Below, piece after piece: positions 1 to 64,000 of a DNA stretch of 64,000 bases (positions are counted from its first letter, which is position 1; every line of letters begins with the position of its first letter). The DNA is from Paracoccus sp. MA. GTDB lineage: Bacteria > Pseudomonadota > Alphaproteobacteria > Rhodobacterales > Rhodobacteraceae. The DNA is taken from the NCBI RefSeq assembly GCF_020990385.1, contig NZ_CP087598.1, positions 161,001 to 225,000 of the forward strand, in the 5' to 3' direction. Position numbers and translations under genes: made by a program. The notes beneath the pieces were generated by a model. The model was not told the origin of the DNA. It worked only from the letters and a program-made list of their open reading frames with translations, and made no database searches.

Positions 1-1514
1 TAGTTCTGCCAATAGCTGGTCTGGCCCGGCCGCAGCAGCTTGAAGCTGCGGCTGGACATGTAGGTCTGCCAGTCCGGCTCCTTCTCGGTCGGGATGTTCA
101 GATACCCGGGAATCAGGTTCGACATCAGCCCGATATCGGTCAGGCCCTGGATGTTCGAATGGCCGCGCAGCGCGTTCATCCCGCCGCCCCGGACGCCGAT
201 ATTGCCCAGGATCAGCTGCAGCATGGCCATGCCGCGGATGTTCTGCGCACCCTTGGCGTGCTGGGTCCAGCCAAGCGCATACATCGAGGTCATGGTCTTG
301 TCGGGCGCCGAACATTCGCCGATCATCTCGGCGATCTTCAGGAAGCGGTCCCGGGGCGTGCCGCAGACCTCCTCGACCAGCTCGGGCGTATAGCGCGAGA
401 CATGTTCCCTGAGCAGGTTCCAGACACAGCGCGGATGCTCCAGCGTCATGTCCACGGCGGCAAAGCCGTCCTCACCGATCACATAGTCCCAGCTCGACTT
501 GTCATAATCGCGCTTTTCGGGGTCGTAGCCGGTGAACAGCCCGTCGCTCCAGCCGTATTCATCCTTCACGATCAGGGGGGCGTTGGTGAAGTGGCGGACA
601 TAGTCCCATTGCACCTTGTCATTCTGGATCATCCAGTTGATCAGGCCCATCAGGAAGGCAATGTCCGAGCCGGGCCGGATCGGCGCATAATAGTCGGCCA
701 CCGAAGCCGTGCGGGTGAAGCGCGGGTCCACCACGATAAGCTTGGCGCCGCGGGCGGCCTTGGCCTCGGTCACCCATTTGAAGCCGCAGGGATGGGCTTC
801 GGCGGCATTGCCGCCCATGACGACCACGAGGTCGGTATTCTTGATGTCGGTCCAGGAGTTGGTCATCGCTCCACGGCCAAATGTCGGGCCCAAACTGGAC
901 ACCGTGGGGCCGTGTCAGACGCGCGCCTGGTTGTCGAATCCGACGATCCCCATGGACCTGACCACCTTGTAGGTCAGCCATGCGGTTTCATTGGTGGTGG
1001 CCGAGGCAGCCAGGAAACCGGTGGTGGTCCAGCGGTTGACCGGCACGCCGTCGTCGTTGGTCAGCACCATGTTGGCGTCGCGGTCGTCCTTGAGCGCGCG
1101 GGCGATCTTGTCCAGCGCCTCTTCCCAGGAGATCTCCTCGAAGCTGGCCGCGCCGGGCCGGCGGATGCGCGGCGTGGTCAGGCGCGTCTCGGCATTGACG
1201 AAATCCTTGAGCGCCGCGCCTTTCGGGCAAAGCGTGCCGCGGTTCGTCGGATGGTCGGCATCGCCTTCGATATGCATCACCTTGGCCTCTTCGCCGGCCT
1301 TCAGGTCGCCGTTCGAATAGATGATGATGCCGCAGGCCACCGAGCAATAGGGACAGGTGTTGCGCGTCTCGGTCGTCGAGGCCAGCTTGAAGGCACGCAC
1401 ATGCGCCTGCTCCGCCGCCTCCGCCCCGCCGAAGCCCATGGCCCCGAGCGATGTCGCCGCGACACCCGCGCCCGCCAGTTTCAGGAAACCGCGCCGCGAG
1501 AGGTCGATGTTCAT
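1..1514 (-). CDS. fdnG: Formate dehydrogenase-N alpha subunit, selenoprotein (3' part beyond window)
   Basis: Periplasmic molybdopterin (bis-MGD) enzyme that oxidises formate to CO2. The N-terminus carries a Tat signal (SRRGFLK, twin Arg at residues 7-8) and a 4Fe-4S site (CPYCSVACG, Cys54/57/61, and Cys96 in CPKG). Residue 200 is an in-frame UGA at 915-917 in the context ARV-UGA-HGPTV, which matches the selenocysteine of FdnG/FdoG. The same frame then stays open to base 1, giving FdnG-like sequence such as FGRGAMTNSW and VVVMGGNAAEAHPCGF. The start at 1514 has a strong AGGAGG about 7 nt upstream. About 505 residues are visible; the family is near 1000, so the C-terminal half and any beta and gamma subunits lie to the left. 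A naive gene caller would split it at the UGA. Confidence 0.93.
872..914 (-). promoter_or_regulatory. Bacterial SECIS stem-loop following the Sec UGA
   Basis: Directly 3' of the UGA codon (915-917), the mRNA can form a hairpin. A perfect 7-bp stem (CACGGCC with GGCCGTG, plus-strand 908-914 and 872-878) is topped by a 5-bp stem containing one G-U (898-902 with 881-885) and a 12-nt apical loop. Position and shape fit the SelB-binding SECIS of E. coli fdnG/fdhF. The folding was done by eye. Confidence 0.8.
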
Positions 1515-1593
1515 CGTGCCCTCCTTTGCCTGTCATATCGATAGGTACGCGGTCAGGATTGCGCGGTATGGTAGCTCTGTCAAGCTTGGCACG

Positions 1594-1628
1594 AAAAAGG
1601 GGCGGACCCTTCCGGCCCGCCCCTTTTC
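1594..1628 (-). terminator. Rho-independent terminator downstream of gbcB
   Basis: An inverted repeat of AAAAGGGGCGG and CCGCCCCTTTT surrounds an 11-nt loop. Read leftward it ends in TTTTT, so it terminates the gbcA-gbcB transcript ahead of the formate dehydrogenase gene. The A/T flanks make it potentially bidirectional. Confidence 0.8.
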
Positions 1629-1671
1629 CCATAAAAACCCAGGGTCTTTGCCAAGCTGCGCCCCTGGCCCG

Positions 1672-2748
1672 TCAGACCTCGACCGAGACGGCGCCGATGG
1701 GATGCGAGCAGCAGGCCAGGATATAGCCTTCCTCGATATCCTCGTCGGTGATGCCGCCGTTATGGACCATATGCACCTCGCCGGCGGTCTTCCTGACCTT
1801 GCAGGTGCCGCACAGGCCGAAGGTGCAGCCCGAGGGGATGTTCAGCCCGTTGGCCTTGGCCACCGCCAGCACCGTGTCGGTCTCGTTGCATTTCGCCACC
1901 ACGCCCGAGCTTTCGAAGGTGATCTGGGCGGCGCTGTCCTCGTCCGGGACGACGTCGTCCAGCACCGGGGCCTCGGATTCGTTGCGGATCGGGGCGCCGA
2001 AGCTTTCCTGGTGGTAATGGTCCATGTCGAAGCCGAGCGCGATCAGCATGTCGCGCACCGCCTGCATGAAGGGCTCGGGCCCGCAGCAGAACACCTCGCG
2101 CTCCAGGTAGTCCGGGGCCATCAGGCCCAGCATGATCTGGTTCAGCCGGCCGCGATAGCCGTGCCAGGTGCGGAACGGGTCGGAATCCTCGACCGTGAAG
2201 CGCAGCTGCAGGCCCGGCACCCGGTCGGCCATGCCCTCCAGCCGCTGGCGGAAGATGATCTCGCTGGGGCTGCGGGCGGCATGGACGAAGACGATGTCCG
2301 GCATCTCGCCCGAATCCCAGGCCCAGGTGGTCATGGACATCACGGGGGTGATGCCCGAACCGGCCGAGATGAACAGGTATTTCGCCGCCTCGTGCCGCAC
2401 GAAGGAGAATATCCCCGCCGGCCCGAAAGCCTTGAGCCGCATCCCCGGCCGCAGGTGGTCGATCATCCAGCGCCCGCCGACGCTGCCCGGCTGCGCCTTG
2501 ACCGTGACCGAGATGGACAGCGGCCGCGACGGGCTGGAACTGATCGTATAGGTGCGCTGCACGTTGCCGCCCGGCACCGGCAGGTCCAGGGTGACGAACT
2601 GGCCGGGCTGATAGTCGAACCAGGCGCCCGAGGGGGCGCGGAAGGTGAAGGTGGCGGTGTCCGAGGTCTCGGGCACCACCATCACGCATTCCAGCGGCTC
2701 GTCGTCCTTCCACGGCTTGTCGCCGAATGCCTTGACCAGGACCGCCAT
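1672..2748 (-). CDS. gbcB: Glycine betaine demethylase, reductase subunit
   Basis: 358-residue electron-transfer partner of GbcA in the oxidative demethylation of glycine betaine to dimethylglycine. It has an N-terminal ferredoxin-reductase module with the FAD motif RTYTISS and the nucleotide-binding motif GSGITPVMS. The C-terminal plant-type 2Fe-2S domain has CTFGLCGTC (Cys308/313/316) plus a distal Cys at 346 or 347. This domain order is that of GbcB/HMP-type reductases. The start codon overlaps the gbcA stop by one base (TAATG), so translation is coupled. A hairpin terminator follows. Formaldehyde released by demethylation could feed the Gfa-FlhA-FghA pathway encoded in the same window (inference). 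Confidence 0.9.
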   Translation of the reverse strand: MAVLVKAFGDKPWKDDEPLECVMVVPETSDTATFTFRAPSGAWFDYQPGQFVTLDLPVPGGNVQRTYTISSSPSRPLSISVTVKAQPGSVGGRWMIDHLRPGMRLKAFGPAGIFSFVRHEAAKYLFISAGSGITPVMSMTTWAWDSGEMPDIVFVHAARSPSEIIFRQRLEGMADRVPGLQLRFTVEDSDPFRTWHGYRGRLNQIMLGLMAPDYLEREVFCCGPEPFMQAVRDMLIALGFDMDHYHQESFGAPIRNESEAPVLDDVVPDEDSAAQITFESSGVVAKCNETDTVLAVAKANGLNIPSGCTFGLCGTCKVRKTAGEVHMVHNGGITDEDIEEGYILACCSHPIGAVSVEV

Positions 2749-3986
2749 TATTCCGCAGCCATCGCCGGGGTCGGGGACAGGCGATCCAGCATCTGCCGCA
2801 CATACCAGTCGACGAAATGGATCACACCCTCTTCCTGGTTGGGCGAATAGGGGCCGGGCTCATAGGCGGGGGACAGGATGCCCTTCTGGTTCTCCTCGAC
2901 CACGCGGCGGTCCTCGTCATTGGTGGCCAGCCAGACCTCGGTCAGCTTCTGCAGGTCGTAGTCCACGCCCTCGACCGCATCCTTGTGGACCAGCCATTTC
3001 GACGTCACCTCGGTCTCGGTGGGCGAGATCGGCAGCAGGCGGAAGACGATGGCATGGTCGGGCAGGAAGTGGTTCCAGCTTGACGGGAAGTGATAGAACA
3101 TCAGGCTGCCGGCATCGTTCCACGGGATGGTGCCCATGCGCCGGTTCACCGCCGCCTTGGTGGACATGGTGAAGCTTTCGGCATTGTTCAGCAGCGGCAC
3201 CCGGGCGAAGCGCCATTGCATCCCCGGCTCGTTCACGAAACGCGCCGGCAGGCCGGCCTTGTCGCAGCGGTCCCAATGCGACAGGATCTCGGGCGAGGCG
3301 GCGTTCGGCCCCTCCATCACCGTCATCAGCGGGTTGTCGGAATAGGTCCGGCAGAGCGAGGGATGGCTGCCGCCGCAATGGTAGCATTCGCGGTTGTTTT
3401 CGATCACCAGCTTCCAGTTGCCCTTCTCTACGATGGTCGAGGTGAAGGCGACCTTGGCATTCGACAGGTCGCTGGCGCCGACGTAATCGCGCAGATAGCT
3501 GCCAAGGCGTTCGAAATCCGGCGGGTTGTCGGCCAGGCAGATGAAGACCATGCCGCCCTCGGTCCGGCAATGCACCGGCTTCAGGCTGTATTTCGAGGCA
3601 TCGAAATCCGGCCCCATGTCGCGGGCAAACAGCAGCTTGCCGTCCAGGTCGTAGGTCCACTGGTGATAGGGGCAGACCAGCTTGGGCGAGGAGCCGTTCT
3701 GCTTGGGGCAGAGCCGCTGGCCGCGATGGCGGCAGACATTGTGGAAGGCGCGGATCTGGCCGTCGGCGCCGCGCACGATCACCACCGGATATTCGCCGAT
3801 CTGCAGCGTGGCGTGGTTGCCGGTCTTGGGGATGTCGCAGGAGGGAATGGCAAACAGCCATTCGCGATACCAGAGATTCTCCAGATCGGCGTGAAAGACG
3901 CCCTCGTCGCAGTAGAGGTCGCGGCTGAGCGAGAAGTTCTTCCGCCGGTCGGCGAGCTGGTTCAGGATTTCGACTGTGTTCAGCAT
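2748..3986 (-). CDS. gbcA: Glycine betaine demethylase, Rieske oxygenase subunit
   Basis: 412-residue aromatic-ring-hydroxylase-type oxygenase that demethylates glycine betaine. The Rieske 2Fe-2S motif is CRHRG...CPYHQWTYDL, and the mononuclear iron site includes ENNRECYHCGGSHPSL. The sequence resembles Pseudomonas GbcA along its length (for example KWLVHKDAVEGVDYD). I chose the start at 3986 (MLNTVEIL) because homology begins there. An upstream in-frame ATG at 4088 would add 34 residues without family similarity and would reach toward the origin region. It is the first gene left of oriC and points away from it. Confidence 0.92.
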   Translation of the reverse strand: MLNTVEILNQLADRRKNFSLSRDLYCDEGVFHADLENLWYREWLFAIPSCDIPKTGNHATLQIGEYPVVIVRGADGQIRAFHNVCRHRGQRLCPKQNGSSPKLVCPYHQWTYDLDGKLLFARDMGPDFDASKYSLKPVHCRTEGGMVFICLADNPPDFERLGSYLRDYVGASDLSNAKVAFTSTIVEKGNWKLVIENNRECYHCGGSHPSLCRTYSDNPLMTVMEGPNAASPEILSHWDRCDKAGLPARFVNEPGMQWRFARVPLLNNAESFTMSTKAAVNRRMGTIPWNDAGSLMFYHFPSSWNHFLPDHAIVFRLLPISPTETEVTSKWLVHKDAVEGVDYDLQKLTEVWLATNDEDRRVVEENQKGILSPAYEPGPYSPNQEEGVIHFVDWYVRQMLDRLSPTPAMAAE

Positions 3987-4199
3987 GGCTGGATTCCGCT
4001 GGCTAAGGGACGTGCTGTCCCCAGGAATGCACCCGTTTTCCGACTCGCAATTCTTCAAATGCGACGCTCGGATGACGGAAACGGACATCGGCCGGTTTCG
4101 CAGGCCCTCCGGGACGACGCGGCTCCGTCGCCTAGGGGCCTTCTGGACGGCTACGGGGCCGGCCCGGCCGGCGCCGACCGGACAGGGCGGGCATAACCT

Positions 4200-4507
4200 T
4201 GTGGATAAGCGCGGGCGACTCGGGGGGCGTGGGCTGTGGAGAGCCGGGCCCCTTTCTCATCGCCGTGGATCACCCTGCCGGACGGGATGCGAACAAAGCC
4301 GGTTTCTCCACATGTTCAAAATCTGTCAGGAATTGCCCCCAAGCTGTGGAAAAGAAAAATTTTCACAAACTTATCCACAGGGTGCATCCGGTTACTGTGC
4401 TGTTTTAACGCCTGTTTTTCGTTAACGGATGGTTAACGCGGTTTTTTTCCCCAGCAAGCCGAAGGTGGGGAAATCCGGCGTGGAACAGGGATTTCCCGTC
4501 ATCCACA
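4200..4507. other. oriC: Chromosomal replication origin (oriC), DnaA-box cluster
   Basis: The 594-bp gap between gbcA and hemJ holds no gene. It has two perfect DnaA boxes (TGTGGATAA at 4200-4208, TTATCCACA at 4371-4379) and three boxes with one mismatch (4304-4312, 4345-4353, 4499-4507). Two more have two mismatches (4235-4243, 4264-4272). An AT-rich stretch runs from about 4346 to 4450, where a duplex-unwinding element could lie. Genes on both sides point away from it. The neighbours hemJ-rho-mnmE-mnmG-rsmG-parAB are the standard alphaproteobacterial origin neighbourhood. A methylation-type GACTC site lies at 4217-4221. Confidence 0.88.
4422..4437 (+). promoter_or_regulatory. CtrA-type full binding site inside oriC
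   Basis: TTAA-N7-TTAAC, exactly the Caulobacter CtrA consensus, with spacer CGGATGG. A weaker related half-site begins at 4405 (TTAA followed seven bases later by TTTTC). It lies between the perfect DnaA box at 4371 and the box at 4499, where a CtrA-like regulator could affect initiation. Only the sequence match is seen; function is inferred from Caulobacter. Confidence 0.55.
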
Positions 4508-4580
4508 GGCCCAACCACAACATCATCCTTTCTTTCTCTTCATTCTTTTTTGATAGAGGAGAGGTCGCTGGAGGTGCCTC

Positions 4581-5027
4581 ATGACCGATTTCCTGGCTCT
4601 TGCTTACCCGTGGATCAAAGCCCTGCATGTGATGGCGGTGATCTCGTGGATGGCCGGGCTGTTCTATCTGCCGCGGCTTTTCGTCTATCATGCCGAGCGC
4701 GGGCATACGGGCCAGGAACCGGCGCAATCCTTCCGGATCATGGAGGACAAGCTGCTGCGCATGATCATGCGGCCGGCGATGATCGTCACCTGGATCGCCG
4801 GGCTGGCGCTGGTGCTGACGCCGGGCATCGTGGACTGGACGATGATCTGGCCGTGGAGCAAGGCGGCGGGCGTCCTGGCGATGACCTGGTTCCACCTCTG
4901 GCTGGCCGGCCAGCGCAAGGCGCTGTTGCGCGGGCAGGGGCTGAGCGGCCGGCGCTATCGGATGATGAACGAATTGCCGACGCTGTTCATGGTGGTGATC
5001 GTGCTTTCGGTGATCGTGAAATTCTAG
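4581..5027 (+). CDS. hemJ: Protoporphyrinogen IX oxidase, HemJ type
   Basis: 148-residue membrane protein of the HemJ (UPF0093) family, which oxidises protoporphyrinogen IX to protoporphyrin IX in haem synthesis. Four hydrophobic segments are visible. The conserved early His (ALHVMAVISWMAGLFYLPRLFVYH, given here as residues about 14-37) and later MEDKLLRMIMRPAM and NELPTLFMV are family hallmarks. A GGAGGTG Shine-Dalgarno precedes the ATG. It is the first gene right of oriC and sits before rho, as in many alphaproteobacteria. Confidence 0.88.
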   Translation: MTDFLALAYPWIKALHVMAVISWMAGLFYLPRLFVYHAERGHTGQEPAQSFRIMEDKLLRMIMRPAMIVTWIAGLALVLTPGIVDWTMIWPWSKAAGVLAMTWFHLWLAGQRKALLRGQGLSGRRYRMMNELPTLFMVVIVLSVIVKF

Positions 5028-5153
5028 GAAGAATTGACTCTCGCCCGGATTCTGCCTATGTGACGCGCATCCGCCGTCCGGCGGGAATTTTCCAGACACA
5101 GTTTCCAATGCGCGCCGATCCTGCGTCGGGCAGCGCGCGCCCATAGGCTAGAC

Positions 5154-6425
5154 ATGACCGAAGAACGCCTCAACCTGTCCGATCTCAAGGCCAAGAGCCC
5201 GGCCGACCTGCTGTCCATGGCCGAGGAATGGGAGATCGAGAACGCCTCGACCATGCGCAAGGGCGAGATGATGTTCTCGATCCTGAAAGAGCATGCCGAG
5301 GAAGGCTTCGAGATCGGCGGCGACGGCGTCCTTGAGGTGGTGCAGGACGGTTTCGGCTTCCTGCGCTCGACCGAGGCGAACTATCTGCCCGGCCCCGACG
5401 ACATCTATGTCAGCCCCGACATGATCCGCCAGCATTCGCTGCGCACCGGCGACACGGTCGAGGGGGTGATCCGCGCCCCGGGTGAGAACGAGCGCTATTT
5501 TGCCCTGACCAAGGTCGAGCGGATCAATTTCGAGCATCCCGAAAAGGCCCGCCACAAGGTCGCCTTCGACAACCTGACGCCGCTTTATCCGAACGAGCGG
5601 CTGAAGATGGAGATCGAGGACCCGACCATCAAGGACCGTTCGGCCCGGATCATCGATCTGGTGGCGCCGATCGGCAAGGGCCAGCGTTCGCTGATCGTGG
5701 CGCCGCCGCGCACCGGCAAGACCGTGCTGCTGCAGAACATCGCCCATTCCATCGAGAAGAATCATCCCGAATGCTACCTGATCGTGCTGCTGATCGACGA
5801 GCGGCCGGAAGAGGTCACCGACATGCAGCGTTCGGTGAAGGGCGAGGTGATCTCCTCGACCTTTGACGAGCCGGCGAGCCGGCACGTCGCGGTTTCGGAA
5901 ATGGTCATCGAAAAGGCCAAGCGTCTGGTCGAGCATAAGCGAGATGTTGTGATCCTTCTGGATTCCATCACAAGACTTGGTAGAGCCTTCAACACCGTGG
6001 TGCCGAGCTCGGGCAAGGTCCTGACCGGCGGCGTCGATGCGAATGCGCTGCAGCGGCCGAAGCGGTTCTTCGGCGCGGCGCGGAACATCGAGGAGGGCGG
6101 CTCGCTGACCATCATCGCCACGGCGCTGATCGACACCGGCTCGCGCATGGACGAGGTGATTTTCGAGGAGTTCAAGGGCACCGGCAACAGCGAGATCGTG
6201 CTGGACCGCAAGGTTGCGGACAAGCGCGTCTTCCCGGCGATGGACATCCTGAAGTCCGGCACCCGCAAGGAAGAGTTGCTGGTCGATGCCAAGGACCTGC
6301 AGAAGACCTATCTGCTGCGGCGCATCCTGAACCCGATGGGCACCACGGATGCGATCGAGTTCCTGATCTCGAAGCTGAAGCAGACCAAGACCAACAGCGA
6401 ATTCTTCGACTCGATGAACGCCTGA
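5154..6425 (+). CDS. rho: Transcription termination factor Rho
   Basis: 423-residue hexameric RNA-dependent ATPase that ends transcripts. The N-terminal Rho domain is followed by the cold-shock-like RNA-binding fold (GFGFLRS...[11 protein letters not shown]). The ATPase core has a Walker A motif ([11 protein letters not shown], residues about 183-193), [13 protein letters not shown] and the Q-loop and R-loop regions ([28 protein letters not shown]). Length is normal for the family. The 126-bp leader after hemJ shows no clear hairpin terminator. mnmE follows 16 bp downstream. Confidence 0.97.
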
Positions 6426-6441
6426 CGGCGCGGAGGATGCG

Positions 6442-7701
6442 GTGGATACGATCTTTGCCGAGGCGACGCCGCCCGGGCGAGGGGGCGTTACCGTTGTCCG
6501 CCTGAGCGGACCGAAGGCGCGTGCCGCGCTGGAATCACTGGCCGGGCCGGTTCCGGCGCCCAGGGTTGCCGCCTTGCGGGCACTGCGGGAGGGCGAGGAT
6601 CTGATCGACCGCGCCCTGGTCCTGTGGTTCGAGGAGGGTCGCAGCTTTACCGGCGAGGAAGTGGCCGAACTGCATCTGCATGGTGCACCGGTCATTGCCA
6701 ACCGGCTGGCGCAGGCGCTTCTGAACCAGGGATTGCGGCGGGCGGAAGCGGGCGAATTCACCCGGCGGGCCTTTCTGAATGGGCGCATCGACCTGGCCGA
6801 GGCCGAGGGACTGGCCGATCTGCTTTCCGCCGAGACGGAGGCGCAGCGCAAGCTGGCCATGCGCGGGACGGAAGGCGAACTGGCCCGAAAGGCAGAGGCA
6901 TTGCGGGCGGGTCTGATCCGCGCCGGTGCACTGATCGAAGCCAGCATCGATTTCGCCGATGAGGATGTTCCCGAGGATGTCCCCGCCGAGGCCTTTGCGC
7001 TGATCGAGGCGATTCGGGAGGATATCCGGCAGATGCTGGCCACATATCCAGCCACCGAGCGGTTGCGGCAGGGTTACGAGGTGGCGATCATCGGTCCGCC
7101 GAACGCCGGAAAATCCACATTGCTGAACCGGATCGGGCAGCGCGACATCGCTTTGGTCTCCGAGATTGCCGGGACGACCCGGGACATCCTCGAACTCCGT
7201 GCCGATCTTCGCGGTCTGCCGGTCACTTTCCTGGATACCGCAGGTCTGCGTGAAAGCAACGATCCGGTGGAGGCGATGGGGGTGGCGCGGGCGTTGAAGC
7301 GGGCCGCCGAAGCGGATCTGCGGATCCATCTTTCTGTCGATGGCATTGCAACCGACGCGGTGAAGGAAGACGATATCGTGCTCCGCTCCAAGGCGGATCT
7401 CGGGCAGGGTCCGGGTCTGGCGATCTCGGCTCGGACCGGAGAGGGGGTCGCAGAGCTTCTGGATATGGTCTATGATCGCCTGCGGATCAGGGCTGCCGAT
7501 TCCGGCCTTGTGAGCCATAAGCGGCAGGCCGAAGCCTTGCAAAGAGCATGGCTGGCGCTGGATGTCGACAGGAATGACGCACCGGAATTCCTTGCGGAAG
7601 CACTGCGCCAGGCGATTCAAGGACTGGCCATGATGGTGGGCCGGGTCGGGGCCGAGGATTATCTGGACGAGATCTTCAGCTCGTTCTGTATTGGAAAGTA
7701 G
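6442..7701 (+). CDS. mnmE: tRNA modification GTPase MnmE
   Basis: 419-residue GTPase that with MnmG installs the carboxymethylaminomethyl group on U34 of certain tRNAs. It starts at GTG ([16 protein letters not shown], the canonical N-terminus). The helical domain is interrupted by a G domain with [12 protein letters not shown] near residue 218, followed by a DTAGLR switch. The protein ends with the invariant FCIGK, including the catalytic Cys. A parS site begins at its last base, and mnmG starts 8 bp after the stop. Confidence 0.96.
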
Positions 7702-7716
7702 GTTTCACGTGAAACA
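7701..7716. other. parS: parS centromere site 1
   Basis: GGTTTCACGTGAAACA matches the ParB-binding consensus TGTTTCACGTGAAACA at 15 of 16 positions, with a perfect 12-bp palindromic core. It overlaps the mnmE stop and the mnmG start, about 3.3 kb from oriC and 2.4 kb from parA. parS sites within about 10 kb of the origin are typical of alphaproteobacteria. Confidence 0.9.
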
Positions 7717-9568
7717 TTTCGACGTCATCGTGATTGGCGGGGGGCATGCCGGCGTGGAGGCCGCCATGGCCGCAGCCCGCATGGGCGCGGAAACGGCGCT
7801 GGTGACGATGCATCGGGATGATATCGGTACGATGTCTTGCAATCCGGCAATCGGAGGGCTGGGCAAGGGCCATCTGGTGCGCGAAATCGACGCGATGGAC
7901 GGGGTCATGGGTCGAATCGCCGATGCCGCGGGGATCCAGTTCCGGTTGTTGAACCGTCGCAAGGGCCCGGCGGTGCAGGGTCCGCGCGCGCAGGCCGATC
8001 GCCGGCTTTATCGCAAGGCCGCGGCAGCAGTGGTGACAAGCCAGCCTAGTCTGACGCAGATCCTGGGCGAGGTCACGGAACTGATGCATCAGCGGGGCCG
8101 GGTCATCGGACTACGGCTGGCGGATGGGAGTGAACTGGAATCGCGGCAGGTGATCCTGACCACCGGCACCTTTCTGAACGGCCTGATCCATATTGGTGAA
8201 GTCTCACGGCCAGCCGGACGCTGGGGCGACCGGGCTTCGGTCGGACTGGCTGCTTCGCTTCGTCCACTGAACCTGCCCTTGGGCCGGTTGAAGACCGGCA
8301 CGCCGCCGCGAATCCTGCGTGCAAGCATTGACTGGGACAGTCTGGATCAACAGCCGGGCGATGAAGAACCGGCCATGTTCTCTTACCTGAGCGACGTGCC
8401 GCAGGTGCCCCAGATCAGCTGCGCGATCACTCATACCAATGCGGAAACGCATCGGGTGATCCGCGAGAATATCGGCCGATCTGCCATGTATGGAGGTCGG
8501 ATCGACGGGGTGGGGCCGCGTTACTGCCCCTCGATCGAGGACAAGATCGTCCGGTTCGCCGACAAGGATTCGCATCAGATCTTCCTGGAGCCGGAAGGGC
8601 TGGACAGCGATCTGGTCTATCCGAACGGAATTTCAACCTCTCTGCCGGAAGATGTGCAGCTGGATTATGTCCGCTCGATTCGGGGTCTGGAGCAGGCGCA
8701 GATCATGCAACCGGGCTATGCGGTGGAATATGATTACGTCGATCCACGTGCGCTGACCCCGTCTTTGGAGGTGAAGGCCCTGCCCGGGCTGTTCCTGGCC
8801 GGCCAGATCAATGGCACCACGGGTTATGAGGAAGCTGCCGCGCAAGGGTTGGTGGCGGGGCTGAATGCTTCTCTGAAAGCACAAGGCCGGCCGCCGCTGC
8901 ATTTCAGCCGTGCGCAAAGCTATATCGGGGTGATGATAGACGATCTCGTCACGCGGGGGGTCAGCGAACCGTACCGCATGTTCACCTCGCGCGCCGAATT
9001 CCGGCTTTCGCTCCGTGCCGACAATGCCGATCAGCGCATGACGGCCTTTGGAATCGATCTCGGTTGTGTTGGCCAGGAACGCGCGGTGCAGTTTCGTGAG
9101 AAGATGCGGCGTTATTCGGCGGCCCGGCAGCGGGCGGAATCGGTGTCTTTCACGCCTTCCGAACTGGTCCGCGCGGGGATCGAGGTGCGTCAGGACGGTG
9201 TCCGGCGCAGCCTGTTTGCCCTGTTGGCGCAACAGGAAATACCGCAGGATCAAGTTCTTGCATTGGACGTCGAGCTTGCCGCGCAAGATACCTCGACGAT
9301 TCGGCAGCTGGCGATCGACGCGCTCTATCACCAATATACCGACCGGCAGAGCAAGGACGCCGAGCTTTTGCGCAAGGAAGAGGCGATCGCAATTCCCGCG
9401 GAGTTCGATTATGATGCCCTTTCCGGCCTGTCGAACGAGCTGAAATCCAAGCTGAAACAGCAGCAGCCCGCAACCCTCGCCGCGGCTGCGCATATCGAAG
9501 GCATGACCCCTGCCGCGCTCACGTTGATTCTGGCGGTGGTTCGAGCCGGAAGCCGTCGCAGCGCATGA
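7709..9568 (+). CDS. mnmG: tRNA uridine-5-carboxymethylaminomethyl modification enzyme MnmG (GidA)
   Basis: FAD-dependent partner of MnmE in wobble-uridine modification, about 619 residues. The N-terminal Rossmann motif is [15 protein letters not shown]. Further motifs are [31 protein letters not shown] and [18 protein letters not shown], and the C-terminal helical domain ends at residue 619. I prefer the GTG at 7709 (MKHFDVIV). An in-frame TTG at 7691 would add six residues and overlap mnmE. The start codon lies inside parS site 1, so ParB loading and translation initiation share sequence. The 3' end overlaps rsmG by 4 bp. Confidence 0.95.
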
Positions 9569-10149
9569 GCAATGTTTCATGTGAAACAGAGCGGCTCGCC
9601 GCCTATGCCGCCTTGCTACGCAAGTGGAATCCGGCGATCAATTTGATCGCGCCCTCCACGCTTGAGCAGATTGAATCGCGCCATATCGCGGATTGCCTGC
9701 AGTTGGCCGAAATCGCCCGTAAATCGCCGGGGGGCTGGGTCGATCTGGGCAGTGGCGGCGGTCTGCCCGGCATCGTTCTGGCGATCATGCGGCCGGACAG
9801 ACCCTTGACGCTGGTCGAAAGCGATCAGCGCAAGGCTGCTTTCTTGCGCAATGCCATACGCGAACTGTCATTGACTGGCGCCAATGTGCTGACGGGACGA
9901 ATAGAAGATCTGGATCGGCTTGATGCTGCCAATATCAGCGCGCGGGCGCTTGCCCCGCTTCCGCGGCTCATGGCATATGTGGAGCGGCACCTGGCACCCT
10001 CCGGCACAGCTTGGCTGATGAAAGGCCGCAACTGGCAGTCCGAGGTTTCCGAGGCCCGACGTGACTGGAAATTTGACCTGACAACCCACCCGAGCGCGAC
10101 AGATCCTGACGCCGCCATTCTGGAAATCACGGGAATCCGCCATGCATGA
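9565..10149 (+). CDS. rsmG: 16S rRNA (guanine527-N7)-methyltransferase RsmG (GidB)
   Basis: 194-residue SAM-dependent methyltransferase that modifies G527 of 16S rRNA. The SAM-binding motif [17 protein letters not shown] is at residues about 53-69, followed by [14 protein letters not shown]. The start overlaps the mnmG stop (ATGA), and the 3' end overlaps parA by 8 bp, so the genes are tightly coupled. The coding start contains parS site 2. Loss of RsmG is known to give low-level streptomycin resistance in other bacteria. Confidence 0.94.
9573..9588. other. parS: parS centromere site 2
   Basis: TGTTTCATGTGAAACA differs from the parS consensus at a single central base, where T replaces C. It lies at codons 3-8 of rsmG, 1.9 kb from site 1 and about 0.55 kb before parA. 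It encodes part of the N-terminal VSCET segment of RsmG. Confidence 0.85.
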
Positions 10150-10918
10150 GACACGAATCATTGCTGTCGCCAACCAGAAGGGCGGGGTCGGAAAGACCAC
10201 CACGGCAATCAATCTCGGCGCCGCCTTGGCCGAACAGGGTCAGCAGGTCGCCATTATCGATCTGGATCCGCAGGGAAATGCCTCCACCGGTCTGGGCGTG
10301 CCGCTGGAGGATCGCGATCTGACCTCCTACGATCTGCTGACCGGAGAGCAGGCCCTGTCCGAGACCCTGCGCGATACCACGATCGCCAATCTCCGCATCG
10401 TGCCCTCGAATCGGGACCTCGCCTCGGCGGATCTGGAACTCTCCAACCGTGCCGGCCGGACGCAGCTGCTGCGCCGCAAGCTCTCGGTGACCTCCGAGTT
10501 CGACTATATCCTGATCGACTGCCCCCCGGCGCTTGGCCTGCTTACGGTCAATGCCATGGTGGCGGCGAACAGCGTGCTGGTGCCGCTGCAGGCCGAATTC
10601 TACGCCCTCGAAGGGCTGTCGCAGCTTCTCATGACCGTGCGCGAGGTGCGCCAGACCGCCAATCCCGACCTGCGTATCGAAGGCGTGCTTCTGACCATGT
10701 CGGACAATCGCAACAACCTGTCGCAGCAGGTCGAGGCCGATGCGCGCAGCACGCTCTCCGGTCTGGTCTATCGCACCGTCATTCCGCGCAATGTCCGGCT
10801 GTCCGAGGCGCCCTCCCATGCCATGCCGGTTCTGCAATATGATCCGAATTCCAAGGGCAGCACCGCCTATCGCGAGCTCGCCAGGGAGTTCCTGTCCCGT
10901 CAACTCGCCACCGCCTGA
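10142..10918 (+). CDS. parA: Chromosome partitioning ATPase ParA
   Basis: 258-residue Walker-type ATPase (Soj/ParA) that moves ParB-parS complexes and so segregates origins. The deviant Walker A motif NQKGGVGKTTT is at residues about 11-21, IDLDPQGNASTGLG follows, and the Walker B region is ILIDCPPALGLLT. There is no N-terminal DNA-binding extension, as expected for a chromosomal ParA. It overlaps rsmG by 8 bp and is followed by parB after a 9-bp gap containing GAGGAGG. Confidence 0.96.
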   Translation: MHETRIIAVANQKGGVGKTTTAINLGAALAEQGQQVAIIDLDPQGNASTGLGVPLEDRDLTSYDLLTGEQALSETLRDTTIANLRIVPSNRDLASADLELSNRAGRTQLLRRKLSVTSEFDYILIDCPPALGLLTVNAMVAANSVLVPLQAEFYALEGLSQLLMTVREVRQTANPDLRIEGVLLTMSDNRNNLSQQVEADARSTLSGLVYRTVIPRNVRLSEAPSHAMPVLQYDPNSKGSTAYRELAREFLSRQLATA

Positions 10919-10927
10919 GGAGGAACC

Positions 10928-11806
10928 ATGGCAGAAAACAAGCTGGAAAAGCGGGGTCTTGGCCGCGGTCTCTCGGCGCTGATGGCGGATGTGGACCTGA
11001 TCCCCTCCGAACGGCCCGCCCCGCGGCAGATCCTTCCGGTCGAACAGCTGACGCCCAATCCGGATCAGCCGCGCCGCAGTTTCGCCCCGGAGGCCCTGCA
11101 GGAACTGGCCGATTCTCTGAAGACCCGCGGCATGCTGCAGCCGCTGATCGTGCGGCCGCATCCGACGGATCGCGGCCTCTATCAGATTGTGGCGGGCGAA
11201 CGCCGCTGGCGCGCGGCGCAGATCGCTCAGCTGCACGAAGTCCCGGTCATCGTCCGCGATCTGGACGATACCGAAGTGTTGGAAGTCGCCATTGTCGAAA
11301 ACATCCAGCGCGCCGATCTGAACGCGATCGAAGAGGCAGCCTCTTACCGCCAGCTCATGGACCGTTTCGGCCATACGCAGGAGAGGCTGGCAGAGGCGCT
11401 GAACAAGAGCCGCAGCCACATTGCCAACCTGCTTCGCCTGCTGAACCTGCCCGACCAGGTCCAGGCCTGGCTCAAGGAGGGCAAGCTGACCGCCGGTCAC
11501 GCCCGTGCCCTGATCACCACGCCGAATGCGGTGGAGCTGGCGCGGAAGGTGATCGAAAAAAGCCTGTCGGTGCGCGAGACCGAGGAACTGGCCCGCCGTC
11601 AGGCCGAGGGGCCGAAGCCGTCCAAGCCCAGAAGCCAGAAACACGAGAAGGACGCCGATACCCGCGCCCTGGAAGGTGATCTGAGCGCGCATCTCAAGAT
11701 GAAGGTGGTGATCAACCATGCCGGCGTCGATGGCGGCCAGATGGTGATCACCTATCGCGATCTGGATCAGCTGGACCGGCTCTGTCAGGTCCTCGCGGGC
11801 AACTGA
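10928..11806 (+). CDS. parB: Chromosome partitioning protein ParB
   Basis: 292-residue CTPase that loads at parS and spreads on DNA. The N-terminal CTP-binding domain has GERRWRAAQ and ENIQRADLNAIEEA. A central helix-turn-helix (TQERLAEALNKSRSHIANLLRLL) is described here by its residues about 153-175. The C-terminal dimerisation segment ends the protein. Its targets, two parS sites, are upstream in the same gene cluster. A perfect 18-bp palindrome begins at the final base of its stop codon. Confidence 0.96.
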   Translation: MAENKLEKRGLGRGLSALMADVDLIPSERPAPRQILPVEQLTPNPDQPRRSFAPEALQELADSLKTRGMLQPLIVRPHPTDRGLYQIVAGERRWRAAQIAQLHEVPVIVRDLDDTEVLEVAIVENIQRADLNAIEEAASYRQLMDRFGHTQERLAEALNKSRSHIANLLRLLNLPDQVQAWLKEGKLTAGHARALITTPNAVELARKVIEKSLSVRETEELARRQAEGPKPSKPRSQKHEKDADTRALEGDLSAHLKMKVVINHAGVDGGQMVITYRDLDQLDRLCQVLAGN

Positions 11807-11823
11807 ACACCATATATGGTGTT
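11806..11823. repeat. Perfect 18-bp palindrome after parB
   Basis: AACACCATATATGGTGTT is fully self-complementary and starts in the last base of the parB stop codon. It has no loop, so it looks more like a dimeric protein-binding site than a terminator. The true terminator is about 55 bp further on. Confidence 0.7.
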
Positions 11824-11876
11824 ATTGCCAAGCAGAGAATACCAAATCAGCCGATAGCGGCCTGCAGGCCAAGAAA

Positions 11877-11904
11877 AAACCCCGGAAGCAACGCTCCGGG
11901 GTTT
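11877..11904 (+). terminator. Bidirectional terminator between parB and grpE
   Basis: CCCCGGA (11880-11886) pairs with TCCGGGG (11895-11901), flanked by an A-run and TTT. It sits between the convergent parAB and hrcA-grpE units and can serve both. Confidence 0.8.
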
Positions 11905-11926
11905 CGCATGCCGTCGGCAAGGGAAG

Positions 11927-12472
11927 TCAGCTGGCCGGGGTCGAACTTACTCCGACCTTCGCCGGACGCAGCAGCCGGTCGTGCAGCATGAAGCCATTGT
12001 CCATGACCTGGATGATATTGCCGGCAACGGTCCCGGGAACCGGGGCCTCGAACATCGCCTCATGCTTCTGGGGGTCGAATTTCTCGCCCACGGCGGGGGT
12101 AATGACGCTGATGCCGTGCTTGGCAAAGACGTTGTTCAACTCTCGCAGCGTCAGTTCGACGCCTTCGATCAGCGCGGCGGCGGCGGCGCGCTGCTCTTCG
12201 CCGGCAGCCTCCAGCGCACGGCTCAGCGCATCGTGCACCGGCAGAAGGTCGCGGGCCAGCCGCGACCCGCCATATTGCTCGGCATCGCGGCGCTCCTTGT
12301 CGGCGCGCTTGCGGGCATTCTCGGCATCGGCCAGCGCGCGCATGAAGCGGTCGCGGTAATCGTCCCGCTCGGCGATCAGCGCCTCGACATCGGGCGAGGG
12401 CGCCTCATCATCGGCCAGCGGGTCAATGATCTCCTCGTCCAGCGGGCTGCCGTTCGGGTTTTCGTTCTTCAT
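11927..12472 (-). CDS. grpE: Nucleotide exchange factor GrpE
   Basis: 181-residue co-chaperone that releases ADP from DnaK. It has an acidic N-terminus (residues about 12-30), a long coiled coil (about 30-85) and the C-terminal beta-domain with the signature KHGISVITPAVGEKFDPQKHEAMF. It lies 7 bp downstream of hrcA on the same strand, the usual heat-shock operon order in this group. Confidence 0.95.
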   Translation of the reverse strand: MKNENPNGSPLDEEIIDPLADDEAPSPDVEALIAERDDYRDRFMRALADAENARKRADKERRDAEQYGGSRLARDLLPVHDALSRALEAAGEEQRAAAAALIEGVELTLRELNNVFAKHGISVITPAVGEKFDPQKHEAMFEAPVPGTVAGNIIQVMDNGFMLHDRLLRPAKVGVSSTPAS

Positions 12473-12479
12473 GTCCTCA

Positions 12480-13571
12480 TCATCCTTTCCGGCCAGAGAT
12501 CATCCGGCCGACAAGCTGCGCAGTATAGTCCACGATCGGCACGATGCGGCCGTAGTTCAGCCGCGTCGGACCGATGACGCCGACCGCGCCAACAATCTTT
12601 CGGTCGGCATTCATATAGGGCGAAACGACGAGAGAGGAACCGGAAAGTGAAAAAAGCTTGTTCTCGGAACCGATGAAAATGCGCACGCCCTCGCCCTGCT
12701 CGGCCAGTTCCAAGAATTCGGCGATGTCGCGCTTGCGCTCCAGGTCGTCGAACAGCGTGCGGATGCGGTCCAGATCGGCCAGCTCATCCGCCAGCAGATT
12801 GGCCCGGCCGCGCACGATCAGCCGCGGATCGCTGCTTTCGCCATCCCACAGCGCCAGGCCCGAGGCCACCAGTTCCGCGGCCATGCTGTCCAGTTTTCGC
12901 CGGCTGGCCTCGACCTCCTGCGCGACACTGCGTCGCAGCTCGGCCAGGGTGCGGCCTTCGGCCACCGCGTTCAGGAAATTCGCGGCCTCGCGCATCGAGC
13001 TGGCGGTATGGCCGGGCGGCGGGGCAAAGACCCGATTCTCGACCCGGCCATCGGCAAAGACCAGCACCACCAGCGCCCGGTCGGGCGCGAGGCTCACGAA
13101 TTCGATATGCCGGACCGGTGCCTCCTGCTTGGGCATCAGCACCAGAGAGGCGCCATGGGTCAGCGCCGACAGCGCCGTGCTGACCCGGTCCAGCATGGCG
13201 CCGGTATCGCCGCTGTCCTGGCCCAGCGTCTCGTCGATCATCTCGCGGTCGCTGGCCGAGACGGGCCCGGCCTCCATCAGCCCGTCCACGAACAGCCGCA
13301 GCCCCAGCTGCGTCGGCAGCCGTCCGGCCGAGACATGCGGATGATCCAGCAGGCCCAGATATTCCAGGTCCTGCATGACGTTGCGGATCGTGGCGGCGCT
13401 GACCTTTTCGCTCATGTCGCGGGTCAGGGTGCGCGAGCCGACGGGCTCGCCGGTGGCGAGATAGGCTTCGACCACGCGGCGAAACACCTCGCGCGAGCGG
13501 TCGTTCAGGTCGGAAAGCAGCGGAGTTTCAGGCATGGCGATCTGTTGAGGGCGTTCACGGGTTGCGGTCAT
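12480..13571 (-). CDS. hrcA: Heat-inducible transcription repressor HrcA
   Basis: 363-residue repressor that binds CIRCE operators at groESL and related genes. The N-terminal winged helix (SREVFRRVVEAYLATGEPVG...SAATIRNVMQDLEYLGL) precedes the GAF-like dimer domain, and the end contains IVPIVDYTAQLVG. The start at 13571 (MTATRERP) is favoured. The frame stays open further upstream but there it runs antisense through rph, and the internal Met at 13535 is an alternative. It is divergent from rph with a 49-bp gap. I found no CIRCE repeat in that gap. Confidence 0.93.
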   Translation of the reverse strand: MTATRERPQQIAMPETPLLSDLNDRSREVFRRVVEAYLATGEPVGSRTLTRDMSEKVSAATIRNVMQDLEYLGLLDHPHVSAGRLPTQLGLRLFVDGLMEAGPVSASDREMIDETLGQDSGDTGAMLDRVSTALSALTHGASLVLMPKQEAPVRHIEFVSLAPDRALVVLVFADGRVENRVFAPPPGHTASSMREAANFLNAVAEGRTLAELRRSVAQEVEASRRKLDSMAAELVASGLALWDGESSDPRLIVRGRANLLADELADLDRIRTLFDDLERKRDIAEFLELAEQGEGVRIFIGSENKLFSLSGSSLVVSPYMNADRKIVGAVGVIGPTRLNYGRIVPIVDYTAQLVGRMISGRKG

Positions 13572-13620
13572 GGGTGTCGGACCTGTATCTGAACGGCAAA
13601 ACCCCCGAAAGGAATGAAAG

Positions 13621-14343
13621 ATGCGCCCCTCTGGCCGGAATTTAAGTGATATGCGCCCGATTTCAATCGAAACGGGCATCATGCGCCATGCCGAGGGTTC
13701 CTGCCTGATCTCCTGCGGCGACACCCGCGTGCTCTGCTCGGCCACCATCGAGGAGAAGGCGCCGCCCTTCCTCAAGGGTTCGGGGCAGGGCTGGGTGACG
13801 GCGGAATACGGCATGCTGCCGCGCGCCACCAACAGCCGCAACCGGCGCGAGGCGGCGGCCGGCAAGCAATCCGGCCGCACGCAGGAGATCCAGCGCCTGA
13901 TCGGCCGCGCCCTGCGCGCCGGGGTGGACCGCCGCGCCCTGGGCGAGCGGCAGATCGTGATCGATTGCGACGTGATCCAGGCCGATGGCGGCACCCGCTG
14001 CGCCGCGATCACCGGCGGCTGGGTGGCGCTGCGGATGGCGGTCAACAAGCTCCTGAAGGCCGGCATCGTCACCGCCGACCCGATCATGGACCATGTCGCC
14101 GCGGTGTCCTGCGGCATCTATGCCGGGCAGGCGATCCTGGACCTGGACTATGCCGAGGACAGCGAGGCCGGCACCGACGGCAATTTCATCATGACCGGGG
14201 CAGGGCGGCTGATCGAGGTGCAGATGTCGGCCGAGGGCGCCACCTTCTCGCGCCCCGAGATGAACCAGCTGCTCGACCTGGCCGAATCCGGCATCGCCGA
14301 GCTGGTCCGCGCCCAGAACGAGGCTGTCGCATGCGCAAGCTGA
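13621..14343 (+). CDS. rph: Ribonuclease PH
   Basis: 240-residue phosphorolytic 3'-5' exoribonuclease that trims tRNA 3' ends. The typical N-terminus [36 protein letters not shown] and the conserved [14 protein letters not shown] and [17 protein letters not shown] segments are all present. An AAGGAA ribosome site lies about 9 nt upstream. Its end overlaps rdgB by 13 bp. The divergent hrcA-rph arrangement is common in alphaproteobacteria. Confidence 0.96.
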
Positions 14344-14936
14344 CCGAGAAGAAGCTGCTGGTCGCGACCCACAACAAAGGGAAGCTGGACGAGATCCGCG
14401 CCATGATGGCCCCGCATGGCATCGAGGTGACCTCGGCCGGCGAGATGGGCCTGCCCGAACCGGCCGAGACCGAGTCGAGCTTCATCGGCAATGCCCGCAT
14501 CAAGGCCCGCGCCGCCATGCAGGCGACCGGCCTGCCGGTGCTGGCCGATGACAGCGGCATCACCGTGGACGGACTGGACGGCGCGCCCGGCGTCTATACC
14601 GCCGACTGGGCCGAGACCGCGCAGGGCCGCGACTTCATGCAGGCCATGACCCGCACCTGGCGCGAGCTGGACGAGCGCGGCGTGCCCGAGCCGCGCACCG
14701 CCCAGTTCCGCGCCACGCTGATCCTGCTCTGGCCCGACGGGCACGAGGAGATCTTCGAGGGCGTCGCGCCCGGCCGGCTGGTCTGGCCGCCGCGCGGCCA
14801 GCAGGGCCACGGCTACGACCCGATTTTCGTGCCCGACGGCCATGACGTGACCTATGCCCAGATGGCCCCCGCGCAGAAGAACGCCATCAGCCACCGCGCC
14901 CGCGCCTTCCGCAAGCTGGAGGCGCTCTTTGCGTAG
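14331..14936 (+). CDS. rdgB: Non-canonical purine NTP pyrophosphatase, RdgB/HAM1 family
   Basis: 201-residue house-cleaning enzyme that hydrolyses dITP, ITP and XTP to monophosphates. It has [10 protein letters not shown] near the N-terminus (residues about 13-22), [20 protein letters not shown] in the middle and [12 protein letters not shown] near the end, all family signatures. The start at 14331 lies inside the rph 3' end in another frame. The 3' end overlaps the next gene by 8 bp. Confidence 0.94.
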
Positions 14937-15303
14937 GATCTCGACCGGCTCGCCCTTCGAAGCCGCGCTCGGCTACAGCCGCGCGGTGGTGAAGGGGCCG
15001 TGGTGCTTCGTCTCGGGCACCACCGGCTACGATTACGCGGCCATGGCCATGCCCGACAGCGCCGCCGAGCAGGCGCGCAACGCCTTCGCCACCATCTTCG
15101 CCACTCTGGCCGAGGCGGGCTTCGCGCCCGCCGACATCGTTCGTGTGCAATACACCGTCACCGACCCGGCGATCCTCGACGAGATCGCGCCGGTTCTGGG
15201 CGAGGCGATGAAAGATGCGTTACCGGCGGCGACCATGGTTGTGGCGGGGCTCATCAGACCCGAGATGAAGATCGAAATCGAAGTCACCGCCTTGAGGGAA
15301 TGA
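14929..15303 (+). CDS. RidA/YjgF family protein
   Basis: 124-residue protein of the Rid family, whose best-known members hydrolyse reactive enamine or imine intermediates. Visible motifs are GPWCFVSGTTGYD, DSAAEQARNAFATIFATL and VAGLIRPEMKIEIEVTAL. A TTG start at 14929 is inferred from a GGAGG six bases upstream and from homology beginning there; an ATG 75 bp upstream would lie deep inside rdgB. It overlaps rdgB and hemW (ATGA). The classical RidA active-site Arg context is not clear, so this may be one of the Rid subfamilies of unknown substrate. Confidence 0.82.
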   Translation: MRRISTGSPFEAALGYSRAVVKGPWCFVSGTTGYDYAAMAMPDSAAEQARNAFATIFATLAEAGFAPADIVRVQYTVTDPAILDEIAPVLGEAMKDALPAATMVVAGLIRPEMKIEIEVTALRE

Positions 15304-16508
15304 CCCTGGACCTGTCAGCCGCCCCCCTGCCGGACCCGGCCGCCAGCGCCACCCTGACCGACGACTGGCGGGCAGGGGGCTTCGCACTTTACGTCCACTG
15401 GCCCTTTTGCGCCGCGAAATGCCCCTATTGCGATTTCAACAGCCATGTCGCGGCGGTGATCGACCAGCCGCGCTGGCTGGCCGCCTATCGCGCCGAGATT
15501 GCCCGGCTGGGCCGTGATTTGCCCGACCGGGTGCTGAACAGCATCTTCTTCGGCGGCGGCACCCCCAGCCTGATGGCGCCGGAAACCGTGGCGGGGGTGA
15601 TCGAGGCCGCCCGAGCCGCCTGGCCCTTCGCCAATGACATCGAGATCACGCTGGAAGCCAACCCGACCAGCGTCGAGACGGGCCGCCTCCGCGCCTATGC
15701 GGATGCCGGCGTCAACCGCGTCTCGATGGGGGTGCAGGCGCTGAACGACGAGGATCTGCGCCGGCTGGGCCGCATGCATTCGGCGGCCGAGGCCCGCGCC
15801 GCCTTCGACATAGCCCGCGACTGTTTCACGCGGGTCAGCTTCGACCTGATCTATGCCCGGCAGGACCAGGACCGCGCCCATTGGCGGCGCGAGCTGACCC
15901 AGGCGCTCGGCATGGCCGTCGATCACCTGTCGGCCTATCAGCTGACCATCGAGCCCGGCACCGCCTTCGGCGCCCGCCACGCCAGGGGCGGGCTGAAGGG
16001 CCTGCCCGACGACGATCTGTCCGCCGACCTGTATCTGGACACGCAAGAGATCTGCGCGGCGGCCGGGATGCCCGCCTATGAGGTCTCGAATCATGCCCGG
16101 CCGGGGGCGGAAAGCCGGCATAACCTGGTCTACTGGCGGCAGGGCGACTGGGCGGCGGTGGGGCCGGGCGCGCATGGCCGGCTGACGCTGGCCTCGGGCC
16201 GCTGGGCGACCGAGGCGCATCCGGCGCCCGGCGCCTGGCTGGAGGCCGTCGAGGCGCAGGGCCATGGCGACAGCCATCGCGAGCTGCTGAGCCTGTCCGA
16301 CCGGGCGCTGGAATATCTGCTGATGGCGATGCGGCTGGCCGAGGGGCTGGATATCCCGCGCTACCGCGCCCATGGCGCCGAATTGCCGCGGGACCGGCTG
16401 ATGAATCTGGCCGAACTGGGGCTTATCTCCCTCGGAAAGGACCGGCTGGCCGCGACTCCGGCCGGCCGTCCGGTGCTCAATGCGATCCTGCGCGAACTGG
16501 CGGAGTAA
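15300..16508 (+). CDS. hemW: HemW-type radical SAM protein
   Basis: 402-residue radical SAM protein, historically annotated as oxygen-independent coproporphyrinogen III oxidase. HemW members are haem chaperones. The cluster motif is CAAKCPYCDFNSH (CxxxCxxC), followed by FFGGGTPSLM and the C-terminal HemW winged domain. A short disordered N-terminus of about 25 residues precedes the YVHWPFC motif. It begins at the ATGA overlap with the Rid gene, and a DUF454 gene follows one base after its stop. Confidence 0.9.
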   Translation: MTLDLSAAPLPDPAASATLTDDWRAGGFALYVHWPFCAAKCPYCDFNSHVAAVIDQPRWLAAYRAEIARLGRDLPDRVLNSIFFGGGTPSLMAPETVAGVIEAARAAWPFANDIEITLEANPTSVETGRLRAYADAGVNRVSMGVQALNDEDLRRLGRMHSAAEARAAFDIARDCFTRVSFDLIYARQDQDRAHWRRELTQALGMAVDHLSAYQLTIEPGTAFGARHARGGLKGLPDDDLSADLYLDTQEICAAAGMPAYEVSNHARPGAESRHNLVYWRQGDWAAVGPGAHGRLTLASGRWATEAHPAPGAWLEAVEAQGHGDSHRELLSLSDRALEYLLMAMRLAEGLDIPRYRAHGAELPRDRLMNLAELGLISLGKDRLAATPAGRPVLNAILRELAE

Positions 16509-16509
16509 G

Positions 16510-16863
16510 ATGCGGATTCTCTGGCTCGTCACCGGCTGGCTGACCCTTGCGCTGGGGGTGATCGGGATTTTCCTGCCGGTCATGCCCACCGTGCCCTTCC
16601 TGCTGGTGGCGGTCTGGGCCTTTGCCCGCTCGTCGCCGCGGCTGGGGGCGCGCATCATGCGCCACCCGCGCTTCGGTCCGCCGATCCGCGCCTGGCGCAA
16701 GCGCGGCGTCGTCGGCCGCACGGCCAAGGTCTGGGCCGTCACCGGCATGGCGATGGGGGTGGCCTGGGCGTTGCTGCTGGGCCTCGACCCGCGCTTCATC
16801 GCCGTGCAGGTGCTGGCCTGCCTAGCCATCGGCGCCTGGCTGGTCAGCCGCCCCGAGGCCTGA
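16510..16863 (+). CDS. DUF454 (YbaN-like) inner-membrane protein
   Basis: 117-residue protein with an N-terminal pair of hydrophobic segments containing GVIGIFLPVMPTVPFLL, the DUF454 signature. A cytoplasmic linker follows (RHPRFGPPIRAWRKRG), then two more membrane segments. The start at 16510 is set by the hemW stop just before it and by the hydrophobic N-terminus. No function is established for the family. Confidence 0.85.
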   Translation: MRILWLVTGWLTLALGVIGIFLPVMPTVPFLLVAVWAFARSSPRLGARIMRHPRFGPPIRAWRKRGVVGRTAKVWAVTGMAMGVAWALLLGLDPRFIAVQVLACLAIGAWLVSRPEA

Positions 16864-16953
16864 GCCGCCAGCGAATACAACCTTTTGCCCACTTGTCCCC
16901 GGCCCGCTGCGGCGCGAACCTCGGCGCATCGGGTCTGAGCGGAGGACAGGACC

Positions 16954-17538
16954 ATGGCGGACACATCGGGGGTGAAGATCCACCCCGCAGTCGACAACGG
17001 CATCAAGCCGGCCCAGCCCGGATTTTCCGGCGGCACGCTGCAATGCAAATGCGCCTCGAACCCGGTCAGGGTCGCGGTGCGGGCGCAGACCGCGCATAAC
17101 CATGTCTGCGGCTGCACCAAGTGCTGGAAGCCGGACGGCGCGATCTTTTCGCAGGTGGCGGTGGTCGGCCGCGACGCGATCGAGGTGCTGGAAGGCGCCG
17201 ACAAGCTGGAAATCGTCAATGCCGAGGCGCCGATCCAGCGCCATCGCTGCCGGGATTGCGGCGTGCACATGTATGGCCGGATCGAGAACAAGGACCATCC
17301 CTTCTACGGGCTGGATTTCGTCCATACCGAACTGTCGGACGAGGACGGCTGGTCGGCGCCGGAATTCGCCGCCTTCGTCAGCTCGGTGATCGAATCGGGC
17401 GTCGATCCCAGCCGTATGGACGGCATCCGCGCCCGGCTGCGCGAACTGGGGCTGGAGCCCTATGACGCGCTGTCGCCGCCGCTGATGGATGCCATCGCGA
17501 CGCATATCGCCAAGCGATCGGGCGCATTGCCGGCTTGA
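16954..17538 (+). CDS. gfa: S-(hydroxymethyl)glutathione synthase (glutathione-dependent formaldehyde-activating enzyme)
   Basis: 194-residue zinc protein first characterised in Paracoccus denitrificans, thought to speed the condensation of formaldehyde with glutathione. Zinc-binding cysteine motifs are CKC at the start of the domain, CGCTKC in the middle and [15 protein letters not shown] further on. It is the first gene of the formaldehyde-oxidation run and lies 119 bp before flhA, whose product uses the adduct. The preceding 90-bp gap shows nothing distinctive. Confidence 0.94.
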
Positions 17539-17657
17539 CCGGGAACGCCTCGGCGGGGATCAACTTCGGGGGCCGGTTTACCGGCCCCTGTGCCATGAGA
17601 AGACTGTGACATGAGAAGACCAAGGCCATCCCGGCCGATACGCAAGGAGAGCAAGTC

Positions 17658-18785
<1,128 letters not shown>

Positions 18786-18810
18786 TCCTCAAGGGCTGCT
18801 TAGTTAAAAG

Positions 18811-18842
18811 GACGGCGGGGACGGGCGACCGGTCCCGCCGTC
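18811..18842 (+). repeat. Inverted repeat between flhA and the ClpP-like gene
   Basis: GACGGCGGGGAC (18811-18822) pairs with GTCCCGCCGTC (18832-18842), leaving one bulged G. No T-run follows on the plus strand, so it looks like an mRNA-processing or attenuating hairpin rather than a simple terminator. Confidence 0.45.
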
Positions 18843-18860
18843 AACATGAAAGGACCGATC

Positions 18861-19496
18861 ATGGCAAAGCATTTCCATCTGGACGACGATGACGACGACG
18901 AGGACGAGCGCCGCCAGGAGGGCCAGAAGGACGAAGGGCTCGGCCTGCCCGAGGGTGACAAGATCGGCAAGCTCTATTTCAAGTCGCGCACGGTGATCGT
19001 CGCCGGGCCGATCACCGACAAGCTGGCGCAGCGCACCGTGGCGCATCTGCTGGCCTTGGCCGAGGACAGCGAGGAACCGATCAACATGCTGATCTCCTCG
19101 CCCGGCGGCCATGTCGAATCCGGCGACATGATCCATGACGTGATCAAGTTCATCCGTCCGACCGTGCGCACCATCGGCTCGGGCTGGGTGGCCTCGGCCG
19201 GGGCGCTGATCTTCGTCGGCGCGGACAAGGAAAACCGCTACTGCCTGCCCAACACCCGCTTCCTGATCCACCAGCCTTCCGGCGGGATCGGCGGCACTTC
19301 CTCGGACATGATGATCCAGGCCGAACAGGTGCGGCTGATGCGCGACCGGCTGAATCAGATCTTTGCCGAGGCGACCGGCCAGACGGTCGAGCGGATCGAG
19401 AAGGACACCCAGCGCGATTTCTGGCTGAACACGCAGGAGGCGCTGGATTACGGCCTTCTGGGCAAGGTCATCCGCTCGGTGGACGAGCTGAAATGA
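18861..19496 (+). CDS. ClpP-family serine protease with acidic N-terminus
   Basis: 211-residue Clp-type peptidase. The triad is intact: Ser112 (VASAGA), His137 (LIHQP) and Asp186 (QRDFW). Its spacings of 25 and 49 residues equal those of E. coli ClpP (97/122/171). The N-terminus is unlike housekeeping ClpP, with HLDDDDDDEDERRQEGQ at residues 4-20. The start at 18861 is chosen because AAAGGA lies 8 nt upstream; an ATG five codons earlier is possible. No clpX or clpA is adjacent. It sits between flhA and fghA in the formaldehyde cluster, so it may be a specialised paralogue (inference). Confidence 0.85.
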   Translation: MAKHFHLDDDDDDEDERRQEGQKDEGLGLPEGDKIGKLYFKSRTVIVAGPITDKLAQRTVAHLLALAEDSEEPINMLISSPGGHVESGDMIHDVIKFIRPTVRTIGSGWVASAGALIFVGADKENRYCLPNTRFLIHQPSGGIGGTSSDMMIQAEQVRLMRDRLNQIFAEATGQTVERIEKDTQRDFWLNTQEALDYGLLGKVIRSVDELK

Positions 19497-19509
19497 CGGG
19501 CCTGTTCTG

Positions 19510-20040
19510 ATGGCGGGCGGGGCTGAGATCCTGATCCGTCCCGCCACGCCTTCCGACCACGAGGCGATCTGGACCATCCTCGGGCCGGTCTATCGCGCGG
19601 GCGAGACCTATTGCATCCCGCCCGACATCTCGCGCGAGGAGGCGCTGGCCGACTGGTTCGCCGCGCCCTTCACCGCCTTCGTGGCCGAGCTGGACGGCCG
19701 GGTGCTGGGCACCAGCCATGTCGGCCGCAACCGCCCGGGCCCGGCGGCCCATGTCGCCAATGCCAGCTTCGCCACCCATCCGGATGCGCGGGGCCGCGGC
19801 ATCGCCGGGCGGCTGGTCGCCCATGCCAAGGACTGGGCGCGGGCGCAGGGCTTCCGGGCGATGCAGTTCAACTTCGTCGTCTCGACCAATGCCGATGCCG
19901 TTCATTCGTGGCAGAAAGCCGGTTTCGATATTGTCGGCCGCCTGCCCGGCGCGTTTCTTCACCCCAGGCATGGCTATGTGGACGCGCTGGTCATGTTTCA
20001 CGACCTGACAGAAGGGAATCCCCATGACGCTGGCCTATGA
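19510..20040 (+). CDS. GNAT family N-acetyltransferase
   Basis: 176-residue single-domain acetyltransferase. The acetyl-CoA pyrophosphate-binding loop is ARGRGIAGRLVAHA (residues about 96-109), preceded by the strand with ANASFATHPD and followed by NFVVSTNADAVHSWQKAGF. The substrate is unknown. It begins 13 bp after the ClpP-like gene and overlaps fghA by 17 bp, so it is probably transcribed with the formaldehyde pathway. Confidence 0.85.
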   Translation: MAGGAEILIRPATPSDHEAIWTILGPVYRAGETYCIPPDISREEALADWFAAPFTAFVAELDGRVLGTSHVGRNRPGPAAHVANASFATHPDARGRGIAGRLVAHAKDWARAQGFRAMQFNFVVSTNADAVHSWQKAGFDIVGRLPGAFLHPRHGYVDALVMFHDLTEGNPHDAGL

Positions 20041-20863
20041 GACCGTATCGGAAAACCGCAGCTTCGGCGGCATTCAGGGCGTCTATCGCCACCAGTCGCA
20101 GGCGACCGGCACGCCGATGACCTTTGCCGTCTACCTGCCGCCCGACGCCCGGCACGGCAAGGTGCCGGTGCTGTGGTATCTGTCGGGCCTGACCTGCACG
20201 CATGAGAACGCCATGACCAAGGCCGGGGCGCAGGAATGGGCGGCGGAATACGGCATCGCGCTGATCTTTCCCGACACCTCGCCGCGCGGCGAGGGCGTGG
20301 CCAATGACGAGGCCTATGACCTGGGCCAGGGCGCGGGCTTCTATGTCGATGCGACCCGGGAGCCCTGGGCGCCGCATTTCCGCATGTGGCATTACATCAC
20401 CCACGAGCTGCCCGAGCTGGTCTTCAACGCCTTCCCGCTGGACCGCGAGGCGCAGGGCATCACCGGCCATTCCATGGGCGGGCACGGCGCGCTGACCATC
20501 GCCATGACCTTCCCGGAACGCTACCGCTCGGTCTCGGCCTTCTCTCCGATCGCCAACCCCAGCGAATCCGATTGGGGCCGCAAGCAGTTCGCCGCCTATC
20601 TGGGCGAGGACAGGGCGGCGTGGAAGAAGCACGATTCGACCATCCTGATGCGGGAAAAGGGCTATCCCGGCGAGGTGCTGATCGACCAGGGCGCCAGCGA
20701 CCAGTTCCTCGACCTGCTCAAGCCCGAGGCGCTGGCCCATGCCATGGCCGAGCGCCGCCAGCCCGGCGCCTTCCGCATGCAGCAGGGTTACGACCACAGC
20801 TATTTCTTCGTGCAGAGCTTCATGGCCGACCACATCCGCTGGCACGCCGAACGGCTGGCCTAG
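20024..20863 (+). CDS. fghA: S-formylglutathione hydrolase
   Basis: 279-residue esterase D-type alpha/beta hydrolase that splits S-formylglutathione into formate and glutathione, completing the pathway begun by Gfa and FlhA. The nucleophile is Ser150 in GHSMGGHGAL. Other family marks are YLSGLTCTHENAMTKAG near the N-terminus and QGYDHSYFF carrying the catalytic His near the C-terminus. Its 5' end overlaps the GNAT gene by 17 bp. xoxF follows after a 174-bp structured region. Confidence 0.95.
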   Translation: MTLAYETVSENRSFGGIQGVYRHQSQATGTPMTFAVYLPPDARHGKVPVLWYLSGLTCTHENAMTKAGAQEWAAEYGIALIFPDTSPRGEGVANDEAYDLGQGAGFYVDATREPWAPHFRMWHYITHELPELVFNAFPLDREAQGITGHSMGGHGALTIAMTFPERYRSVSAFSPIANPSESDWGRKQFAAYLGEDRAAWKKHDSTILMREKGYPGEVLIDQGASDQFLDLLKPEALAHAMAERRQPGAFRMQQGYDHSYFFVQSFMADHIRWHAERLA

Positions 20864-20894
20864 GCCGCGCGGCCGGGCCGGGCGATTGATCCCA

Positions 20895-21037
20895 TACCAA
20901 TTGCCGAATTTCCCTAATACTTTGGTCCAAGGACCCGGCCCCTCGCGTTGACGTGAATGCGGCCGGGTCCGAACCTCTCCGCAGAAGGTGCTTGCGCAAG
21001 AGGAGAGGCGCAAGCTCCGTCATGCGGAGGAAAATTC
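20895..21037 (+). promoter_or_regulatory. xoxF promoter and structured leader
   Basis: This region contains an ACCAA...TTTGGT inverted pair (20896-20926) overlapping the motif CTAATACTTTGGT (20914-20926), which recurs before cycB. It also has a perfect 10-bp hairpin (GGACCCGGCC 20931-20940 with GGCCGGGTCC 20961-20970). A second stem joins CCTCTCC (20974-20980) to GGAGAGG (21002-21008) around the palindrome CTTGCGCAAG. TCCGC (20978-20982) could instead pair with GCGGA of the Shine-Dalgarno region (21024-21028), so two exclusive folds are possible. Promoter elements were not located. Confidence 0.5.
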
Positions 21038-22840
21038 ATGAAAAACCTGATGAATGGCGCCTGCCTCGCGCTGCTCATGTCCGGCACGGCTGCGCTGGCC
21101 AATGACAGCGTGATGGCCGAGATCGCCAAGCCCCAGCAATGGGCGATCCAGACCGGCGATTACGCGAATACCCGCTACTCGACGCTGGACCAGATCAACA
21201 AGGACAACGTCAAGGACCTGCGCGTCGCCTGGACCTTCTCGACCGGGGTGCTGCGCGGGCATGAAGGCTCGCCGCTGGTGATCGGCGACATCATGTATGT
21301 CCACACGCCCTTCCCGAACAACGTCTTCGCGCTGGACCTGAACGACAACGGCAAGATCCTGTGGCGCTACCAGCCGCAGCAGGACCCGAACGTCATCGCG
21401 GTGATGTGCTGCGACACCGTCAGCCGCGGCGTGGCCTATGCGGACGGCCTGATCCTGCTGCACCAGGCCGATACCACCCTGGTGGCGCTGGACGCCAAGA
21501 CCGGGGAAGAAAAGTGGAAGGTCGTCACCGGCGATCCCGCCATCGGCGAGACCAACACCGCGACCGTGCTGCCGGTCAAGGACAAGGTGATCGTCGGCGT
21601 CTCGGGCGGCGAATACGGCGTGCGCGGCCGGGTGACGGCCTACAGCCTCGCCGACGGCTCCGAGGTCTGGAAGGCCTGGTCCACCGGCCCGGACGAGGAA
21701 ATGCTGGTCGATCCCGAAAACACCACGCATCTGGGCAAGCCCATCGGCGCCGACAGCTCGCTGAACAGCTGGGAAGGCGACCAGTGGAAGATCGGCGGCG
21801 GCACCACCTGGGGCTGGTACAGCTATGACCCCGAGCTGAACCTGGTCTATTACGGCACCGGCAACCCCTCGACCTGGAACCCCTCGCAGCGCCCCGGGGA
21901 CAACAAGTGGTCGATGACGATCATGGCGCGGGATGCCGATACCGGCATGGCGAAATGGTTCTACCAGATGACGCCCCATGACGAATGGGACTATGACGGC
22001 GTCAACGAGATGATCCTGACCAACCAGACCATCGACGGCCAGGAACGCAAGCTGCTGACCCATTTCGACCGCAACGGCCTGGCCTATACCATGGATCGCG
22101 AGACCGGCGAGCTGCTGGTGGCCGAGAAATACGATCCGGTGGTGAACTGGACCACCGGGGTCGACATGGACCCGAATTCGGAAACCTATGGCCGCCCGGC
22201 CGTGGTCGCCGAATACTCGACCGCCCAGAACGGCGAGGACGAGAACACCACCGGCGTCTGCCCGGCCGCGCTGGGCACCAAGGACCAGCAGCCGGCGGCC
22301 TTCTCGCCCAAGACCAACCTGTTCTACGTGCCGACCAACCATGTCTGCATGGATTACGAACCCTTCCGGGTGGCCTATACCGCCGGCCAGCCCTATGTCG
22401 GCGCGACGCTGTCCATGTATCCCGCGCCGGACAGCCATGGCGGCATGGGCAACTTCATCGCCTGGGACAACACCACGGGCCAGATCAAGTGGTCCATTCC
22501 CGAACAGTTCTCGGTCTGGTCGGGCGCGCTGGCGACGGCGGGCGACGTGGTCTTCTACGGCACGCTGGAAGGCTATCTGAAGGCCGTGGACGCCGAGACC
22601 GGCGACGAGCTCTACAAGTTCAAGACCCCTTCGGGCATCATCGGCAACGTCATGACCTATGAGCACGGCGGCAAGCAGTATATCGGCATCCTGTCCGGTG
22701 TCGGCGGCTGGGCCGGGATCGGTCTGGCGGCGGGCCTGACCAATCCCAATGACGGGCTTGGCGCGGTGGGCGGCTATGCCTCGCTGTCGCAATACACCGA
22801 GCTGGGCGGCCAGCTGACCGTGTTCGAGCTGCCGGGCTAA
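21038..22840 (+). CDS. xoxF: Lanthanide-type PQQ-dependent methanol dehydrogenase XoxF
   Basis: 600-residue periplasmic quinoprotein that oxidises methanol (and often formaldehyde). It has a Sec signal ending near ALAND, an eight-bladed propeller fold with tryptophan-docking repeats, and the vicinal disulfide Cys124-Cys125 (VMCCDT). The active site is [11 protein letters not shown], with Asp318 and a second Asp at 320. That second Asp replaces the Ala of calcium-type MxaF and marks lanthanide-dependent enzymes. The start at 21038 follows GCGGAGG. No mxaI small-subunit gene is adjacent. cycB and xoxJ follow. Confidence 0.96.
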
Positions 22841-22880
22841 TACTTTGGTGCCGAAAAGCAAACTGTGACTCGAAACCTGC

Positions 22881-22904
22881 CGCCCCAAGGGTAACCTTGG
22901 GGCG
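22881..22904 (+). repeat. Perfect hairpin between xoxF and cycB
   Basis: CGCCCCAAGG and CCTTGGGGCG form a 10-bp stem with a GTAA loop and no following T-run. This suits an mRNA-stabilising or attenuating element that would let xoxF be expressed above cycB. A second copy of CTAATACTTTGGT lies just upstream at 22837-22849, overlapping the xoxF stop. Confidence 0.6.
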
Positions 22905-22939
22905 CCATCATCTTCGGGTGACAGCCAGGGAGGAAATTC

Positions 22940-23641
22940 ATGACCAGCAAGACGACCGCCAGCCTGATGGCGATCTGTGTCGCATGCGCGGCCGGCGCCA
23001 TCGCCGGAACGGCCCTTGCGCAGACCACCGACCCGCCGCCGCCGGCCCAGGCCGGAGCGGGCGCCGCCGCCGCCGTCTCGGGCGACGCGCAGCAGCAGCA
23101 GCAAGCCGCCGACGCGCCCGCCGAGGCGGCCCCGGCCGGCGAGGAGGAGGAGGACCTGGAGGTCCAGGAACAGGGCGGCAAGCTCGTGCTGCCGAACGGC
23201 CAGGACATCACCCCCGACCATATGGAGAACGGCCGCTGGTATACGGCCGAGGACATACCGACCTTCAAGATCGCCGAGGACGGGACGGTCGATTACTCGA
23301 CCTTCTCGGGCTATCGCCGCTATTCGGCGGAATGCCATGTCTGCCACGGCCCGGACGGCGAGGGCTCGACCTATGCGCCGGCGCTGAAGAACTCGGTGCT
23401 CAAGCTCGACTATTACGAGTTCCAGGAGATCGTCGCCTCGGGCAAGCAGGACGTGAACACGGCCGCCAATCTGGTCATGCCGGCATTCGGCACCAACAAG
23501 AACGTCTGGTGCTATATCGACGACATCTATGTCTATCTGCTGGCGCGGGGCGCGGGCGACCTGCCGCGCGGCCGCCCGGGCAAGAGAGAGGACAAGTCCG
23601 ATGACTTCACCGCGCAGGAAGATTCCTGCATGAACGGATGA
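22940..23641 (+). CDS. cycB: Cytochrome c553i
   Basis: 233-residue periplasmic mono-haem cytochrome c, known in Paracoccus as c553i and presumed electron acceptor of XoxF. The Sec signal ends around GTALAQ. A long Ala/Pro/Gln/Glu-rich linker follows (residues about 28-75, with a Q5 run and E4 stretch). The haem site is CHVCH (Cys132, Cys135, His136), with the distal Met in LVMPAFG. The gene ends in the ATGA overlap with xoxJ. The low-complexity linker may act as a flexible tether. Confidence 0.93.
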   Translation: MTSKTTASLMAICVACAAGAIAGTALAQTTDPPPPAQAGAGAAAAVSGDAQQQQQAADAPAEAAPAGEEEEDLEVQEQGGKLVLPNGQDITPDHMENGRWYTAEDIPTFKIAEDGTVDYSTFSGYRRYSAECHVCHGPDGEGSTYAPALKNSVLKLDYYEFQEIVASGKQDVNTAANLVMPAFGTNKNVWCYIDDIYVYLLARGAGDLPRGRPGKREDKSDDFTAQEDSCMNG

Positions 23642-24450
23642 GACGCGCATCCGCCCTTGTCGCCCTGCTGATCTGCGCCGCGCTGCCCGCGTCGGCGCAG
23701 GTCGCCGACCTGCGCTCCAAGACCGAGTTCCGGGTCTGCGCCGATCCCGCCGCCGTCCCGATGTCCTCCGAGGACGGCTCGGGCTTCGAGAACCGCATCG
23801 CCGGGCTTTTCGGGGAAAAGCTGGGCCTGCCGGTGGTCTATACCTGGTTCCCGCAGGGCTCGGGCTTCATCCGCAAGACCCTGCGGGCCGGGCTGTGCGA
23901 CGTCGTCATTGGCTATGCCCAGGGCGACGAGATGGTGCAGAACACCAATCACTACTACACCTCGGCCTATGGCATCGTGACGCGCAGGGACAGCCCGCTG
24001 GCCTCGGTCGACACGCTCACGGACCCGGCGCTGAAGGATCGTCCGATCGGCGTCGTGGCCGGCACGCCGCCGGCGACCCATCTGGCGCGGGCGGGGCTGG
24101 CCAAGGACATGCGCGGCTGGGACCTGTTCGTGGACCGCCGGGTCGAGAATCCGGTCGGCGACATGCTGGCGCAGGTGAAATCGGGCGAGCTGGCGGCGGC
24201 GGTGATCTGGGGACCGCTTGCCGGGCCGCTGGTCAAGCAGGACCCCGATCTGCAATTCACCCCGCTGCTCAAGGAAAGCTCGGGGCCGCGGCTGTTCTTC
24301 CGCATCACCATGGGCGTGCGGCTGGAGGAACAGGAATGGAAGCGGGAACTCAACAGCCTGATCCGCCGCCACCAGGACGAGATCGACGCGATCCTGCGCG
24401 ATGCCGGGGTGCCGCTGCTGGACGATTACGGCAAGGCGCTGAAGCCATGA
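23638..24450 (+). CDS. xoxJ: XoxJ/MxaJ-type periplasmic binding protein
   Basis: 270-residue exported protein with a signal peptide ending near PASAQ. It has a type II solute-binding fold: FRVCADPAAVPMS at the start, GFENRIAGLFGEKLGLPVVYTW, and AAVIWGPLAGPLVKQ later. XoxJ accompanies XoxF in most methylotrophs and is proposed to activate or mature it; its ligand is not settled. It overlaps cycB and the next gene by 4 bp each, so xoxF-cycB-xoxJ and the CXXCW gene form one unit. Confidence 0.92.
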   Translation: MRRASALVALLICAALPASAQVADLRSKTEFRVCADPAAVPMSSEDGSGFENRIAGLFGEKLGLPVVYTWFPQGSGFIRKTLRAGLCDVVIGYAQGDEMVQNTNHYYTSAYGIVTRRDSPLASVDTLTDPALKDRPIGVVAGTPPATHLARAGLAKDMRGWDLFVDRRVENPVGDMLAQVKSGELAAAVIWGPLAGPLVKQDPDLQFTPLLKESSGPRLFFRITMGVRLEEQEWKRELNSLIRRHQDEIDAILRDAGVPLLDDYGKALKP

Positions 24451-24977
24451 CCCGGCTCTGGGCGGTGCTGGCGATCTGCCTTGCCGGCGCCGCCCGCGCC
24501 GAGGTGCCCGAGCCGCAGGATTATCGCGGCGAGCCCTATCGTTCCGAAACCCCGGCGACGCTGGCCGGGGCGCGCGTGATCGACGCCGCCGAGGCGATGC
24601 GGCTGCACGGGCAGGGCGTGCCCTTCATCGACGTGCTGCCCCGGACCGCCCGGCCCGAGGGCCTGCCCGAAGGCACGCTGTGGAACGAGCCGCCGCACCT
24701 GTCCATTCCCGGCGCGGTCTGGCTTTACGATACCGGCTACGACCGGCTGGCCGATGCGGAACAGGCGCGGCTGGCCGAGGGACTGGCGCGGCTTTCCGGC
24801 GGCGACAAGGCGGCGCCGATGGTGATCTTCTGCAAGCGCGATTGCTGGATGAGCTGGAACGCCGGCAAGCGCGCCGTGGCGCTGGGTTATCGCGGCGTGA
24901 TCTGGTTTCCCGACGGCGTCGAGGGCTGGCAGGAACAGGGCGGCACGCTCGAGCCCGTCACTCCTGCCGGCCCGTGA
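24447..24977 (+). CDS. PQQ-catabolism-associated CXXCW rhodanese-like protein
   Basis: 176-residue exported protein (signal to about residue 18, GAARAEV) of the family named for PQQ-dependent catabolism and a CXXCW motif. The motif is FCKRDCWMSWNAGKRAV, in a rhodanese-like fold with FIDVLPR upstream. The pair of cysteines could act as a thiol-redox site for the vicinal disulfide or haem proteins of the neighbouring dehydrogenase system (inference). Its last 20 bp overlap the 3' end of the opposing beta-propeller gene. Confidence 0.85.
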   Translation: MTRLWAVLAICLAGAARAEVPEPQDYRGEPYRSETPATLAGARVIDAAEAMRLHGQGVPFIDVLPRTARPEGLPEGTLWNEPPHLSIPGAVWLYDTGYDRLADAEQARLAEGLARLSGGDKAAPMVIFCKRDCWMSWNAGKRAVALGYRGVIWFPDGVEGWQEQGGTLEPVTPAGP

Positions 24978-25881
24978 ACGGTCCGAAGGCGCGGGGGCCG
25001 TCCGGCAGCGCGATCCGGCGGGTGACCGTCAGGCTGGCCGCGTCGATCCAGACCAGCGTGTTCGAATCCCAATGCGCCACCACCACGCCCGAGCCGTCGG
25101 GCAGGGGCGCGATGCCTTCGGGATAGTCGCCCGTCGCGATGCGCCCCAGAACCTCCAGCCGCTGCGGATCGAAGACCGTGACCGTCCCGGCATATTGGTC
25201 GGTGACGAAGCCGCGCCCGCCGGCGAAGGCGATGCCATAGGGGTGGCTGCCGGTCGGCACCTGCCCCAGCAGCCTGCCGGTTTCCGGCGCGATGACGCTG
25301 ATCCGGTCGCCCATCACGTCCACCGACCACAGCCGCCCGTCATGGAAGGCGATGGCATAGGGATGCCCTCCCACCGCCACGCGCGACTTCAGCGCCCCGG
25401 TCGCGGCGTCGTAGATCGAGACCCGGTCGTCGTCGCGATCCGCCGTCGCGACCAGCGCGCCGTCGCTGGCCACCCCGGCCGGGGCGCGGCCGGTCGGCAC
25501 GGTCCAGACGGTCTCCAGCGCCGCATCCAGCCGCATCAGCCTCTGCCGATACCATTCGGTGACGAAGATCCCGCCGTCCGGCGCCAGGGCGATGCCGAAG
25601 GCGCCCTCGGGCAGCGCCTTGGTGCGGATCACCGCGCCGGCCTCGTCCAGCACGGTCAGCAGGCCGGTCTCGGCCGAGATCACGTAGGCCCGGCCGTGCG
25701 CGGGATCGTAGGCCACGGGTGCCGGCGCGCCCGCGACGGGCGTTTCGGCCAGCACCGCGCCGGTCGCCAGATCGACCACCGAGACCGCTCCGGCGTTCTG
25801 CGAGGTGACGAAGCCCAGATCGCCCGCCCGCGCGATGCCGGGGCCGATCAGCAGCACCAGCGCGGCGACGGCGCGGATCAT
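24958..25881 (-). CDS. Secreted YVTN-type beta-propeller protein
   Basis: 307-residue protein with a signal peptide (to about ARAGD, residue 20) and at least six repeated units of the kind VSVVDLATGAVLAE, VSIYDAATGALKS and VTVFDPQRLEVLGRI, which form a beta-propeller. It is transcribed leftward as the middle or last gene of a three-gene set, overlapping the SRPBCC gene by 4 bp. A second propeller of the same class is at 28287. Function is unknown; association is with PQQ-dependent oxidation. Confidence 0.8.
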   Translation of the reverse strand: MIRAVAALVLLIGPGIARAGDLGFVTSQNAGAVSVVDLATGAVLAETPVAGAPAPVAYDPAHGRAYVISAETGLLTVLDEAGAVIRTKALPEGAFGIALAPDGGIFVTEWYRQRLMRLDAALETVWTVPTGRAPAGVASDGALVATADRDDDRVSIYDAATGALKSRVAVGGHPYAIAFHDGRLWSVDVMGDRISVIAPETGRLLGQVPTGSHPYGIAFAGGRGFVTDQYAGTVTVFDPQRLEVLGRIATGDYPEGIAPLPDGSGVVVAHWDSNTLVWIDAASLTVTRRIALPDGPRAFGPFTGRQE

Positions 25882-26429
25882 TCCGCCTTGCCGAACCTTT
25901 CGGCCAGCGCGTCCAGGCCGGCCCGATAGACCCCGGTCACGGCCTGGATCGCCGCCTCGTCGTTCAGCTCGGGCGGCGGCTCGTTGTTCGGATAGCCGCG
26001 ATAGAAGCCGCCCTTCCAGCTGACCAGCGCCTTGCCGCCCTCGTCCTGGACGCAAAGCGTGGCGGCATAGTTCGTCACCGGCAGCACGCTTACCTCGACC
26101 TCGCTAATGCGATAGGCGTAGCAGCGTTTCTCGGGCTGCCATTTCGACAGGACTTCGGTGATGGTCGGATCGCCAGCATCGGCCTTGAGATGCAGCACCC
26201 GGGTCGAGGTCTCGGGCCGGTCGGCCGATCCGTCTCCGGCCAGCTCTAGGCTGGCGATGGCGGGGTGCCAGCTCATGTCGTCGAACCTGCCGATCGCGGC
26301 CCAGACCTCGTCGGGGCCGGCGTCCAGCTTCTGCTGCATCTCCAGCTTCAGCCGCACCGGCCCATGCGCTTCGGCCGCCGGGGCCAGCGCCATGGCCGCG
26401 CCCATCGTCAGGGCCAGCAGTCGGATCAT
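25878..26429 (-). CDS. Periplasmic SRPBCC (MxaD-like) protein
   Basis: 183-residue exported protein (signal to about AAEAHG, residue 23) with an SRPBCC/START-like ligand-binding domain. It has LDAGPDEVWAAIGRFDDMSWHPAI near the N-terminus, described here as residues about 36-59, and LVSWKGGFYRGY later. The arrangement resembles MxaD, a periplasmic protein that aids methanol dehydrogenase electron transfer in Methylobacterium. It lies 3 bp downstream of the DUF-type gene and overlaps the propeller gene. Confidence 0.78.
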   Translation of the reverse strand: MIRLLALTMGAAMALAPAAEAHGPVRLKLEMQQKLDAGPDEVWAAIGRFDDMSWHPAIASLELAGDGSADRPETSTRVLHLKADAGDPTITEVLSKWQPEKRCYAYRISEVEVSVLPVTNYAATLCVQDEGGKALVSWKGGFYRGYPNNEPPPELNDEAAIQAVTGVYRAGLDALAERFGKAE

Positions 26430-26432
26430 CCC

Positions 26433-26954
26433 TTATTCCTCCCGAAAGATGATGTTCTTGAGCAGATAGCGATAGCCGCGGCGAAAGCTTTCATCGGTAT
26501 TGCCGCGGATATCGACCACGCCGGCGCGCAGCGTTCCGCCGCTTTCGGCATCGCGGATATAAAGGTTCAGCGTCAGGATCAGGTTCGAGACCTTCTGCAC
26601 CTCGCCCGAGATGGCGTATTGCGCGCCCATCTCGCGCGCGATGCGGCTGTCGCTGCCGTTGGACTGGGTCGGGTTCTTGATCCGCGCCACCTGGTCGGCG
26701 GGCGGCTCAAGCAGGGTGAAGCCGCGGCCGCGCAGATCTTCGGCGATGACCGTCTCGGCCATCTCGACGCGGCGGGTCTCGTCCTCGCGCACGCCGTTGA
26801 CGGCGCCTTCGGTCGAGGTGTCGATGAAATGCAGGCCGAACCAGACCGCGCTGCCGGGCGGCGCGGCAGCGCCGCCGGCAGGCTGGGCCGCCCCTGGGCC
26901 CGGCCCGGCCAGCGCGGCGGCGCAAAGGATCAGGATGAGCCGCAGGAATGCCAT
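26433..26954 (-). CDS. Secreted protein of DUF3280/DUF2380 type
   Basis: 173-residue exported protein (hydrophobic signal to about GAAQP). The mature part contains VWFGLHFIDTSTEGAVNG, a conserved REDETRRVEMAE helix region, AREMGAQYAISGEVQKVSNLILTLNLYI and a final GYRYLLKNII. This looks like the small secreted DUF families found next to PQQ-dependent dehydrogenases; the exact family is tentative. The start at 26954 is chosen for the signal peptide. It is divergent from the ABC binding-protein gene with a 136-bp gap between them. Confidence 0.65.
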   Translation of the reverse strand: MAFLRLILILCAAALAGPGPGAAQPAGGAAAPPGSAVWFGLHFIDTSTEGAVNGVREDETRRVEMAETVIAEDLRGRGFTLLEPPADQVARIKNPTQSNGSDSRIAREMGAQYAISGEVQKVSNLILTLNLYIRDAESGGTLRAGVVDIRGNTDESFRRGYRYLLKNIIFREE

Positions 26955-27090
26955 GCGCCGACCATGCGCCCGGGTCGCGCGCCCGTCCATAGGACAAAGG
27001 TATAGGGTGATTTTCCCCGGTCGCATCCGGGGCATTTGCCGGGTTGGCGCGGGCGGATCGACCCGGCATGATGCCGGGGGGAGGACGGCC

Positions 27091-28278
27091 ATGAAAGGCA
27101 GAATCATCATACTTTTGGCTGGGTTGTCCATGGCAGCCCCGGCCCTCGCGCAAGATTCCGCGCAGCCGCAGACGGTGCGCGCCGCGGTGCTGCGGGTGGA
27201 CGTGCCGCGCCTGCCGCCGATCTCGCGGCTGGATGCGCCGCCCGGGGATCTGGGCTTTGCCGGGGCGCGGCTGGCGATCGAGGACAACGACACCACCGGC
27301 CGTTTCATGGGCCAGGATTTCGAGGCGCTGGAGGTCACCGCCACCCCCGAGACCGCCCCGGCCGAGATGGACAAGCTGCTGGCCGAGGGCATCCCCTTCA
27401 TCGTCACGCTGGCCGGCGAGGCCGAGACGCTGGCGCTGGCCGATCAGGCCGGGGACCGGGCGCTGGTGCTGAACGCGCTGGCGCGCGGCGACAACCTGCG
27501 CGGCAAGGACTGCCGCTTCAACGTGATCCATGCCGCGCCCAGCCATGCCATGCTGGCCGATGCGCTGGCGCAGTTCCTGATGTGGAAGAAATGGCCGAAC
27601 TGGTTCCTGATCGCAGGCAGCCATCCCGAGGACGTGGCCCTGGCCGATGCCTATCGCCGCGCCGCCGCCAAGTTCGGCGCCAAGATCGTCGAGGAGCGCA
27701 CCTATGAGGATACCGGCGGCAGCCGGCGCAGCGACAGCGGCCATGTGCAGGTCCAACAGCAGATGCCGGTCTTTACCCAGCGCGCGCCGGCCCATGACGT
27801 GCTGATCGCCGCGGACGAGAACGACGTCTTCGCCAACTGGCTGCCCTATGCGACCTGGGACCCGCGCCCGGTCGCCGGCTCGGCCGGGCTGGTGCCGCGC
27901 AGCTGGGCCCCCTCGCTGGAAGCCTGGGGCGCGACGCAGTTCCAGAACCGCTTCGAGAAGCTCGCCAACCGCCCGATCCGCGAGGAGGATTACCAGACCT
28001 GGGTGGCGCTGCGCATGATCGGCGAGGCGGCGACCCGGACGCAAAGCACCGATCCGGCGACGCTGAAGGAGTTCATGCTGTCCGAGAATTTCGAGGTGGC
28101 GGGCTTCAAGGGCCAGAAGCTGACGCTGCGCGACTGGGACCACCAGCTGCGCCAGCCGATCCTGCTGGCGACGCCTTCCGTGACCGCCTCGGTCAGCCCG
28201 CAGGACCAGTATCTGCACCAAAGCTCGGCGCTGGATTCGCTGGGCATCGACCGGCCCGAAACCGAATGCAAGTTCTGA
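27091..28278 (+). CDS. ABC-type periplasmic binding protein, PQQ-alcohol-dehydrogenase-associated (LutA-like)
   Basis: 395-residue exported protein (signal to ALAQD, residue 21) of the type I periplasmic-binding fold, matching the family of ABC binding proteins linked to PQQ-dependent alcohol dehydrogenase systems. Visible segments are LAIEDNDTTGRFMGQDFEAL, FRFNVIHAAPSHAML-type text at residues about 145-155, and DVLIAADENDVFANWLPY. In Methylorubrum extorquens the related LutA belongs to a lanthanide uptake module. Here it starts a five- or six-gene transcript with beta-propeller, acidic protein, ATPase and permease. Confidence 0.8.
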   Translation: MKGRIIILLAGLSMAAPALAQDSAQPQTVRAAVLRVDVPRLPPISRLDAPPGDLGFAGARLAIEDNDTTGRFMGQDFEALEVTATPETAPAEMDKLLAEGIPFIVTLAGEAETLALADQAGDRALVLNALARGDNLRGKDCRFNVIHAAPSHAMLADALAQFLMWKKWPNWFLIAGSHPEDVALADAYRRAAAKFGAKIVEERTYEDTGGSRRSDSGHVQVQQQMPVFTQRAPAHDVLIAADENDVFANWLPYATWDPRPVAGSAGLVPRSWAPSLEAWGATQFQNRFEKLANRPIREEDYQTWVALRMIGEAATRTQSTDPATLKEFMLSENFEVAGFKGQKLTLRDWDHQLRQPILLATPSVTASVSPQDQYLHQSSALDSLGIDRPETECKF

Positions 28279-28286
28279 GGTGAAAG

Positions 28287-29258
28287 ATGAAAGCTGCAAC
28301 CGCCATCCTGACCTCGGCCCTGTGCCTGGGTTTCGCCCTGCCGGCCGCCGCCAACCGGGTGTTCGTCAGCAATGAAAAGGGCAATGACGTCACCGTGCTG
28401 GACAGCGAGACGCTGGAGGTGATCGGCACCTATCCGGTCGGCGCCCGCCCGCGCGGCATCACCATCAGCCCGGACGGGAAGGAGCTTTACGTCTGCGCCT
28501 CGGACGACGACCTGGTGCGGGTTTTCAATCCCGAGACGATGGAAGAGATGCACACCCTGCCTTCCGGTCCCGACCCCGAGCTGTTCGTGCTGCACCCTTC
28601 GGGCAATCCGCTCTACATCGCGAACGAGGACGACAACCTGGTGACCGTGGTCGACACCCAGACCCACAAGGTCCTGGCCGAGATCCCGGTCGGCGTCGAG
28701 CCCGAGGGCATGGGCGTCAGCCCCGACGGCAAGGTGGTCATCAACACATCGGAAACCACCAACATGGCGCATTTCATCGACAGCGAAAGCTTCGAGATCT
28801 TCGCCAATGTGCTGGTGGATTCCCGCCCGCGCTTCGCGCAGTTCAACGATGCCGGGACCAAGCTTTACGTCAGTTCGGAAATCGGCGGCACGGTCAGCGT
28901 GATCGATCCGGCGACGCAGGAGATCACCAAGAAGATCAGCTTCGAGATCCCCGGCGTGCTGCCCGAGGCGATTCAGCCGGTCGGCGTGCGCGTCACCGGC
29001 GACGGCAGCAAGGTCTTCGTCGCCCTGGGCCCGGCCAACCGCGTCGCGGTGATCGACGGCGAGACCGACGAGGTCCAGGAATATCTGCTGGTCGGCCAGC
29101 GCGTCTGGCAGATGGCCTTCACGCCGGACGAGAAATACCTGTTCACCACGAACGGCAATTCCAACGATGTTTCGGTGATCGACGTGGCGGCGCTGAAGGT
29201 CGTCAAATCCGTGCCCGTGGGCCAGCAGCCCTGGGGCGTGGTCGTCGCGCCCAACTGA
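28287..29258 (+). CDS. PQQ-dependent-catabolism-associated beta-propeller protein
   Basis: 323-residue exported protein (signal to PAAANR, residue 23) of seven YVTN-type repeats, each like NRVFVSNEKGNDVTVLDSE, with GARPRGITISPDGKELYV and GQQPWGVVVAPN at the end. This full-length propeller family occurs with PQQ-dependent alcohol oxidation and the ABC system encoded around it. It lies 8 bp after the binding-protein gene. The molecular role is unknown. Confidence 0.85.
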   Translation: MKAATAILTSALCLGFALPAAANRVFVSNEKGNDVTVLDSETLEVIGTYPVGARPRGITISPDGKELYVCASDDDLVRVFNPETMEEMHTLPSGPDPELFVLHPSGNPLYIANEDDNLVTVVDTQTHKVLAEIPVGVEPEGMGVSPDGKVVINTSETTNMAHFIDSESFEIFANVLVDSRPRFAQFNDAGTKLYVSSEIGGTVSVIDPATQEITKKISFEIPGVLPEAIQPVGVRVTGDGSKVFVALGPANRVAVIDGETDEVQEYLLVGQRVWQMAFTPDEKYLFTTNGNSNDVSVIDVAALKVVKSVPVGQQPWGVVVAPN

Positions 29259-29281
29259 CAGGTTAAGAGGGAGGAAGAACC

Positions 29282-29863
29282 ATGACCCGTTTGCTGACCA
29301 TCCTGCTGCTCATGGCAGGGCTGGCCGCCCCCGCCGCGGCGCAGGAAACCGCGCCCGATGCCGGCGCAGATGCCGGTGCCGCAACCGACGGCGCGGCCGC
29401 GGCCGAGCAGGATGACGATGACGATGACGACGATGATGATGGCGGCGAAGCGGCCGGTGCCGCCGGAGGCGTGCACGAGGCGGGGGCCAAGTTCGATTAC
29501 GGCTTCTCGGGGATCATGGCGCGCGACAACCGCACCGATCTGGCGCCGCTGACGCTCGCCTCGGGCCAGCCGGTCGCGACGGCGGAATACAAGCTGAAAT
29601 CGGGCGGCTTCTACCGCATCGACATCAACGCGGACGGCAGCCAGGAGCTGGCGCTGTCTGGCGGCGACTTCTTCCGCGCCATCTGGATCAACGAGGTGGT
29701 GATCAACGATATCGAGATCCGGCCGATGGGCGTGCATTCGCTGGAATTCGACGATGCCGGCACCGCGACGCTCAGCTTCATCGCCATCGTTCCGGGCCGC
29801 TATACGCTGTCGATCCCCGGCTCGCAGGGCGAAACCCAGCAGGCGGTGTTCAACATCCAGTAA
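29282..29863 (+). CDS. Secreted protein with ten-aspartate run
   Basis: 193-residue exported protein (signal to PAAAQE). An Ala/Asp-rich N-terminal segment ends in EQ followed by ten consecutive Asp (residues about 44-53). A compact beta-rich C-terminal domain follows (residues about 68-193), with KSGGFYRIDINADGSQELAL, ELAL-GGDFFRAIWINEVV-type text and a final PGRYTLSIPGSQ. I do not recognise a named family. The Asp run would bind hard cations such as Ca2+ or Ln3+ in principle. Its place between the propeller and the ABC ATPase in an XoxF region suggests metal handling (inference). Confidence 0.75.
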   Translation: MTRLLTILLLMAGLAAPAAAQETAPDAGADAGAATDGAAAAEQDDDDDDDDDDGGEAAGAAGGVHEAGAKFDYGFSGIMARDNRTDLAPLTLASGQPVATAEYKLKSGGFYRIDINADGSQELALSGGDFFRAIWINEVVINDIEIRPMGVHSLEFDDAGTATLSFIAIVPGRYTLSIPGSQGETQQAVFNIQ

Positions 29864-29899
29864 GCAGGAGGGGCGGAGCCCCGGCTCCGCCTCGGCCAG

Positions 29900-30619
29900 A
29901 TGCCGCAGGACGCGCTTTCCATTCAGCATGTCAGCCACAGTTTCGGTCGCGTCCCTGCGCTGAAGGACGTGTCTCTGACCGTGCCGCGCGGCGGCTTCAC
30001 CGCGCTGCTGGGGGTGAACGGCGCCGGCAAGACCACGCTGTTCTCGCTGATCACCCGGCTTTACGACAACACCTCGGGCCGGATCGAGGTCGCCGGCCAC
30101 GACCTGCGGCGCGAGCCGGGCGCGGCGCTGGCGCGGCTGGGGGTGGTGTTCCAGTCCCGGGCGCTGGATGCCGACCTGACCGTGGCGCAGAACCTGGACT
30201 ATCACGCCGCGCTGCACGGCATCCCGCGGCGCGAGGCGCGGGCGCGCGCCGCCGAGGTGCTGGCGCAGGTCGGCCTGTCGGACCGGCTGGACACGCGGGT
30301 CTCGGCGCTGTCGGGCGGCCAGAGCCGCCGGGCCGAGATCGCCCGCGCCCTGATCCACCGCCCCGAGATCCTGCTTCTGGACGAGCCGACCGTCGGGCTT
30401 GACGTGAAATCCCGCGCCGAGGTGGTGGCGCTGACCCGCGAACTGACCCGTGGCGGGGTCTCGGCGCTTTGGGCCACGCATATTCTCGACGAGATCCGGC
30501 CCGAGGACGGGCTGGTCATCCTGCACCGGGGCGAGGTGCTGGCCCGCGGCAATGCCGGCGCCATCGGCGGCGACGACCTGACCGCCACCTTCCTGCGCCT
30601 GACCGGAGAGGAGGCATGA
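29900..30619 (+). CDS. ABC transporter ATP-binding protein, PQQ-associated (LutE-like)
   Basis: 239-residue ATPase with Walker A GVNGAGKTTL (residues about 38-47), signature ALSGGQSRRAEIARAL, Walker B ILLLDEPTVGLDVKSR and an H-loop in LWATHILDE. It belongs to the ATPase family found with PQQ-dependent alcohol dehydrogenase systems. Its stop overlaps the permease start (ATGA), giving a dedicated ATPase-permease pair. Confidence 0.87.
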   Translation: MPQDALSIQHVSHSFGRVPALKDVSLTVPRGGFTALLGVNGAGKTTLFSLITRLYDNTSGRIEVAGHDLRREPGAALARLGVVFQSRALDADLTVAQNLDYHAALHGIPRREARARAAEVLAQVGLSDRLDTRVSALSGGQSRRAEIARALIHRPEILLLDEPTVGLDVKSRAEVVALTRELTRGGVSALWATHILDEIRPEDGLVILHRGEVLARGNAGAIGGDDLTATFLRLTGEEA

Positions 30620-31434
30620 GCCACCGCCTGACCCCGCGCATGTGGCTGACCGCCTTCCTGGGCATCGCCCGGCGCGAGACCTTGCGCTTCGTCAACCAGC
30701 GCGGCCGCTTTCTTGCGGCTCTGGTCCGGCCCCTGGTCTGGCTGTTCATCTTTGCCGCCGGCTTCCGCGCCGTGCTGGGCCTGTCGATCACGCCGCCCTA
30801 CCAGACCTATGTGCTTTACGAGGTCTATGTGACCCCGGGCCTTTGCGCGATGATCCAGCTGTTCAACGGCATGCAGTCCTCGCTGTCGATGGTCTACGAC
30901 CGCGAGACCGGGGCGATGCGCACCCTGCTCGTCAGCCCGTTTCCGCGCTGGTTCCTTTTGGCCTGCAAGCTGGTGGCGGGGGTGATCGTCTCGATCATCC
31001 AGGTCTATGCCTTCCTGGCCATCGCCTGGTTCTGGGGGATCGAGCCGCCCCCCGTCGGCTACCTGGCCGTGCTGCCGGCGCTGATGCTCTCGGGGCTGAT
31101 GCTGGGGGCGATGGGGCTGTTCCTGTCCTCGGCCATCCGGCAGCTGGAAAACTTCGCCGGGGTGATGAATTTCGTCATCTTCCCGATGTTCTTCGCCTCC
31201 AGCGCGCTTTACCCGCTGTGGCGGATGAACGAAAGCTCGCCGCTGCTGCACGACATCTGCGCGGCCAATCCCTTCACCCATGCGGTTGAGTTGATCCGCT
31301 TTGCCCTTTACGCGCGCTTCGATCTTCTGTCCTTCTCGGTGGTGTCGGGTTGCCTGATCCTGTTCTTTGCAGGGGCCGTGTTCATGTATGATCCGGCCAA
31401 GGGGCTCTGGGCCCGGCGAAAGGGGGGAGCATGA
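30616..31434 (+). CDS. ABC-2-type permease, PQQ-associated (LutF-like)
   Basis: 272-residue membrane protein with six hydrophobic segments and the ABC-2 layout: LVRPLVWLFIFAAGFRAV early, MVYDRETGAMRTLLVSPFPRW in the cytoplasmic coupling region, FPMFFASSALYPLWRM and NPFTHAVELIRFALYARF. ABC-2 permeases are usually exporters, which is unusual beside a periplasmic binding protein. The same combination is described for the lut lanthanide cluster and PQQ systems. It overlaps the ATPase and the following secreted-protein gene. Confidence 0.85.
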   Translation: MSHRLTPRMWLTAFLGIARRETLRFVNQRGRFLAALVRPLVWLFIFAAGFRAVLGLSITPPYQTYVLYEVYVTPGLCAMIQLFNGMQSSLSMVYDRETGAMRTLLVSPFPRWFLLACKLVAGVIVSIIQVYAFLAIAWFWGIEPPPVGYLAVLPALMLSGLMLGAMGLFLSSAIRQLENFAGVMNFVIFPMFFASSALYPLWRMNESSPLLHDICAANPFTHAVELIRFALYARFDLLSFSVVSGCLILFFAGAVFMYDPAKGLWARRKGGA

Positions 31435-32039
31435 GATACCTGGTTCTGGCGTTTTGTCTTGCCGCGACCGCAATGACGACCGCAACCGCCGCGCAGGCGG
31501 AAAGCGGCGCCGATCCCGACTGGCCCTGCGTGCAGCGCAAGCAGCCGCATCTGTCGCTGGGACAGATGTGGTCCGGGCCCGAGCCGGACGAGGCCGTGCG
31601 CGAGCTGGCCCGCACGCCCGAGATCGCGGCGCTGGCCGACCGGCTGGAACAGCGCCGCCTGCCGCTGGCCGAGGCCGAGGCCGAGATCGCCGAATTCGCC
31701 AAGGGCGCCGACAACACCCAGCTGACCGCGCTGATGGTGGCGATCTTCGACCGGATCGACCCGCATCGCGCCGCGCTGATCGCGGGGATCGCGCGCTATG
31801 GCCACAAGCAGGTCGATCTGGCACAAAGGATCGAGGATCACCGCAGGAAGATGGAAGAGATGCAAAAGGCCGAGACGCCCGATTTCGACGCCATCGACGC
31901 CGAGGAAGAGCAGCTCGACTGGGACATGCGCATCTTCCAGGACCGCCAGCAGGCCCTGACCTATGTCTGCGAGACGCCGGTGATCCTGGAGCAGCGGGTC
32001 TTTGGCCTGGCCCGCGCCATCGCGGCGGGGCTGAAATGA
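31431..32039 (+). CDS. Secreted alpha-helical protein of the PQQ/lut-type cluster
   Basis: 202-residue protein with a signal peptide to about AAQAES, then DPDWPCVQRKQPHLSLGQMW, a conserved-looking opening with one Cys. The rest is mostly helical and charged (RTPEIAALADRLEQRRL, RIEDHRRKMEEMQKAE) with a second Cys at TYVCETPVILEQR. I do not recognise a domain. Position after the permease (ATGA overlap) suggests equivalence to the exported proteins of lut-type clusters. It overlaps mobA by 4 bp. Confidence 0.7.
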   Translation: MRYLVLAFCLAATAMTTATAAQAESGADPDWPCVQRKQPHLSLGQMWSGPEPDEAVRELARTPEIAALADRLEQRRLPLAEAEAEIAEFAKGADNTQLTALMVAIFDRIDPHRAALIAGIARYGHKQVDLAQRIEDHRRKMEEMQKAETPDFDAIDAEEEQLDWDMRIFQDRQQALTYVCETPVILEQRVFGLARAIAAGLK

Positions 32040-32638
32040 CCCTGCTGCCCGCCGTCATCCTGGCCGGGGGCCTGTCCACCCGCATGGGCGGCGGCAACAA
32101 GGCGCTGCGGATGCTGGCGGGCGAGACTTTGCTGGCGCGGGTGATCGCCCGGCTTCGCCCGCAATGCGGCGGGCTGGCGATCAATGCCAATGGCGATCCG
32201 GAACAATTCGCCGCATACGGCCTGCCGGTGATCGCGGACGGCTTTGCGGGCTTTGCCGGGCCGCTGGCGGGCGTTCTGGCCGGCATGGACTGGGCGGCGG
32301 GCGAGGGGGCCGGGAGCGTGGTCAGCGTCAGCGTCGACACGCCCTTCCTGCCCGAGGATCTGGTGCATCGCCTGCGCGAGGCCCGGGGGCGCAGCGGCCT
32401 CGCCATCGCCGCCAGCCCCGACGAAAGCGGGCGGCTGCGCGATCACCCGACCTGCGCGCTCTGGCCCGTGGCCCTGCGCGGCGAGCTGCGCGAGGCATTG
32501 GAATCCGGCCTGCACCGCATCGGCCAGTTCGCGGCCGCCTATGATCCGGGGCGGGCGGTCTTCGACAGCCGCCCCGTCGACCCGTTCCTGAACCTGAACA
32601 CGCCCGAGGACCTGGCCCGCGCCGCCCGGCTGGTCTAG
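32036..32638 (+). CDS. mobA: Molybdenum cofactor guanylyltransferase
   Basis: 200-residue enzyme that attaches GMP to Mo-molybdopterin to make MGD. It has the nucleotidyltransferase opening ILAGGLSTRMGGGNKAL, the VSVDTPFLP metal-binding motif and a C-terminal LNLNTPEDLARA. MGD is needed by the formate dehydrogenase at the left end of the window. It is the last gene of the rightward run and overlaps the previous gene by 4 bp. Its end overlaps the converging thiX by 4 bp. Confidence 0.9.
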   Translation: MTLLPAVILAGGLSTRMGGGNKALRMLAGETLLARVIARLRPQCGGLAINANGDPEQFAAYGLPVIADGFAGFAGPLAGVLAGMDWAAGEGAGSVVSVSVDTPFLPEDLVHRLREARGRSGLAIAASPDESGRLRDHPTCALWPVALRGELREALESGLHRIGQFAAAYDPGRAVFDSRPVDPFLNLNTPEDLARAARLV

Positions 32639-33366
32639 GCGCCGTATCGCCGCCAGAGCCGATGCAGCGCCATGGCCACCACCCTGGCGAAGATCACCGT
32701 CATCACCGACAGCACCAGCAGCGCGGCAAAGACCAGGTCGGTCTTCATCCGGCCGTTGGCATGGATCATCAGCGCCCCCAGGCCGCGCGCGCCGCCGACC
32801 CATTCGCCGATCACCGCGCCGATGGGCGCATAGACCGCCGCCAGCCGCAGCCCGGTGGCCAGGCTGGGCAGCGCCGCCGGGATGCGCAGGTGGCGCATGA
32901 TGCGGATGCGGCCGGCGCCCATGACCTGCGCCAGGTCCAGCGCCGCCTGCGGTGTGCGCATCAGCCCGTCCAGGAAGGCGCTGGCCACCGGGAAGAACAC
33001 GATCAGCACCGTCATGGCGATCTTGGGCGCCATGCCGAAGCCCAGCCACAGGGTCAGGATCGGCGCCAGGGCAAAGACCGGGATGGTCTGGCTGAAGGTC
33101 AGGATCGGCCGCAGAACGCCGGTCAGCCTGAGCGAAAATCCCATCGCCACGGCGAGCGCCGCGCCGAGCGCCGAGCCGAGCGCGAAGCCCAGCACCACCT
33201 CGGTCAGGGTGAAGCCGGCATGGCGGGCGATCTCGGCCCGGTTCAGCCACAGCGCCTCGGCCACCGCCGCGGGCGAGGGCAGCAGGAAGGGCGGCATGCC
33301 CGCCAGCCAGATGACGCCCTGCCACAGCGCCAGCACGGTCAGGATCAGCGCGGCGACGGTCTTCAT
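32635..33366 (-). CDS. thiX: Thiamin-precursor ABC transporter permease
   Basis: 243-residue inner-membrane permease of the SsuC/TauC/ThiX type with about six hydrophobic segments. The EAA-type coupling loop is around LAQVMGAGRIRIMRHLRIPAALPS, described here as residues about 146-169. It ends the thiamin operon and overlaps thiZ by 4 bp. With ThiY and ThiZ it should import formylaminopyrimidine-type HMP precursors. Confidence 0.88.
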   Translation of the reverse strand: MKTVAALILTVLALWQGVIWLAGMPPFLLPSPAAVAEALWLNRAEIARHAGFTLTEVVLGFALGSALGAALAVAMGFSLRLTGVLRPILTFSQTIPVFALAPILTLWLGFGMAPKIAMTVLIVFFPVASAFLDGLMRTPQAALDLAQVMGAGRIRIMRHLRIPAALPSLATGLRLAAVYAPIGAVIGEWVGGARGLGALMIHANGRMKTDLVFAALLVLSVMTVIFARVVAMALHRLWRRYGA

Positions 33367-34154
33367 GCCATCATCCCCCGCATCAGCTCGGCCTGCAGCG
33401 CCAGCACCTCGGGCGCGTCATAGGGCCGGGCGGCGGCTTTCGGGCGCGGCGCGGGGACGGGCCATTCGCTGAGCCCCTGTTCGCGCAGCAGCAGGATGCG
33501 GTCGCCCAGCCGCGCCGCCTCGGCCGGGTCGTGGGTGACCAGCAGCACCGTTCGGCCTTCCAGCAGCCTTGCCGCCAAGTCCTGCATCTGCGCCCGGGTG
33601 CGGGCGTCGAGCGCCGAGAAGGGCTCGTCGAGCAGTACCAGCGGCCGGTCCTCGAACAGGGTGCGGGCTAGGGCCACGCGCTGGCGCTGGCCGCCGGACA
33701 GGTTGGCGGGCAGGTGATGGGCGCGGTCGGTCAGGCCCACCGCTTCGATCAGCGAGGCCGCGCGGGCGGCGGGGTCGGCAGGGGGCTCTGCCCCCCGCCG
33801 CAGCGGCCCCTTGACGGGGCCGCTGCGGCGTCCCCCGGGATATTTGGACAAGAAAGAACCCTGCAGGCCGCCGCGCAGCCGGGCGCCCAGGGTGACATTG
33901 CCGGTCACGTCGAGCCAGGGAATCAGCCCGGGGTCCTGGGCCATCAGCGCCACGGGCTGGTCGCGCGTCACCTCGCCCTGGAAACGCGCGCCGGTCTCCA
34001 GCCCGGCGATCAGCCGCAGGATGGTGGACTTTCCGACGCCCGAAGGGCCGAGCAGGCAGGTCCAGCCCGCGCCTTCCAGCCGCAGCTCGACGGGGGCGAA
34101 GAGCGGCGCCTCGCCGACCCAGGCGCGGCCGCGGACCGAGGCCGCCGCGGTCAT
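33363..34154 (-). CDS. thiZ: Thiamin-precursor ABC transporter ATPase carrying an inserted repeat
   Basis: 263-residue ATPase with Walker A GPSGVGKSTILRL (residues about 34-46), Q-loop MAQDPGLIPW, signature NLSGGQRQRVALARTL, Walker B PLVLLDEPFSALDARTR and H-loop LLVTHD. Residues about 98-125 (SFLSKYPGGRRSG...RRGAEPPA) are Arg/Gly/Pro-rich and have no counterpart in the family. They are encoded by a palindromic element at 33781-33858 that keeps the frame open. The insertion falls in the helical subdomain between Q-loop and signature, so activity could survive. It overlaps tenA and thiX by 4 bp. Confidence 0.85.
   Translation of the reverse strand: MTAAASVRGRAWVGEAPLFAPVELRLEGAGWTCLLGPSGVGKSTILRLIAGLETGARFQGEVTRDQPVALMAQDPGLIPWLDVTGNVTLGARLRGGLQGSFLSKYPGGRRSGPVKGPLRRGAEPPADPAARAASLIEAVGLTDRAHHLPANLSGGQRQRVALARTLFEDRPLVLLDEPFSALDARTRAQMQDLAARLLEGRTVLLVTHDPAEAARLGDRILLLREQGLSEWPVPAPRPKAAARPYDAPEVLALQAELMRGMMA
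33781..33858. repeat. Palindromic repeat element inserted in thiZ
   Basis: The element contains two hairpins: GGGGGC/GCCCCC (33781-33795) and a perfect 14-bp stem GCCGCAGCGGCCCC (33797-33810) with its complement (33816-33829) around TTGAC. A tail follows that includes CCCGGGATATTTGGACAAG up to 33858. The tail resembles the palindrome between livH and livM (GGGTATTTGGAAAACAAAGA). This looks like a dispersed non-autonomous intergenic repeat that has landed in a gene. Confidence 0.7.
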
Positions 34155-34828
34155 GCGCCGCCCAGCTCCCAGAAGGCGACTTCGAGCCGGGTGGCGGTGG
34201 CGAAGCGATCCGACAGGGCGGCCCAGCGGGGGCTTTCCTGGGGCGCCGCGCCCAGCCGCTTGCGGATGGCGCTGTCCAGAAGCGCGCCGGCCGAGACGCA
34301 GGCGGCCTGGTATTCGGCGCCGGCATAGGTGTCGATCCATTCGCGATAGGGTGTGTCGGGCGCCGCTTCCTGGGCCAGCCGCAGCCCGATCTCGCCATAG
34401 CCCAGCACGCAGGGCATCAGCGCCGCCAGCAGGTCGAGGAAATCGCCCGAATAGCCGGCTTCCAGCACATAGCGGGTATAGGCGATATTGGTCACCGCCT
34501 CGGGCGTATCGGTCAGCACCTCGGGGCCCAGGCCGGCGCGGGCGCAGGTCTGCACATGCAGGCCCATCTCGTGGTCCAGCAGCGTGTGGACCGTGGCGGA
34601 ACAGGCCCGCATCTCGTCCAGGTCGCCGGCCTTGACCACCGCCAGCGCCCAGGCGCGCGAGAAGTTCTTGAGGAACAGGTAATCCTGCACCAGATAGGTC
34701 AGGAAGCAGGATTGCGGCAGGGTGCCGTCGCGCAGACCCTCGACGAAGGGGTGCCGGGTATAGGCGTCCCAGTCGGGCTGCGCCGCGGCCCGCCAGGCCG
34801 CGAAGGCATGGCCATAGGCGACGCTCAT
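34151..34828 (-). CDS. tenA: Thiaminase II / aminopyrimidine aminohydrolase TenA
   Basis: 225-residue all-helical enzyme that hydrolyses aminomethyl-HMP and related thiamin breakdown products to HMP for salvage. It has FVEGLRDGTLPQSCFLTYLVQDYLFL, described here as residues about 28-53, the catalytic-Cys region LMPCVLGYGEIG and a C-terminal Glu-containing FWELGG. It lies between thiY and thiZ with 4-bp overlaps, linking salvage to precursor import. Confidence 0.93.
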   Translation of the reverse strand: MSVAYGHAFAAWRAAAQPDWDAYTRHPFVEGLRDGTLPQSCFLTYLVQDYLFLKNFSRAWALAVVKAGDLDEMRACSATVHTLLDHEMGLHVQTCARAGLGPEVLTDTPEAVTNIAYTRYVLEAGYSGDFLDLLAALMPCVLGYGEIGLRLAQEAAPDTPYREWIDTYAGAEYQAACVSAGALLDSAIRKRLGAAPQESPRWAALSDRFATATRLEVAFWELGGA

Positions 34829-35811
34829 TCCGCCGCCCCCACGTCTGCTGCTTCCGCGTCTGCCGCTTCCGCGTCTGCCGCCCCCACGTCCAGGGCCAGG
34901 TCCGAGACCGGCAGCACGCTGTCGACCAGCCCGGCCTCGTGCAGGAATTGCTCGAACCGGGCATAGCGGCCCTGGTCCAGCGCCGCGGGCGATTGCGAGA
35001 AGCGCGGCAGCGTCTCCTTCCAGGCCTCGGCGTTCAGCTCGTCCTTGAGGTCGGGCGCGGTGGCCGAGAACAGCTGCCAGCTTTCCTCGGGGTGGTTGAC
35101 CAGATATTGCGCGCCGCGCTCGACCGCGTGCAGCAGGCGGCGGGTGCGGTCCACGTCCAGATTGGCCGGATTGGCGACGAAGATCAGCTCGTCATAGGTT
35201 GGCACGCCGCTTTCCTCGACGAAGAAGCAGCGGCCCTCGGCGCCTTCCAGCCGCATCTGCGTCAGCTCGAAATTGCGATAGGCGCCGATGGTGGCATCGA
35301 CCTGGCCGGCGATCAGCGCCGGCGACAGCGACCAGTTGACGTTGATCATCTCGACATCGCCGGTGGTCAGCCCGGCATGGGCCAGGATGGCCTGCACCAG
35401 CGCGCTTTCCACGCCCGAGACCGAATAGCCGATCTTCTTGCCCTTGAGATCCTCGAGCGTCTGCACCGGGCCGTCGGCCTTGACCATCAGGCAGTTCAGC
35501 GGCGTCGCGACCAGCGTGCCGACGCGCTTGAGCGGCAGGCCCTCATGCACCTGCAGGTGCAGCTGCGGCTGGTAGCTGATGGCGTAATCGGCCTTGCCGG
35601 CGGCGACCAGTTTCGGCGGGTCGGCGGGATCGGCAGGGGCGACGACCTCGACCTCCAGCCCCTCCTCGGCGAAGAAGCCCTTTTCCTGGGCGACGATGAT
35701 CGGGGCGTGGTCGGGGTTCACGAACCAGTCCAGGATCAGCGTGACCTTGTCTTGGGCCAGAACGGGCTGGGCCAGCAGGGCGAAGGCGGCGGCAAGGGTC
35801 AGATGTTTCAT
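34825..35811 (-). CDS. thiY: HMP-precursor periplasmic binding protein
   Basis: 328-residue exported protein (signal to PVLAQD) of the NMT1/ThiY family that binds N-formyl-aminomethylpyrimidine. It has LILDWFVNPDHAPIIVAQEK at the start of the mature domain, YAISYQPQLHLQVHEGLPLK and GYSVSGVESALVQAILA. The start at 35811 is set by the signal peptide. The last 20 residues are an odd ADAEA-rich tail encoded by 15-bp tandem repeats at 34844-34888. It overlaps thiF and tenA by 4 bp. Confidence 0.9.
   Translation of the reverse strand: MKHLTLAAAFALLAQPVLAQDKVTLILDWFVNPDHAPIIVAQEKGFFAEEGLEVEVVAPADPADPPKLVAAGKADYAISYQPQLHLQVHEGLPLKRVGTLVATPLNCLMVKADGPVQTLEDLKGKKIGYSVSGVESALVQAILAHAGLTTGDVEMINVNWSLSPALIAGQVDATIGAYRNFELTQMRLEGAEGRCFFVEESGVPTYDELIFVANPANLDVDRTRRLLHAVERGAQYLVNHPEESWQLFSATAPDLKDELNAEAWKETLPRFSQSPAALDQGRYARFEQFLHEAGLVDSVLPVSDLALDVGAADAEAADAEAADVGAAE
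34844..34888. repeat. 15-bp tandem repeat in the thiY 3' end
   Basis: Three head-to-tail units, the first two TCTGCTGCTTCCGCG and TCTGCCGCTTCCGCG, the third diverging at its end (TCTGCCGCCCCCACG). A partial unit lies just before. On the coding strand each adds an Ala/Asp/Glu pentapeptide. Copy number could vary without breaking the frame. Confidence 0.8.
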
Positions 35812-36785
35812 CGATCGTCGTCTCCAAGGGCAAGAAGGGTGATTTCGCCGTCCCAGCGGCGCGAAAGGGCGTCGGCGGCACGCCAGGAGCGCAGGCCGGA
35901 ACGGCAGGCCAGCACCGCGCGCTGGCCGGGGTCGGGCAGCGGGCCGGTGGCGCCGTAGCCGGGGATGCGCAACGCGTCCGGCGTGGCCTTGCGCGGCGCC
36001 TCCTCCTCGGGGCGCAGGTCGATGACCAGATCGTCCTCGCGGATCTCCTCGCGGGCGATGAAGCGCGGGCCGGTCGCCTCGGGCGCGGCGTCGAAGCGGA
36101 ACTGGGTGAAACGGCCGTTCTCGAAGCGGATGAATTCGCCCAGCGGCGAGGGCGTGGTGCCCAGAAGCAGCCGCAGCGCCATCTGCGCCTGGATGCAGCC
36201 CAGCATGCCGACCACCGGGCCCAGCACGCCGGCGGTGGCGCAGGTCTGGCCGCTGTCGGGCGGGTCGGGGAACAGGGCGCGCAGGCTGGGGGCGCCCCCC
36301 CGCCGCTTGTCGCCGCAGAAGCCGCCGACATAGCCCGCAAGCCCCAGCGCCGAGGCCGAGATCAGCGGCTTGCCTGCCGCCAGGCAGGCGTCCGAAAGCG
36401 TGTAGCTGGCAGCATAGCTGTCGGCGCAATCCAGCACCACATCCGCCGCCGCTACAAGCGCCGGCGCGTTCAGGGGGGTCAGCCGGTCCGCCAGCGCCTC
36501 GATCTCCACCGCAGGGTTCAGCCGGGCCACGGCCTGCGCGGCGGCGCGGACCTTGGGCTGGCCGATATCCTTCATGCGGTAGAGCGGCTGCCGGTGCAGG
36601 TTGGTCTCCTCGACCGTGTCGGGGTCGATCAGGGTGATGCGGCCGATGCCGCTGCCGGCCAGGTATTGCAGCACCGGCACGCCCAGCCCGCCCGCGCCGA
36701 CGACCAGCGCATGGGCGGCGCCGATGCGCTCCTGCCCCTCGGCGCCGACCTCGGGCAGGACCATCTGGCGGACATAGCGGTTCAT
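35808..36785 (-). CDS. thiF: ThiF/MoeB-type adenylyltransferase with C-terminal rhodanese domain
   Basis: 325-residue protein expected to adenylate the ThiS C-terminus and help load sulfur. The N-terminal ATP-binding fold has VVGAGGLGVPVLQYLAGSG and IDPDTVEETNLHRQ. The catalytic Cys region is QTCATAGVLGPVVG. The C-terminal rhodanese-like domain has ACRSGLRSW with an active-site-type Cys. The zinc CxxC pair usual just before the catalytic Cys is replaced by APSLRALF, so the zinc site is incomplete. It overlaps thiE and thiY by 4 bp each. Confidence 0.9.
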   Translation of the reverse strand: MNRYVRQMVLPEVGAEGQERIGAAHALVVGAGGLGVPVLQYLAGSGIGRITLIDPDTVEETNLHRQPLYRMKDIGQPKVRAAAQAVARLNPAVEIEALADRLTPLNAPALVAAADVVLDCADSYAASYTLSDACLAAGKPLISASALGLAGYVGGFCGDKRRGGAPSLRALFPDPPDSGQTCATAGVLGPVVGMLGCIQAQMALRLLLGTTPSPLGEFIRFENGRFTQFRFDAAPEATGPRFIAREEIREDDLVIDLRPEEEAPRKATPDALRIPGYGATGPLPDPGQRAVLACRSGLRSWRAADALSRRWDGEITLLALGDDDR

Positions 36786-37378
36786 GCCGCCACCCGCAGC
36801 CATTCGCGGATGCGGCCCTCGGGGTCGGGGTTGAGCGTGATGTCGGTCACGGCAGAGGCCAGGTCGGCGCCGGCGGCGAAAGCCTCGCGCGCACGGTCCG
36901 GGGTGACGCCGCCGATGGCGACCAGCGGCGTCGCGCCGACCAGCTTGCGCCATTCCCGCACCCGGTCCAGCCCCTGCTGTTCCCATTTCATCTTCTTCAG
37001 GATCGTCGGCCAGACCGGTCCCAGCGCGACGTAATCGGGCCTGAGCGCCAGCGCCCGGTCCAGTTCGGCATGGTCGTGGGTCGAGACGCCCAGCCGCAGC
37101 CCGGCCTTGCGGATCGCCGGAATGTCGGCGGTATCCAGATCCTCCTGGCCCAGGTGGATGAAGTCGCAGCCCAGGTCGATGGCGGCCTGCCAGTGGTCGT
37201 TGACGACCAGCGTGGCGCGATGTTCGCGGCACAGCTCCTGGCACAGCGCCAGCTCGCCCAAGAGCCGGGCGGGGGGCTGGTCCTTGATGCGGATCTGCAC
37301 CAGCTTCACGCCCAGAGGCAGGGCGCGGCGCAGCCAGTCGCTGCTGTCGAAGATCGGGTAGAAGCGCGGCAATCTCAT
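36782..37378 (-). CDS. thiE: Thiamin phosphate synthase
   Basis: 198-residue TIM-barrel enzyme that joins HMP-PP and thiazole phosphate to give thiamin phosphate. It has [11 protein letters not shown] (diphosphate-binding Lys region), [24 protein letters not shown] (residues about 57-80), [10 protein letters not shown] and [11 protein letters not shown]. Length is near the family's lower limit. It overlaps thiG and thiF by 4 bp. Confidence 0.93.
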
Positions 37379-38139
37379 CCCAGCACCGCCATGCCGAAGA
37401 GGGGGGTGGAAGGCGCGGCCATGTCGCGGGCCTCGATCGGGTTCGCGCCATGCGCCAGCTGCCCGGCCTCGATCGCCAGCGCCATGGCGCGGGCCATGGC
37501 CACCGGATCGCCGGCCTTGGCGACCGCGGTGTTCAGCAGCACCGCATCATAGCCCAGCTCCATCGCCTGCGCCGCATGGCTGGGCAGGCCGATGCCGGCA
37601 TCCACGACCAGCGGCACATCGGGGAAATGCGCCCTCAGGCTGCGCAGCCCGTAAGGATTGTTCAGCCCCCGGCCCGAGCCGATGGGCGCGCCCCAGGGCA
37701 TCAGCACCTGGCAGCCCGCATCCAGCAGCCGGCCGCAGACCGACAGGTCTTCGGTGCAATAGGGAAAGACCTGGAAGCCGTCCTCGGACAGCAGCCGCGC
37801 CGCCTCGACCAGCGCGATCACGTCGGGGCAAAGCGTGTCGTCGTCGCGGATCACCTCAAGCTTGATCCAGGGCGTCTCGAACAGCTCGCGCGCCATCTGC
37901 GCGGTCGTCACCGCCTCGCGCACCGAATGGCAGCCGGCGGTATTGGGCAGGACGGGGATGCCCAGCTCCTTGATCAGGCGGTGGAAATCCTGGCCCTCGC
38001 CGCCTTCGCGCCGCAGGCTGACGGTGGCGATACCGGCGCGCGAGGCGCGGAACGCCTCGGCCATGATCGCGGGCGAGGGGTATTGCGCCGTGCCCAGCAT
38101 CAGCGGGCTTGCGACTTCGGTTCCGTAAAAGACCGGCAT
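37375..38139 (-). CDS. thiG: Thiazole synthase
   Basis: 254-residue TIM-barrel enzyme that forms the thiazole ring from deoxyxylulose phosphate, dehydroglycine and ThiS thiocarboxylate. It has [41 protein letters not shown] (residues about 60-80), IKLEVIRDD with the Schiff-base Lys, and [18 protein letters not shown]. It sits one base downstream of thiS and overlaps thiE by 4 bp. Confidence 0.96.
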
Positions 38140-38140
38140 C

Positions 38141-38338
38141 TCAGCCCCCCTGCATCGGCGCCACGACTTCTAGCGCGTCGCCATCCTTCAGCGTGGTTGC
38201 GGGCCGGGCGGCGGCGGGCAGGAAAGCGCCGTTCAGCGCCGTCGCCACCTTGGCCGCGCCCAATCCGATCTCGGCCAGCGCATCCTGCACGGTCGGGCCG
38301 GTCAGGTCGCGCGCCTCTCCGTTAAGGGTGATCTTCAT
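38141..38338 (-). CDS. thiS: Sulfur carrier protein ThiS
   Basis: 65-residue ubiquitin-like sulfur carrier, [12 protein letters not shown] to the C-terminal GG that becomes thiocarboxylated. Length and the [10 protein letters not shown] and KDGDALEVV segments fit the family. The start at 38338 lies 17 bp inside thiO. A longer in-frame reading to 38548 lies antisense-free within thiO but lacks homology. It is followed one base later by thiG. Confidence 0.93.
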
Positions 38339-39299
38339 CCATGAACTCCGGTTTCCGGCCCTCGAGAAGGTAATCGGCGGCCATGCGGGCCACGGCGGGG
38401 GCCAGAAGATAGCCGTGGCGGTAAAGGCCGTTTGCGTAAAGCGTGCCGCCGCGCCGGCGCAGGCGGGGCAGGTTGTCGGGAAAGGCGGGCCGCGCGTCCG
38501 AGCCAAGCTCCAGGATCTCGGCCTCGGCGAAGCCGGGATGCAGGGCATAGGCGGCCGACAGCATCTCGACGGCCGAGCGCGCGGTGACGCGATACTTGCC
38601 GCCGGTTTCCAGCATCGTGGCGCCGATCATGTAGACGCCCTCGCCGCGCGGCACGAGATACAGGGGGATGCGCGGATGCAGCAGGCGGATGGTGCGGGTC
38701 AGCGTCACTTCCGGGCAGCGGATCACCAGCATCTCGCCGCGCACGCCGCGCAGGTCGGGAAGCTGGTCGCGGGCCGCCAGCCCGCGCGCATCGACGATCA
38801 GGCCGGCGGGCGTGCCCTCCGTCTCGATGCGGATGCCCTGCGCCTCCAGCCGGTCGCGCAGGGCCAGCAGCGCGGCGCGCGGGTTCAGATGCGCCTCGGT
38901 AGCGAAATGCAGCCCGCGCGGGAAGCGCCCCGCCAGTTCCGGCTCCAGCGCGGCGATCTCCTCGGCACTCACCGGCTGATGCGCCTGGGTCAGCCGGGCG
39001 AAGCGGTCGAGTTCCGCCCGGTCCCGCGAGGGGGCGAGGACCAGCGTGCCGCGCCGGATGACCTCGGCGCCATTCGCCTGCCACCAGTCGGCGGCGTCGA
39101 GGCCGAGGCGCAGCACCGCCGGCTCGGCGCTTTCGGCCTCGCAATAGGGCGCCAACATGCCGCCGGCGCGCCAGCTGCAGGCCTGCGCACCGGGCTTGCC
39201 GGCCGGGTCGATGATGCGGGGCAGGGTGCCGCGCGCCGCCAGTTCGGTGGCGATGCACAGCCCCATCACCCCGGCGCCCAGGATGGTGATCGCGGTCAT
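38322..39299 (-). CDS. thiO: Glycine oxidase
   Basis: 325-residue FAD-dependent oxidase that makes dehydroglycine for thiazole synthesis. The dinucleotide motif is ITILGAGVMGLCIATELA, followed by ACSWRAGGMLAPYCEAE. The DAAO-type substrate region and a C-terminal LYANGLYRHGYLLAPAVA with the conserved Arg-His complete it. It overlaps thiD by 4 bp upstream and thiS by 17 bp downstream. Use of ThiO rather than ThiH marks the aerobic thiazole route. Confidence 0.93.
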   Translation of the reverse strand: MTAITILGAGVMGLCIATELAARGTLPRIIDPAGKPGAQACSWRAGGMLAPYCEAESAEPAVLRLGLDAADWWQANGAEVIRRGTLVLAPSRDRAELDRFARLTQAHQPVSAEEIAALEPELAGRFPRGLHFATEAHLNPRAALLALRDRLEAQGIRIETEGTPAGLIVDARGLAARDQLPDLRGVRGEMLVIRCPEVTLTRTIRLLHPRIPLYLVPRGEGVYMIGATMLETGGKYRVTARSAVEMLSAAYALHPGFAEAEILELGSDARPAFPDNLPRLRRRGGTLYANGLYRHGYLLAPAVARMAADYLLEGRKPEFMDEDHP

Positions 39300-40123
39300 G
39301 TCCGTCTCCAGAGCGCGTGGAAATGATGCACCGGGCCGTGGCCCAGCCCCACCGCCAGCTCATCGGCGGCGGCGATGGCGCCTTGCAGCCAGCCATGGGC
39401 GCGGGTCACGGCATCGGGCACCGCCATGCCCTGGGCCAGCCCCGCCGCGATGGCCGAGGACAGCGAGCAGCCGGTGCCGTGGGTGTTGGGCGTCTGCTGG
39501 CGCGGGGCCGTCAGGGTCAGCGGCTGCGGCCCGACCAGCAGGTCGGTGCAGGCGTCCTCGCTGGCATGGCCGCCCTTCATCAGCACATGGTCGGCGCCCA
39601 GGGCGCGCAGCGCCTCGCCCTGCTCGCGCATCTCCTCGGGCGTCGCGGCGGCGGGGCGACCCAGAAGCCGCGCCGCCTCGGGCAGGTTCGGGGTCAGCAC
39701 CGTCGCCAGCGGGATCAGCTGCTCGCGCAGCGCCGAGACGGCATCGTCCGGCAGAAGCGCGTCGCCGGATTTCGCCACCATCACCGGGTCCAGCACCACC
39801 GGCACCGGATTGTCCGCCAGCAGCGCCGCCAGCCGGTCGGCGACGACTGTGATTACATCCGCGCCGCCGACCATGCCGATCTTGACCACGCGCACCTCGA
39901 GATCGCCGAAAACCGCGTCGATCTGCGCCGCGACCATGGCGGGGCTGACCGGCTCGACCGCAGCGACGGTGCGGGTGTTCTGCGCGGTGATCGCCGTGAT
40001 CACAGAGGCGCCATAGACCCCGAGGGCCGAGAAGCTTTTCAGGTCGGCCTGGATCCCGGCGCCGCCGCCGCTGTCCGAGCCGGCGATGGTCAGCGCGATG
40101 GGATGGGGCTGCAATCCCGACAT
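39296..40123 (-). CDS. thiD: HMP/HMP-phosphate kinase
   Basis: 275-residue kinase that phosphorylates hydroxymethylpyrimidine twice. It has [19 protein letters not shown] at the N-terminus, [28 protein letters not shown] and the anion-hole motif [18 protein letters not shown]. The start at 40123 follows a GAAAGG ribosome site and lies about 80 bp after the TPP riboswitch. It is the first gene of the thiamin operon. No thiC is present here, so HMP probably comes from salvage or a gene elsewhere. Confidence 0.94.
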
Positions 40124-40204
40124 GGCCCGCCTTTCGTTTTGGCCGGGCATGGGGACGTGGGGCGGATGGGTGGCGGACCGGGAATTGCCGGGCCGCATCA
40201 CTCT

Positions 40205-40290
40205 ACCCTTCCCTACGCCGGCATGACCCGGATCAGGTTCGATGGGTCGGTGCCCGGCACCTCTCAGCCCCGTGCGGGGCTCCCCAAGTG
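40205..40290 (-). promoter_or_regulatory. TPP riboswitch (THI box)
   Basis: Read leftward, the RNA has GGCTGAGAGG in the pyrimidine-sensing arm, ACCC near GAACCTGATCCGGGTCATGC, and GCGTAGGGAAGGGT. These are the invariant cores of the thiamin pyrophosphate aptamer. It precedes thiD by about 80 bp and should repress the whole thiDOSGEFY-tenA-thiZX operon when TPP is abundant. The space from 40291 to 40480 holds the operon promoter and the divergent HAD promoter, not resolved. Confidence 0.95.
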
Positions 40291-40480
40291 TATGAGTCTT
40301 TCGCGCGACACTAGGCCCCGGCGTCCCGCTTTGCAAGGGCCGAGCGCCGCCGGTCCGTCGCGGGGTGTCACGCATCTGTCCGCCTGGCCGGGCAAGAGGG
40401 CGGGCGCGCGGCGGCGGTTTCGGGCTTTACACCGCCCGGAATTCCGGCCGATCTGGGCCCGGTGGAAAGGGAAGGATGCG

Positions 40481-41083
40481 ATGAAAAGCGTGATCTTCGA
40501 CCTGGGCGGGGTGCTGATCGACTGGGATCCGGCCTTGGCCTTTGCGGATGTCTTCACCAGCCGGACCGAGGCCGAGGCCTGGATGGCCCGCATCGACTTT
40601 CCCGGCTGGAACCGGATGCAGGACGGCGGGCGCAGCTTTGCCGAGGGGCTGGCCGCCGCCCGCGCCGAGCATGGCGACGAGGCGCGGCATCTGGCGGGCT
40701 ATCTGGCGGCCTTTCCCGTCACCATCGAAAAGACCGTGCCCGGCAGCTGGGCGGTGGCCGAGGCGCTGCTGGCGCGCGGCGTGCCGCTTTATGCGCTGAC
40801 CAACTGGTCGGCCGAGACCTGGCCGCATGCGCTGGAACTGCATCCCCGCCTGGGCGGGCTGTTCGCCGACATCCTGGTCTCGGGCCAGGTCGGCGTGCTG
40901 AAACCCGATCCGGCGATCTTCCAGCTGCTGATGGACCGCAACGGGCTGCGGCCCGGGGACTGCATCTTCGTCGACGACAGCCCGGCCAATGTCGAGGGCG
41001 CCCGCGCGCTGGGCATGGACGGGATTCACTTTACCGGCGCCGAGGCGCTGGGCCGGGACCTGGCGCGGCGCGGGGTGATTTGA
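40481..41083 (+). CDS. HAD family hydrolase
   Basis: 200-residue HAD-IA-type phosphatase or dehalogenase. It has the nucleophile motif VIFDLGGVLIDWDP (Asp7 with a Gly at the +2 position), LTNWS, KPDPAIFQLLMDR and IFVDDSPANVEGARALGM. Replacement of the usual second Asp of DxD by Gly resembles the GGV subgroup of haloacid-dehalogenase-like and YihX-like proteins. A GAAGGA ribosome site precedes the ATG. Divergent from the thiamin operon; the substrate is unknown. Confidence 0.85.
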   Translation: MKSVIFDLGGVLIDWDPALAFADVFTSRTEAEAWMARIDFPGWNRMQDGGRSFAEGLAAARAEHGDEARHLAGYLAAFPVTIEKTVPGSWAVAEALLARGVPLYALTNWSAETWPHALELHPRLGGLFADILVSGQVGVLKPDPAIFQLLMDRNGLRPGDCIFVDDSPANVEGARALGMDGIHFTGAEALGRDLARRGVI

Positions 41084-41152
41084 AGAGGGCCGGCAGGTAG
41101 CAGGTCTGCTTTGCGGAAAGCTGCTGTTAAATGATCGATATCGGTGTGACTA

Positions 41153-42003
41153 GGTCATGTTGACAAATGGCGGAGCCAGAGCCTGATGCAGGCGACGTCG
41201 ACGAAGCCAAGGAAGCTTTCGGCGGTTTTGTCGTAGCGGGTTGCAAGGCGGCGGCTATTTTTCAGCTTGTTGAAGCAGCGCTCGACCATGTTGCGCAGGG
41301 TGTAGATGGTCATGTCGACAGCCTTGCGCACCCTTCGGTTCCTTCGCATCGGTATCATGGGCAGGGCGTTGCGGCTCTCGATGTCTTCCCGAATTTTATC
41401 AGAGTCATAGCCCCTGTCGGCGACCAGAACTGCTGGTTGCGGCAGGTTGTCGGCCATCACCATATCATAGCCGGTGTAGTCGGAATCCTGCCCCGGCGTG
41501 ATCTCGGTCCTCATCGGGAGGCCTGCGCCGTTGACGCGGAGATGGATCTTGGTCGAGAAGCCACCTCTCGAACGGCCAAGAGCCTCTTTCGGAGTCCCCC
41601 TTTTGCGCCCGCCGCATGATGATGGGCGCGGATCACAGTGCTATCAACCATCTGGAGCTTGTCTGGCGCGATCCCAGCGTGGTTCAGCGCATCCAGGATA
41701 TCCTCCCACAGTCCCGCCAAAGTCCAGCGGCGGAACTGACGGTAGACCGAGGACCACTTGCCAAACTCTTCGGGCAGATCGCGCCATGGCGCACCAGTCC
41801 TTGCGATCCAGAATATACCATTCAGAACAAGACGATGGTCCGCAGGTTTCCGCCCGTTAGGGTGCCGGACGGCACGAATGAAGCCCTCGAAGAAGGTCCA
41901 CTCATCGTCGGATATCAGGTTGCGTGCCAAGTTCATCTCCCACGTAGAGATGAGCTTGAATCATAGGACGACTGCCAGAGGAATCCCTTTTGTCAACACG
42001 ACC
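41153..42003. mobile_element. Insertion sequence, IS5 family (IS427-like group)
   Basis: 851-bp element with terminal inverted repeats GGTCATGTTGACAAATGG (left, 41153-41170) and GGTCGTGTTGACAAAAGG (right, reverse complement, ending at 42003), identical at 16 of 18 bases. TA is duplicated on both sides (41151-41152 and 42004-42005), within CTAG on each side. It contains one transposase in two frames. It lies between the HAD gene and aroQ and disrupts no recognisable gene. Confidence 0.92.
41155..41936 (-). CDS. IS5-family DDE transposase, two frames joined by -1 frameshift
   Basis: OrfA is 41511-41936 (start MNLARNLISDDEW, helix-turn-helix and VDSTVIRAHH with the first Asp). OrfB continues in the -1 frame to the stop at 41155-41157 inside the left inverted repeat, with LVADRGYDSD (second Asp) and NMVERCFNKLKNSRRLATRYDK (catalytic Glu, residues given as a block). 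The slippery run is AAAAGGGGG on the coding strand (plus 41596-41604). After the shift the text ALGRSRGGFSTKIHLRVNG restores the family sequence. About 260 residues as a fusion, normal for the group. Confidence 0.9.
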
Positions 42004-42068
42004 TAGATACTATTGCGGTTCGATAGGGTGCTCCGAGCGTCAGAAACGGGCTCACCACTACCGCCCCC

Positions 42069-42503
42069 CTATCCGACCAGCTTCGCCACGTGGCGCAGCG
42101 CCAGCAGGTAGCCGTGGATGCCGAAGCCGGCGATCACCCCCTCGGCGCGCAGGCTGACATAGGAATGGTGCCGGAAGCTCTCGCGCTTGTGGACGTTCGA
42201 GATATGCACTTCGATCACCGGCCCGTCGAAGGCGTTCAGCGCATCCAGGATCGCCACCGAGGTATGGGTGAAGGCGGCCGGGTTGATGACGATGGCCTGG
42301 GCCGATCGCCGCGCCTCGTGGATCAGGTCGATGATCGCGCCCTCGTGGTTCGACTGGTGGAAGGCGATGTCCAGCCCCAGCTCGGACCCAAGCGCCTTGC
42401 AGTCGCGCTCCACGTCGGCCAGCGTGGTGCTGCCATAGATCTCGGGCTGGCGCTGGCCCAGCAGGTTCAGGTTCGGGCCGTTCAGGACATAGACGGTGGG
42501 CAT
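42069..42503 (-). CDS. aroQ: 3-dehydroquinate dehydratase, type II
   Basis: 144-residue dodecameric enzyme of the shikimate pathway, third step. It has [19 protein letters not shown] with the catalytic Tyr, [35 protein letters not shown] and [18 protein letters not shown]. Length is normal. It is separated from the IS by 65 bp and from the response regulator by 26 bp on the same strand. Confidence 0.96.
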
Positions 42504-42529
42504 GGCAATCTCCGCGAGGATGGGGCAAT

Positions 42530-43231
42530 CTAGCCCAGTTCGGCCAGAAAGATATAGCCCGCGCCGTAGATCGTCTTGATCAGCCGCGGGTTCTTCGGGT
42601 CCTCTCCCAGCTTGGTGCGCAGGCGCGAGATGCGCACATCCATCGCCCGGTCGAAGCTTTCGCCCGCCGTGCCGCCCAGCGTCTCCAGCATCTGCGCGCG
42701 CGAGATCAGCCGGCGCGGATTGTCGAGGAACAGCCGCAGGACCTCGGCCTCGGCATGGCTGATCGGAGTCTCGGCCCCCTCGGGAGAGGTCAGGGTGTAG
42801 CGGTCGAAATCGGCCGACCATCCGGCGAAGCGGATCTGCTGGCGGCCGGCGCCGGTCTCGCGCTGGGGCCTGCGCAGCCGGGCGCGGATGCGGGCCACGA
42901 CCTCGGCCGGCTCGAAGGGCTTGATGATGTAGTCGTCGGCGCCCAGCTCAAGGCCCGTCACCCGGTCCTGCACCTGCGCCCGGCCCGAGATGATGATGAT
43001 CGCCGCGCCGGATTCGCTGGCCAGCCGGTGCACCAGCGCCAGCCCGTCGCGGTCGGGCAGGCCCAGGTCGATCAGGCAGGCATCGGGCTGGATGCGGCGC
43101 AGCGCCGCCTCGAACTCGGTGGCGCGGGCAAAGCCTATGGTGCGGAAGCCCGCCTCCTCCAGCGCCGCGGAGAGCAGGCGGCGGATTTCGGGTTCGTCGT
43201 CGAGGATGGCGATCAAGGGGGCGTCAGTCAT
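42530..43231 (-). CDS. OmpR-family response regulator
   Basis: 233-residue regulator. The receiver domain has acidic DDEPE near residue 11, phospho-acceptor Asp55 ([12 protein letters not shown]) and the conserved Lys in [11 protein letters not shown]. The C-terminal winged helix has [14 protein letters not shown] and [18 protein letters not shown]. The start at 43231 is set by the receiver fold. It overlaps its cognate kinase gene by 8 bp. Targets are unknown; the divergent CoA-ligase/ABC cluster is the nearest candidate. Confidence 0.92.
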
Positions 43232-45104
43232 CGGTCTCTGCCATGGCCACGGCCAGTTCGGTGTCGCCAAAGGGCTTGGTCAGGACCGGGCCGTCAAGCC
43301 CCGATCTGCGCGGATCGCCCGGCGGCAGCGCCGTCATCAGCACCAGGGGCAGGCCGCGGCCCTGCAGATCGGCGCCCGAACCGTCGCCCAGCTGCAGGTC
43401 CGACAGGATCAGCGTCAGGCCGGGAAGGTCGGTCAACCCGCGCGCCTCGGAGAGCGAGCCGGCCTCGATCACCGAATGGCCCTGGGCGGTCAGCATCTCG
43501 CGGATATGGGCGCGGATGGCGTCGTCATCCTCGACCAGCAGCACCAGATGCGGGTGCGCGGCGCGCAGCGGCAGGCGGATCGTGACCCGGGCGCCGCCGC
43601 CCTCGGCATTGCCCAGCCGCAGCGTGCCGCCGGACAGCTTGATCTGGTCATAGACCATCGACAGGCCCAGGCCGGTGCCCTGGCTGCCCTTGGTGGTGAA
43701 GAAGGGCTCGGTCGCCCGCGCCAGCGCCTCGGCCGAGAAGCCGGGCCCGGTATCGGTCACCGCGATCTCCAGCCAGCGCCCGGCGGGTCGGGCCTCGACG
43801 GCGATCCGGCCCCGGCCCTGCATGGCGTCGCGGGCGTTCAGGATCAGGTTCAGCAGCGCATCCTGCAGCGCGCCGGGGTCCAGCATCACCCGCGCCGGCA
43901 GCTCGCCGATGCGGGTGTCGAGCGCGACCTCCGCGCCCAGCGTCGGCCGGGTCATCGCCGCCAGATCGTCCAGCATGGCGCGCAGATCGACCGGCTGCGG
44001 CTGGTGCTCGCGCCGTCCGGTCAGCGCCGAGATGCCGTCGAGCAGCCGCACCCCGCGACGGGCGGCGGCCAGCGTCGCCTGCACGTCCTCGGCCTGTTCC
44101 GGCGGCAGGCCGGCGCGCGCCAGCCGGCCCTGCAGGCCCAGGATGATGGTCAGCAGGTTGCCGAAGTCATGCGCCAGCCCCGAGGTCATCTGCGCCGCCA
44201 CCGCGCGTTTCGCCGCATGGGTCAGCGCCTCGCGCGCCTGCACCTCGGCGGTGACGTCGGTGGACAGGATATAGACGCCGCGCCCGTTCTGGTCCGGGGT
44301 CAGCGCGATGCGGATGCGCCGGCCCGAGGGCGGGTGCGTGATCTCGAACACCTGCGGCTGGCCGGCGATGGCGCGGTCGAGATGCGGGCGGATGCGGGCG
44401 AAGGTCTCGGCCCCCAGAACCGTTTCGCATTGCCGGCCGATGATCGAGGCGTCCGAGCCGGGAAACACCATCGAGATCTGGTTGTTCGAGAAGGTATAGC
44501 GATAGTCGCGGTCCATATGCGCGATATGCGCCGGGACCATGGCGGTGACATGGCGGGTGCGCGCCTCGGATTCGGTCAAGATGCGCTTGGCTTCCTCCAG
44601 CGCGGCATTGGTCGCGGCCAGCGCCCGGTTCGCGGCGGAAAGCCGCTCGGCATTCTCCAGCACCCGCTCGGACAGTTCCTCGGAGCGGGCGCGCAGCAAC
44701 TCCTCCTGCCGCTTGATATGGGTGATGTCGGTATAGACCGCGATCCAGCCGCCCTGAGACAGCGGCGCCCCCTCGACCGAGATCCAGCGGCCGTCGGCGC
44801 GCTTTCGTTCCATGTAATGCGGCTGGAAGGTGCGGGCCTGGTCGACGCGCTCGCGGATCGCGGCCTCGGGATCGTCCTGGGGACCGTATTCGCCGCGATG
44901 CACCAGATAGCGGATCGTATCCTCGAAGGTGGCGCCGCTGCGGGTCAGTTCGTCCGGCAGGCCGAACATCGCCTGATAGGGGCGGTTGCTGACCGCCAGC
45001 CGCAGCTCGGCATCGAAGATCGAGATCGCCTGCTGGATCAGGTTCAGCCCCGAGCGGGTCAGCTCGGCATGCCGGTCGTTCGAGGGCATCTCCATTCCTG
45101 GCAT
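43224..45104 (-). CDS. Hybrid sensor histidine kinase, soluble, two PAS domains
   Basis: 626-residue protein with no membrane segment. It contains PAS domains at residues about 15-135 (IFDAELRLAVSNRPYQAMFG) and 190-305, joined by a coiled coil. The dimerisation helix carries His312 (GLAHDFGNLL). The ATPase has NLILNARDAM, DTGPGF and GTGLGLSMVYD. The C-terminal receiver has Asp569 (ILSDLQLGDG). A hybrid receiver together with a separate OmpR-type regulator suggests a phosphorelay. Start 45104 (MPGMEM) has AGGGA upstream. The gene is divergent from the CoA ligase with a 112-bp gap. Confidence 0.9.
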   Translation of the reverse strand: MPGMEMPSNDRHAELTRSGLNLIQQAISIFDAELRLAVSNRPYQAMFGLPDELTRSGATFEDTIRYLVHRGEYGPQDDPEAAIRERVDQARTFQPHYMERKRADGRWISVEGAPLSQGGWIAVYTDITHIKRQEELLRARSEELSERVLENAERLSAANRALAATNAALEEAKRILTESEARTRHVTAMVPAHIAHMDRDYRYTFSNNQISMVFPGSDASIIGRQCETVLGAETFARIRPHLDRAIAGQPQVFEITHPPSGRRIRIALTPDQNGRGVYILSTDVTAEVQAREALTHAAKRAVAAQMTSGLAHDFGNLLTIILGLQGRLARAGLPPEQAEDVQATLAAARRGVRLLDGISALTGRREHQPQPVDLRAMLDDLAAMTRPTLGAEVALDTRIGELPARVMLDPGALQDALLNLILNARDAMQGRGRIAVEARPAGRWLEIAVTDTGPGFSAEALARATEPFFTTKGSQGTGLGLSMVYDQIKLSGGTLRLGNAEGGGARVTIRLPLRAAHPHLVLLVEDDDAIRAHIREMLTAQGHSVIEAGSLSEARGLTDLPGLTLILSDLQLGDGSGADLQGRGLPLVLMTALPPGDPRRSGLDGPVLTKPFGDTELAVAMAETDD

Positions 45105-45216
45105 TGCGCGGTCCCTGTAACAATTCGTAGGATTCAGGAAAAACTGACGCAAGAATTGCCGCTGTAAGCTGCGATTGCCAGAGGGAAGAGGAGCCCTGAC
45201 GGCAAGGGGAGGAACC

Positions 45217-47193
45217 ATGCAGAACGCTGAGGCGGCCGAGGCCGGTTTGCAGTCGATTCCAGCGTTGCTGGCGCGCAATGCCGAACGCTTCGGCAACCGG
45301 CCGGCCTATCGGGAAAAGGAATTCGGGATCTGGCAAAGCTGGACCTGGGCCGAGGCCGCGACCGAGATCCGCGATCTGGCGCTGGGCTTCCTGGTGCTGG
45401 GGCTGAACCGGGGCGATCATGTCGCCATCATCGGCCGCAACCGCCCGGCGCATTACTGGGCCATGGTGGCGGCGCAGATGTGCGGCGCGGTGCCGGTGCC
45501 GCTGTATCAGGACGCGGTGGCCGAGGAGATGGCCTATGTGCTGGACCATTGCGGCGCACGCTTCGTCGTCTGCGGCGACCAGGAACAGGTGGACAAGGTG
45601 CTGGAGGTCGGCGCCCGCGCGCCCTCGGTCCAGCATATCGTCTATACCGACAAGCGCGGCATGCGGAAATACGACCATTCCCACATGAACGCGCTGGCCG
45701 ATGTCCAAGCCGAGGGCCGCGCCGCCGGGCAGCGGCTGGGCCACGAGCTGGACGCGCGCATCGCCGCGCTGGGCTATGACGATACCTGCGTGATGCTGTA
45801 TACCTCGGGCACCACCGGCAAGCCCAAGGGCGTGGTGCTGTCGAACCGCAACATCATCGAGACCGGCCGGAACACCGCCGCCTTCGACCACCTGACCGAG
45901 CGCGAGGAAGTGCTGGCCTATCTGCCGATGGCCTGGGTGGGCGACTTCATCTTCTCGGTCGGGCAGGCCTATTGGGCCGGCTTCACCGTGAACTGCCCCG
46001 AGGGCGCGCATACGATGATGACCGACCTGCGCGAGATCGGCCCGACCTATTTCTTCGCCCCGCCGCGCGTCTTCGAGGGGCAGCTGACCAGCGTGATGAT
46101 CCGCATGGAGGATGCCAGCCGGTTCAAGCGCTGGCTGTTCCGGCATTTCATGGAGGTCGCGCGCCGCGTCGGCCCGGCGCTCCTGGACGGCAAGCCGGTC
46201 GGCGGGCTGGACCGGCTGCGCTATGCCCTGGGCAACCTGCTGGTCTATGGTCCGCTGAAGAACACGCTGGGCTATTCCCGCATCCGCGTCGGCTATACCG
46301 CGGGCGAGGCGATCGGTCCCGAGATCTTCGATTTCTACCGCAGCCTGGGCATCAACCTGAAGCAGCTCTACGGCCAGACCGAGGCCAGCGTCTTCATCAC
46401 CCAGCAGCCGGACGGGCAGGTGCGCTCGGACACGGTCGGCGTGCCCTCGCCCGGCGTCGAGCTGAAGATCGCCGAGAATGGCGAGGTCTTCTACCGCTCG
46501 CCCGGCACCTTCGTGGAATATTACAACAATCCCGACAGCACCGCCTCGACCAAGGATGCCGAGGGCTGGGTGGCGACGGGCGATGCCGGCTTCTTCGAGG
46601 AGGCGACCGGGCACCTGCGCATCATCGACCGCGCCAAGGACGTGGGCCGCATGGCCGACGGCCGGATGTTCGCGCCGAAATATGTCGAGAACAAGCTGAA
46701 GTTCTATCCCAACATCCTGGAGGCGGTGGTCTTCGGCGCCGGCCGCGACATGTGCACGGCCTTCGTCAACATCGACCTGACCGCGGTCGGCAACTGGGCC
46801 GAGCGCAACAACATCGCCTATGCCAGCTATCAGGAACTGGCCGGCCATCCGCAGGTCTATGCCACGATCAAGGAACATGTCGAGGCGGTGAACGAATCCA
46901 TCGCCCAGGATCCCATGCTCTCGGGCTGCCAGATCAGCCGCTTCCTGGTGCTGCACAAGGAGCTGGACCCCGACGACGGCGAGATGACCCGCACCCGCAA
47001 GGTGCGCCGCAACATCATCGCCGAGAAATATGCCGACCTGATCGCGGCGCTCTATGACGGGCGCGACACGGTCAGCACCCGCACCGAGGTGACCTACGAG
47101 GACGGCCGCAAGGGCGAGATCCGCGCGGTGCTGAAGATCGAGGACGCCCGGACCTTCCCGACCCGGACCATGCAGAAGGTGGCCGCGGAATGA
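45217..47193 (+). CDS. AMP-forming acyl-CoA synthetase (long-chain type)
   Basis: 658-residue ligase that activates a carboxylic acid with ATP and CoA. It has the AMP-binding motif MLYTSGTTGKPKGVVLSNRN, YGQTEAS, ATGDAGFFEE and the C-terminal Lys region DRAKDVGRMADGR. The long insertion and length match FadD15-like enzymes. It starts at 45217 after GGGGAGG. Its stop overlaps livG (ATGA), so acid activation is translationally coupled to an uptake system. A preference for aromatic or branched acids is possible but unproven. Confidence 0.9.
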   Translation: MQNAEAAEAGLQSIPALLARNAERFGNRPAYREKEFGIWQSWTWAEAATEIRDLALGFLVLGLNRGDHVAIIGRNRPAHYWAMVAAQMCGAVPVPLYQDAVAEEMAYVLDHCGARFVVCGDQEQVDKVLEVGARAPSVQHIVYTDKRGMRKYDHSHMNALADVQAEGRAAGQRLGHELDARIAALGYDDTCVMLYTSGTTGKPKGVVLSNRNIIETGRNTAAFDHLTEREEVLAYLPMAWVGDFIFSVGQAYWAGFTVNCPEGAHTMMTDLREIGPTYFFAPPRVFEGQLTSVMIRMEDASRFKRWLFRHFMEVARRVGPALLDGKPVGGLDRLRYALGNLLVYGPLKNTLGYSRIRVGYTAGEAIGPEIFDFYRSLGINLKQLYGQTEASVFITQQPDGQVRSDTVGVPSPGVELKIAENGEVFYRSPGTFVEYYNNPDSTASTKDAEGWVATGDAGFFEEATGHLRIIDRAKDVGRMADGRMFAPKYVENKLKFYPNILEAVVFGAGRDMCTAFVNIDLTAVGNWAERNNIAYASYQELAGHPQVYATIKEHVEAVNESIAQDPMLSGCQISRFLVLHKELDPDDGEMTRTRKVRRNIIAEKYADLIAALYDGRDTVSTRTEVTYEDGRKGEIRAVLKIEDARTFPTRTMQKVAAE

Positions 47194-47999
47194 CCCAGAC
47201 CACAACCACCCCCGACGGCCGCCAGATCGGCGGCGTGCTGATGGACCTGAGGAACATCACCCTGCGCTTCGGCGGCGTCACGGCGATCAAGGACATCAGC
47301 TTCGACATCCGCGAGGGCGAGATCCGCGCCATCATCGGCCCGAACGGCGCCGGCAAGTCCTCGATGCTGAACGTGATCTCGGGCTTCTATGTCCCGCAAG
47401 AGGGCGAGATCTGGTTCAAGGGCCATCGCCGCGGCCCGATGAAACCCTATGAGGTGGCGCGGCTGGGCATTGCCCGCACCTTCCAGAACATCGCGCTGTT
47501 CGACGGCATGTCGGTCCTGGACAATATCATGACCGGCCGCCTGAACATGATGAAGGCGCCGATATGGTCGCAGGCGCTGTGGTGGGGCCGGGCCGAGCGC
47601 GAGGAGGTCGAGAACCGCGAGCAGGTCGAGAAAATCATCGACTTCCTGGAGATCCAGAACATCCGCAAGACGCCGGTCGGCCGGCTGCCTTACGGGTTGA
47701 AGAAGCGCGTCGAACTGGCGCGGGCGCTGGCGGCCGAGCCGAAGATCCTGCTGCTCGACGAGCCGATGGCCGGCATGAACGTCGAGGAGAAGGAGGACAT
47801 GTGCCGCTTCATCCTGGACGTGAACGACGAATTCGGCACCACCATCGCGCTGATCGAGCACGACATGGGCGTGGTCATGGACCTGTCGGACCGGGTGGTG
47901 GTGATGGATTACGGCCGCAAGATCGGCGACGGCACCCCCGACGAGGTGCGCAACAATCCCGAGGTCATCAGCGCCTATCTGGGCGTGGAACACGCATAG
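47190..47999 (+). CDS. livG: Branched-chain-type ABC transporter ATPase LivG
   Basis: 269-residue ATPase with Walker A GPNGAGKSSMLNVI, the LivG-typical ARTFQNIALFDGMSVLDNI, signature region RLPYGLKKRVELARAL (a variant lacking the LSGG core) and Walker B ILLLDEPMAGMNVEE. The C-terminal LivG tail ends in YLGVEHA. The altered signature (PYGLKK in place of LSGGQ) is common in this LivG subgroup linked to CoA ligases. It starts in the ligase stop codon and lies 9 bp before livH. Confidence 0.9.
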   Translation: MTQTTTTPDGRQIGGVLMDLRNITLRFGGVTAIKDISFDIREGEIRAIIGPNGAGKSSMLNVISGFYVPQEGEIWFKGHRRGPMKPYEVARLGIARTFQNIALFDGMSVLDNIMTGRLNMMKAPIWSQALWWGRAEREEVENREQVEKIIDFLEIQNIRKTPVGRLPYGLKKRVELARALAAEPKILLLDEPMAGMNVEEKEDMCRFILDVNDEFGTTIALIEHDMGVVMDLSDRVVVMDYGRKIGDGTPDEVRNNPEVISAYLGVEHA

Positions 48000-48008
48000 G
48001 GGGCAGGA

Positions 48009-48989
48009 ATGGAGTTTCTTTACGCAAGCGAGATCCTGCTGAACGGCCTGATGGCCGGGGTGATGTATTCGCTGGTCGCCCTGGGCTTCGTGCTGATCTA
48101 CAAGGCCTCGGGGGTGTTCAACTATGCCCAGGGGGTGATGGCGCTCTTCGCCGCCATGACGCTGGTCGGCATCATGGAGGGCCGGGTGCCCTTCGCGCAT
48201 CTGATCAACGCCGCCTTCGGCGTGCATCTGTCGAGCTTCGGCTGGACGGTGCCGGGCCTGCTGGCCATCCTGCTGACGGCGCTGGTCATGGTCGGCCTGG
48301 CCATCGCCATCGAGAAGCTGGTGCTGAAGCACCTGGTCGGGCAGGAGCCGATCATCCTGTTCATGGCCACCATCGGCCTGGCCTGGTTCCTGGAAGGACT
48401 TGGCGACGTGATGTGGGGCGCCGACGTGAAGGTGCTGGACGTCGGCCTGCCGCAGGGCATTTCCGAGACGGTCGAGGCAGCGACCAACGACTGGCTGGGC
48501 TACGGCTTCTTCATCGACCGGCTGGACATCTGGGCGGCGGTCATTGCGGCGGTGCTGGTGGCGGCGCTGGTCGGCTTCGCGCAATATACCAAGCAGGGCC
48601 GCGCGATGCGCGCGGTGGCCGACGACCACCAGGCGGCGCTGTCGGTCGGCATCAGTCTGCAATTCATCTGGATCATGGTCTGGTCCATCGCCGGCTTCGT
48701 GGCGCTGGTCGCGGGCATCATGTGGGGCACGAAATCGGGGGTGCAGTTCTCGCTTTCGCTGATCGCCCTCAAGGCGCTGCCGGTGCTGATGCTGGGGGGC
48801 TTCACCTCGATCCCCGGCGCCATCGTCGGCGGGCTGATCATCGGCATGGGCGAGAAACTGTTCGAATATTTCGTCGGCCCGATGGTCGGCGGCGCGACCG
48901 AGAACTGGTTCGCCTATGTGCTGGCGCTGATCTTCCTCGTCTTCCGGCCGCAGGGCCTGTTCGGCGAACGCATCATCGAGCGGGTCTGA
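48009..48989 (+). CDS. livH: Branched-chain-type ABC transporter permease LivH
   Basis: 326-residue membrane protein with about eight hydrophobic segments. LivH signatures are NGLMAGVMYSLVALGFVLIY at the N-terminus, FNYAQGVMALFAAM, and LGGFTSIPGAIVGGLIIGM near the end. It forms the channel with LivM. A 105-bp gap containing a long palindrome separates it from livM, the only sizeable gap in the transporter genes apart from the ones beside the binding protein. Confidence 0.9.
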   Translation: MEFLYASEILLNGLMAGVMYSLVALGFVLIYKASGVFNYAQGVMALFAAMTLVGIMEGRVPFAHLINAAFGVHLSSFGWTVPGLLAILLTALVMVGLAIAIEKLVLKHLVGQEPIILFMATIGLAWFLEGLGDVMWGADVKVLDVGLPQGISETVEAATNDWLGYGFFIDRLDIWAAVIAAVLVAALVGFAQYTKQGRAMRAVADDHQAALSVGISLQFIWIMVWSIAGFVALVAGIMWGTKSGVQFSLSLIALKALPVLMLGGFTSIPGAIVGGLIIGMGEKLFEYFVGPMVGGATENWFAYVLALIFLVFRPQGLFGERIIERV

Positions 48990-49018
48990 CCATGGCGCGG
49001 GTTGAGGACTCGGGACTG

Positions 49019-49061
49019 GGTATTTGGAAAACAAAGAAGGCTTCTCTGTTTCACAAATACC
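49019..49061. repeat. 43-bp imperfect palindrome between livH and livM
   Basis: The arms GGTATTTG (49019-49026) and CAAATACC (49054-49061) continue inward with 18 of 21 positions paired around one central G. The left arm GGGTATTTGGAAAACAAAGA resembles the tail of the element in thiZ, so both may be members of one dispersed repeat. It could also modulate livM expression. Confidence 0.65.
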
Positions 49062-49094
49062 CGAATGTCGAAACGACCAAGCCGGGAGGGGCGG

Positions 49095-50171
49095 ATGTTC
49101 TATCGTGAGGCGGGCGACTTCAAGACGAGCTATCGCGACGATGGCCAGACCTTTCCGATCAAGCTGGATCGCTGGGGCTATTACGCGATCCTGGCGGTGG
49201 CCTTCCTGGTCGTGCCCTTCGTCATCGACAGCTATTGGGCCAATGCTGTGCTGGTGCCCTTCCTGATCTATGCCATCGCGGCGATCGGGCTGAACATCCT
49301 GACCGGCTATGCCGGGCAGGTCAGCCTGGGCACCGGCGGCTTCATGGCGGTGGGCGCCTATGCGGTCTACAAGCTGATGGTCGCCTTTCCGGGGGTGCCG
49401 ATCGTCATCCATATCGTGCTGGCCGGGGCGATCACGGCGGTCGTGGGCATGCTTTTCGGCCTGCCCAGCCTGCGGATCAAGGGCTTCTACCTGGCGGTGG
49501 CGACGCTGGCCGCGCAGTTCTTCCTGGTCTGGCTGTTCAACAAGGTGCCGTGGTTCTACAACTATTCGGCCTCGGGCCAGATCAACGCGCCCGAACGCAC
49601 CATCCTGGGCTGGGCGGTGACCGGGCCCGCCACCACGGCCCCGGCGAAATACCTGATCTGTCTGTCCTTCGCCGTCCTGCTGGCCTGGGTGGCGCGCAAC
49701 CTGACCCGCGGCAGCGTGGGGCGCAAATGGATGGCGATCCGCGACATGGACATCGCGGCCGAGATCATCGGGGTGAACCCGCTGACCGCCAAGCTGTCGG
49801 CCTTCGCCGTCTCCAGCTTCTTCGTGGGCATCGCCGGGGCGCTGTTGTTCTCGGTCTATCTGGGCGCGGCCGAGGCCAGCGAGGCCTTCGGCATCAACAA
49901 GAGCTTCCTGGTGCTGTTCATGATCATCATCGGCGGGCTCGGCAGCATCTTCGGCAGTTTTGCCGGCGCCGCCTTCCTGGTGCTGCTGCCGGTCTTCCTG
50001 AAGAACGTGCTGGTGGCGCAGCTGGGCTGGCCGACCGACCTGGCCGCCCATATCGAGCTGATGATCGTCGGCGCGCTGATCGTGTTCTTCCTGATCGTCG
50101 AGCCGCACGGGCTGGCGCGTCTCTGGGCGCTGACGAAGGAGAAGCTGCGGCTCTGGCCGTTCCCGCATTAA
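49095..50171 (+). CDS. livM: Branched-chain-type ABC transporter permease LivM
   Basis: 358-residue permease with about nine hydrophobic segments. It has LNILTGYAGQVSLGTGGFMAVGAYA, described here as residues about 68-92, LRIKGFYLAVATLAAQFF and IIIGGLGSIFGSFAGAAFLVLLP. The start at 49095 (MFYREAG) follows GGGAGGGG; an in-frame ATG at 49002 would read through the palindrome and is rejected. It pairs with LivH. Confidence 0.9.
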   Translation: MFYREAGDFKTSYRDDGQTFPIKLDRWGYYAILAVAFLVVPFVIDSYWANAVLVPFLIYAIAAIGLNILTGYAGQVSLGTGGFMAVGAYAVYKLMVAFPGVPIVIHIVLAGAITAVVGMLFGLPSLRIKGFYLAVATLAAQFFLVWLFNKVPWFYNYSASGQINAPERTILGWAVTGPATTAPAKYLICLSFAVLLAWVARNLTRGSVGRKWMAIRDMDIAAEIIGVNPLTAKLSAFAVSSFFVGIAGALLFSVYLGAAEASEAFGINKSFLVLFMIIIGGLGSIFGSFAGAAFLVLLPVFLKNVLVAQLGWPTDLAAHIELMIVGALIVFFLIVEPHGLARLWALTKEKLRLWPFPH

Positions 50172-50216
50172 CGACCGGACAACCGGCGGAACAAAACCCT
50201 TGGGGAGGAGACCAAG

Positions 50217-51497
50217 ATGAAACTGAAACTCGCAACCGTCGCGCTGGGCGCCGTCATGGCGGCGGCGCCGGCCATGGCCGACCTGGTGGTGCCGAACCTC
50301 AGCTACCGGACCGGGCCCTATGGCGCCAACGGCACGCAATATGCCGACGGGTTCAACGACTATTTCACCCTGCTGAACGAGCGCGACGGCGGCATCGGCG
50401 GCGAAAGGATCCGCACCCCGGAATGCGAGACCGCCTATAACACCGAGAAGGGCGTCGAATGCTATGAATCGACCAAGGGCTCGGGCGCGCTGGTCTACAA
50501 CCCGCTCTCCACCGGCATCACCTATCAGCTGATCCCCAAGGTCGCGGCCGACAAGATCCCGCTCTATACCCCGGGCTATGGGCGCACCTCGGCCAAGAAC
50601 GGCAAGGTCTTCGAATGGGTGTTCAACGCCCCGGCGAACTACTGGGACGGCGCCTCTGTCGCGGTGAAATACCTGCTGGACCAGAACGGCGGCAGCCTCG
50701 AGGGCAAGAAGATCGCGCTGGTCTACCACAACTCGGCCTATGGCAAGGAGCCGATCCGCACCCTGCAGGAGCTTGGCAAGAAGCACGGCTTCACCCTGAC
50801 CGAGCTGCCGGTCGACCCGCCCGGCCAGGAGCAGAAGAGCCAGTGGCTGCAGATCCGCCGCGACAAGCCGGATTACGTGCTGATGTGGGGCTGGGGCGTG
50901 ATGAACCAGACCGCCATCCAGGAGGCCGCCAACATCCGCTTCCCGATGGAGAACTTCATCGGCACCTACTGGTCCGGTTCGGAAGTGGACGTGAAGCCGG
51001 TGGGCGCGGGCGCCAACGGCTACAAGGCGCTGACCTTCCACGGCGTCGGCATGGATTACCCGATCTATGAGGACATGAAGAAGCACGTCATCGATCCGGG
51101 CAAGGCCTCGCAGGGCGGGCAGTTCGTCGGCTCGGTGCTGTATTCGCGCGGCATGTATGCGGCCGTCGTCATCGCCGAGGCCATCGCCAAGGCGCAGGAG
51201 CTGGCCGGCACGCCGCAGATCACCGCGGCGCAACTGCGCGACGGGTTCGAGGCGCTGGACATCACCCCCGAGCGGCTGGCCGAACTGGGCCTGCCGGACT
51301 TCGGACCCGAGATCAAGATGACCTGCGACAACCACGGCGGCAGCGGCATGGCGCGGCTTCAGCAATGGGACGCCTCGGCCGGGAAATGGACCCTGATCAC
51401 CGACTTCACCCAGCCGGATCAGGATGTTCTGGACCCGCTGATCCTCGAGGACAGCGAAGCCTATGCCAAGGAAGCCGGCATCTCGCCGCGCTGCTGA
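50217..51497 (+). CDS. Liv-type ABC transporter substrate-binding protein
   Basis: 426-residue exported protein (signal to PAMADL, residue 21) with a type I periplasmic-binding fold. It has YRTGPYGANGTQYADGFNDY near the start, NTEKGVECYESTKG, IALVYHNSAYGKEP and MWGWGVMNQTAIQEA. It is longer than classical LivJ/LivK (about 370), as in binding proteins for aromatic or dicarboxylic acids. It sits between livM and livF with a GGGGAGG ribosome site. The ligand is not predictable from sequence. Confidence 0.88.
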   Translation: MKLKLATVALGAVMAAAPAMADLVVPNLSYRTGPYGANGTQYADGFNDYFTLLNERDGGIGGERIRTPECETAYNTEKGVECYESTKGSGALVYNPLSTGITYQLIPKVAADKIPLYTPGYGRTSAKNGKVFEWVFNAPANYWDGASVAVKYLLDQNGGSLEGKKIALVYHNSAYGKEPIRTLQELGKKHGFTLTELPVDPPGQEQKSQWLQIRRDKPDYVLMWGWGVMNQTAIQEAANIRFPMENFIGTYWSGSEVDVKPVGAGANGYKALTFHGVGMDYPIYEDMKKHVIDPGKASQGGQFVGSVLYSRGMYAAVVIAEAIAKAQELAGTPQITAAQLRDGFEALDITPERLAELGLPDFGPEIKMTCDNHGGSGMARLQQWDASAGKWTLITDFTQPDQDVLDPLILEDSEAYAKEAGISPRC

Positions 51498-51550
51498 TCC
51501 CTTGCCCCGGCGGTTCGCCGCCGGGGTCCATCGACCCGGAGGGAAAGCCC

Positions 51551-52375
51551 ATGTTCGACGCCGTGCCCGACCGCGAGACCCTGCTCGAGGTCAACAATAT
51601 CGAGGTGATCTACAACCACGTCATCCTGGTCCTGAAGGGCGTCAGCCTGTCGGTGCCCAAGGGCGGCATCACCGCGCTTCTGGGCGGCAACGGCGCGGGC
51701 AAGACGACGACGCTGAAGGCGATCTCGAACCTGCTGCATTCCGAGCGGGGCGAGGTCACCAAGGGCGCGATCAGCTATCGCGGCGCGCGGATCCAGGACA
51801 TGGACCCCGCCTCGGTGGTGAAGAAGGGCATCATCCAGGTGATGGAGGGCCGCCACTGCTTCGAGCACCTGACCATCGAGGAGAACCTGCTGACCGGCGC
51901 CTATACCCGCACCGACGGCGGCGCGGCGATCCGCCAGGACCTGGAGATGGTCTATTCCTATTTCCCCCGCCTTAAGGAGCGCCGGAAAAGCCAGGCCGGC
52001 TATACCTCGGGCGGCGAGCAGCAGATGTGCGCCATGGGCCGGGCGCTGATGTCCCGCCCCGAGACGATCCTGCTGGACGAGCCCTCGATGGGTCTGGCGC
52101 CGCAGCTGGTCGAGCAGATCTTCGAGATCGTGAAGGCGGTGAACGAGGGCGAGGGCGTGACCTTCCTTCTGGCCGAGCAGAACACCAATGTCGCGCTGCG
52201 CTATGCCCATTACGGCTATATCCTGGAAAGCGGCCGCGTGGTGATGGACGGTCCGGCGGACGCGCTGCGCGAGAACCCGGACGTCAAGGAATTCTATCTC
52301 GGCATGTCCGACCAGGGCCGCAAGAGCTTTCGCGACGTGCGGTCCTATCGCCGGCGCAAGCGCTGGCTGGCCTGA
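51551..52375 (+). CDS. livF: Branched-chain-type ABC transporter ATPase LivF
   Basis: 274-residue ATPase with Walker A GGNGAGKTTTLKAI, signature TSGGEQQMCAMGRAL, Walker B ETILLDEPSMGLAPQLVEQ and the LivF-typical LLAEQNTNVALRYA. The basic tail SYRRRKRWLA extends past the usual end. The start at 51551 lies 53 bp after the binding-protein stop. It completes the two-ATPase Liv transporter. Confidence 0.92.
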   Translation: MFDAVPDRETLLEVNNIEVIYNHVILVLKGVSLSVPKGGITALLGGNGAGKTTTLKAISNLLHSERGEVTKGAISYRGARIQDMDPASVVKKGIIQVMEGRHCFEHLTIEENLLTGAYTRTDGGAAIRQDLEMVYSYFPRLKERRKSQAGYTSGGEQQMCAMGRALMSRPETILLDEPSMGLAPQLVEQIFEIVKAVNEGEGVTFLLAEQNTNVALRYAHYGYILESGRVVMDGPADALRENPDVKEFYLGMSDQGRKSFRDVRSYRRRKRWLA

Positions 52376-52393
52376 GCGCAGAAAGGCATCCCC

Positions 52394-53611
52394 ATGACAT
52401 TCTATGACGAGCTTGAAACCCGCAGCGCCGAGGCGCGGGTGCTGTGGCTGGCGGCCGAATTGCCCGCCGCGCTGACGCGGGCCCGCACGGCGCCGGCGCT
52501 GGCCCGCATCCTGGCCGGGATCGAGCCGGATCAGATCACCAGCCGCGAGGCGCTGGCCCGGCTGCCGGTGATCCGCAAGTCCGAGCTTTCCGAGGCGCAG
52601 AGGCGGATCTCGCCCTTTGGCGGCTTCACCACGCGGCCGGCGGCGGAGTTCGAGAACGTGTTCCAGAGCCCCGGCCCGATCTACGAGCCCGGGCGGCGCG
52701 GCGCGGACTGGTGGCGGCTGGGTCGGTTCCTGCATGCGGCGGGGGTCGGGGCGGGCGACATCATCCACAATTGCTTCGGCTATCACCTGACCCCGGCGGG
52801 CATGATGTTCGAAAGCGCCGCCCGCGCGGTCGGGGCCGCGACCCTGCCGGCCGGCACCGGCCAGACCGAGCTGCAGGTCCGCGCCGCCGCGGACATCGGC
52901 ACCACCGTCTATGCGGGCACGCCCGATTATCTGAAGGTGATGCTGGACAAGGCCGGGGAGCTGGGCGAGCGGCTGTCCTTTACCCGCGCCGTGGTCTCGG
53001 GCGGGGCGCTGTTTCCCAGCCTGCGCCAGGCCTATGCGGATCGCGGCATCGCCACCACGCAATGCTACGCTACCGCCGATCTGGGCCTGATCGCCTATGA
53101 ATCCCCGGCCATGGAGGGGATGATCGTGGACGAGCGGGTGATCGTCGAGATCGTCCGCCCCGGCACCGGCGATCCGGTCCCGGATGGCGAGGTGGGCGAG
53201 GTGGTGGTGACCACGCTGAACCCGGATTATCCGCTGGTGCGCTTTGCGACCGGCGACCTTTCGGCGGTTCTGCCCGGCGTCAGCCCCTGCGGGCGGACGA
53301 ACATGCGCATCAAGGGCTGGATGGGCCGCGCCGACCAGACCACCAAGATCAAGGGCATGTTCGTGCGTCCCGAGCAGGTCGCGGCGCTGGTCGCCCGGCA
53401 CCCCGAGATCAGCCGCGCCCGCGTCGTCGCGGACCGCTCGGGTGATATGGATGTGATGACGGTGCTGCTGGAAACCGGGGCCGATGATGCGGCAAGATAC
53501 GAGGGAACGGTGTTGGACACACTGAAACTTCGCGGCCGGGTGGAACTGGTTGCGCCGGGTTCGCTGCCGAATGACGGCAAGGTGATCGAGGACCGGCGCA
53601 GCTACGACTGA
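52394..53611 (+). CDS. Phenylacetate-CoA-ligase-like (PaaK family) enzyme
   Basis: 405-residue AMP-forming ligase family member. It has an N-terminal ARVLWLAAELPAAL helix, HNCFGYHLTPAGMMFE, YAGTPDYLKVML, CYATADLGLIAYE (in place of YGLSE), VRFATGDLSAVL and GRADQTTKIKGMFVRPEQV. The glycine-rich ATP loop is weak, being FQSPGPIYEPG rather than SSGTTG, so catalysis may differ from true PaaK. It ends the rightward transport/CoA-activation operon, 18 bp after livF. Confidence 0.85.
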   Translation: MTFYDELETRSAEARVLWLAAELPAALTRARTAPALARILAGIEPDQITSREALARLPVIRKSELSEAQRRISPFGGFTTRPAAEFENVFQSPGPIYEPGRRGADWWRLGRFLHAAGVGAGDIIHNCFGYHLTPAGMMFESAARAVGAATLPAGTGQTELQVRAAADIGTTVYAGTPDYLKVMLDKAGELGERLSFTRAVVSGGALFPSLRQAYADRGIATTQCYATADLGLIAYESPAMEGMIVDERVIVEIVRPGTGDPVPDGEVGEVVVTTLNPDYPLVRFATGDLSAVLPGVSPCGRTNMRIKGWMGRADQTTKIKGMFVRPEQVAALVARHPEISRARVVADRSGDMDVMTVLLETGADDAARYEGTVLDTLKLRGRVELVAPGSLPNDGKVIEDRRSYD

Positions 53612-53640
53612 TTCCGGTCGCCCGGAATGAGGTCGCCCGC

Positions 53641-55359
53641 ATGCGCATCGCCGCAGCCCTGCTTGCCGCCCTGATCGGGGCCGCGCCCGCCTGGGCCGAA
53701 AACCGCGCCGTGATCGTCGGCAATGCCGATTACCGCAGCGCCCCCGATCTGGCGGGCTCGGACACGGTGGCGCTGGCGAATACCCTGCGCGTGGCGGGTT
53801 TCACCACCCAGCAAGGCGTCGATCTGGCGGCGGGTCCCCTGCGCCGCCTGATCGAGTCGCTGGTCCGCCCCGATCCGGCGCCGGGCGCGCGCATCGTGGC
53901 GCTGAACGGCCGCTTCCTGAACGACGGGACCGAGACCTGGTTCATGGGCGCCGATGCCGAGGAGCCCGGCCGCCTGGGCGTGGGCATGCAGGGCGTGCCG
54001 CTGTCGCTGGTCATGCGGCTGATGGCCGGGGGCGATCCGGGCGCGGTGCTGGTGCTGGGCACCGACGGGCAACGGATGCCGCATCGACCGGGGCTGGAAA
54101 ACGGCATCGGCCCGCTGGCACCGCCCCGCGGGGTCTGGGTCGTCACCGGCTCGCCCGAGGCCGGGGCCCGCGCCATGGGCCGCTTGGCCGGCGGCGCCAG
54201 CCTGATGCAGGCCATGGCGGCCGATCCGGCGCTGCAGCTGGTGCCGGGCGGGGCCCGGGATCCGGTGCTGGCCCCGCGCCGGAAGGTCCCTGACCCGCAG
54301 GCTGCCGACCGCGATGCCTGGGCCGAAGCCTCGACCGCGGACGGCATGCGCGCCTATCAGGACTATCTCGCGCGCTTTCCGCGCGGGCTCTATGCCGCCC
54401 CCGCTCGCGAGCGGCTGGCGCAGATCCGCCGCGCGCCGGCTGCGCAGAGTGCCGACCGCCATGTCTGGGCGCGGGCCGCGGCCGAGGATTCGGCCGCAGG
54501 CTACGTCGCCTATCTGCAGGATTTCCCGGCCGGACGCTTCGCCCGCGTCGCCCGCCTCCGGCTGGCCGAGCTGCGCCCCGTCCGGCCCGGCCCGGATCTT
54601 TCCCCGGCGGCCGCGGCGGAACAGGCCCTGAACCTCGCCCCGGCCGAACGCGCCGCCATCCAGCGCCGCCTGTCGCAGCTCGGCGGTCAGCCCGGCCCGG
54701 CCGACGGCGTCTTCGGCCAGCGCACGCGCGCGGCGATCACGGACTGGCAGCGCCGGAACGGGCTGGCGGCGACGGGCCATCTGACCCGCAGCCAGGTCCG
54801 GATGCTCGCCACCCAGGTCGAGCGGCTAGAGGCCGATGCCGCCGCCCGCGACCGCGCCTGGTGGCGGCAGACGGGTGCGCAGGGCGATGCCGAAGGACTG
54901 CGCGCCTATTTGGACCGCTATCCCGACGGCCTTCACGCCGAGACCGCGCGCCGCCGGCTCTCCGGCGGCCAGCCCGACCCGGCCGCCGCGCCCGCCGGCG
55001 AGGAGGCGACCTGGCGCTGGGCCGGCCGCCAGGGCTCGGCTGCGGCCTATGAGACCTATCTGGACCGTTTCCCGGCCGGCGCCCATGCGGCGCAGGCCCG
55101 GCAGCGGCTTGCCACCTTGCGCGCCGGCATCGAAGCGGCGCGCCGCGAAGAATCCGCGCTGGGCCTGACCCCCTCGGCGCGGCGGCTGATCGAGGACCGG
55201 CTGCGCCTGGCCGGCATGCAGCCCGGCGCGGTCGACGGCGAATTCACCGAGGAAACCCGCGCCGCCCTGCGCCGCTATCAAGAGGCGCGCAACCTGCGCG
55301 TGACCGGTTACCTCACGCAGCAGACGGTCTCGGGCCTTCTGGCGGATGGACCGCGCTGA
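53641..55359 (+). CDS. Secreted pseudo-caspase with peptidoglycan-binding domains
   Basis: 572-residue exported protein (signal to PAWAEN, residue 19). The N-terminal caspase-like domain starts RAVIVGNADYRSAPDLAGSD. The catalytic His is missing (ALNGRFLNDGTETWF where YYAGHG is expected), and the catalytic Cys is replaced (VLGTDGQRM for LDACR). It is followed by four units of about 30 residues like DAWAEASTADGMRAYQDYLA...FPRGLY. Two PG-binding-1 domains (ADGVFGQRTRAAITDWQRRNG and the end, VDGEFTEETRAALRRYQEA) are described by motif. It probably acts as a periplasmic scaffold rather than a protease. Confidence 0.8.
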   Translation: MRIAAALLAALIGAAPAWAENRAVIVGNADYRSAPDLAGSDTVALANTLRVAGFTTQQGVDLAAGPLRRLIESLVRPDPAPGARIVALNGRFLNDGTETWFMGADAEEPGRLGVGMQGVPLSLVMRLMAGGDPGAVLVLGTDGQRMPHRPGLENGIGPLAPPRGVWVVTGSPEAGARAMGRLAGGASLMQAMAADPALQLVPGGARDPVLAPRRKVPDPQAADRDAWAEASTADGMRAYQDYLARFPRGLYAAPARERLAQIRRAPAAQSADRHVWARAAAEDSAAGYVAYLQDFPAGRFARVARLRLAELRPVRPGPDLSPAAAAEQALNLAPAERAAIQRRLSQLGGQPGPADGVFGQRTRAAITDWQRRNGLAATGHLTRSQVRMLATQVERLEADAAARDRAWWRQTGAQGDAEGLRAYLDRYPDGLHAETARRRLSGGQPDPAAAPAGEEATWRWAGRQGSAAAYETYLDRFPAGAHAAQARQRLATLRAGIEAARREESALGLTPSARRLIEDRLRLAGMQPGAVDGEFTEETRAALRRYQEARNLRVTGYLTQQTVSGLLADGPR

Positions 55360-55668
55360 CCGGCAACCGTGAAGCCCGCGCCGCCTTGGCCGGGCGGCGC
55401 TTCGTTCGGCGCTGGCCGGCATGCGTCCCGGGCCGGCCATTCCGGCGGGCCTTCTCCGCGCCCTCGGATCCATGACGTCCGACCTTGTCCCGACCGAAAC
55501 CGGGCGTCCCGCCGCGCCGATCACCGCTCCTGCGATCTTCTCCCTTGTGGAAATATCCACGGGGGTGTGGGGGCAGTCGGCCCCCACCGGCCGGGTTCCA
55601 GGCCGGAAAGCAAGACGCCCGCGGCGCGGGGCCTGCGGGCGTCCTTGAATCGGATGATTCGCCGGTTC
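55360..55668. other. Gene-free interval with hairpins before rpmJ
   Basis: No coding sequence is supported in these 309 bp. It contains the inverted repeat GTGGA-AATA-TCCAC (55547-55560), a perfect 8-bp hairpin GTGGGGGC/GCCCCCAC (55567-55587) and the rpmJ terminator. The G-rich hairpin resembles the first stem of the repeat element in thiZ. Confidence 0.6.
55614..55643 (-). terminator. Terminator downstream of rpmJ
   Basis: GACGCCCGC (55614-55622) pairs with GCGGGCGTC (55635-55643). Read leftward the stem is followed by TTGCTTTCC, a moderate T-rich tail, 26 bp beyond the rpmJ stop. Confidence 0.7.
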
Positions 55669-55794
55669 TCAGCCCTGGCGGGCCTTGAAGCGCGGGTTGG
55701 TCTTGTTGATGACGTAGATGCGGCCCTTGCGGCGCACGATCTGGCAATCGCGGTGGCGGCTCTTGAGCGAGCGGAGCGAATTGCGAACCTTCAT
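55669..55794 (-). CDS. rpmJ: 50S ribosomal protein L36
   Basis: 41-residue basic ribosomal protein, [20 protein letters not shown] at the start and NPRFKARQG at the end, closely matching alphaproteobacterial L36. It has only one cysteine, so it is the zinc-independent form without the CxxC...CxxxxH ribbon. An AGAAGACC-type weak ribosome site precedes the ATG. It stands alone with its own terminator. Confidence 0.95.
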
Positions 55795-55846
55795 CGGTCT
55801 TCTCCTATCGCGGCGCATCGCTAGGTCGCGCCTTGGAAACGAAATA

Positions 55847-55867
55847 CCCCCGGTTGAGCCCCGGGGG
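55847..55867 (-). terminator. Terminator downstream of tRNA-Val
   Basis: CCCCCGG (55847-55853) pairs with CCGGGGG (55861-55867) with a 7-nt loop. Read leftward it ends in TATTTC, 12 bp past the tRNA 3' end. Confidence 0.65.
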
Positions 55868-55878
55868 CGCGAAACGAA

Positions 55879-55953
55879 TGGTGGGCGGTACTGGGATCGA
55901 ACCAGTGGCCACTACGATGTCAACGTAGTGCTCTACCGCTGAGCTAACCGCCC
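55879..55953 (-). tRNA. tRNA-Val (anticodon GAC)
   Basis: The 75-nt cloverleaf has an acceptor stem GGGCGGT with ACCGCCC and an encoded CCA. The D arm is GCTC-AGCGGTAGA-GC. The anticodon stem CTACG/CGTAG encloses loop TTGACAT, with anticodon GAC at plus 55919-55921. The T arm is ACTGG-TTCGATC-CCAGT. GAC reads GUC and GUU valine codons; GUC is favoured in this GC-rich genome. Confidence 0.95.
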
Positions 55954-56137
55954 ACTGACAGGTGATTCTTCCGGCTTGCGCCGCCAGATCCCCTTGGTCC
56001 GCGTGTCTATAGCCACCTCGCCCCGGGGTTTCAAGCCCTCAATCGACGGCTATTGGCGGCGCCCGATCATGGTTTATAACCCTTTCTGTCTTATCACCCA
56101 GATCTGGCGCCGGTCGCGCCGCCGGGGAACGCCAGGG

Positions 56138-57001
56138 ATGACCAGGGAAGAGCCGATTTTCGATCTGATGCGGCCGCCGTCGTGGCAGGGCGGGGTGATC
56201 TTTGCCTCGCCGCATTCCGGCCGCGCCTATCCCGACTGGTTCCTGGCCGAATCGCGGCTGGACGCGCAGCAGCTGCGCTCGTCCGAGGACGCTTTCGTGG
56301 ACCGGCTGATCGCCCCGGCGCTGGACCATGGCGCCGCGGTGCTGACCGCGCGGGTGCCGCGCTGCGTGGTGGACCTGAATCGCGGCCCCGAGGAAATCGA
56401 CCCGCTGGTGGTCTCGGGCGCCGCCCCGGCGATGAGCAATCCGCGCATCATGGCCGGCCTGGGGGTGATTCCCCGCGTCGTCTCGCAGGGCCGCGCCATC
56501 CACGACCGGCCGATCCCGCGGGCCGAGGCCGAAAGCCGCATCGCCCGGCTCTGGCATCCCTATCACCGCGCGCTTTCCGGCCTGATCGAGGAGGCGGTGG
56601 CGCGGTTCGGCGGCGCCGTCCTGATCGACATGCATTCCATGCCGCGCGATGCGCTGGTGCATCTGCCGCGCCCGCGCCCCGACATGGTGCTGGGCGACCG
56701 CAACGGCGTTTCGGCCGCGCCGCGGATCAGCGCCGGCGTGGCCGATGCCGTGGTGGCCGAGGGCTTTCGGCTGCGGCGCAATTCGCCCTTTTCCGGCGCC
56801 TATATCACCCAGACCTATGGCCGGCCGCGCAGCAATGTCCATGTCGTACAGCTGGAGCTGGACCGCTCGCTCTACATGGACGAGCGCCGGATCGAGCCGC
56901 GCGCCGATTTCGACCTGTTCCGGACCCGTTTCGCCCGCGTCGTCGCGCGGCTGGCGCTGCTGCGCCCGGACGCCAGCGATTCGGCCTTCGCCGCCGAGTG
57001 A
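56138..57001 (+). CDS. N-formylglutamate amidohydrolase family protein
   Basis: 287-residue zinc hydrolase of the HutG/N-formylglutamate deformylase family. It has FASPHSGRAYPDWFL, SSEDAFVDRLI, LTARVPRCVVDLNRGPEEID, LIDMHSMPRD and VLGDRNGVSAAP, and GRPRSNVHVVQLELDRSLYMD near the end. The start at 56138 (MTREEPIFDL) is preferred. In-frame ATGs at 55976 and 56069 would add residues without homology. It stands alone rather than in a hut operon, so the in vivo substrate is uncertain. Confidence 0.85.
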   Translation: MTREEPIFDLMRPPSWQGGVIFASPHSGRAYPDWFLAESRLDAQQLRSSEDAFVDRLIAPALDHGAAVLTARVPRCVVDLNRGPEEIDPLVVSGAAPAMSNPRIMAGLGVIPRVVSQGRAIHDRPIPRAEAESRIARLWHPYHRALSGLIEEAVARFGGAVLIDMHSMPRDALVHLPRPRPDMVLGDRNGVSAAPRISAGVADAVVAEGFRLRRNSPFSGAYITQTYGRPRSNVHVVQLELDRSLYMDERRIEPRADFDLFRTRFARVVARLALLRPDASDSAFAAE

Positions 57002-57019
57002 ACCAGAAAGGAGGCCGCG

Positions 57020-57922
57020 ATGCCGCCCGAATTCGCCGAGATGATCGGCCAGAACCTCGCCCTGATCATTCTGGCGCTGGTGATCCTGTTCGCCGTCAGC
57101 CGCGCCGTCCGCATCGTGCCGCAATCGGAAAAATACGTCGTCGAACGCTTCGGCCGGCTGCATGCGGTGCTGGGGCCGGGGATCAACTTCATCGTGCCCT
57201 TCCTCGACCGGGTGGCGCATCGGATCTCGGTGCTGGAGCGCCAGCTGCCGACCTCGCGCCAGGATGCGATCACGGCGGACAACGTGCTGGTGCAGGTCGA
57301 GACCAGCGTCTTCTATCGCATCATCGAGCCGGAAAAGACCGTCTATCGCATCCGCGACGTGGATGCGGCCATCGCCACCACGGTGGCCGGGATCGTGCGT
57401 TCGGAGATCGGCGCGATGGAGCTGGACCAGGTGCAGTCGAACCGCGCCCCGCTGATCGAGCGCATCCGCGAATCGCTGGCCAATATCGTCGACGACTGGG
57501 GCATCGAGGTGACGCGGGCCGAGATCCTGGACGTCAACCTGGACGAGGCCACGCGCGCCGCCATGCTGCAGCAGCTGAATGCCGAACGCGCCCGCCGCGC
57601 CCAGGTGACCGAGGCCGAGGGCCGACGCCGCGCCGTGGAACTGGCCGCCGACGGCGATCTTTACGCCGCCGAGCAGCAGGCCAAGGCCAAGCGGCTGCTG
57701 GCCGATGCCGAGGCCTATGCCACCGCGGCCATCGCCACGGCGATCCGCGAGGGCGGGATCGAGGCGGCGCAATACCAGGTCGCCATGCGCCAGGTCGAGG
57801 TGCTGGCCGAGGTCGGCAAGGGGCAGGGCAAGCAGACGGTGATCGTTCCCGCCTCGGCCGTCGAGGCGCTTGGCGACGCCTTCCGCATGCTCCGCGGCGT
57901 GAAGCCAGGGGGCGCGGCATGA
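57020..57922 (+). CDS. SPFH/Band 7 (stomatin-like, QmcA type) membrane protein
   Basis: 300-residue protein with one N-terminal membrane segment (LALIILALVILFAVS) followed by the SPFH domain: VPQSEKYVVERFGRLHAVLGPG, QLPTSRQDAITADNVLVQVETSVFYRI and YAVRE-type text replaced by YRIRDVDAAIATTVAGIVRSEIG. A coiled coil (EQQAKAKRLLADAEAYATAA) and C-terminal helix follow. It overlaps the NfeD gene by 4 bp; SPFH-NfeD pairs form membrane-organising assemblies. Confidence 0.92.
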   Translation: MPPEFAEMIGQNLALIILALVILFAVSRAVRIVPQSEKYVVERFGRLHAVLGPGINFIVPFLDRVAHRISVLERQLPTSRQDAITADNVLVQVETSVFYRIIEPEKTVYRIRDVDAAIATTVAGIVRSEIGAMELDQVQSNRAPLIERIRESLANIVDDWGIEVTRAEILDVNLDEATRAAMLQQLNAERARRAQVTEAEGRRRAVELAADGDLYAAEQQAKAKRLLADAEAYATAAIATAIREGGIEAAQYQVAMRQVEVLAEVGKGQGKQTVIVPASAVEALGDAFRMLRGVKPGGAA

Positions 57923-58191
57923 GCTGGGCGAACGGCTGGATCTGGATCATCGCGGCGCTCCTTTTGGCGGCGCTGGAACTGGCGCTGCCGGGCTGGTTCT
58001 TCCTGGGGCTCGCCGGGGCGGTGCTGCTGATGGGGCTGGCGCTGCTTTTGGGCCTGTGGCCCGGCGGGCTGCCGATGGCGCTGGTGGTCACGGCGGTCCT
58101 GACCGGGGTGATCTGGCTGGCGCTGCGGCGCATCTTCGGCAGGAACCGGGGCGAGGTGCGGCGCTGGACCCGCGACATCAACGACAACTAG
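57919..58191 (+). CDS. NfeD-like membrane protein (short form)
   Basis: 90-residue protein with three membrane segments (WIWIIAALLLAALELALPG, WFFLGLAGAVLLMGLALLLG, LPMALVVTAVLTGVIWLALR) and a short basic tail. It lacks both the ClpP-like domain and most of the OB-fold of long NfeD. It is the usual partner of the upstream SPFH protein (ATGA overlap). Confidence 0.87.
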   Translation: MSWANGWIWIIAALLLAALELALPGWFFLGLAGAVLLMGLALLLGLWPGGLPMALVVTAVLTGVIWLALRRIFGRNRGEVRRWTRDINDN

Positions 58192-58193
58192 GC

Positions 58194-58607
58194 TTGGCCG
58201 GCGCCAAGCTGGTGCTGACCCATGGGGCGGATCTGCTGACCTGCCTGCGCGACGATTATCCCTGGATTCCCTTTCCGGGTCATTGGGACCTGCCCGGCGG
58301 CGGCGCCGAGCCGGGCGAGACGCCGGTCGCATGCGCCCTGCGCGAGCTTTACGAGGAATTCGGGCTGCGGCTTGCCCCGGGGCGGCTGACGGGGCGGGCC
58401 TTTGCCTCGCTTGGCGAACCGGGGCGCGCGTCATGGCTGTTTTCCGGCACGATCACGGCGGCCGAGATCGCCGCGATCCGCTTTGGCGACGAGGGGCAGG
58501 AATGGCGGATGATGCCGGTGGCGGAATTCGTCGCCCATCCCCGGGCCGTGCCGCATTTCCGCGACCGGGTGCGGCTTGTTCTTGCCGGATCGGGCTGCGG
58601 GATTTGA
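58194..58607 (+). CDS. Nudix hydrolase
   Basis: About 137 residues. The Nudix box is GGGAEPGETPVACALRELYE with EEFG following (GX5EX7REXXEEXG fits). It is preceded by YPWIPFPGHWDLP. The start is uncertain: TTG at 58194 and GTG at 58212 are both in frame, neither with a clear ribosome site, and the frame also runs open back through the NfeD gene. The substrate is unknown. Confidence 0.75.
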   Translation: MAGAKLVLTHGADLLTCLRDDYPWIPFPGHWDLPGGGAEPGETPVACALRELYEEFGLRLAPGRLTGRAFASLGEPGRASWLFSGTITAAEIAAIRFGDEGQEWRMMPVAEFVAHPRAVPHFRDRVRLVLAGSGCGI

Positions 58608-58658
58608 GAATCGCCCGCCGCTGTGCATGATCGGCGCATCGACAGGAAGGAGGCATGC

Positions 58659-59288
58659 ATGTCTCGAATGCAGCTATACCGTCGCAACGGCTGGGGCTCG
58701 GCCATCGTCGAGGCACAACTGGCGCATTACGGCCTTGAGGCCGAGAGGATCGAGGTCGCGGACCTGTTCCTCGATCCGGCCGCCAAGCGCGACCTGATGC
58801 GGATCAGTCCGGCGGGGCAGATCCCGGTGCTGATCCTGCCCGACGGGCGGGTGATGTCGGAAAGCGCGGCGATCACCCTGCACCTGGCCGACATGACCGA
58901 GCGGGACGATCTGGTACCGGCCCCCGGCGCGTCCGAGCGGCCGCGCTTCCTGCGCTGGCTGATGTTCCTGGTCGCGCAGGTCTATCCCTGCTTCACCTTC
59001 GGCGACGATCCCTCGCGCTTTCTTAGCGACGGCACGGCGCAGAAGGAGCTGGGCGAGGCCACCACCGCGCGGCTGCAGGAACTGTGGACCGCGGTGGAGG
59101 GCGTGGCGGGCGCGCCCTGGTTCCTGGGCGAACGCTTCTCGGCCCTGGACATCTATCTGGCGGTGATGACCAACTGGAAGCCCGGACCGGAATGGTTCCA
59201 GGGGAATGCGCCCAAGGTCTGGGCCATCGCCCGCGCCACGGCGGCGCGCGAGGACCTGGCGCCGGTGCTTCAGCGCAATTTCGGCTGA
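58659..59288 (+). CDS. Glutathione S-transferase family protein
   Basis: 209-residue protein with an N-terminal thioredoxin-like domain (MQLYRRNGWGSAIVEAQLAH, ISPAGQIPVLILPDGRVMSESAAITLHLAD) and a helical C-terminal domain (FLGERFSALDIYLAVMTNWKPG). The Pro-Val and Glu-Ser glutathione contacts are present. AAGGAGG lies 5 nt upstream of the ATG at 58659. It ends directly against the converging pyrF stop. Confidence 0.9.
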   Translation: MSRMQLYRRNGWGSAIVEAQLAHYGLEAERIEVADLFLDPAAKRDLMRISPAGQIPVLILPDGRVMSESAAITLHLADMTERDDLVPAPGASERPRFLRWLMFLVAQVYPCFTFGDDPSRFLSDGTAQKELGEATTARLQELWTAVEGVAGAPWFLGERFSALDIYLAVMTNWKPGPEWFQGNAPKVWAIARATAAREDLAPVLQRNFG

Positions 59289-59981
59289 TTACGCCCCGGC
59301 GAGTTCGGCCTGGATCGCCTGCGCCGCGGCGCGGGGGTCCGCGGCCTGCCAGATCGGGCGGCCGACGACGATATGGTCGGCGCCGCTGGCGATGGCCGTG
59401 GCCGGCGTCTCGATCCGCTTCTGGTCGCCGGCGTCGCTGCCTGCCGGGCGCACGCCGGGGGTGACGATCAGCCGGCCCGCCGCCTCGGGCAGGGCGCGGA
59501 TCAGGGCCGCCTCGCGCGGGCTGGCGATGACGCCGTCGGCCCCGGCCTCGAAGGCGCGGGCGGCGCGGGTCGCGACGATCTCGGCCAGATCGCCCGGCAC
59601 GATCAGCCCGGCATCGAGGTCGGCGCGGTCCAGCGAGGTCAGGACGGTGACGGCCAGGATCTTCAGCCCCGACGCGCTTGCCCCCTGTTTCGCCGCCCGG
59701 ACCACATGCGGGTCGCCGTGCACGGTCAGGAAATCCAGGTCGTATTGCGCGATGCCTTTCACCGCCGCCTCGACCGTGGCGCCGATGTCGAAGAACTTCA
59801 TGTCCAGGAAGATGCGCTTGCCGTGTTCCTGTTTGAGCTCGTTGGCGAGTGCGAGCCCGCCGCCGGTCAGCATCCCCAGGCCGATCTTGTAGAAGCTGGC
59901 CGCGTCGCCGATCCTTTCGGCCAGCTCCAGCCCGGCCAGCGCGTTCGGCACGTCCAGCGCCACGATCAGACGGTCGTCCAT
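59289..59981 (-). CDS. pyrF: Orotidine-5'-phosphate decarboxylase
   Basis: 230-residue TIM-barrel enzyme that makes UMP from OMP. It has LIVALDVPNALAGLEL, the catalytic DxKxxD motif in FLDMKFFDIGATVEAAVKG, ADGVIASPREAALIR and TPGVRPAGSDAGDQKR. Length is normal. The start at 59981 precedes MDDRLIVALD. It is convergent with the GST gene (no gap) and divergent from clpB. Confidence 0.96.
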   Translation of the reverse strand: MDDRLIVALDVPNALAGLELAERIGDAASFYKIGLGMLTGGGLALANELKQEHGKRIFLDMKFFDIGATVEAAVKGIAQYDLDFLTVHGDPHVVRAAKQGASASGLKILAVTVLTSLDRADLDAGLIVPGDLAEIVATRAARAFEAGADGVIASPREAALIRALPEAAGRLIVTPGVRPAGSDAGDQKRIETPATAIASGADHIVVGRPIWQAADPRAAAQAIQAELAGA

Positions 59982-60033
59982 GTTCCACCTCAGCCTGCGA
60001 CAAACGGCCCGCTTATAGGGGGGAACCGGCTGT

Positions 60034-60062
60034 CTTGAAACCCCGTTTCGTCCTGCCCATGT
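60034..60062 (+). promoter_or_regulatory. Sigma-32 (RpoH)-like promoter of clpB
   Basis: CTTGAAA (60034-60040), a 14-bp spacer and GCCCATGT (60055-60062) match the heat-shock consensus CTTGAAA-N14-CCCCATNT at all but one base. It lies 73 bp before the clpB start and is the expected driver of this heat-shock gene. Confidence 0.75.
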
Positions 60063-60134
60063 GACAGGCAGGACCCGAGCCGGATCGTGCCAATGCGGGC
60101 GGTCCAAAGCGGGGGCTGAGGAAAGGAATTTCAT

Positions 60135-62762
<2,628 letters not shown>

Positions 62763-62763
62763 G

Positions 62764-62797
62764 AAAAGGGGCGGATGTGTCGGCATCCGCCCCTTTT
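62764..62797 (+). terminator. Terminator downstream of clpB
   Basis: A 14-bp perfect stem, AAAAGGGGCGGATG (62764-62777) with CATCCGCCCCTTTT (62784-62797), has a 6-nt loop and a T-rich end. It starts directly after the clpB stop. Confidence 0.92.
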
Positions 62798-62889
62798 CCT
62801 TCCGGTCCTCGCGTGGAAATCACGCGGAATTTCATCGGCATCCGCCTGGGCGGGTGGCATGATGGCTCTGGGCAGAGGGGGAATTTGCC

Positions 62890-63786
62890 ATGGCGCTGAA
62901 ATGGTCCGATGTCACGCCCGAGGCGGATTACCTGAGCCGGCGGGCCTTTCTGGCGACGGGCGTCGCGGCGCTGGCCACGCCGGCTCTCGGTCTCAGCGGC
63001 AAGCCCTCGGCTTTCTCGACCGACGAGACGCCGAACAGTTTCGAGGACATCACCAATTACAACAATTTCTACGAATTCGGCACCGGCAAGACCGATCCGG
63101 CGCGATATGCCGGCAGCCTGAAGACCGCGCCCTGGTCGGTGCAGATCGACGGCATGGTGGACAGGCCCGGCAGCTACGGCGTCGAGGACCTCGCCCCCGA
63201 GGCGGCGCTGGAGGAGCGCATCTATCGCCTGCGCTGCGTCGAGGCCTGGTCGATGGTCATTCCGTGGCTCGGCGTGCCCCTGGCCGGGGCGCTCGGCAAG
63301 GCCGGCGTGCAGCCGGGCGCGAAATACGTCGCCTTCCGCACGCTGCACGACCCCGGCCAGATGCCCGGCCAGCGGTCGCGCATCATCGACTGGCCCTATC
63401 GCGAGGGGCTGCGGCTGGACGAGGCCATGCATCCGCTGACCATCCTTGCCACCGGGCTTTACGGCCGGGTGCTGCCCAACCAGAACGGCGCGCCGATCCG
63501 GCTGGTGGTGCCGTGGAAATACGGCTTCAAGTCGATCAAGTCGATCGTCGGGATCACCCTGACCGACAGGCAGCCGCCATGCAGCTGGCAGATGCTGCAG
63601 CCCGGCGAATACGGCTTCTATGCCAATGTGAATCCGCAGGTGGACCATCCGCGCTGGTCGCAGGCCACCGAAAGGCGGATCGGCAGCGGACTGTTCGGCG
63701 GCCGGCAGGAGACGCTGATGTTCAACGGCTATGGCGATCAGGTGGCCGGGCTCTATGCGGGCATGGACCTGGCGAAGCATTACTGA
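62890..63786 (+). CDS. msrP: Periplasmic methionine sulfoxide reductase, molybdopterin subunit
   Basis: 298-residue Mo-molybdopterin enzyme (formerly YedY) that repairs oxidised methionines in periplasmic proteins. It has a Tat signal SRRAFLATG near residue 17, the Mo-ligand Cys in [15 protein letters not shown] and the C-terminal [15 protein letters not shown] and [13 protein letters not shown]. Cofactor is Mo-MPT without guanylation. Its stop overlaps the msrQ start by one base (TGATG). Confidence 0.95.
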
Positions 63787-64000
63787 TGCCACAGCACCTC
63801 AATCGCTGGCTGCGGCATGTCCCGGTCTGGGCGGTCTGGCTGCTGGGCTTGATTCCGCTGGGGCTGCTGGTCTGGGACACGCTGCATGGCCATCTGGGCG
63901 TCGATCCGGTGCGGGATATCGAGCATCGGCTGGGCCGCACCGCGATCTATTTCCTGCTGGCGACGCTGGCGGTGACGCCGCTGCTGCGGCTGGCGCGGCT
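63786..64000 (+). CDS. msrQ: MsrQ haem-binding membrane subunit (cut by right edge)
   Basis: The first 71 residues are visible ([20 protein letters not shown] at the start, then [20 protein letters not shown] and [14 protein letters not shown]). They carry the first membrane segment and the ferric-reductase-like helix of MsrQ, which passes electrons from the quinone pool to MsrP. Order and coupling to msrP are standard. The remaining two thirds lie beyond the window. Confidence 0.92.

Follow-up and report, generated by a model that had tools for sequence, protein, structure and literature searches.

At the left edge of the 64,000-nucleotide stretch of Paracoccus sp. MA DNA analyzed here (the window; G000:C2:161001-225000, from a 4.47 Mb assembly in three contigs), a gene that reads as the alpha subunit of a formate dehydrogenase (FDH) carries an in-frame TGA. 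Is this codon a stop, or is it decoded as selenocysteine (Sec), and which of the two SelB factors encoded in the genome would then read it? The features of the gene itself are as follows:

1..1514, minus strand: 5' part of the gene for formate dehydrogenase-N alpha (fdnG/fdoG-like; TIGR01553, 1380 bits), running on past the left window edge to C2:159431
915..917, minus strand: in-frame TGA, codon 200, predicted to be read as selenocysteine (from the reading frame and from TGA in 80/80 relatives)
1412..1514 (approximate extent), minus strand: putative N-terminal leader containing RRGFLK, a Tat-type motif (from reading the sequence)

The FDH alpha frame opens with an ATG at 1514 on the minus strand, and the RRGFLK of its leader is presumably a motif of the twin-arginine (Tat) export type. 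The initial annotation held that the frame stops at the UGA at 915-917 after codon 199 and that family sequence then continues in the same frame. Indeed, with TGA taken as Sec, the frame stays open down to base 3 of the window. One observation named as counting against Sec was a frame break beyond the left window edge; there is none, and the frame runs without another stop to C2:159431 (L009:11431), giving a total of 1027 residues. The TIGR01553 profile matches this protein with 1380 bits (cut-off 814.2) over residues 5-1019 of 1027, in a match that spans the UGA. Codon 200 lies between ARV and HGPTV, which bears out the Sec context ARVU-HGPTV recognized earlier. The further expectation, that automated annotation would shorten or split the gene, holds in part. 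In the ORF list made with table 11, FDH alpha does fall into two pieces, of 199 aa and 823 aa (the latter from a GTG). What annotators have done with the best 30 plasmid relatives is less clear-cut: 12 have an annotated fdnG under the match (a count of presence, not of span over the UGA), 16 have none and 2 records are unannotated, all according to a gene table that is incomplete.

The TGA is strongly conserved. Among the best 80 of 573 loci, which are 77-97% identical to the FDH gene, the Sec codon is TGA in all 80, and these TGA-bearing relatives range from Paracoccus to Roseomonas and Rhizobiales. Of the relatives with names, P. denitrificans, P. versutus and P. sp. MKU1 are the nearest, with 96-97% identity over residues 1-504.

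Directly downstream of the TGA lies a structured element, with nucleotides numbered from the U of UGA:

862..920, minus strand: bacterial SECIS, Rfam SECIS_3 (RF01989), 80.4 bits against a gathering score of 63, with compensatory changes
885..904, minus strand: upper SECIS hairpin, nucleotides 14-33, with unpaired U17 and apical A22-G23-U24 (from folding and covariation)

The match at 862-920 covers the full SECIS_3 model (E 9.5e-19), and a search of the genome found no other. The hairpin folds at -21.7 kcal/mol (z -2.66), a value equaled by 2 of 200 shuffles; as claimed, its stem begins with the first base past the UGA. In an alignment of 81 sequences, 34 of them distinct, the upper-helix pairs 18-30, 19-29, 20-28, 21-27 and 22-26 form in every one. 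Changes on both sides of the helix preserve pairing at 18-30 (GC to AT in 3 sequences), 19-29 (TG to GC in 19) and 21-27 (CG to GC in 12), and the apical AGU is invariant. Other pairs are kept less well: 5-45 in 64, 14-33 in 54, 9-41 in 77 and 8-42 in 79 of the 81. Third-position identity is 0.855 over codons 201-214 (10 codons) compared to 0.652 elsewhere (245 codons); by itself this measure cannot pick out the SECIS, as a stretch beginning around codon 327 scores 0.873.

These data dispose of the idea that the UGA is a true stop, created by a disabling mutation or a sequencing error in what is now a broken remnant: a frame that ends at the UGA by table 11 and an ORF list with two pieces are what it would predict, but the 1027-residue frame without another stop, the TGA at the same codon in 80/80 relatives (best 80 of 573 loci) and the covariation of the SECIS rule it out, and we assign it a very small probability.

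Does the genome encode the machinery for Sec? The initial annotation predicted selA, selB, selC and selD, and treated their absence as evidence against the reading; all four are present. Above the family cut-offs there are one tRNA-Sec, one SelA, one SelD and two SelBs. The tRNA-Sec gene, selC, lies at C2:154774-154865 (80.6 bits, TCA anticodon), SelA at C2:2342015 (525.6 bits), SelD at C2:54335 (428.1 bits) and the first SelB, SelB1, at C2:154923 (407.5 bits). Lower-scoring candidates for a second tRNA-Sec (11 in number, at most 46.8 bits) were rejected; 7 of them were run through ARAGORN and called as tRNA-Ser, -Leu, -Gly and -Ile, and the other 4 score at most 34.5 bits.

Two of these genes belong to the FDH cluster. 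On the minus strand, the order is FDH alpha, then beta-like, gamma-like and FdhE-like ORFs, SelB1 and selC; the names beta (iron-sulfur subunit), gamma (cytochrome b subunit) and FdhE come from reading the translations and not from a family scan. The SelB1 gene lies 2.6 kb downstream of the end of FDH alpha. Read on the strand of the FDH gene, the starts of selB1 and selC lie 4.2 kb and 6.1 kb, respectively, beyond the window's left edge. We also observed that selC (L009:6774-6868) begins at the base directly following the selB1 stop codon; a selC lying within selB or immediately behind it is already known from Alphaproteobacteria (PMC8124441).

The position of selA differs from that in most relatives. 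It is present in the flank examined at 69 of the 80 FDH loci and is missing from the cluster in our genome and in L010-L013 (P. sp. MKU1, P. versutus, P. kondratievae and P. denitrificans); the remaining 7 of the 80 loci without selA have no selB either in the flanks examined. The SelA encoded in our genome is unlinked to the cluster and is 57% identical to the SelA that adjoins SelB1 in another genome of the genus, G407. It adjoins ORFs (L104) that, by reading only, resemble a PhnCDE-like ABC transporter.

Compared to characterized systems, the gene itself holds no surprise. It shares with FdnG/FdoG (TIGR01553) the whole-chain match, the ARV-U-HGPTV context, a SECIS_3 element directly after the UGA and linked selB and selC; we found nothing different in the gene, the one departure being the placement of selA outside the cluster. 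The fdoGHI-selABC clusters of Alphaproteobacteria (PMC8124441, PMC1794560) likewise have fdh genes followed by selB and selC, and they differ from our cluster and those of L010-L013, which do not include selA. PMC1794560 also describes fdhA as the selenoprotein of such bacteria, with selA-selB-selC alongside.

The observation made in the initial annotation is thus confirmed, and the evidence supports its interpretation as right. The gene almost certainly encodes the alpha subunit of a membrane-bound, respiratory-type formate dehydrogenase in which active-site residue 200 is selenocysteine, inserted by means of SelB and a SECIS. In the mechanism we envisage, the ribosome would reach the UGA at codon 200, SelB1 carrying Sec-tRNA from the adjacent selC would bind the hairpin immediately following this codon, and Sec would be put in at the UGA in place of termination. 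We infer that the mature protein would have membrane partners and act on formate, and that SelB1, rather than SelB2, would serve it.

This last point has to be weighed against the second SelB, which is encoded outside the window on another contig, divergently from a gene related to the UGSC family:

C1:182658-184661 (L103:8658-10661), minus strand: second selB, 667 residues (SelB family, 367.3 bits against a cut-off of 242.25)
C1:184950-185984 (L103:10950-11984), plus strand: UGSC-type gene with an in-frame TGA at L103:11256-11258, VGVGC-U-GSC

Could Sec be inserted into FDH alpha with its SECIS read by SelB2, or with both copies sharing the task? Both proteins are full-length and score above the cut-off (407.5 and 367.3 bits). 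One SelB can evidently serve different selenoproteins, as in the 34 other genomes that combine UGSC-type genes with a single SelB. Against this, SelB1 is encoded in the FDH cluster and falls among the FDH-linked SelBs of relatives in our SelB tree (up to 91% identical), whereas SelB2 sits outside them on a branch of 1.53 changes per column. Moreover, 94 of the 97 SelB-positive genomes of the genus have only one SelB. We therefore consider it unlikely that SelB2 reads the FDH SECIS, alone or with SelB1, and retain SelB1 as the probable decoding factor.

The tree comprises 54 rows: 18 of 20 chosen FDH loci, 24 of 27 SelB loci of UGSC-positive genomes and 12 others. Left out were L072 and L077 (no SelB above 500 residues), L198 and L203 (none) and L208 (a duplicate of L214). 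The long branch of SelB2 outside the group of SelB1 rules out a recent duplicate of SelB1. The SelB2 proteins of G000 (our genome) and G407 are 97% identical, and the second SelB of a third genome, G510, has a branch of 1.49 changes per column; with branches this long, tree placement is unsure and no donor lineage can be named.

What might the second SelB be for? The protein encoded next to it scores 47.2 bits against the UGSC family (NF041046), below the cut-off of 125, and is a long, diverged UGSC relative that keeps the UGSC motif. The UGSC family is listed among selenoproteins in two reviews (PMC13188914, PMC9312934). About 12 kb from the UGSC-type gene lies a paralogue with Cys (L149:6481-7524, minus strand), 67% identical over residues 5-258 and with TGC at the position of the UGA. 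Such Sec/Cys pairs are a usual sign of a selenoprotein. As a separate observation, the match of the G000 copy of the Cys paralogue ends at residue 258-260, and that of the G407 copy (L145) extends to 342.

Two SelBs in one genome are rare. Within the genus, SelB is above the cut-off in 97 of 125 genomes and is present twice in three of them, G000, G407 and G510; in all three, the second SelB lies near a UGSC-type gene with a TGA. Two of the 125 genomes, G000 and G407, carry the long UGSC gene with one TGA, in both cases directly beside the second SelB. With SelB2 and the UGSC gene in common, these two may represent a single event. In G510, a short UGSC gene with a TGA (AN-U-GSCT) lies about 4.3 kb from the second SelB, and a second tRNA-Sec lies about 0.9 kb on its other side, with one ORF between. 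The two tRNA-Sec genes of G510 (L146:5633-5726 and L150:9733-9828) differ, and one lies near each selB copy. SelA is present once in G000, twice in G407 and once in G510. The genus search used the long protein as the query (E up to 1e-20), a setting that single-SelB genomes with a short UGSC gene may escape. Thioredoxin-reductase-like ORFs, so named by reading, also occur near UGSC and second-selB genes, at L146:5738-6655 in G510 and within L149:7973-9217 in G000.

At the level of the family, the long UGSC protein has matches (E up to 1e-20) in 5 of 394 genomes, which in four cases are confined to the last ~140 residues. In the class, SelB (E up to 1e-60) occurs in 55 of 385 genomes, and G000 alone has two, with three candidates scored per genome. 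Among plasmids, no relative of SelB2 (486 records) or of the UGSC-type protein (24 records) reaches 60% identity. Finally, we counted SelBs in 37 of the 39 other UGSC-positive genomes, leaving out the two weakest (G742 and G804): 34 have one SelB and 3 have none. Given the 34 genomes that manage with one, a second SelB is not needed in principle.

If SelB2 were dedicated to the UGSC-type gene, its UGA might be followed by a hairpin unlike that of FDH. The TGA-bearing UGSC site is found in 32 of 34 loci scanned. When we looked at 18 loci from other alphaproteobacterial genomes (L214 and L216-L232), TGA is followed by GSC in frame in 10 (L214, L220, L221 and L223-L229), and all 10 have a hairpin with a six-base loop starting with CGUG; L219 also matches the pattern, but outside the UGSC reading frame, and is not among the 10. 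At the same place in our genome, a candidate hairpin consists of G15-C33, G16-C32, C17-G31, unpaired U30, C18-G29, G19-C28 and C20-G27, with the loop CGUGAC. Folding 52 bases gives this hairpin in the minimum-energy structure; in a 42-base stretch, another fold wins. The Cys paralogue can form a similar hairpin. The loops of the two elements contrast, UGSC having C-G-U-G with GU at nucleotides 22-23 and FDH A-G-U with GU at 23-24. Several results speak against dedication of SelB2. In energy terms the hairpin in our genome is weak, as the sequence downstream of the UGSC UGA folds no better than shuffles (z +1.27, +1.00 and +1.49), and it is absent from Rfam: a scan of L103, the 20-kb stretch with selB2 and the UGSC-type gene, returned no family above its gathering score and no known SECIS. 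The one SECIS_3 match in the genome is that of FDH.

We tentatively propose that SelB2 is a dedicated second decoding factor. In full, SelB1 would read the FDH SECIS and a separately acquired, strongly diverged SelB2 would be dedicated to the divergent long UGSC-type protein, with one Sec-tRNA pool serving both and a different hairpin after the UGA; this is a tentative scheme, to which we give somewhat less than an even chance. Searches of open-licence PMC papers for two or duplicated SelBs turned up none on a second, dedicated SelB. The closest parallel is Photobacterium profundum 3TCK, another bacterium with more than one set of Sec genes; according to PMC5330540, it has two different complete operons, whereas our genome has a second selB with a single selA, selC and selD above the cut-offs.

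A Sec-containing formate dehydrogenase is a known kind of enzyme and the FDH gene is itself ordinary; its main importance is for correct annotation, the standard code breaking it into two pieces. The genomes that we searched have, as a rule, just one SelB, and the second selB matters more than the FDH gene if its pairing with the UGSC-type gene holds. If the proposal is true, this organism would harbor a natural pair of separate SelB-SECIS codes within one cell. Two factors preferring separate hairpins would make it possible to test, in a natural setting, which features of a SECIS are recognized by SelB, and independent selenocysteine codes could be developed from them.
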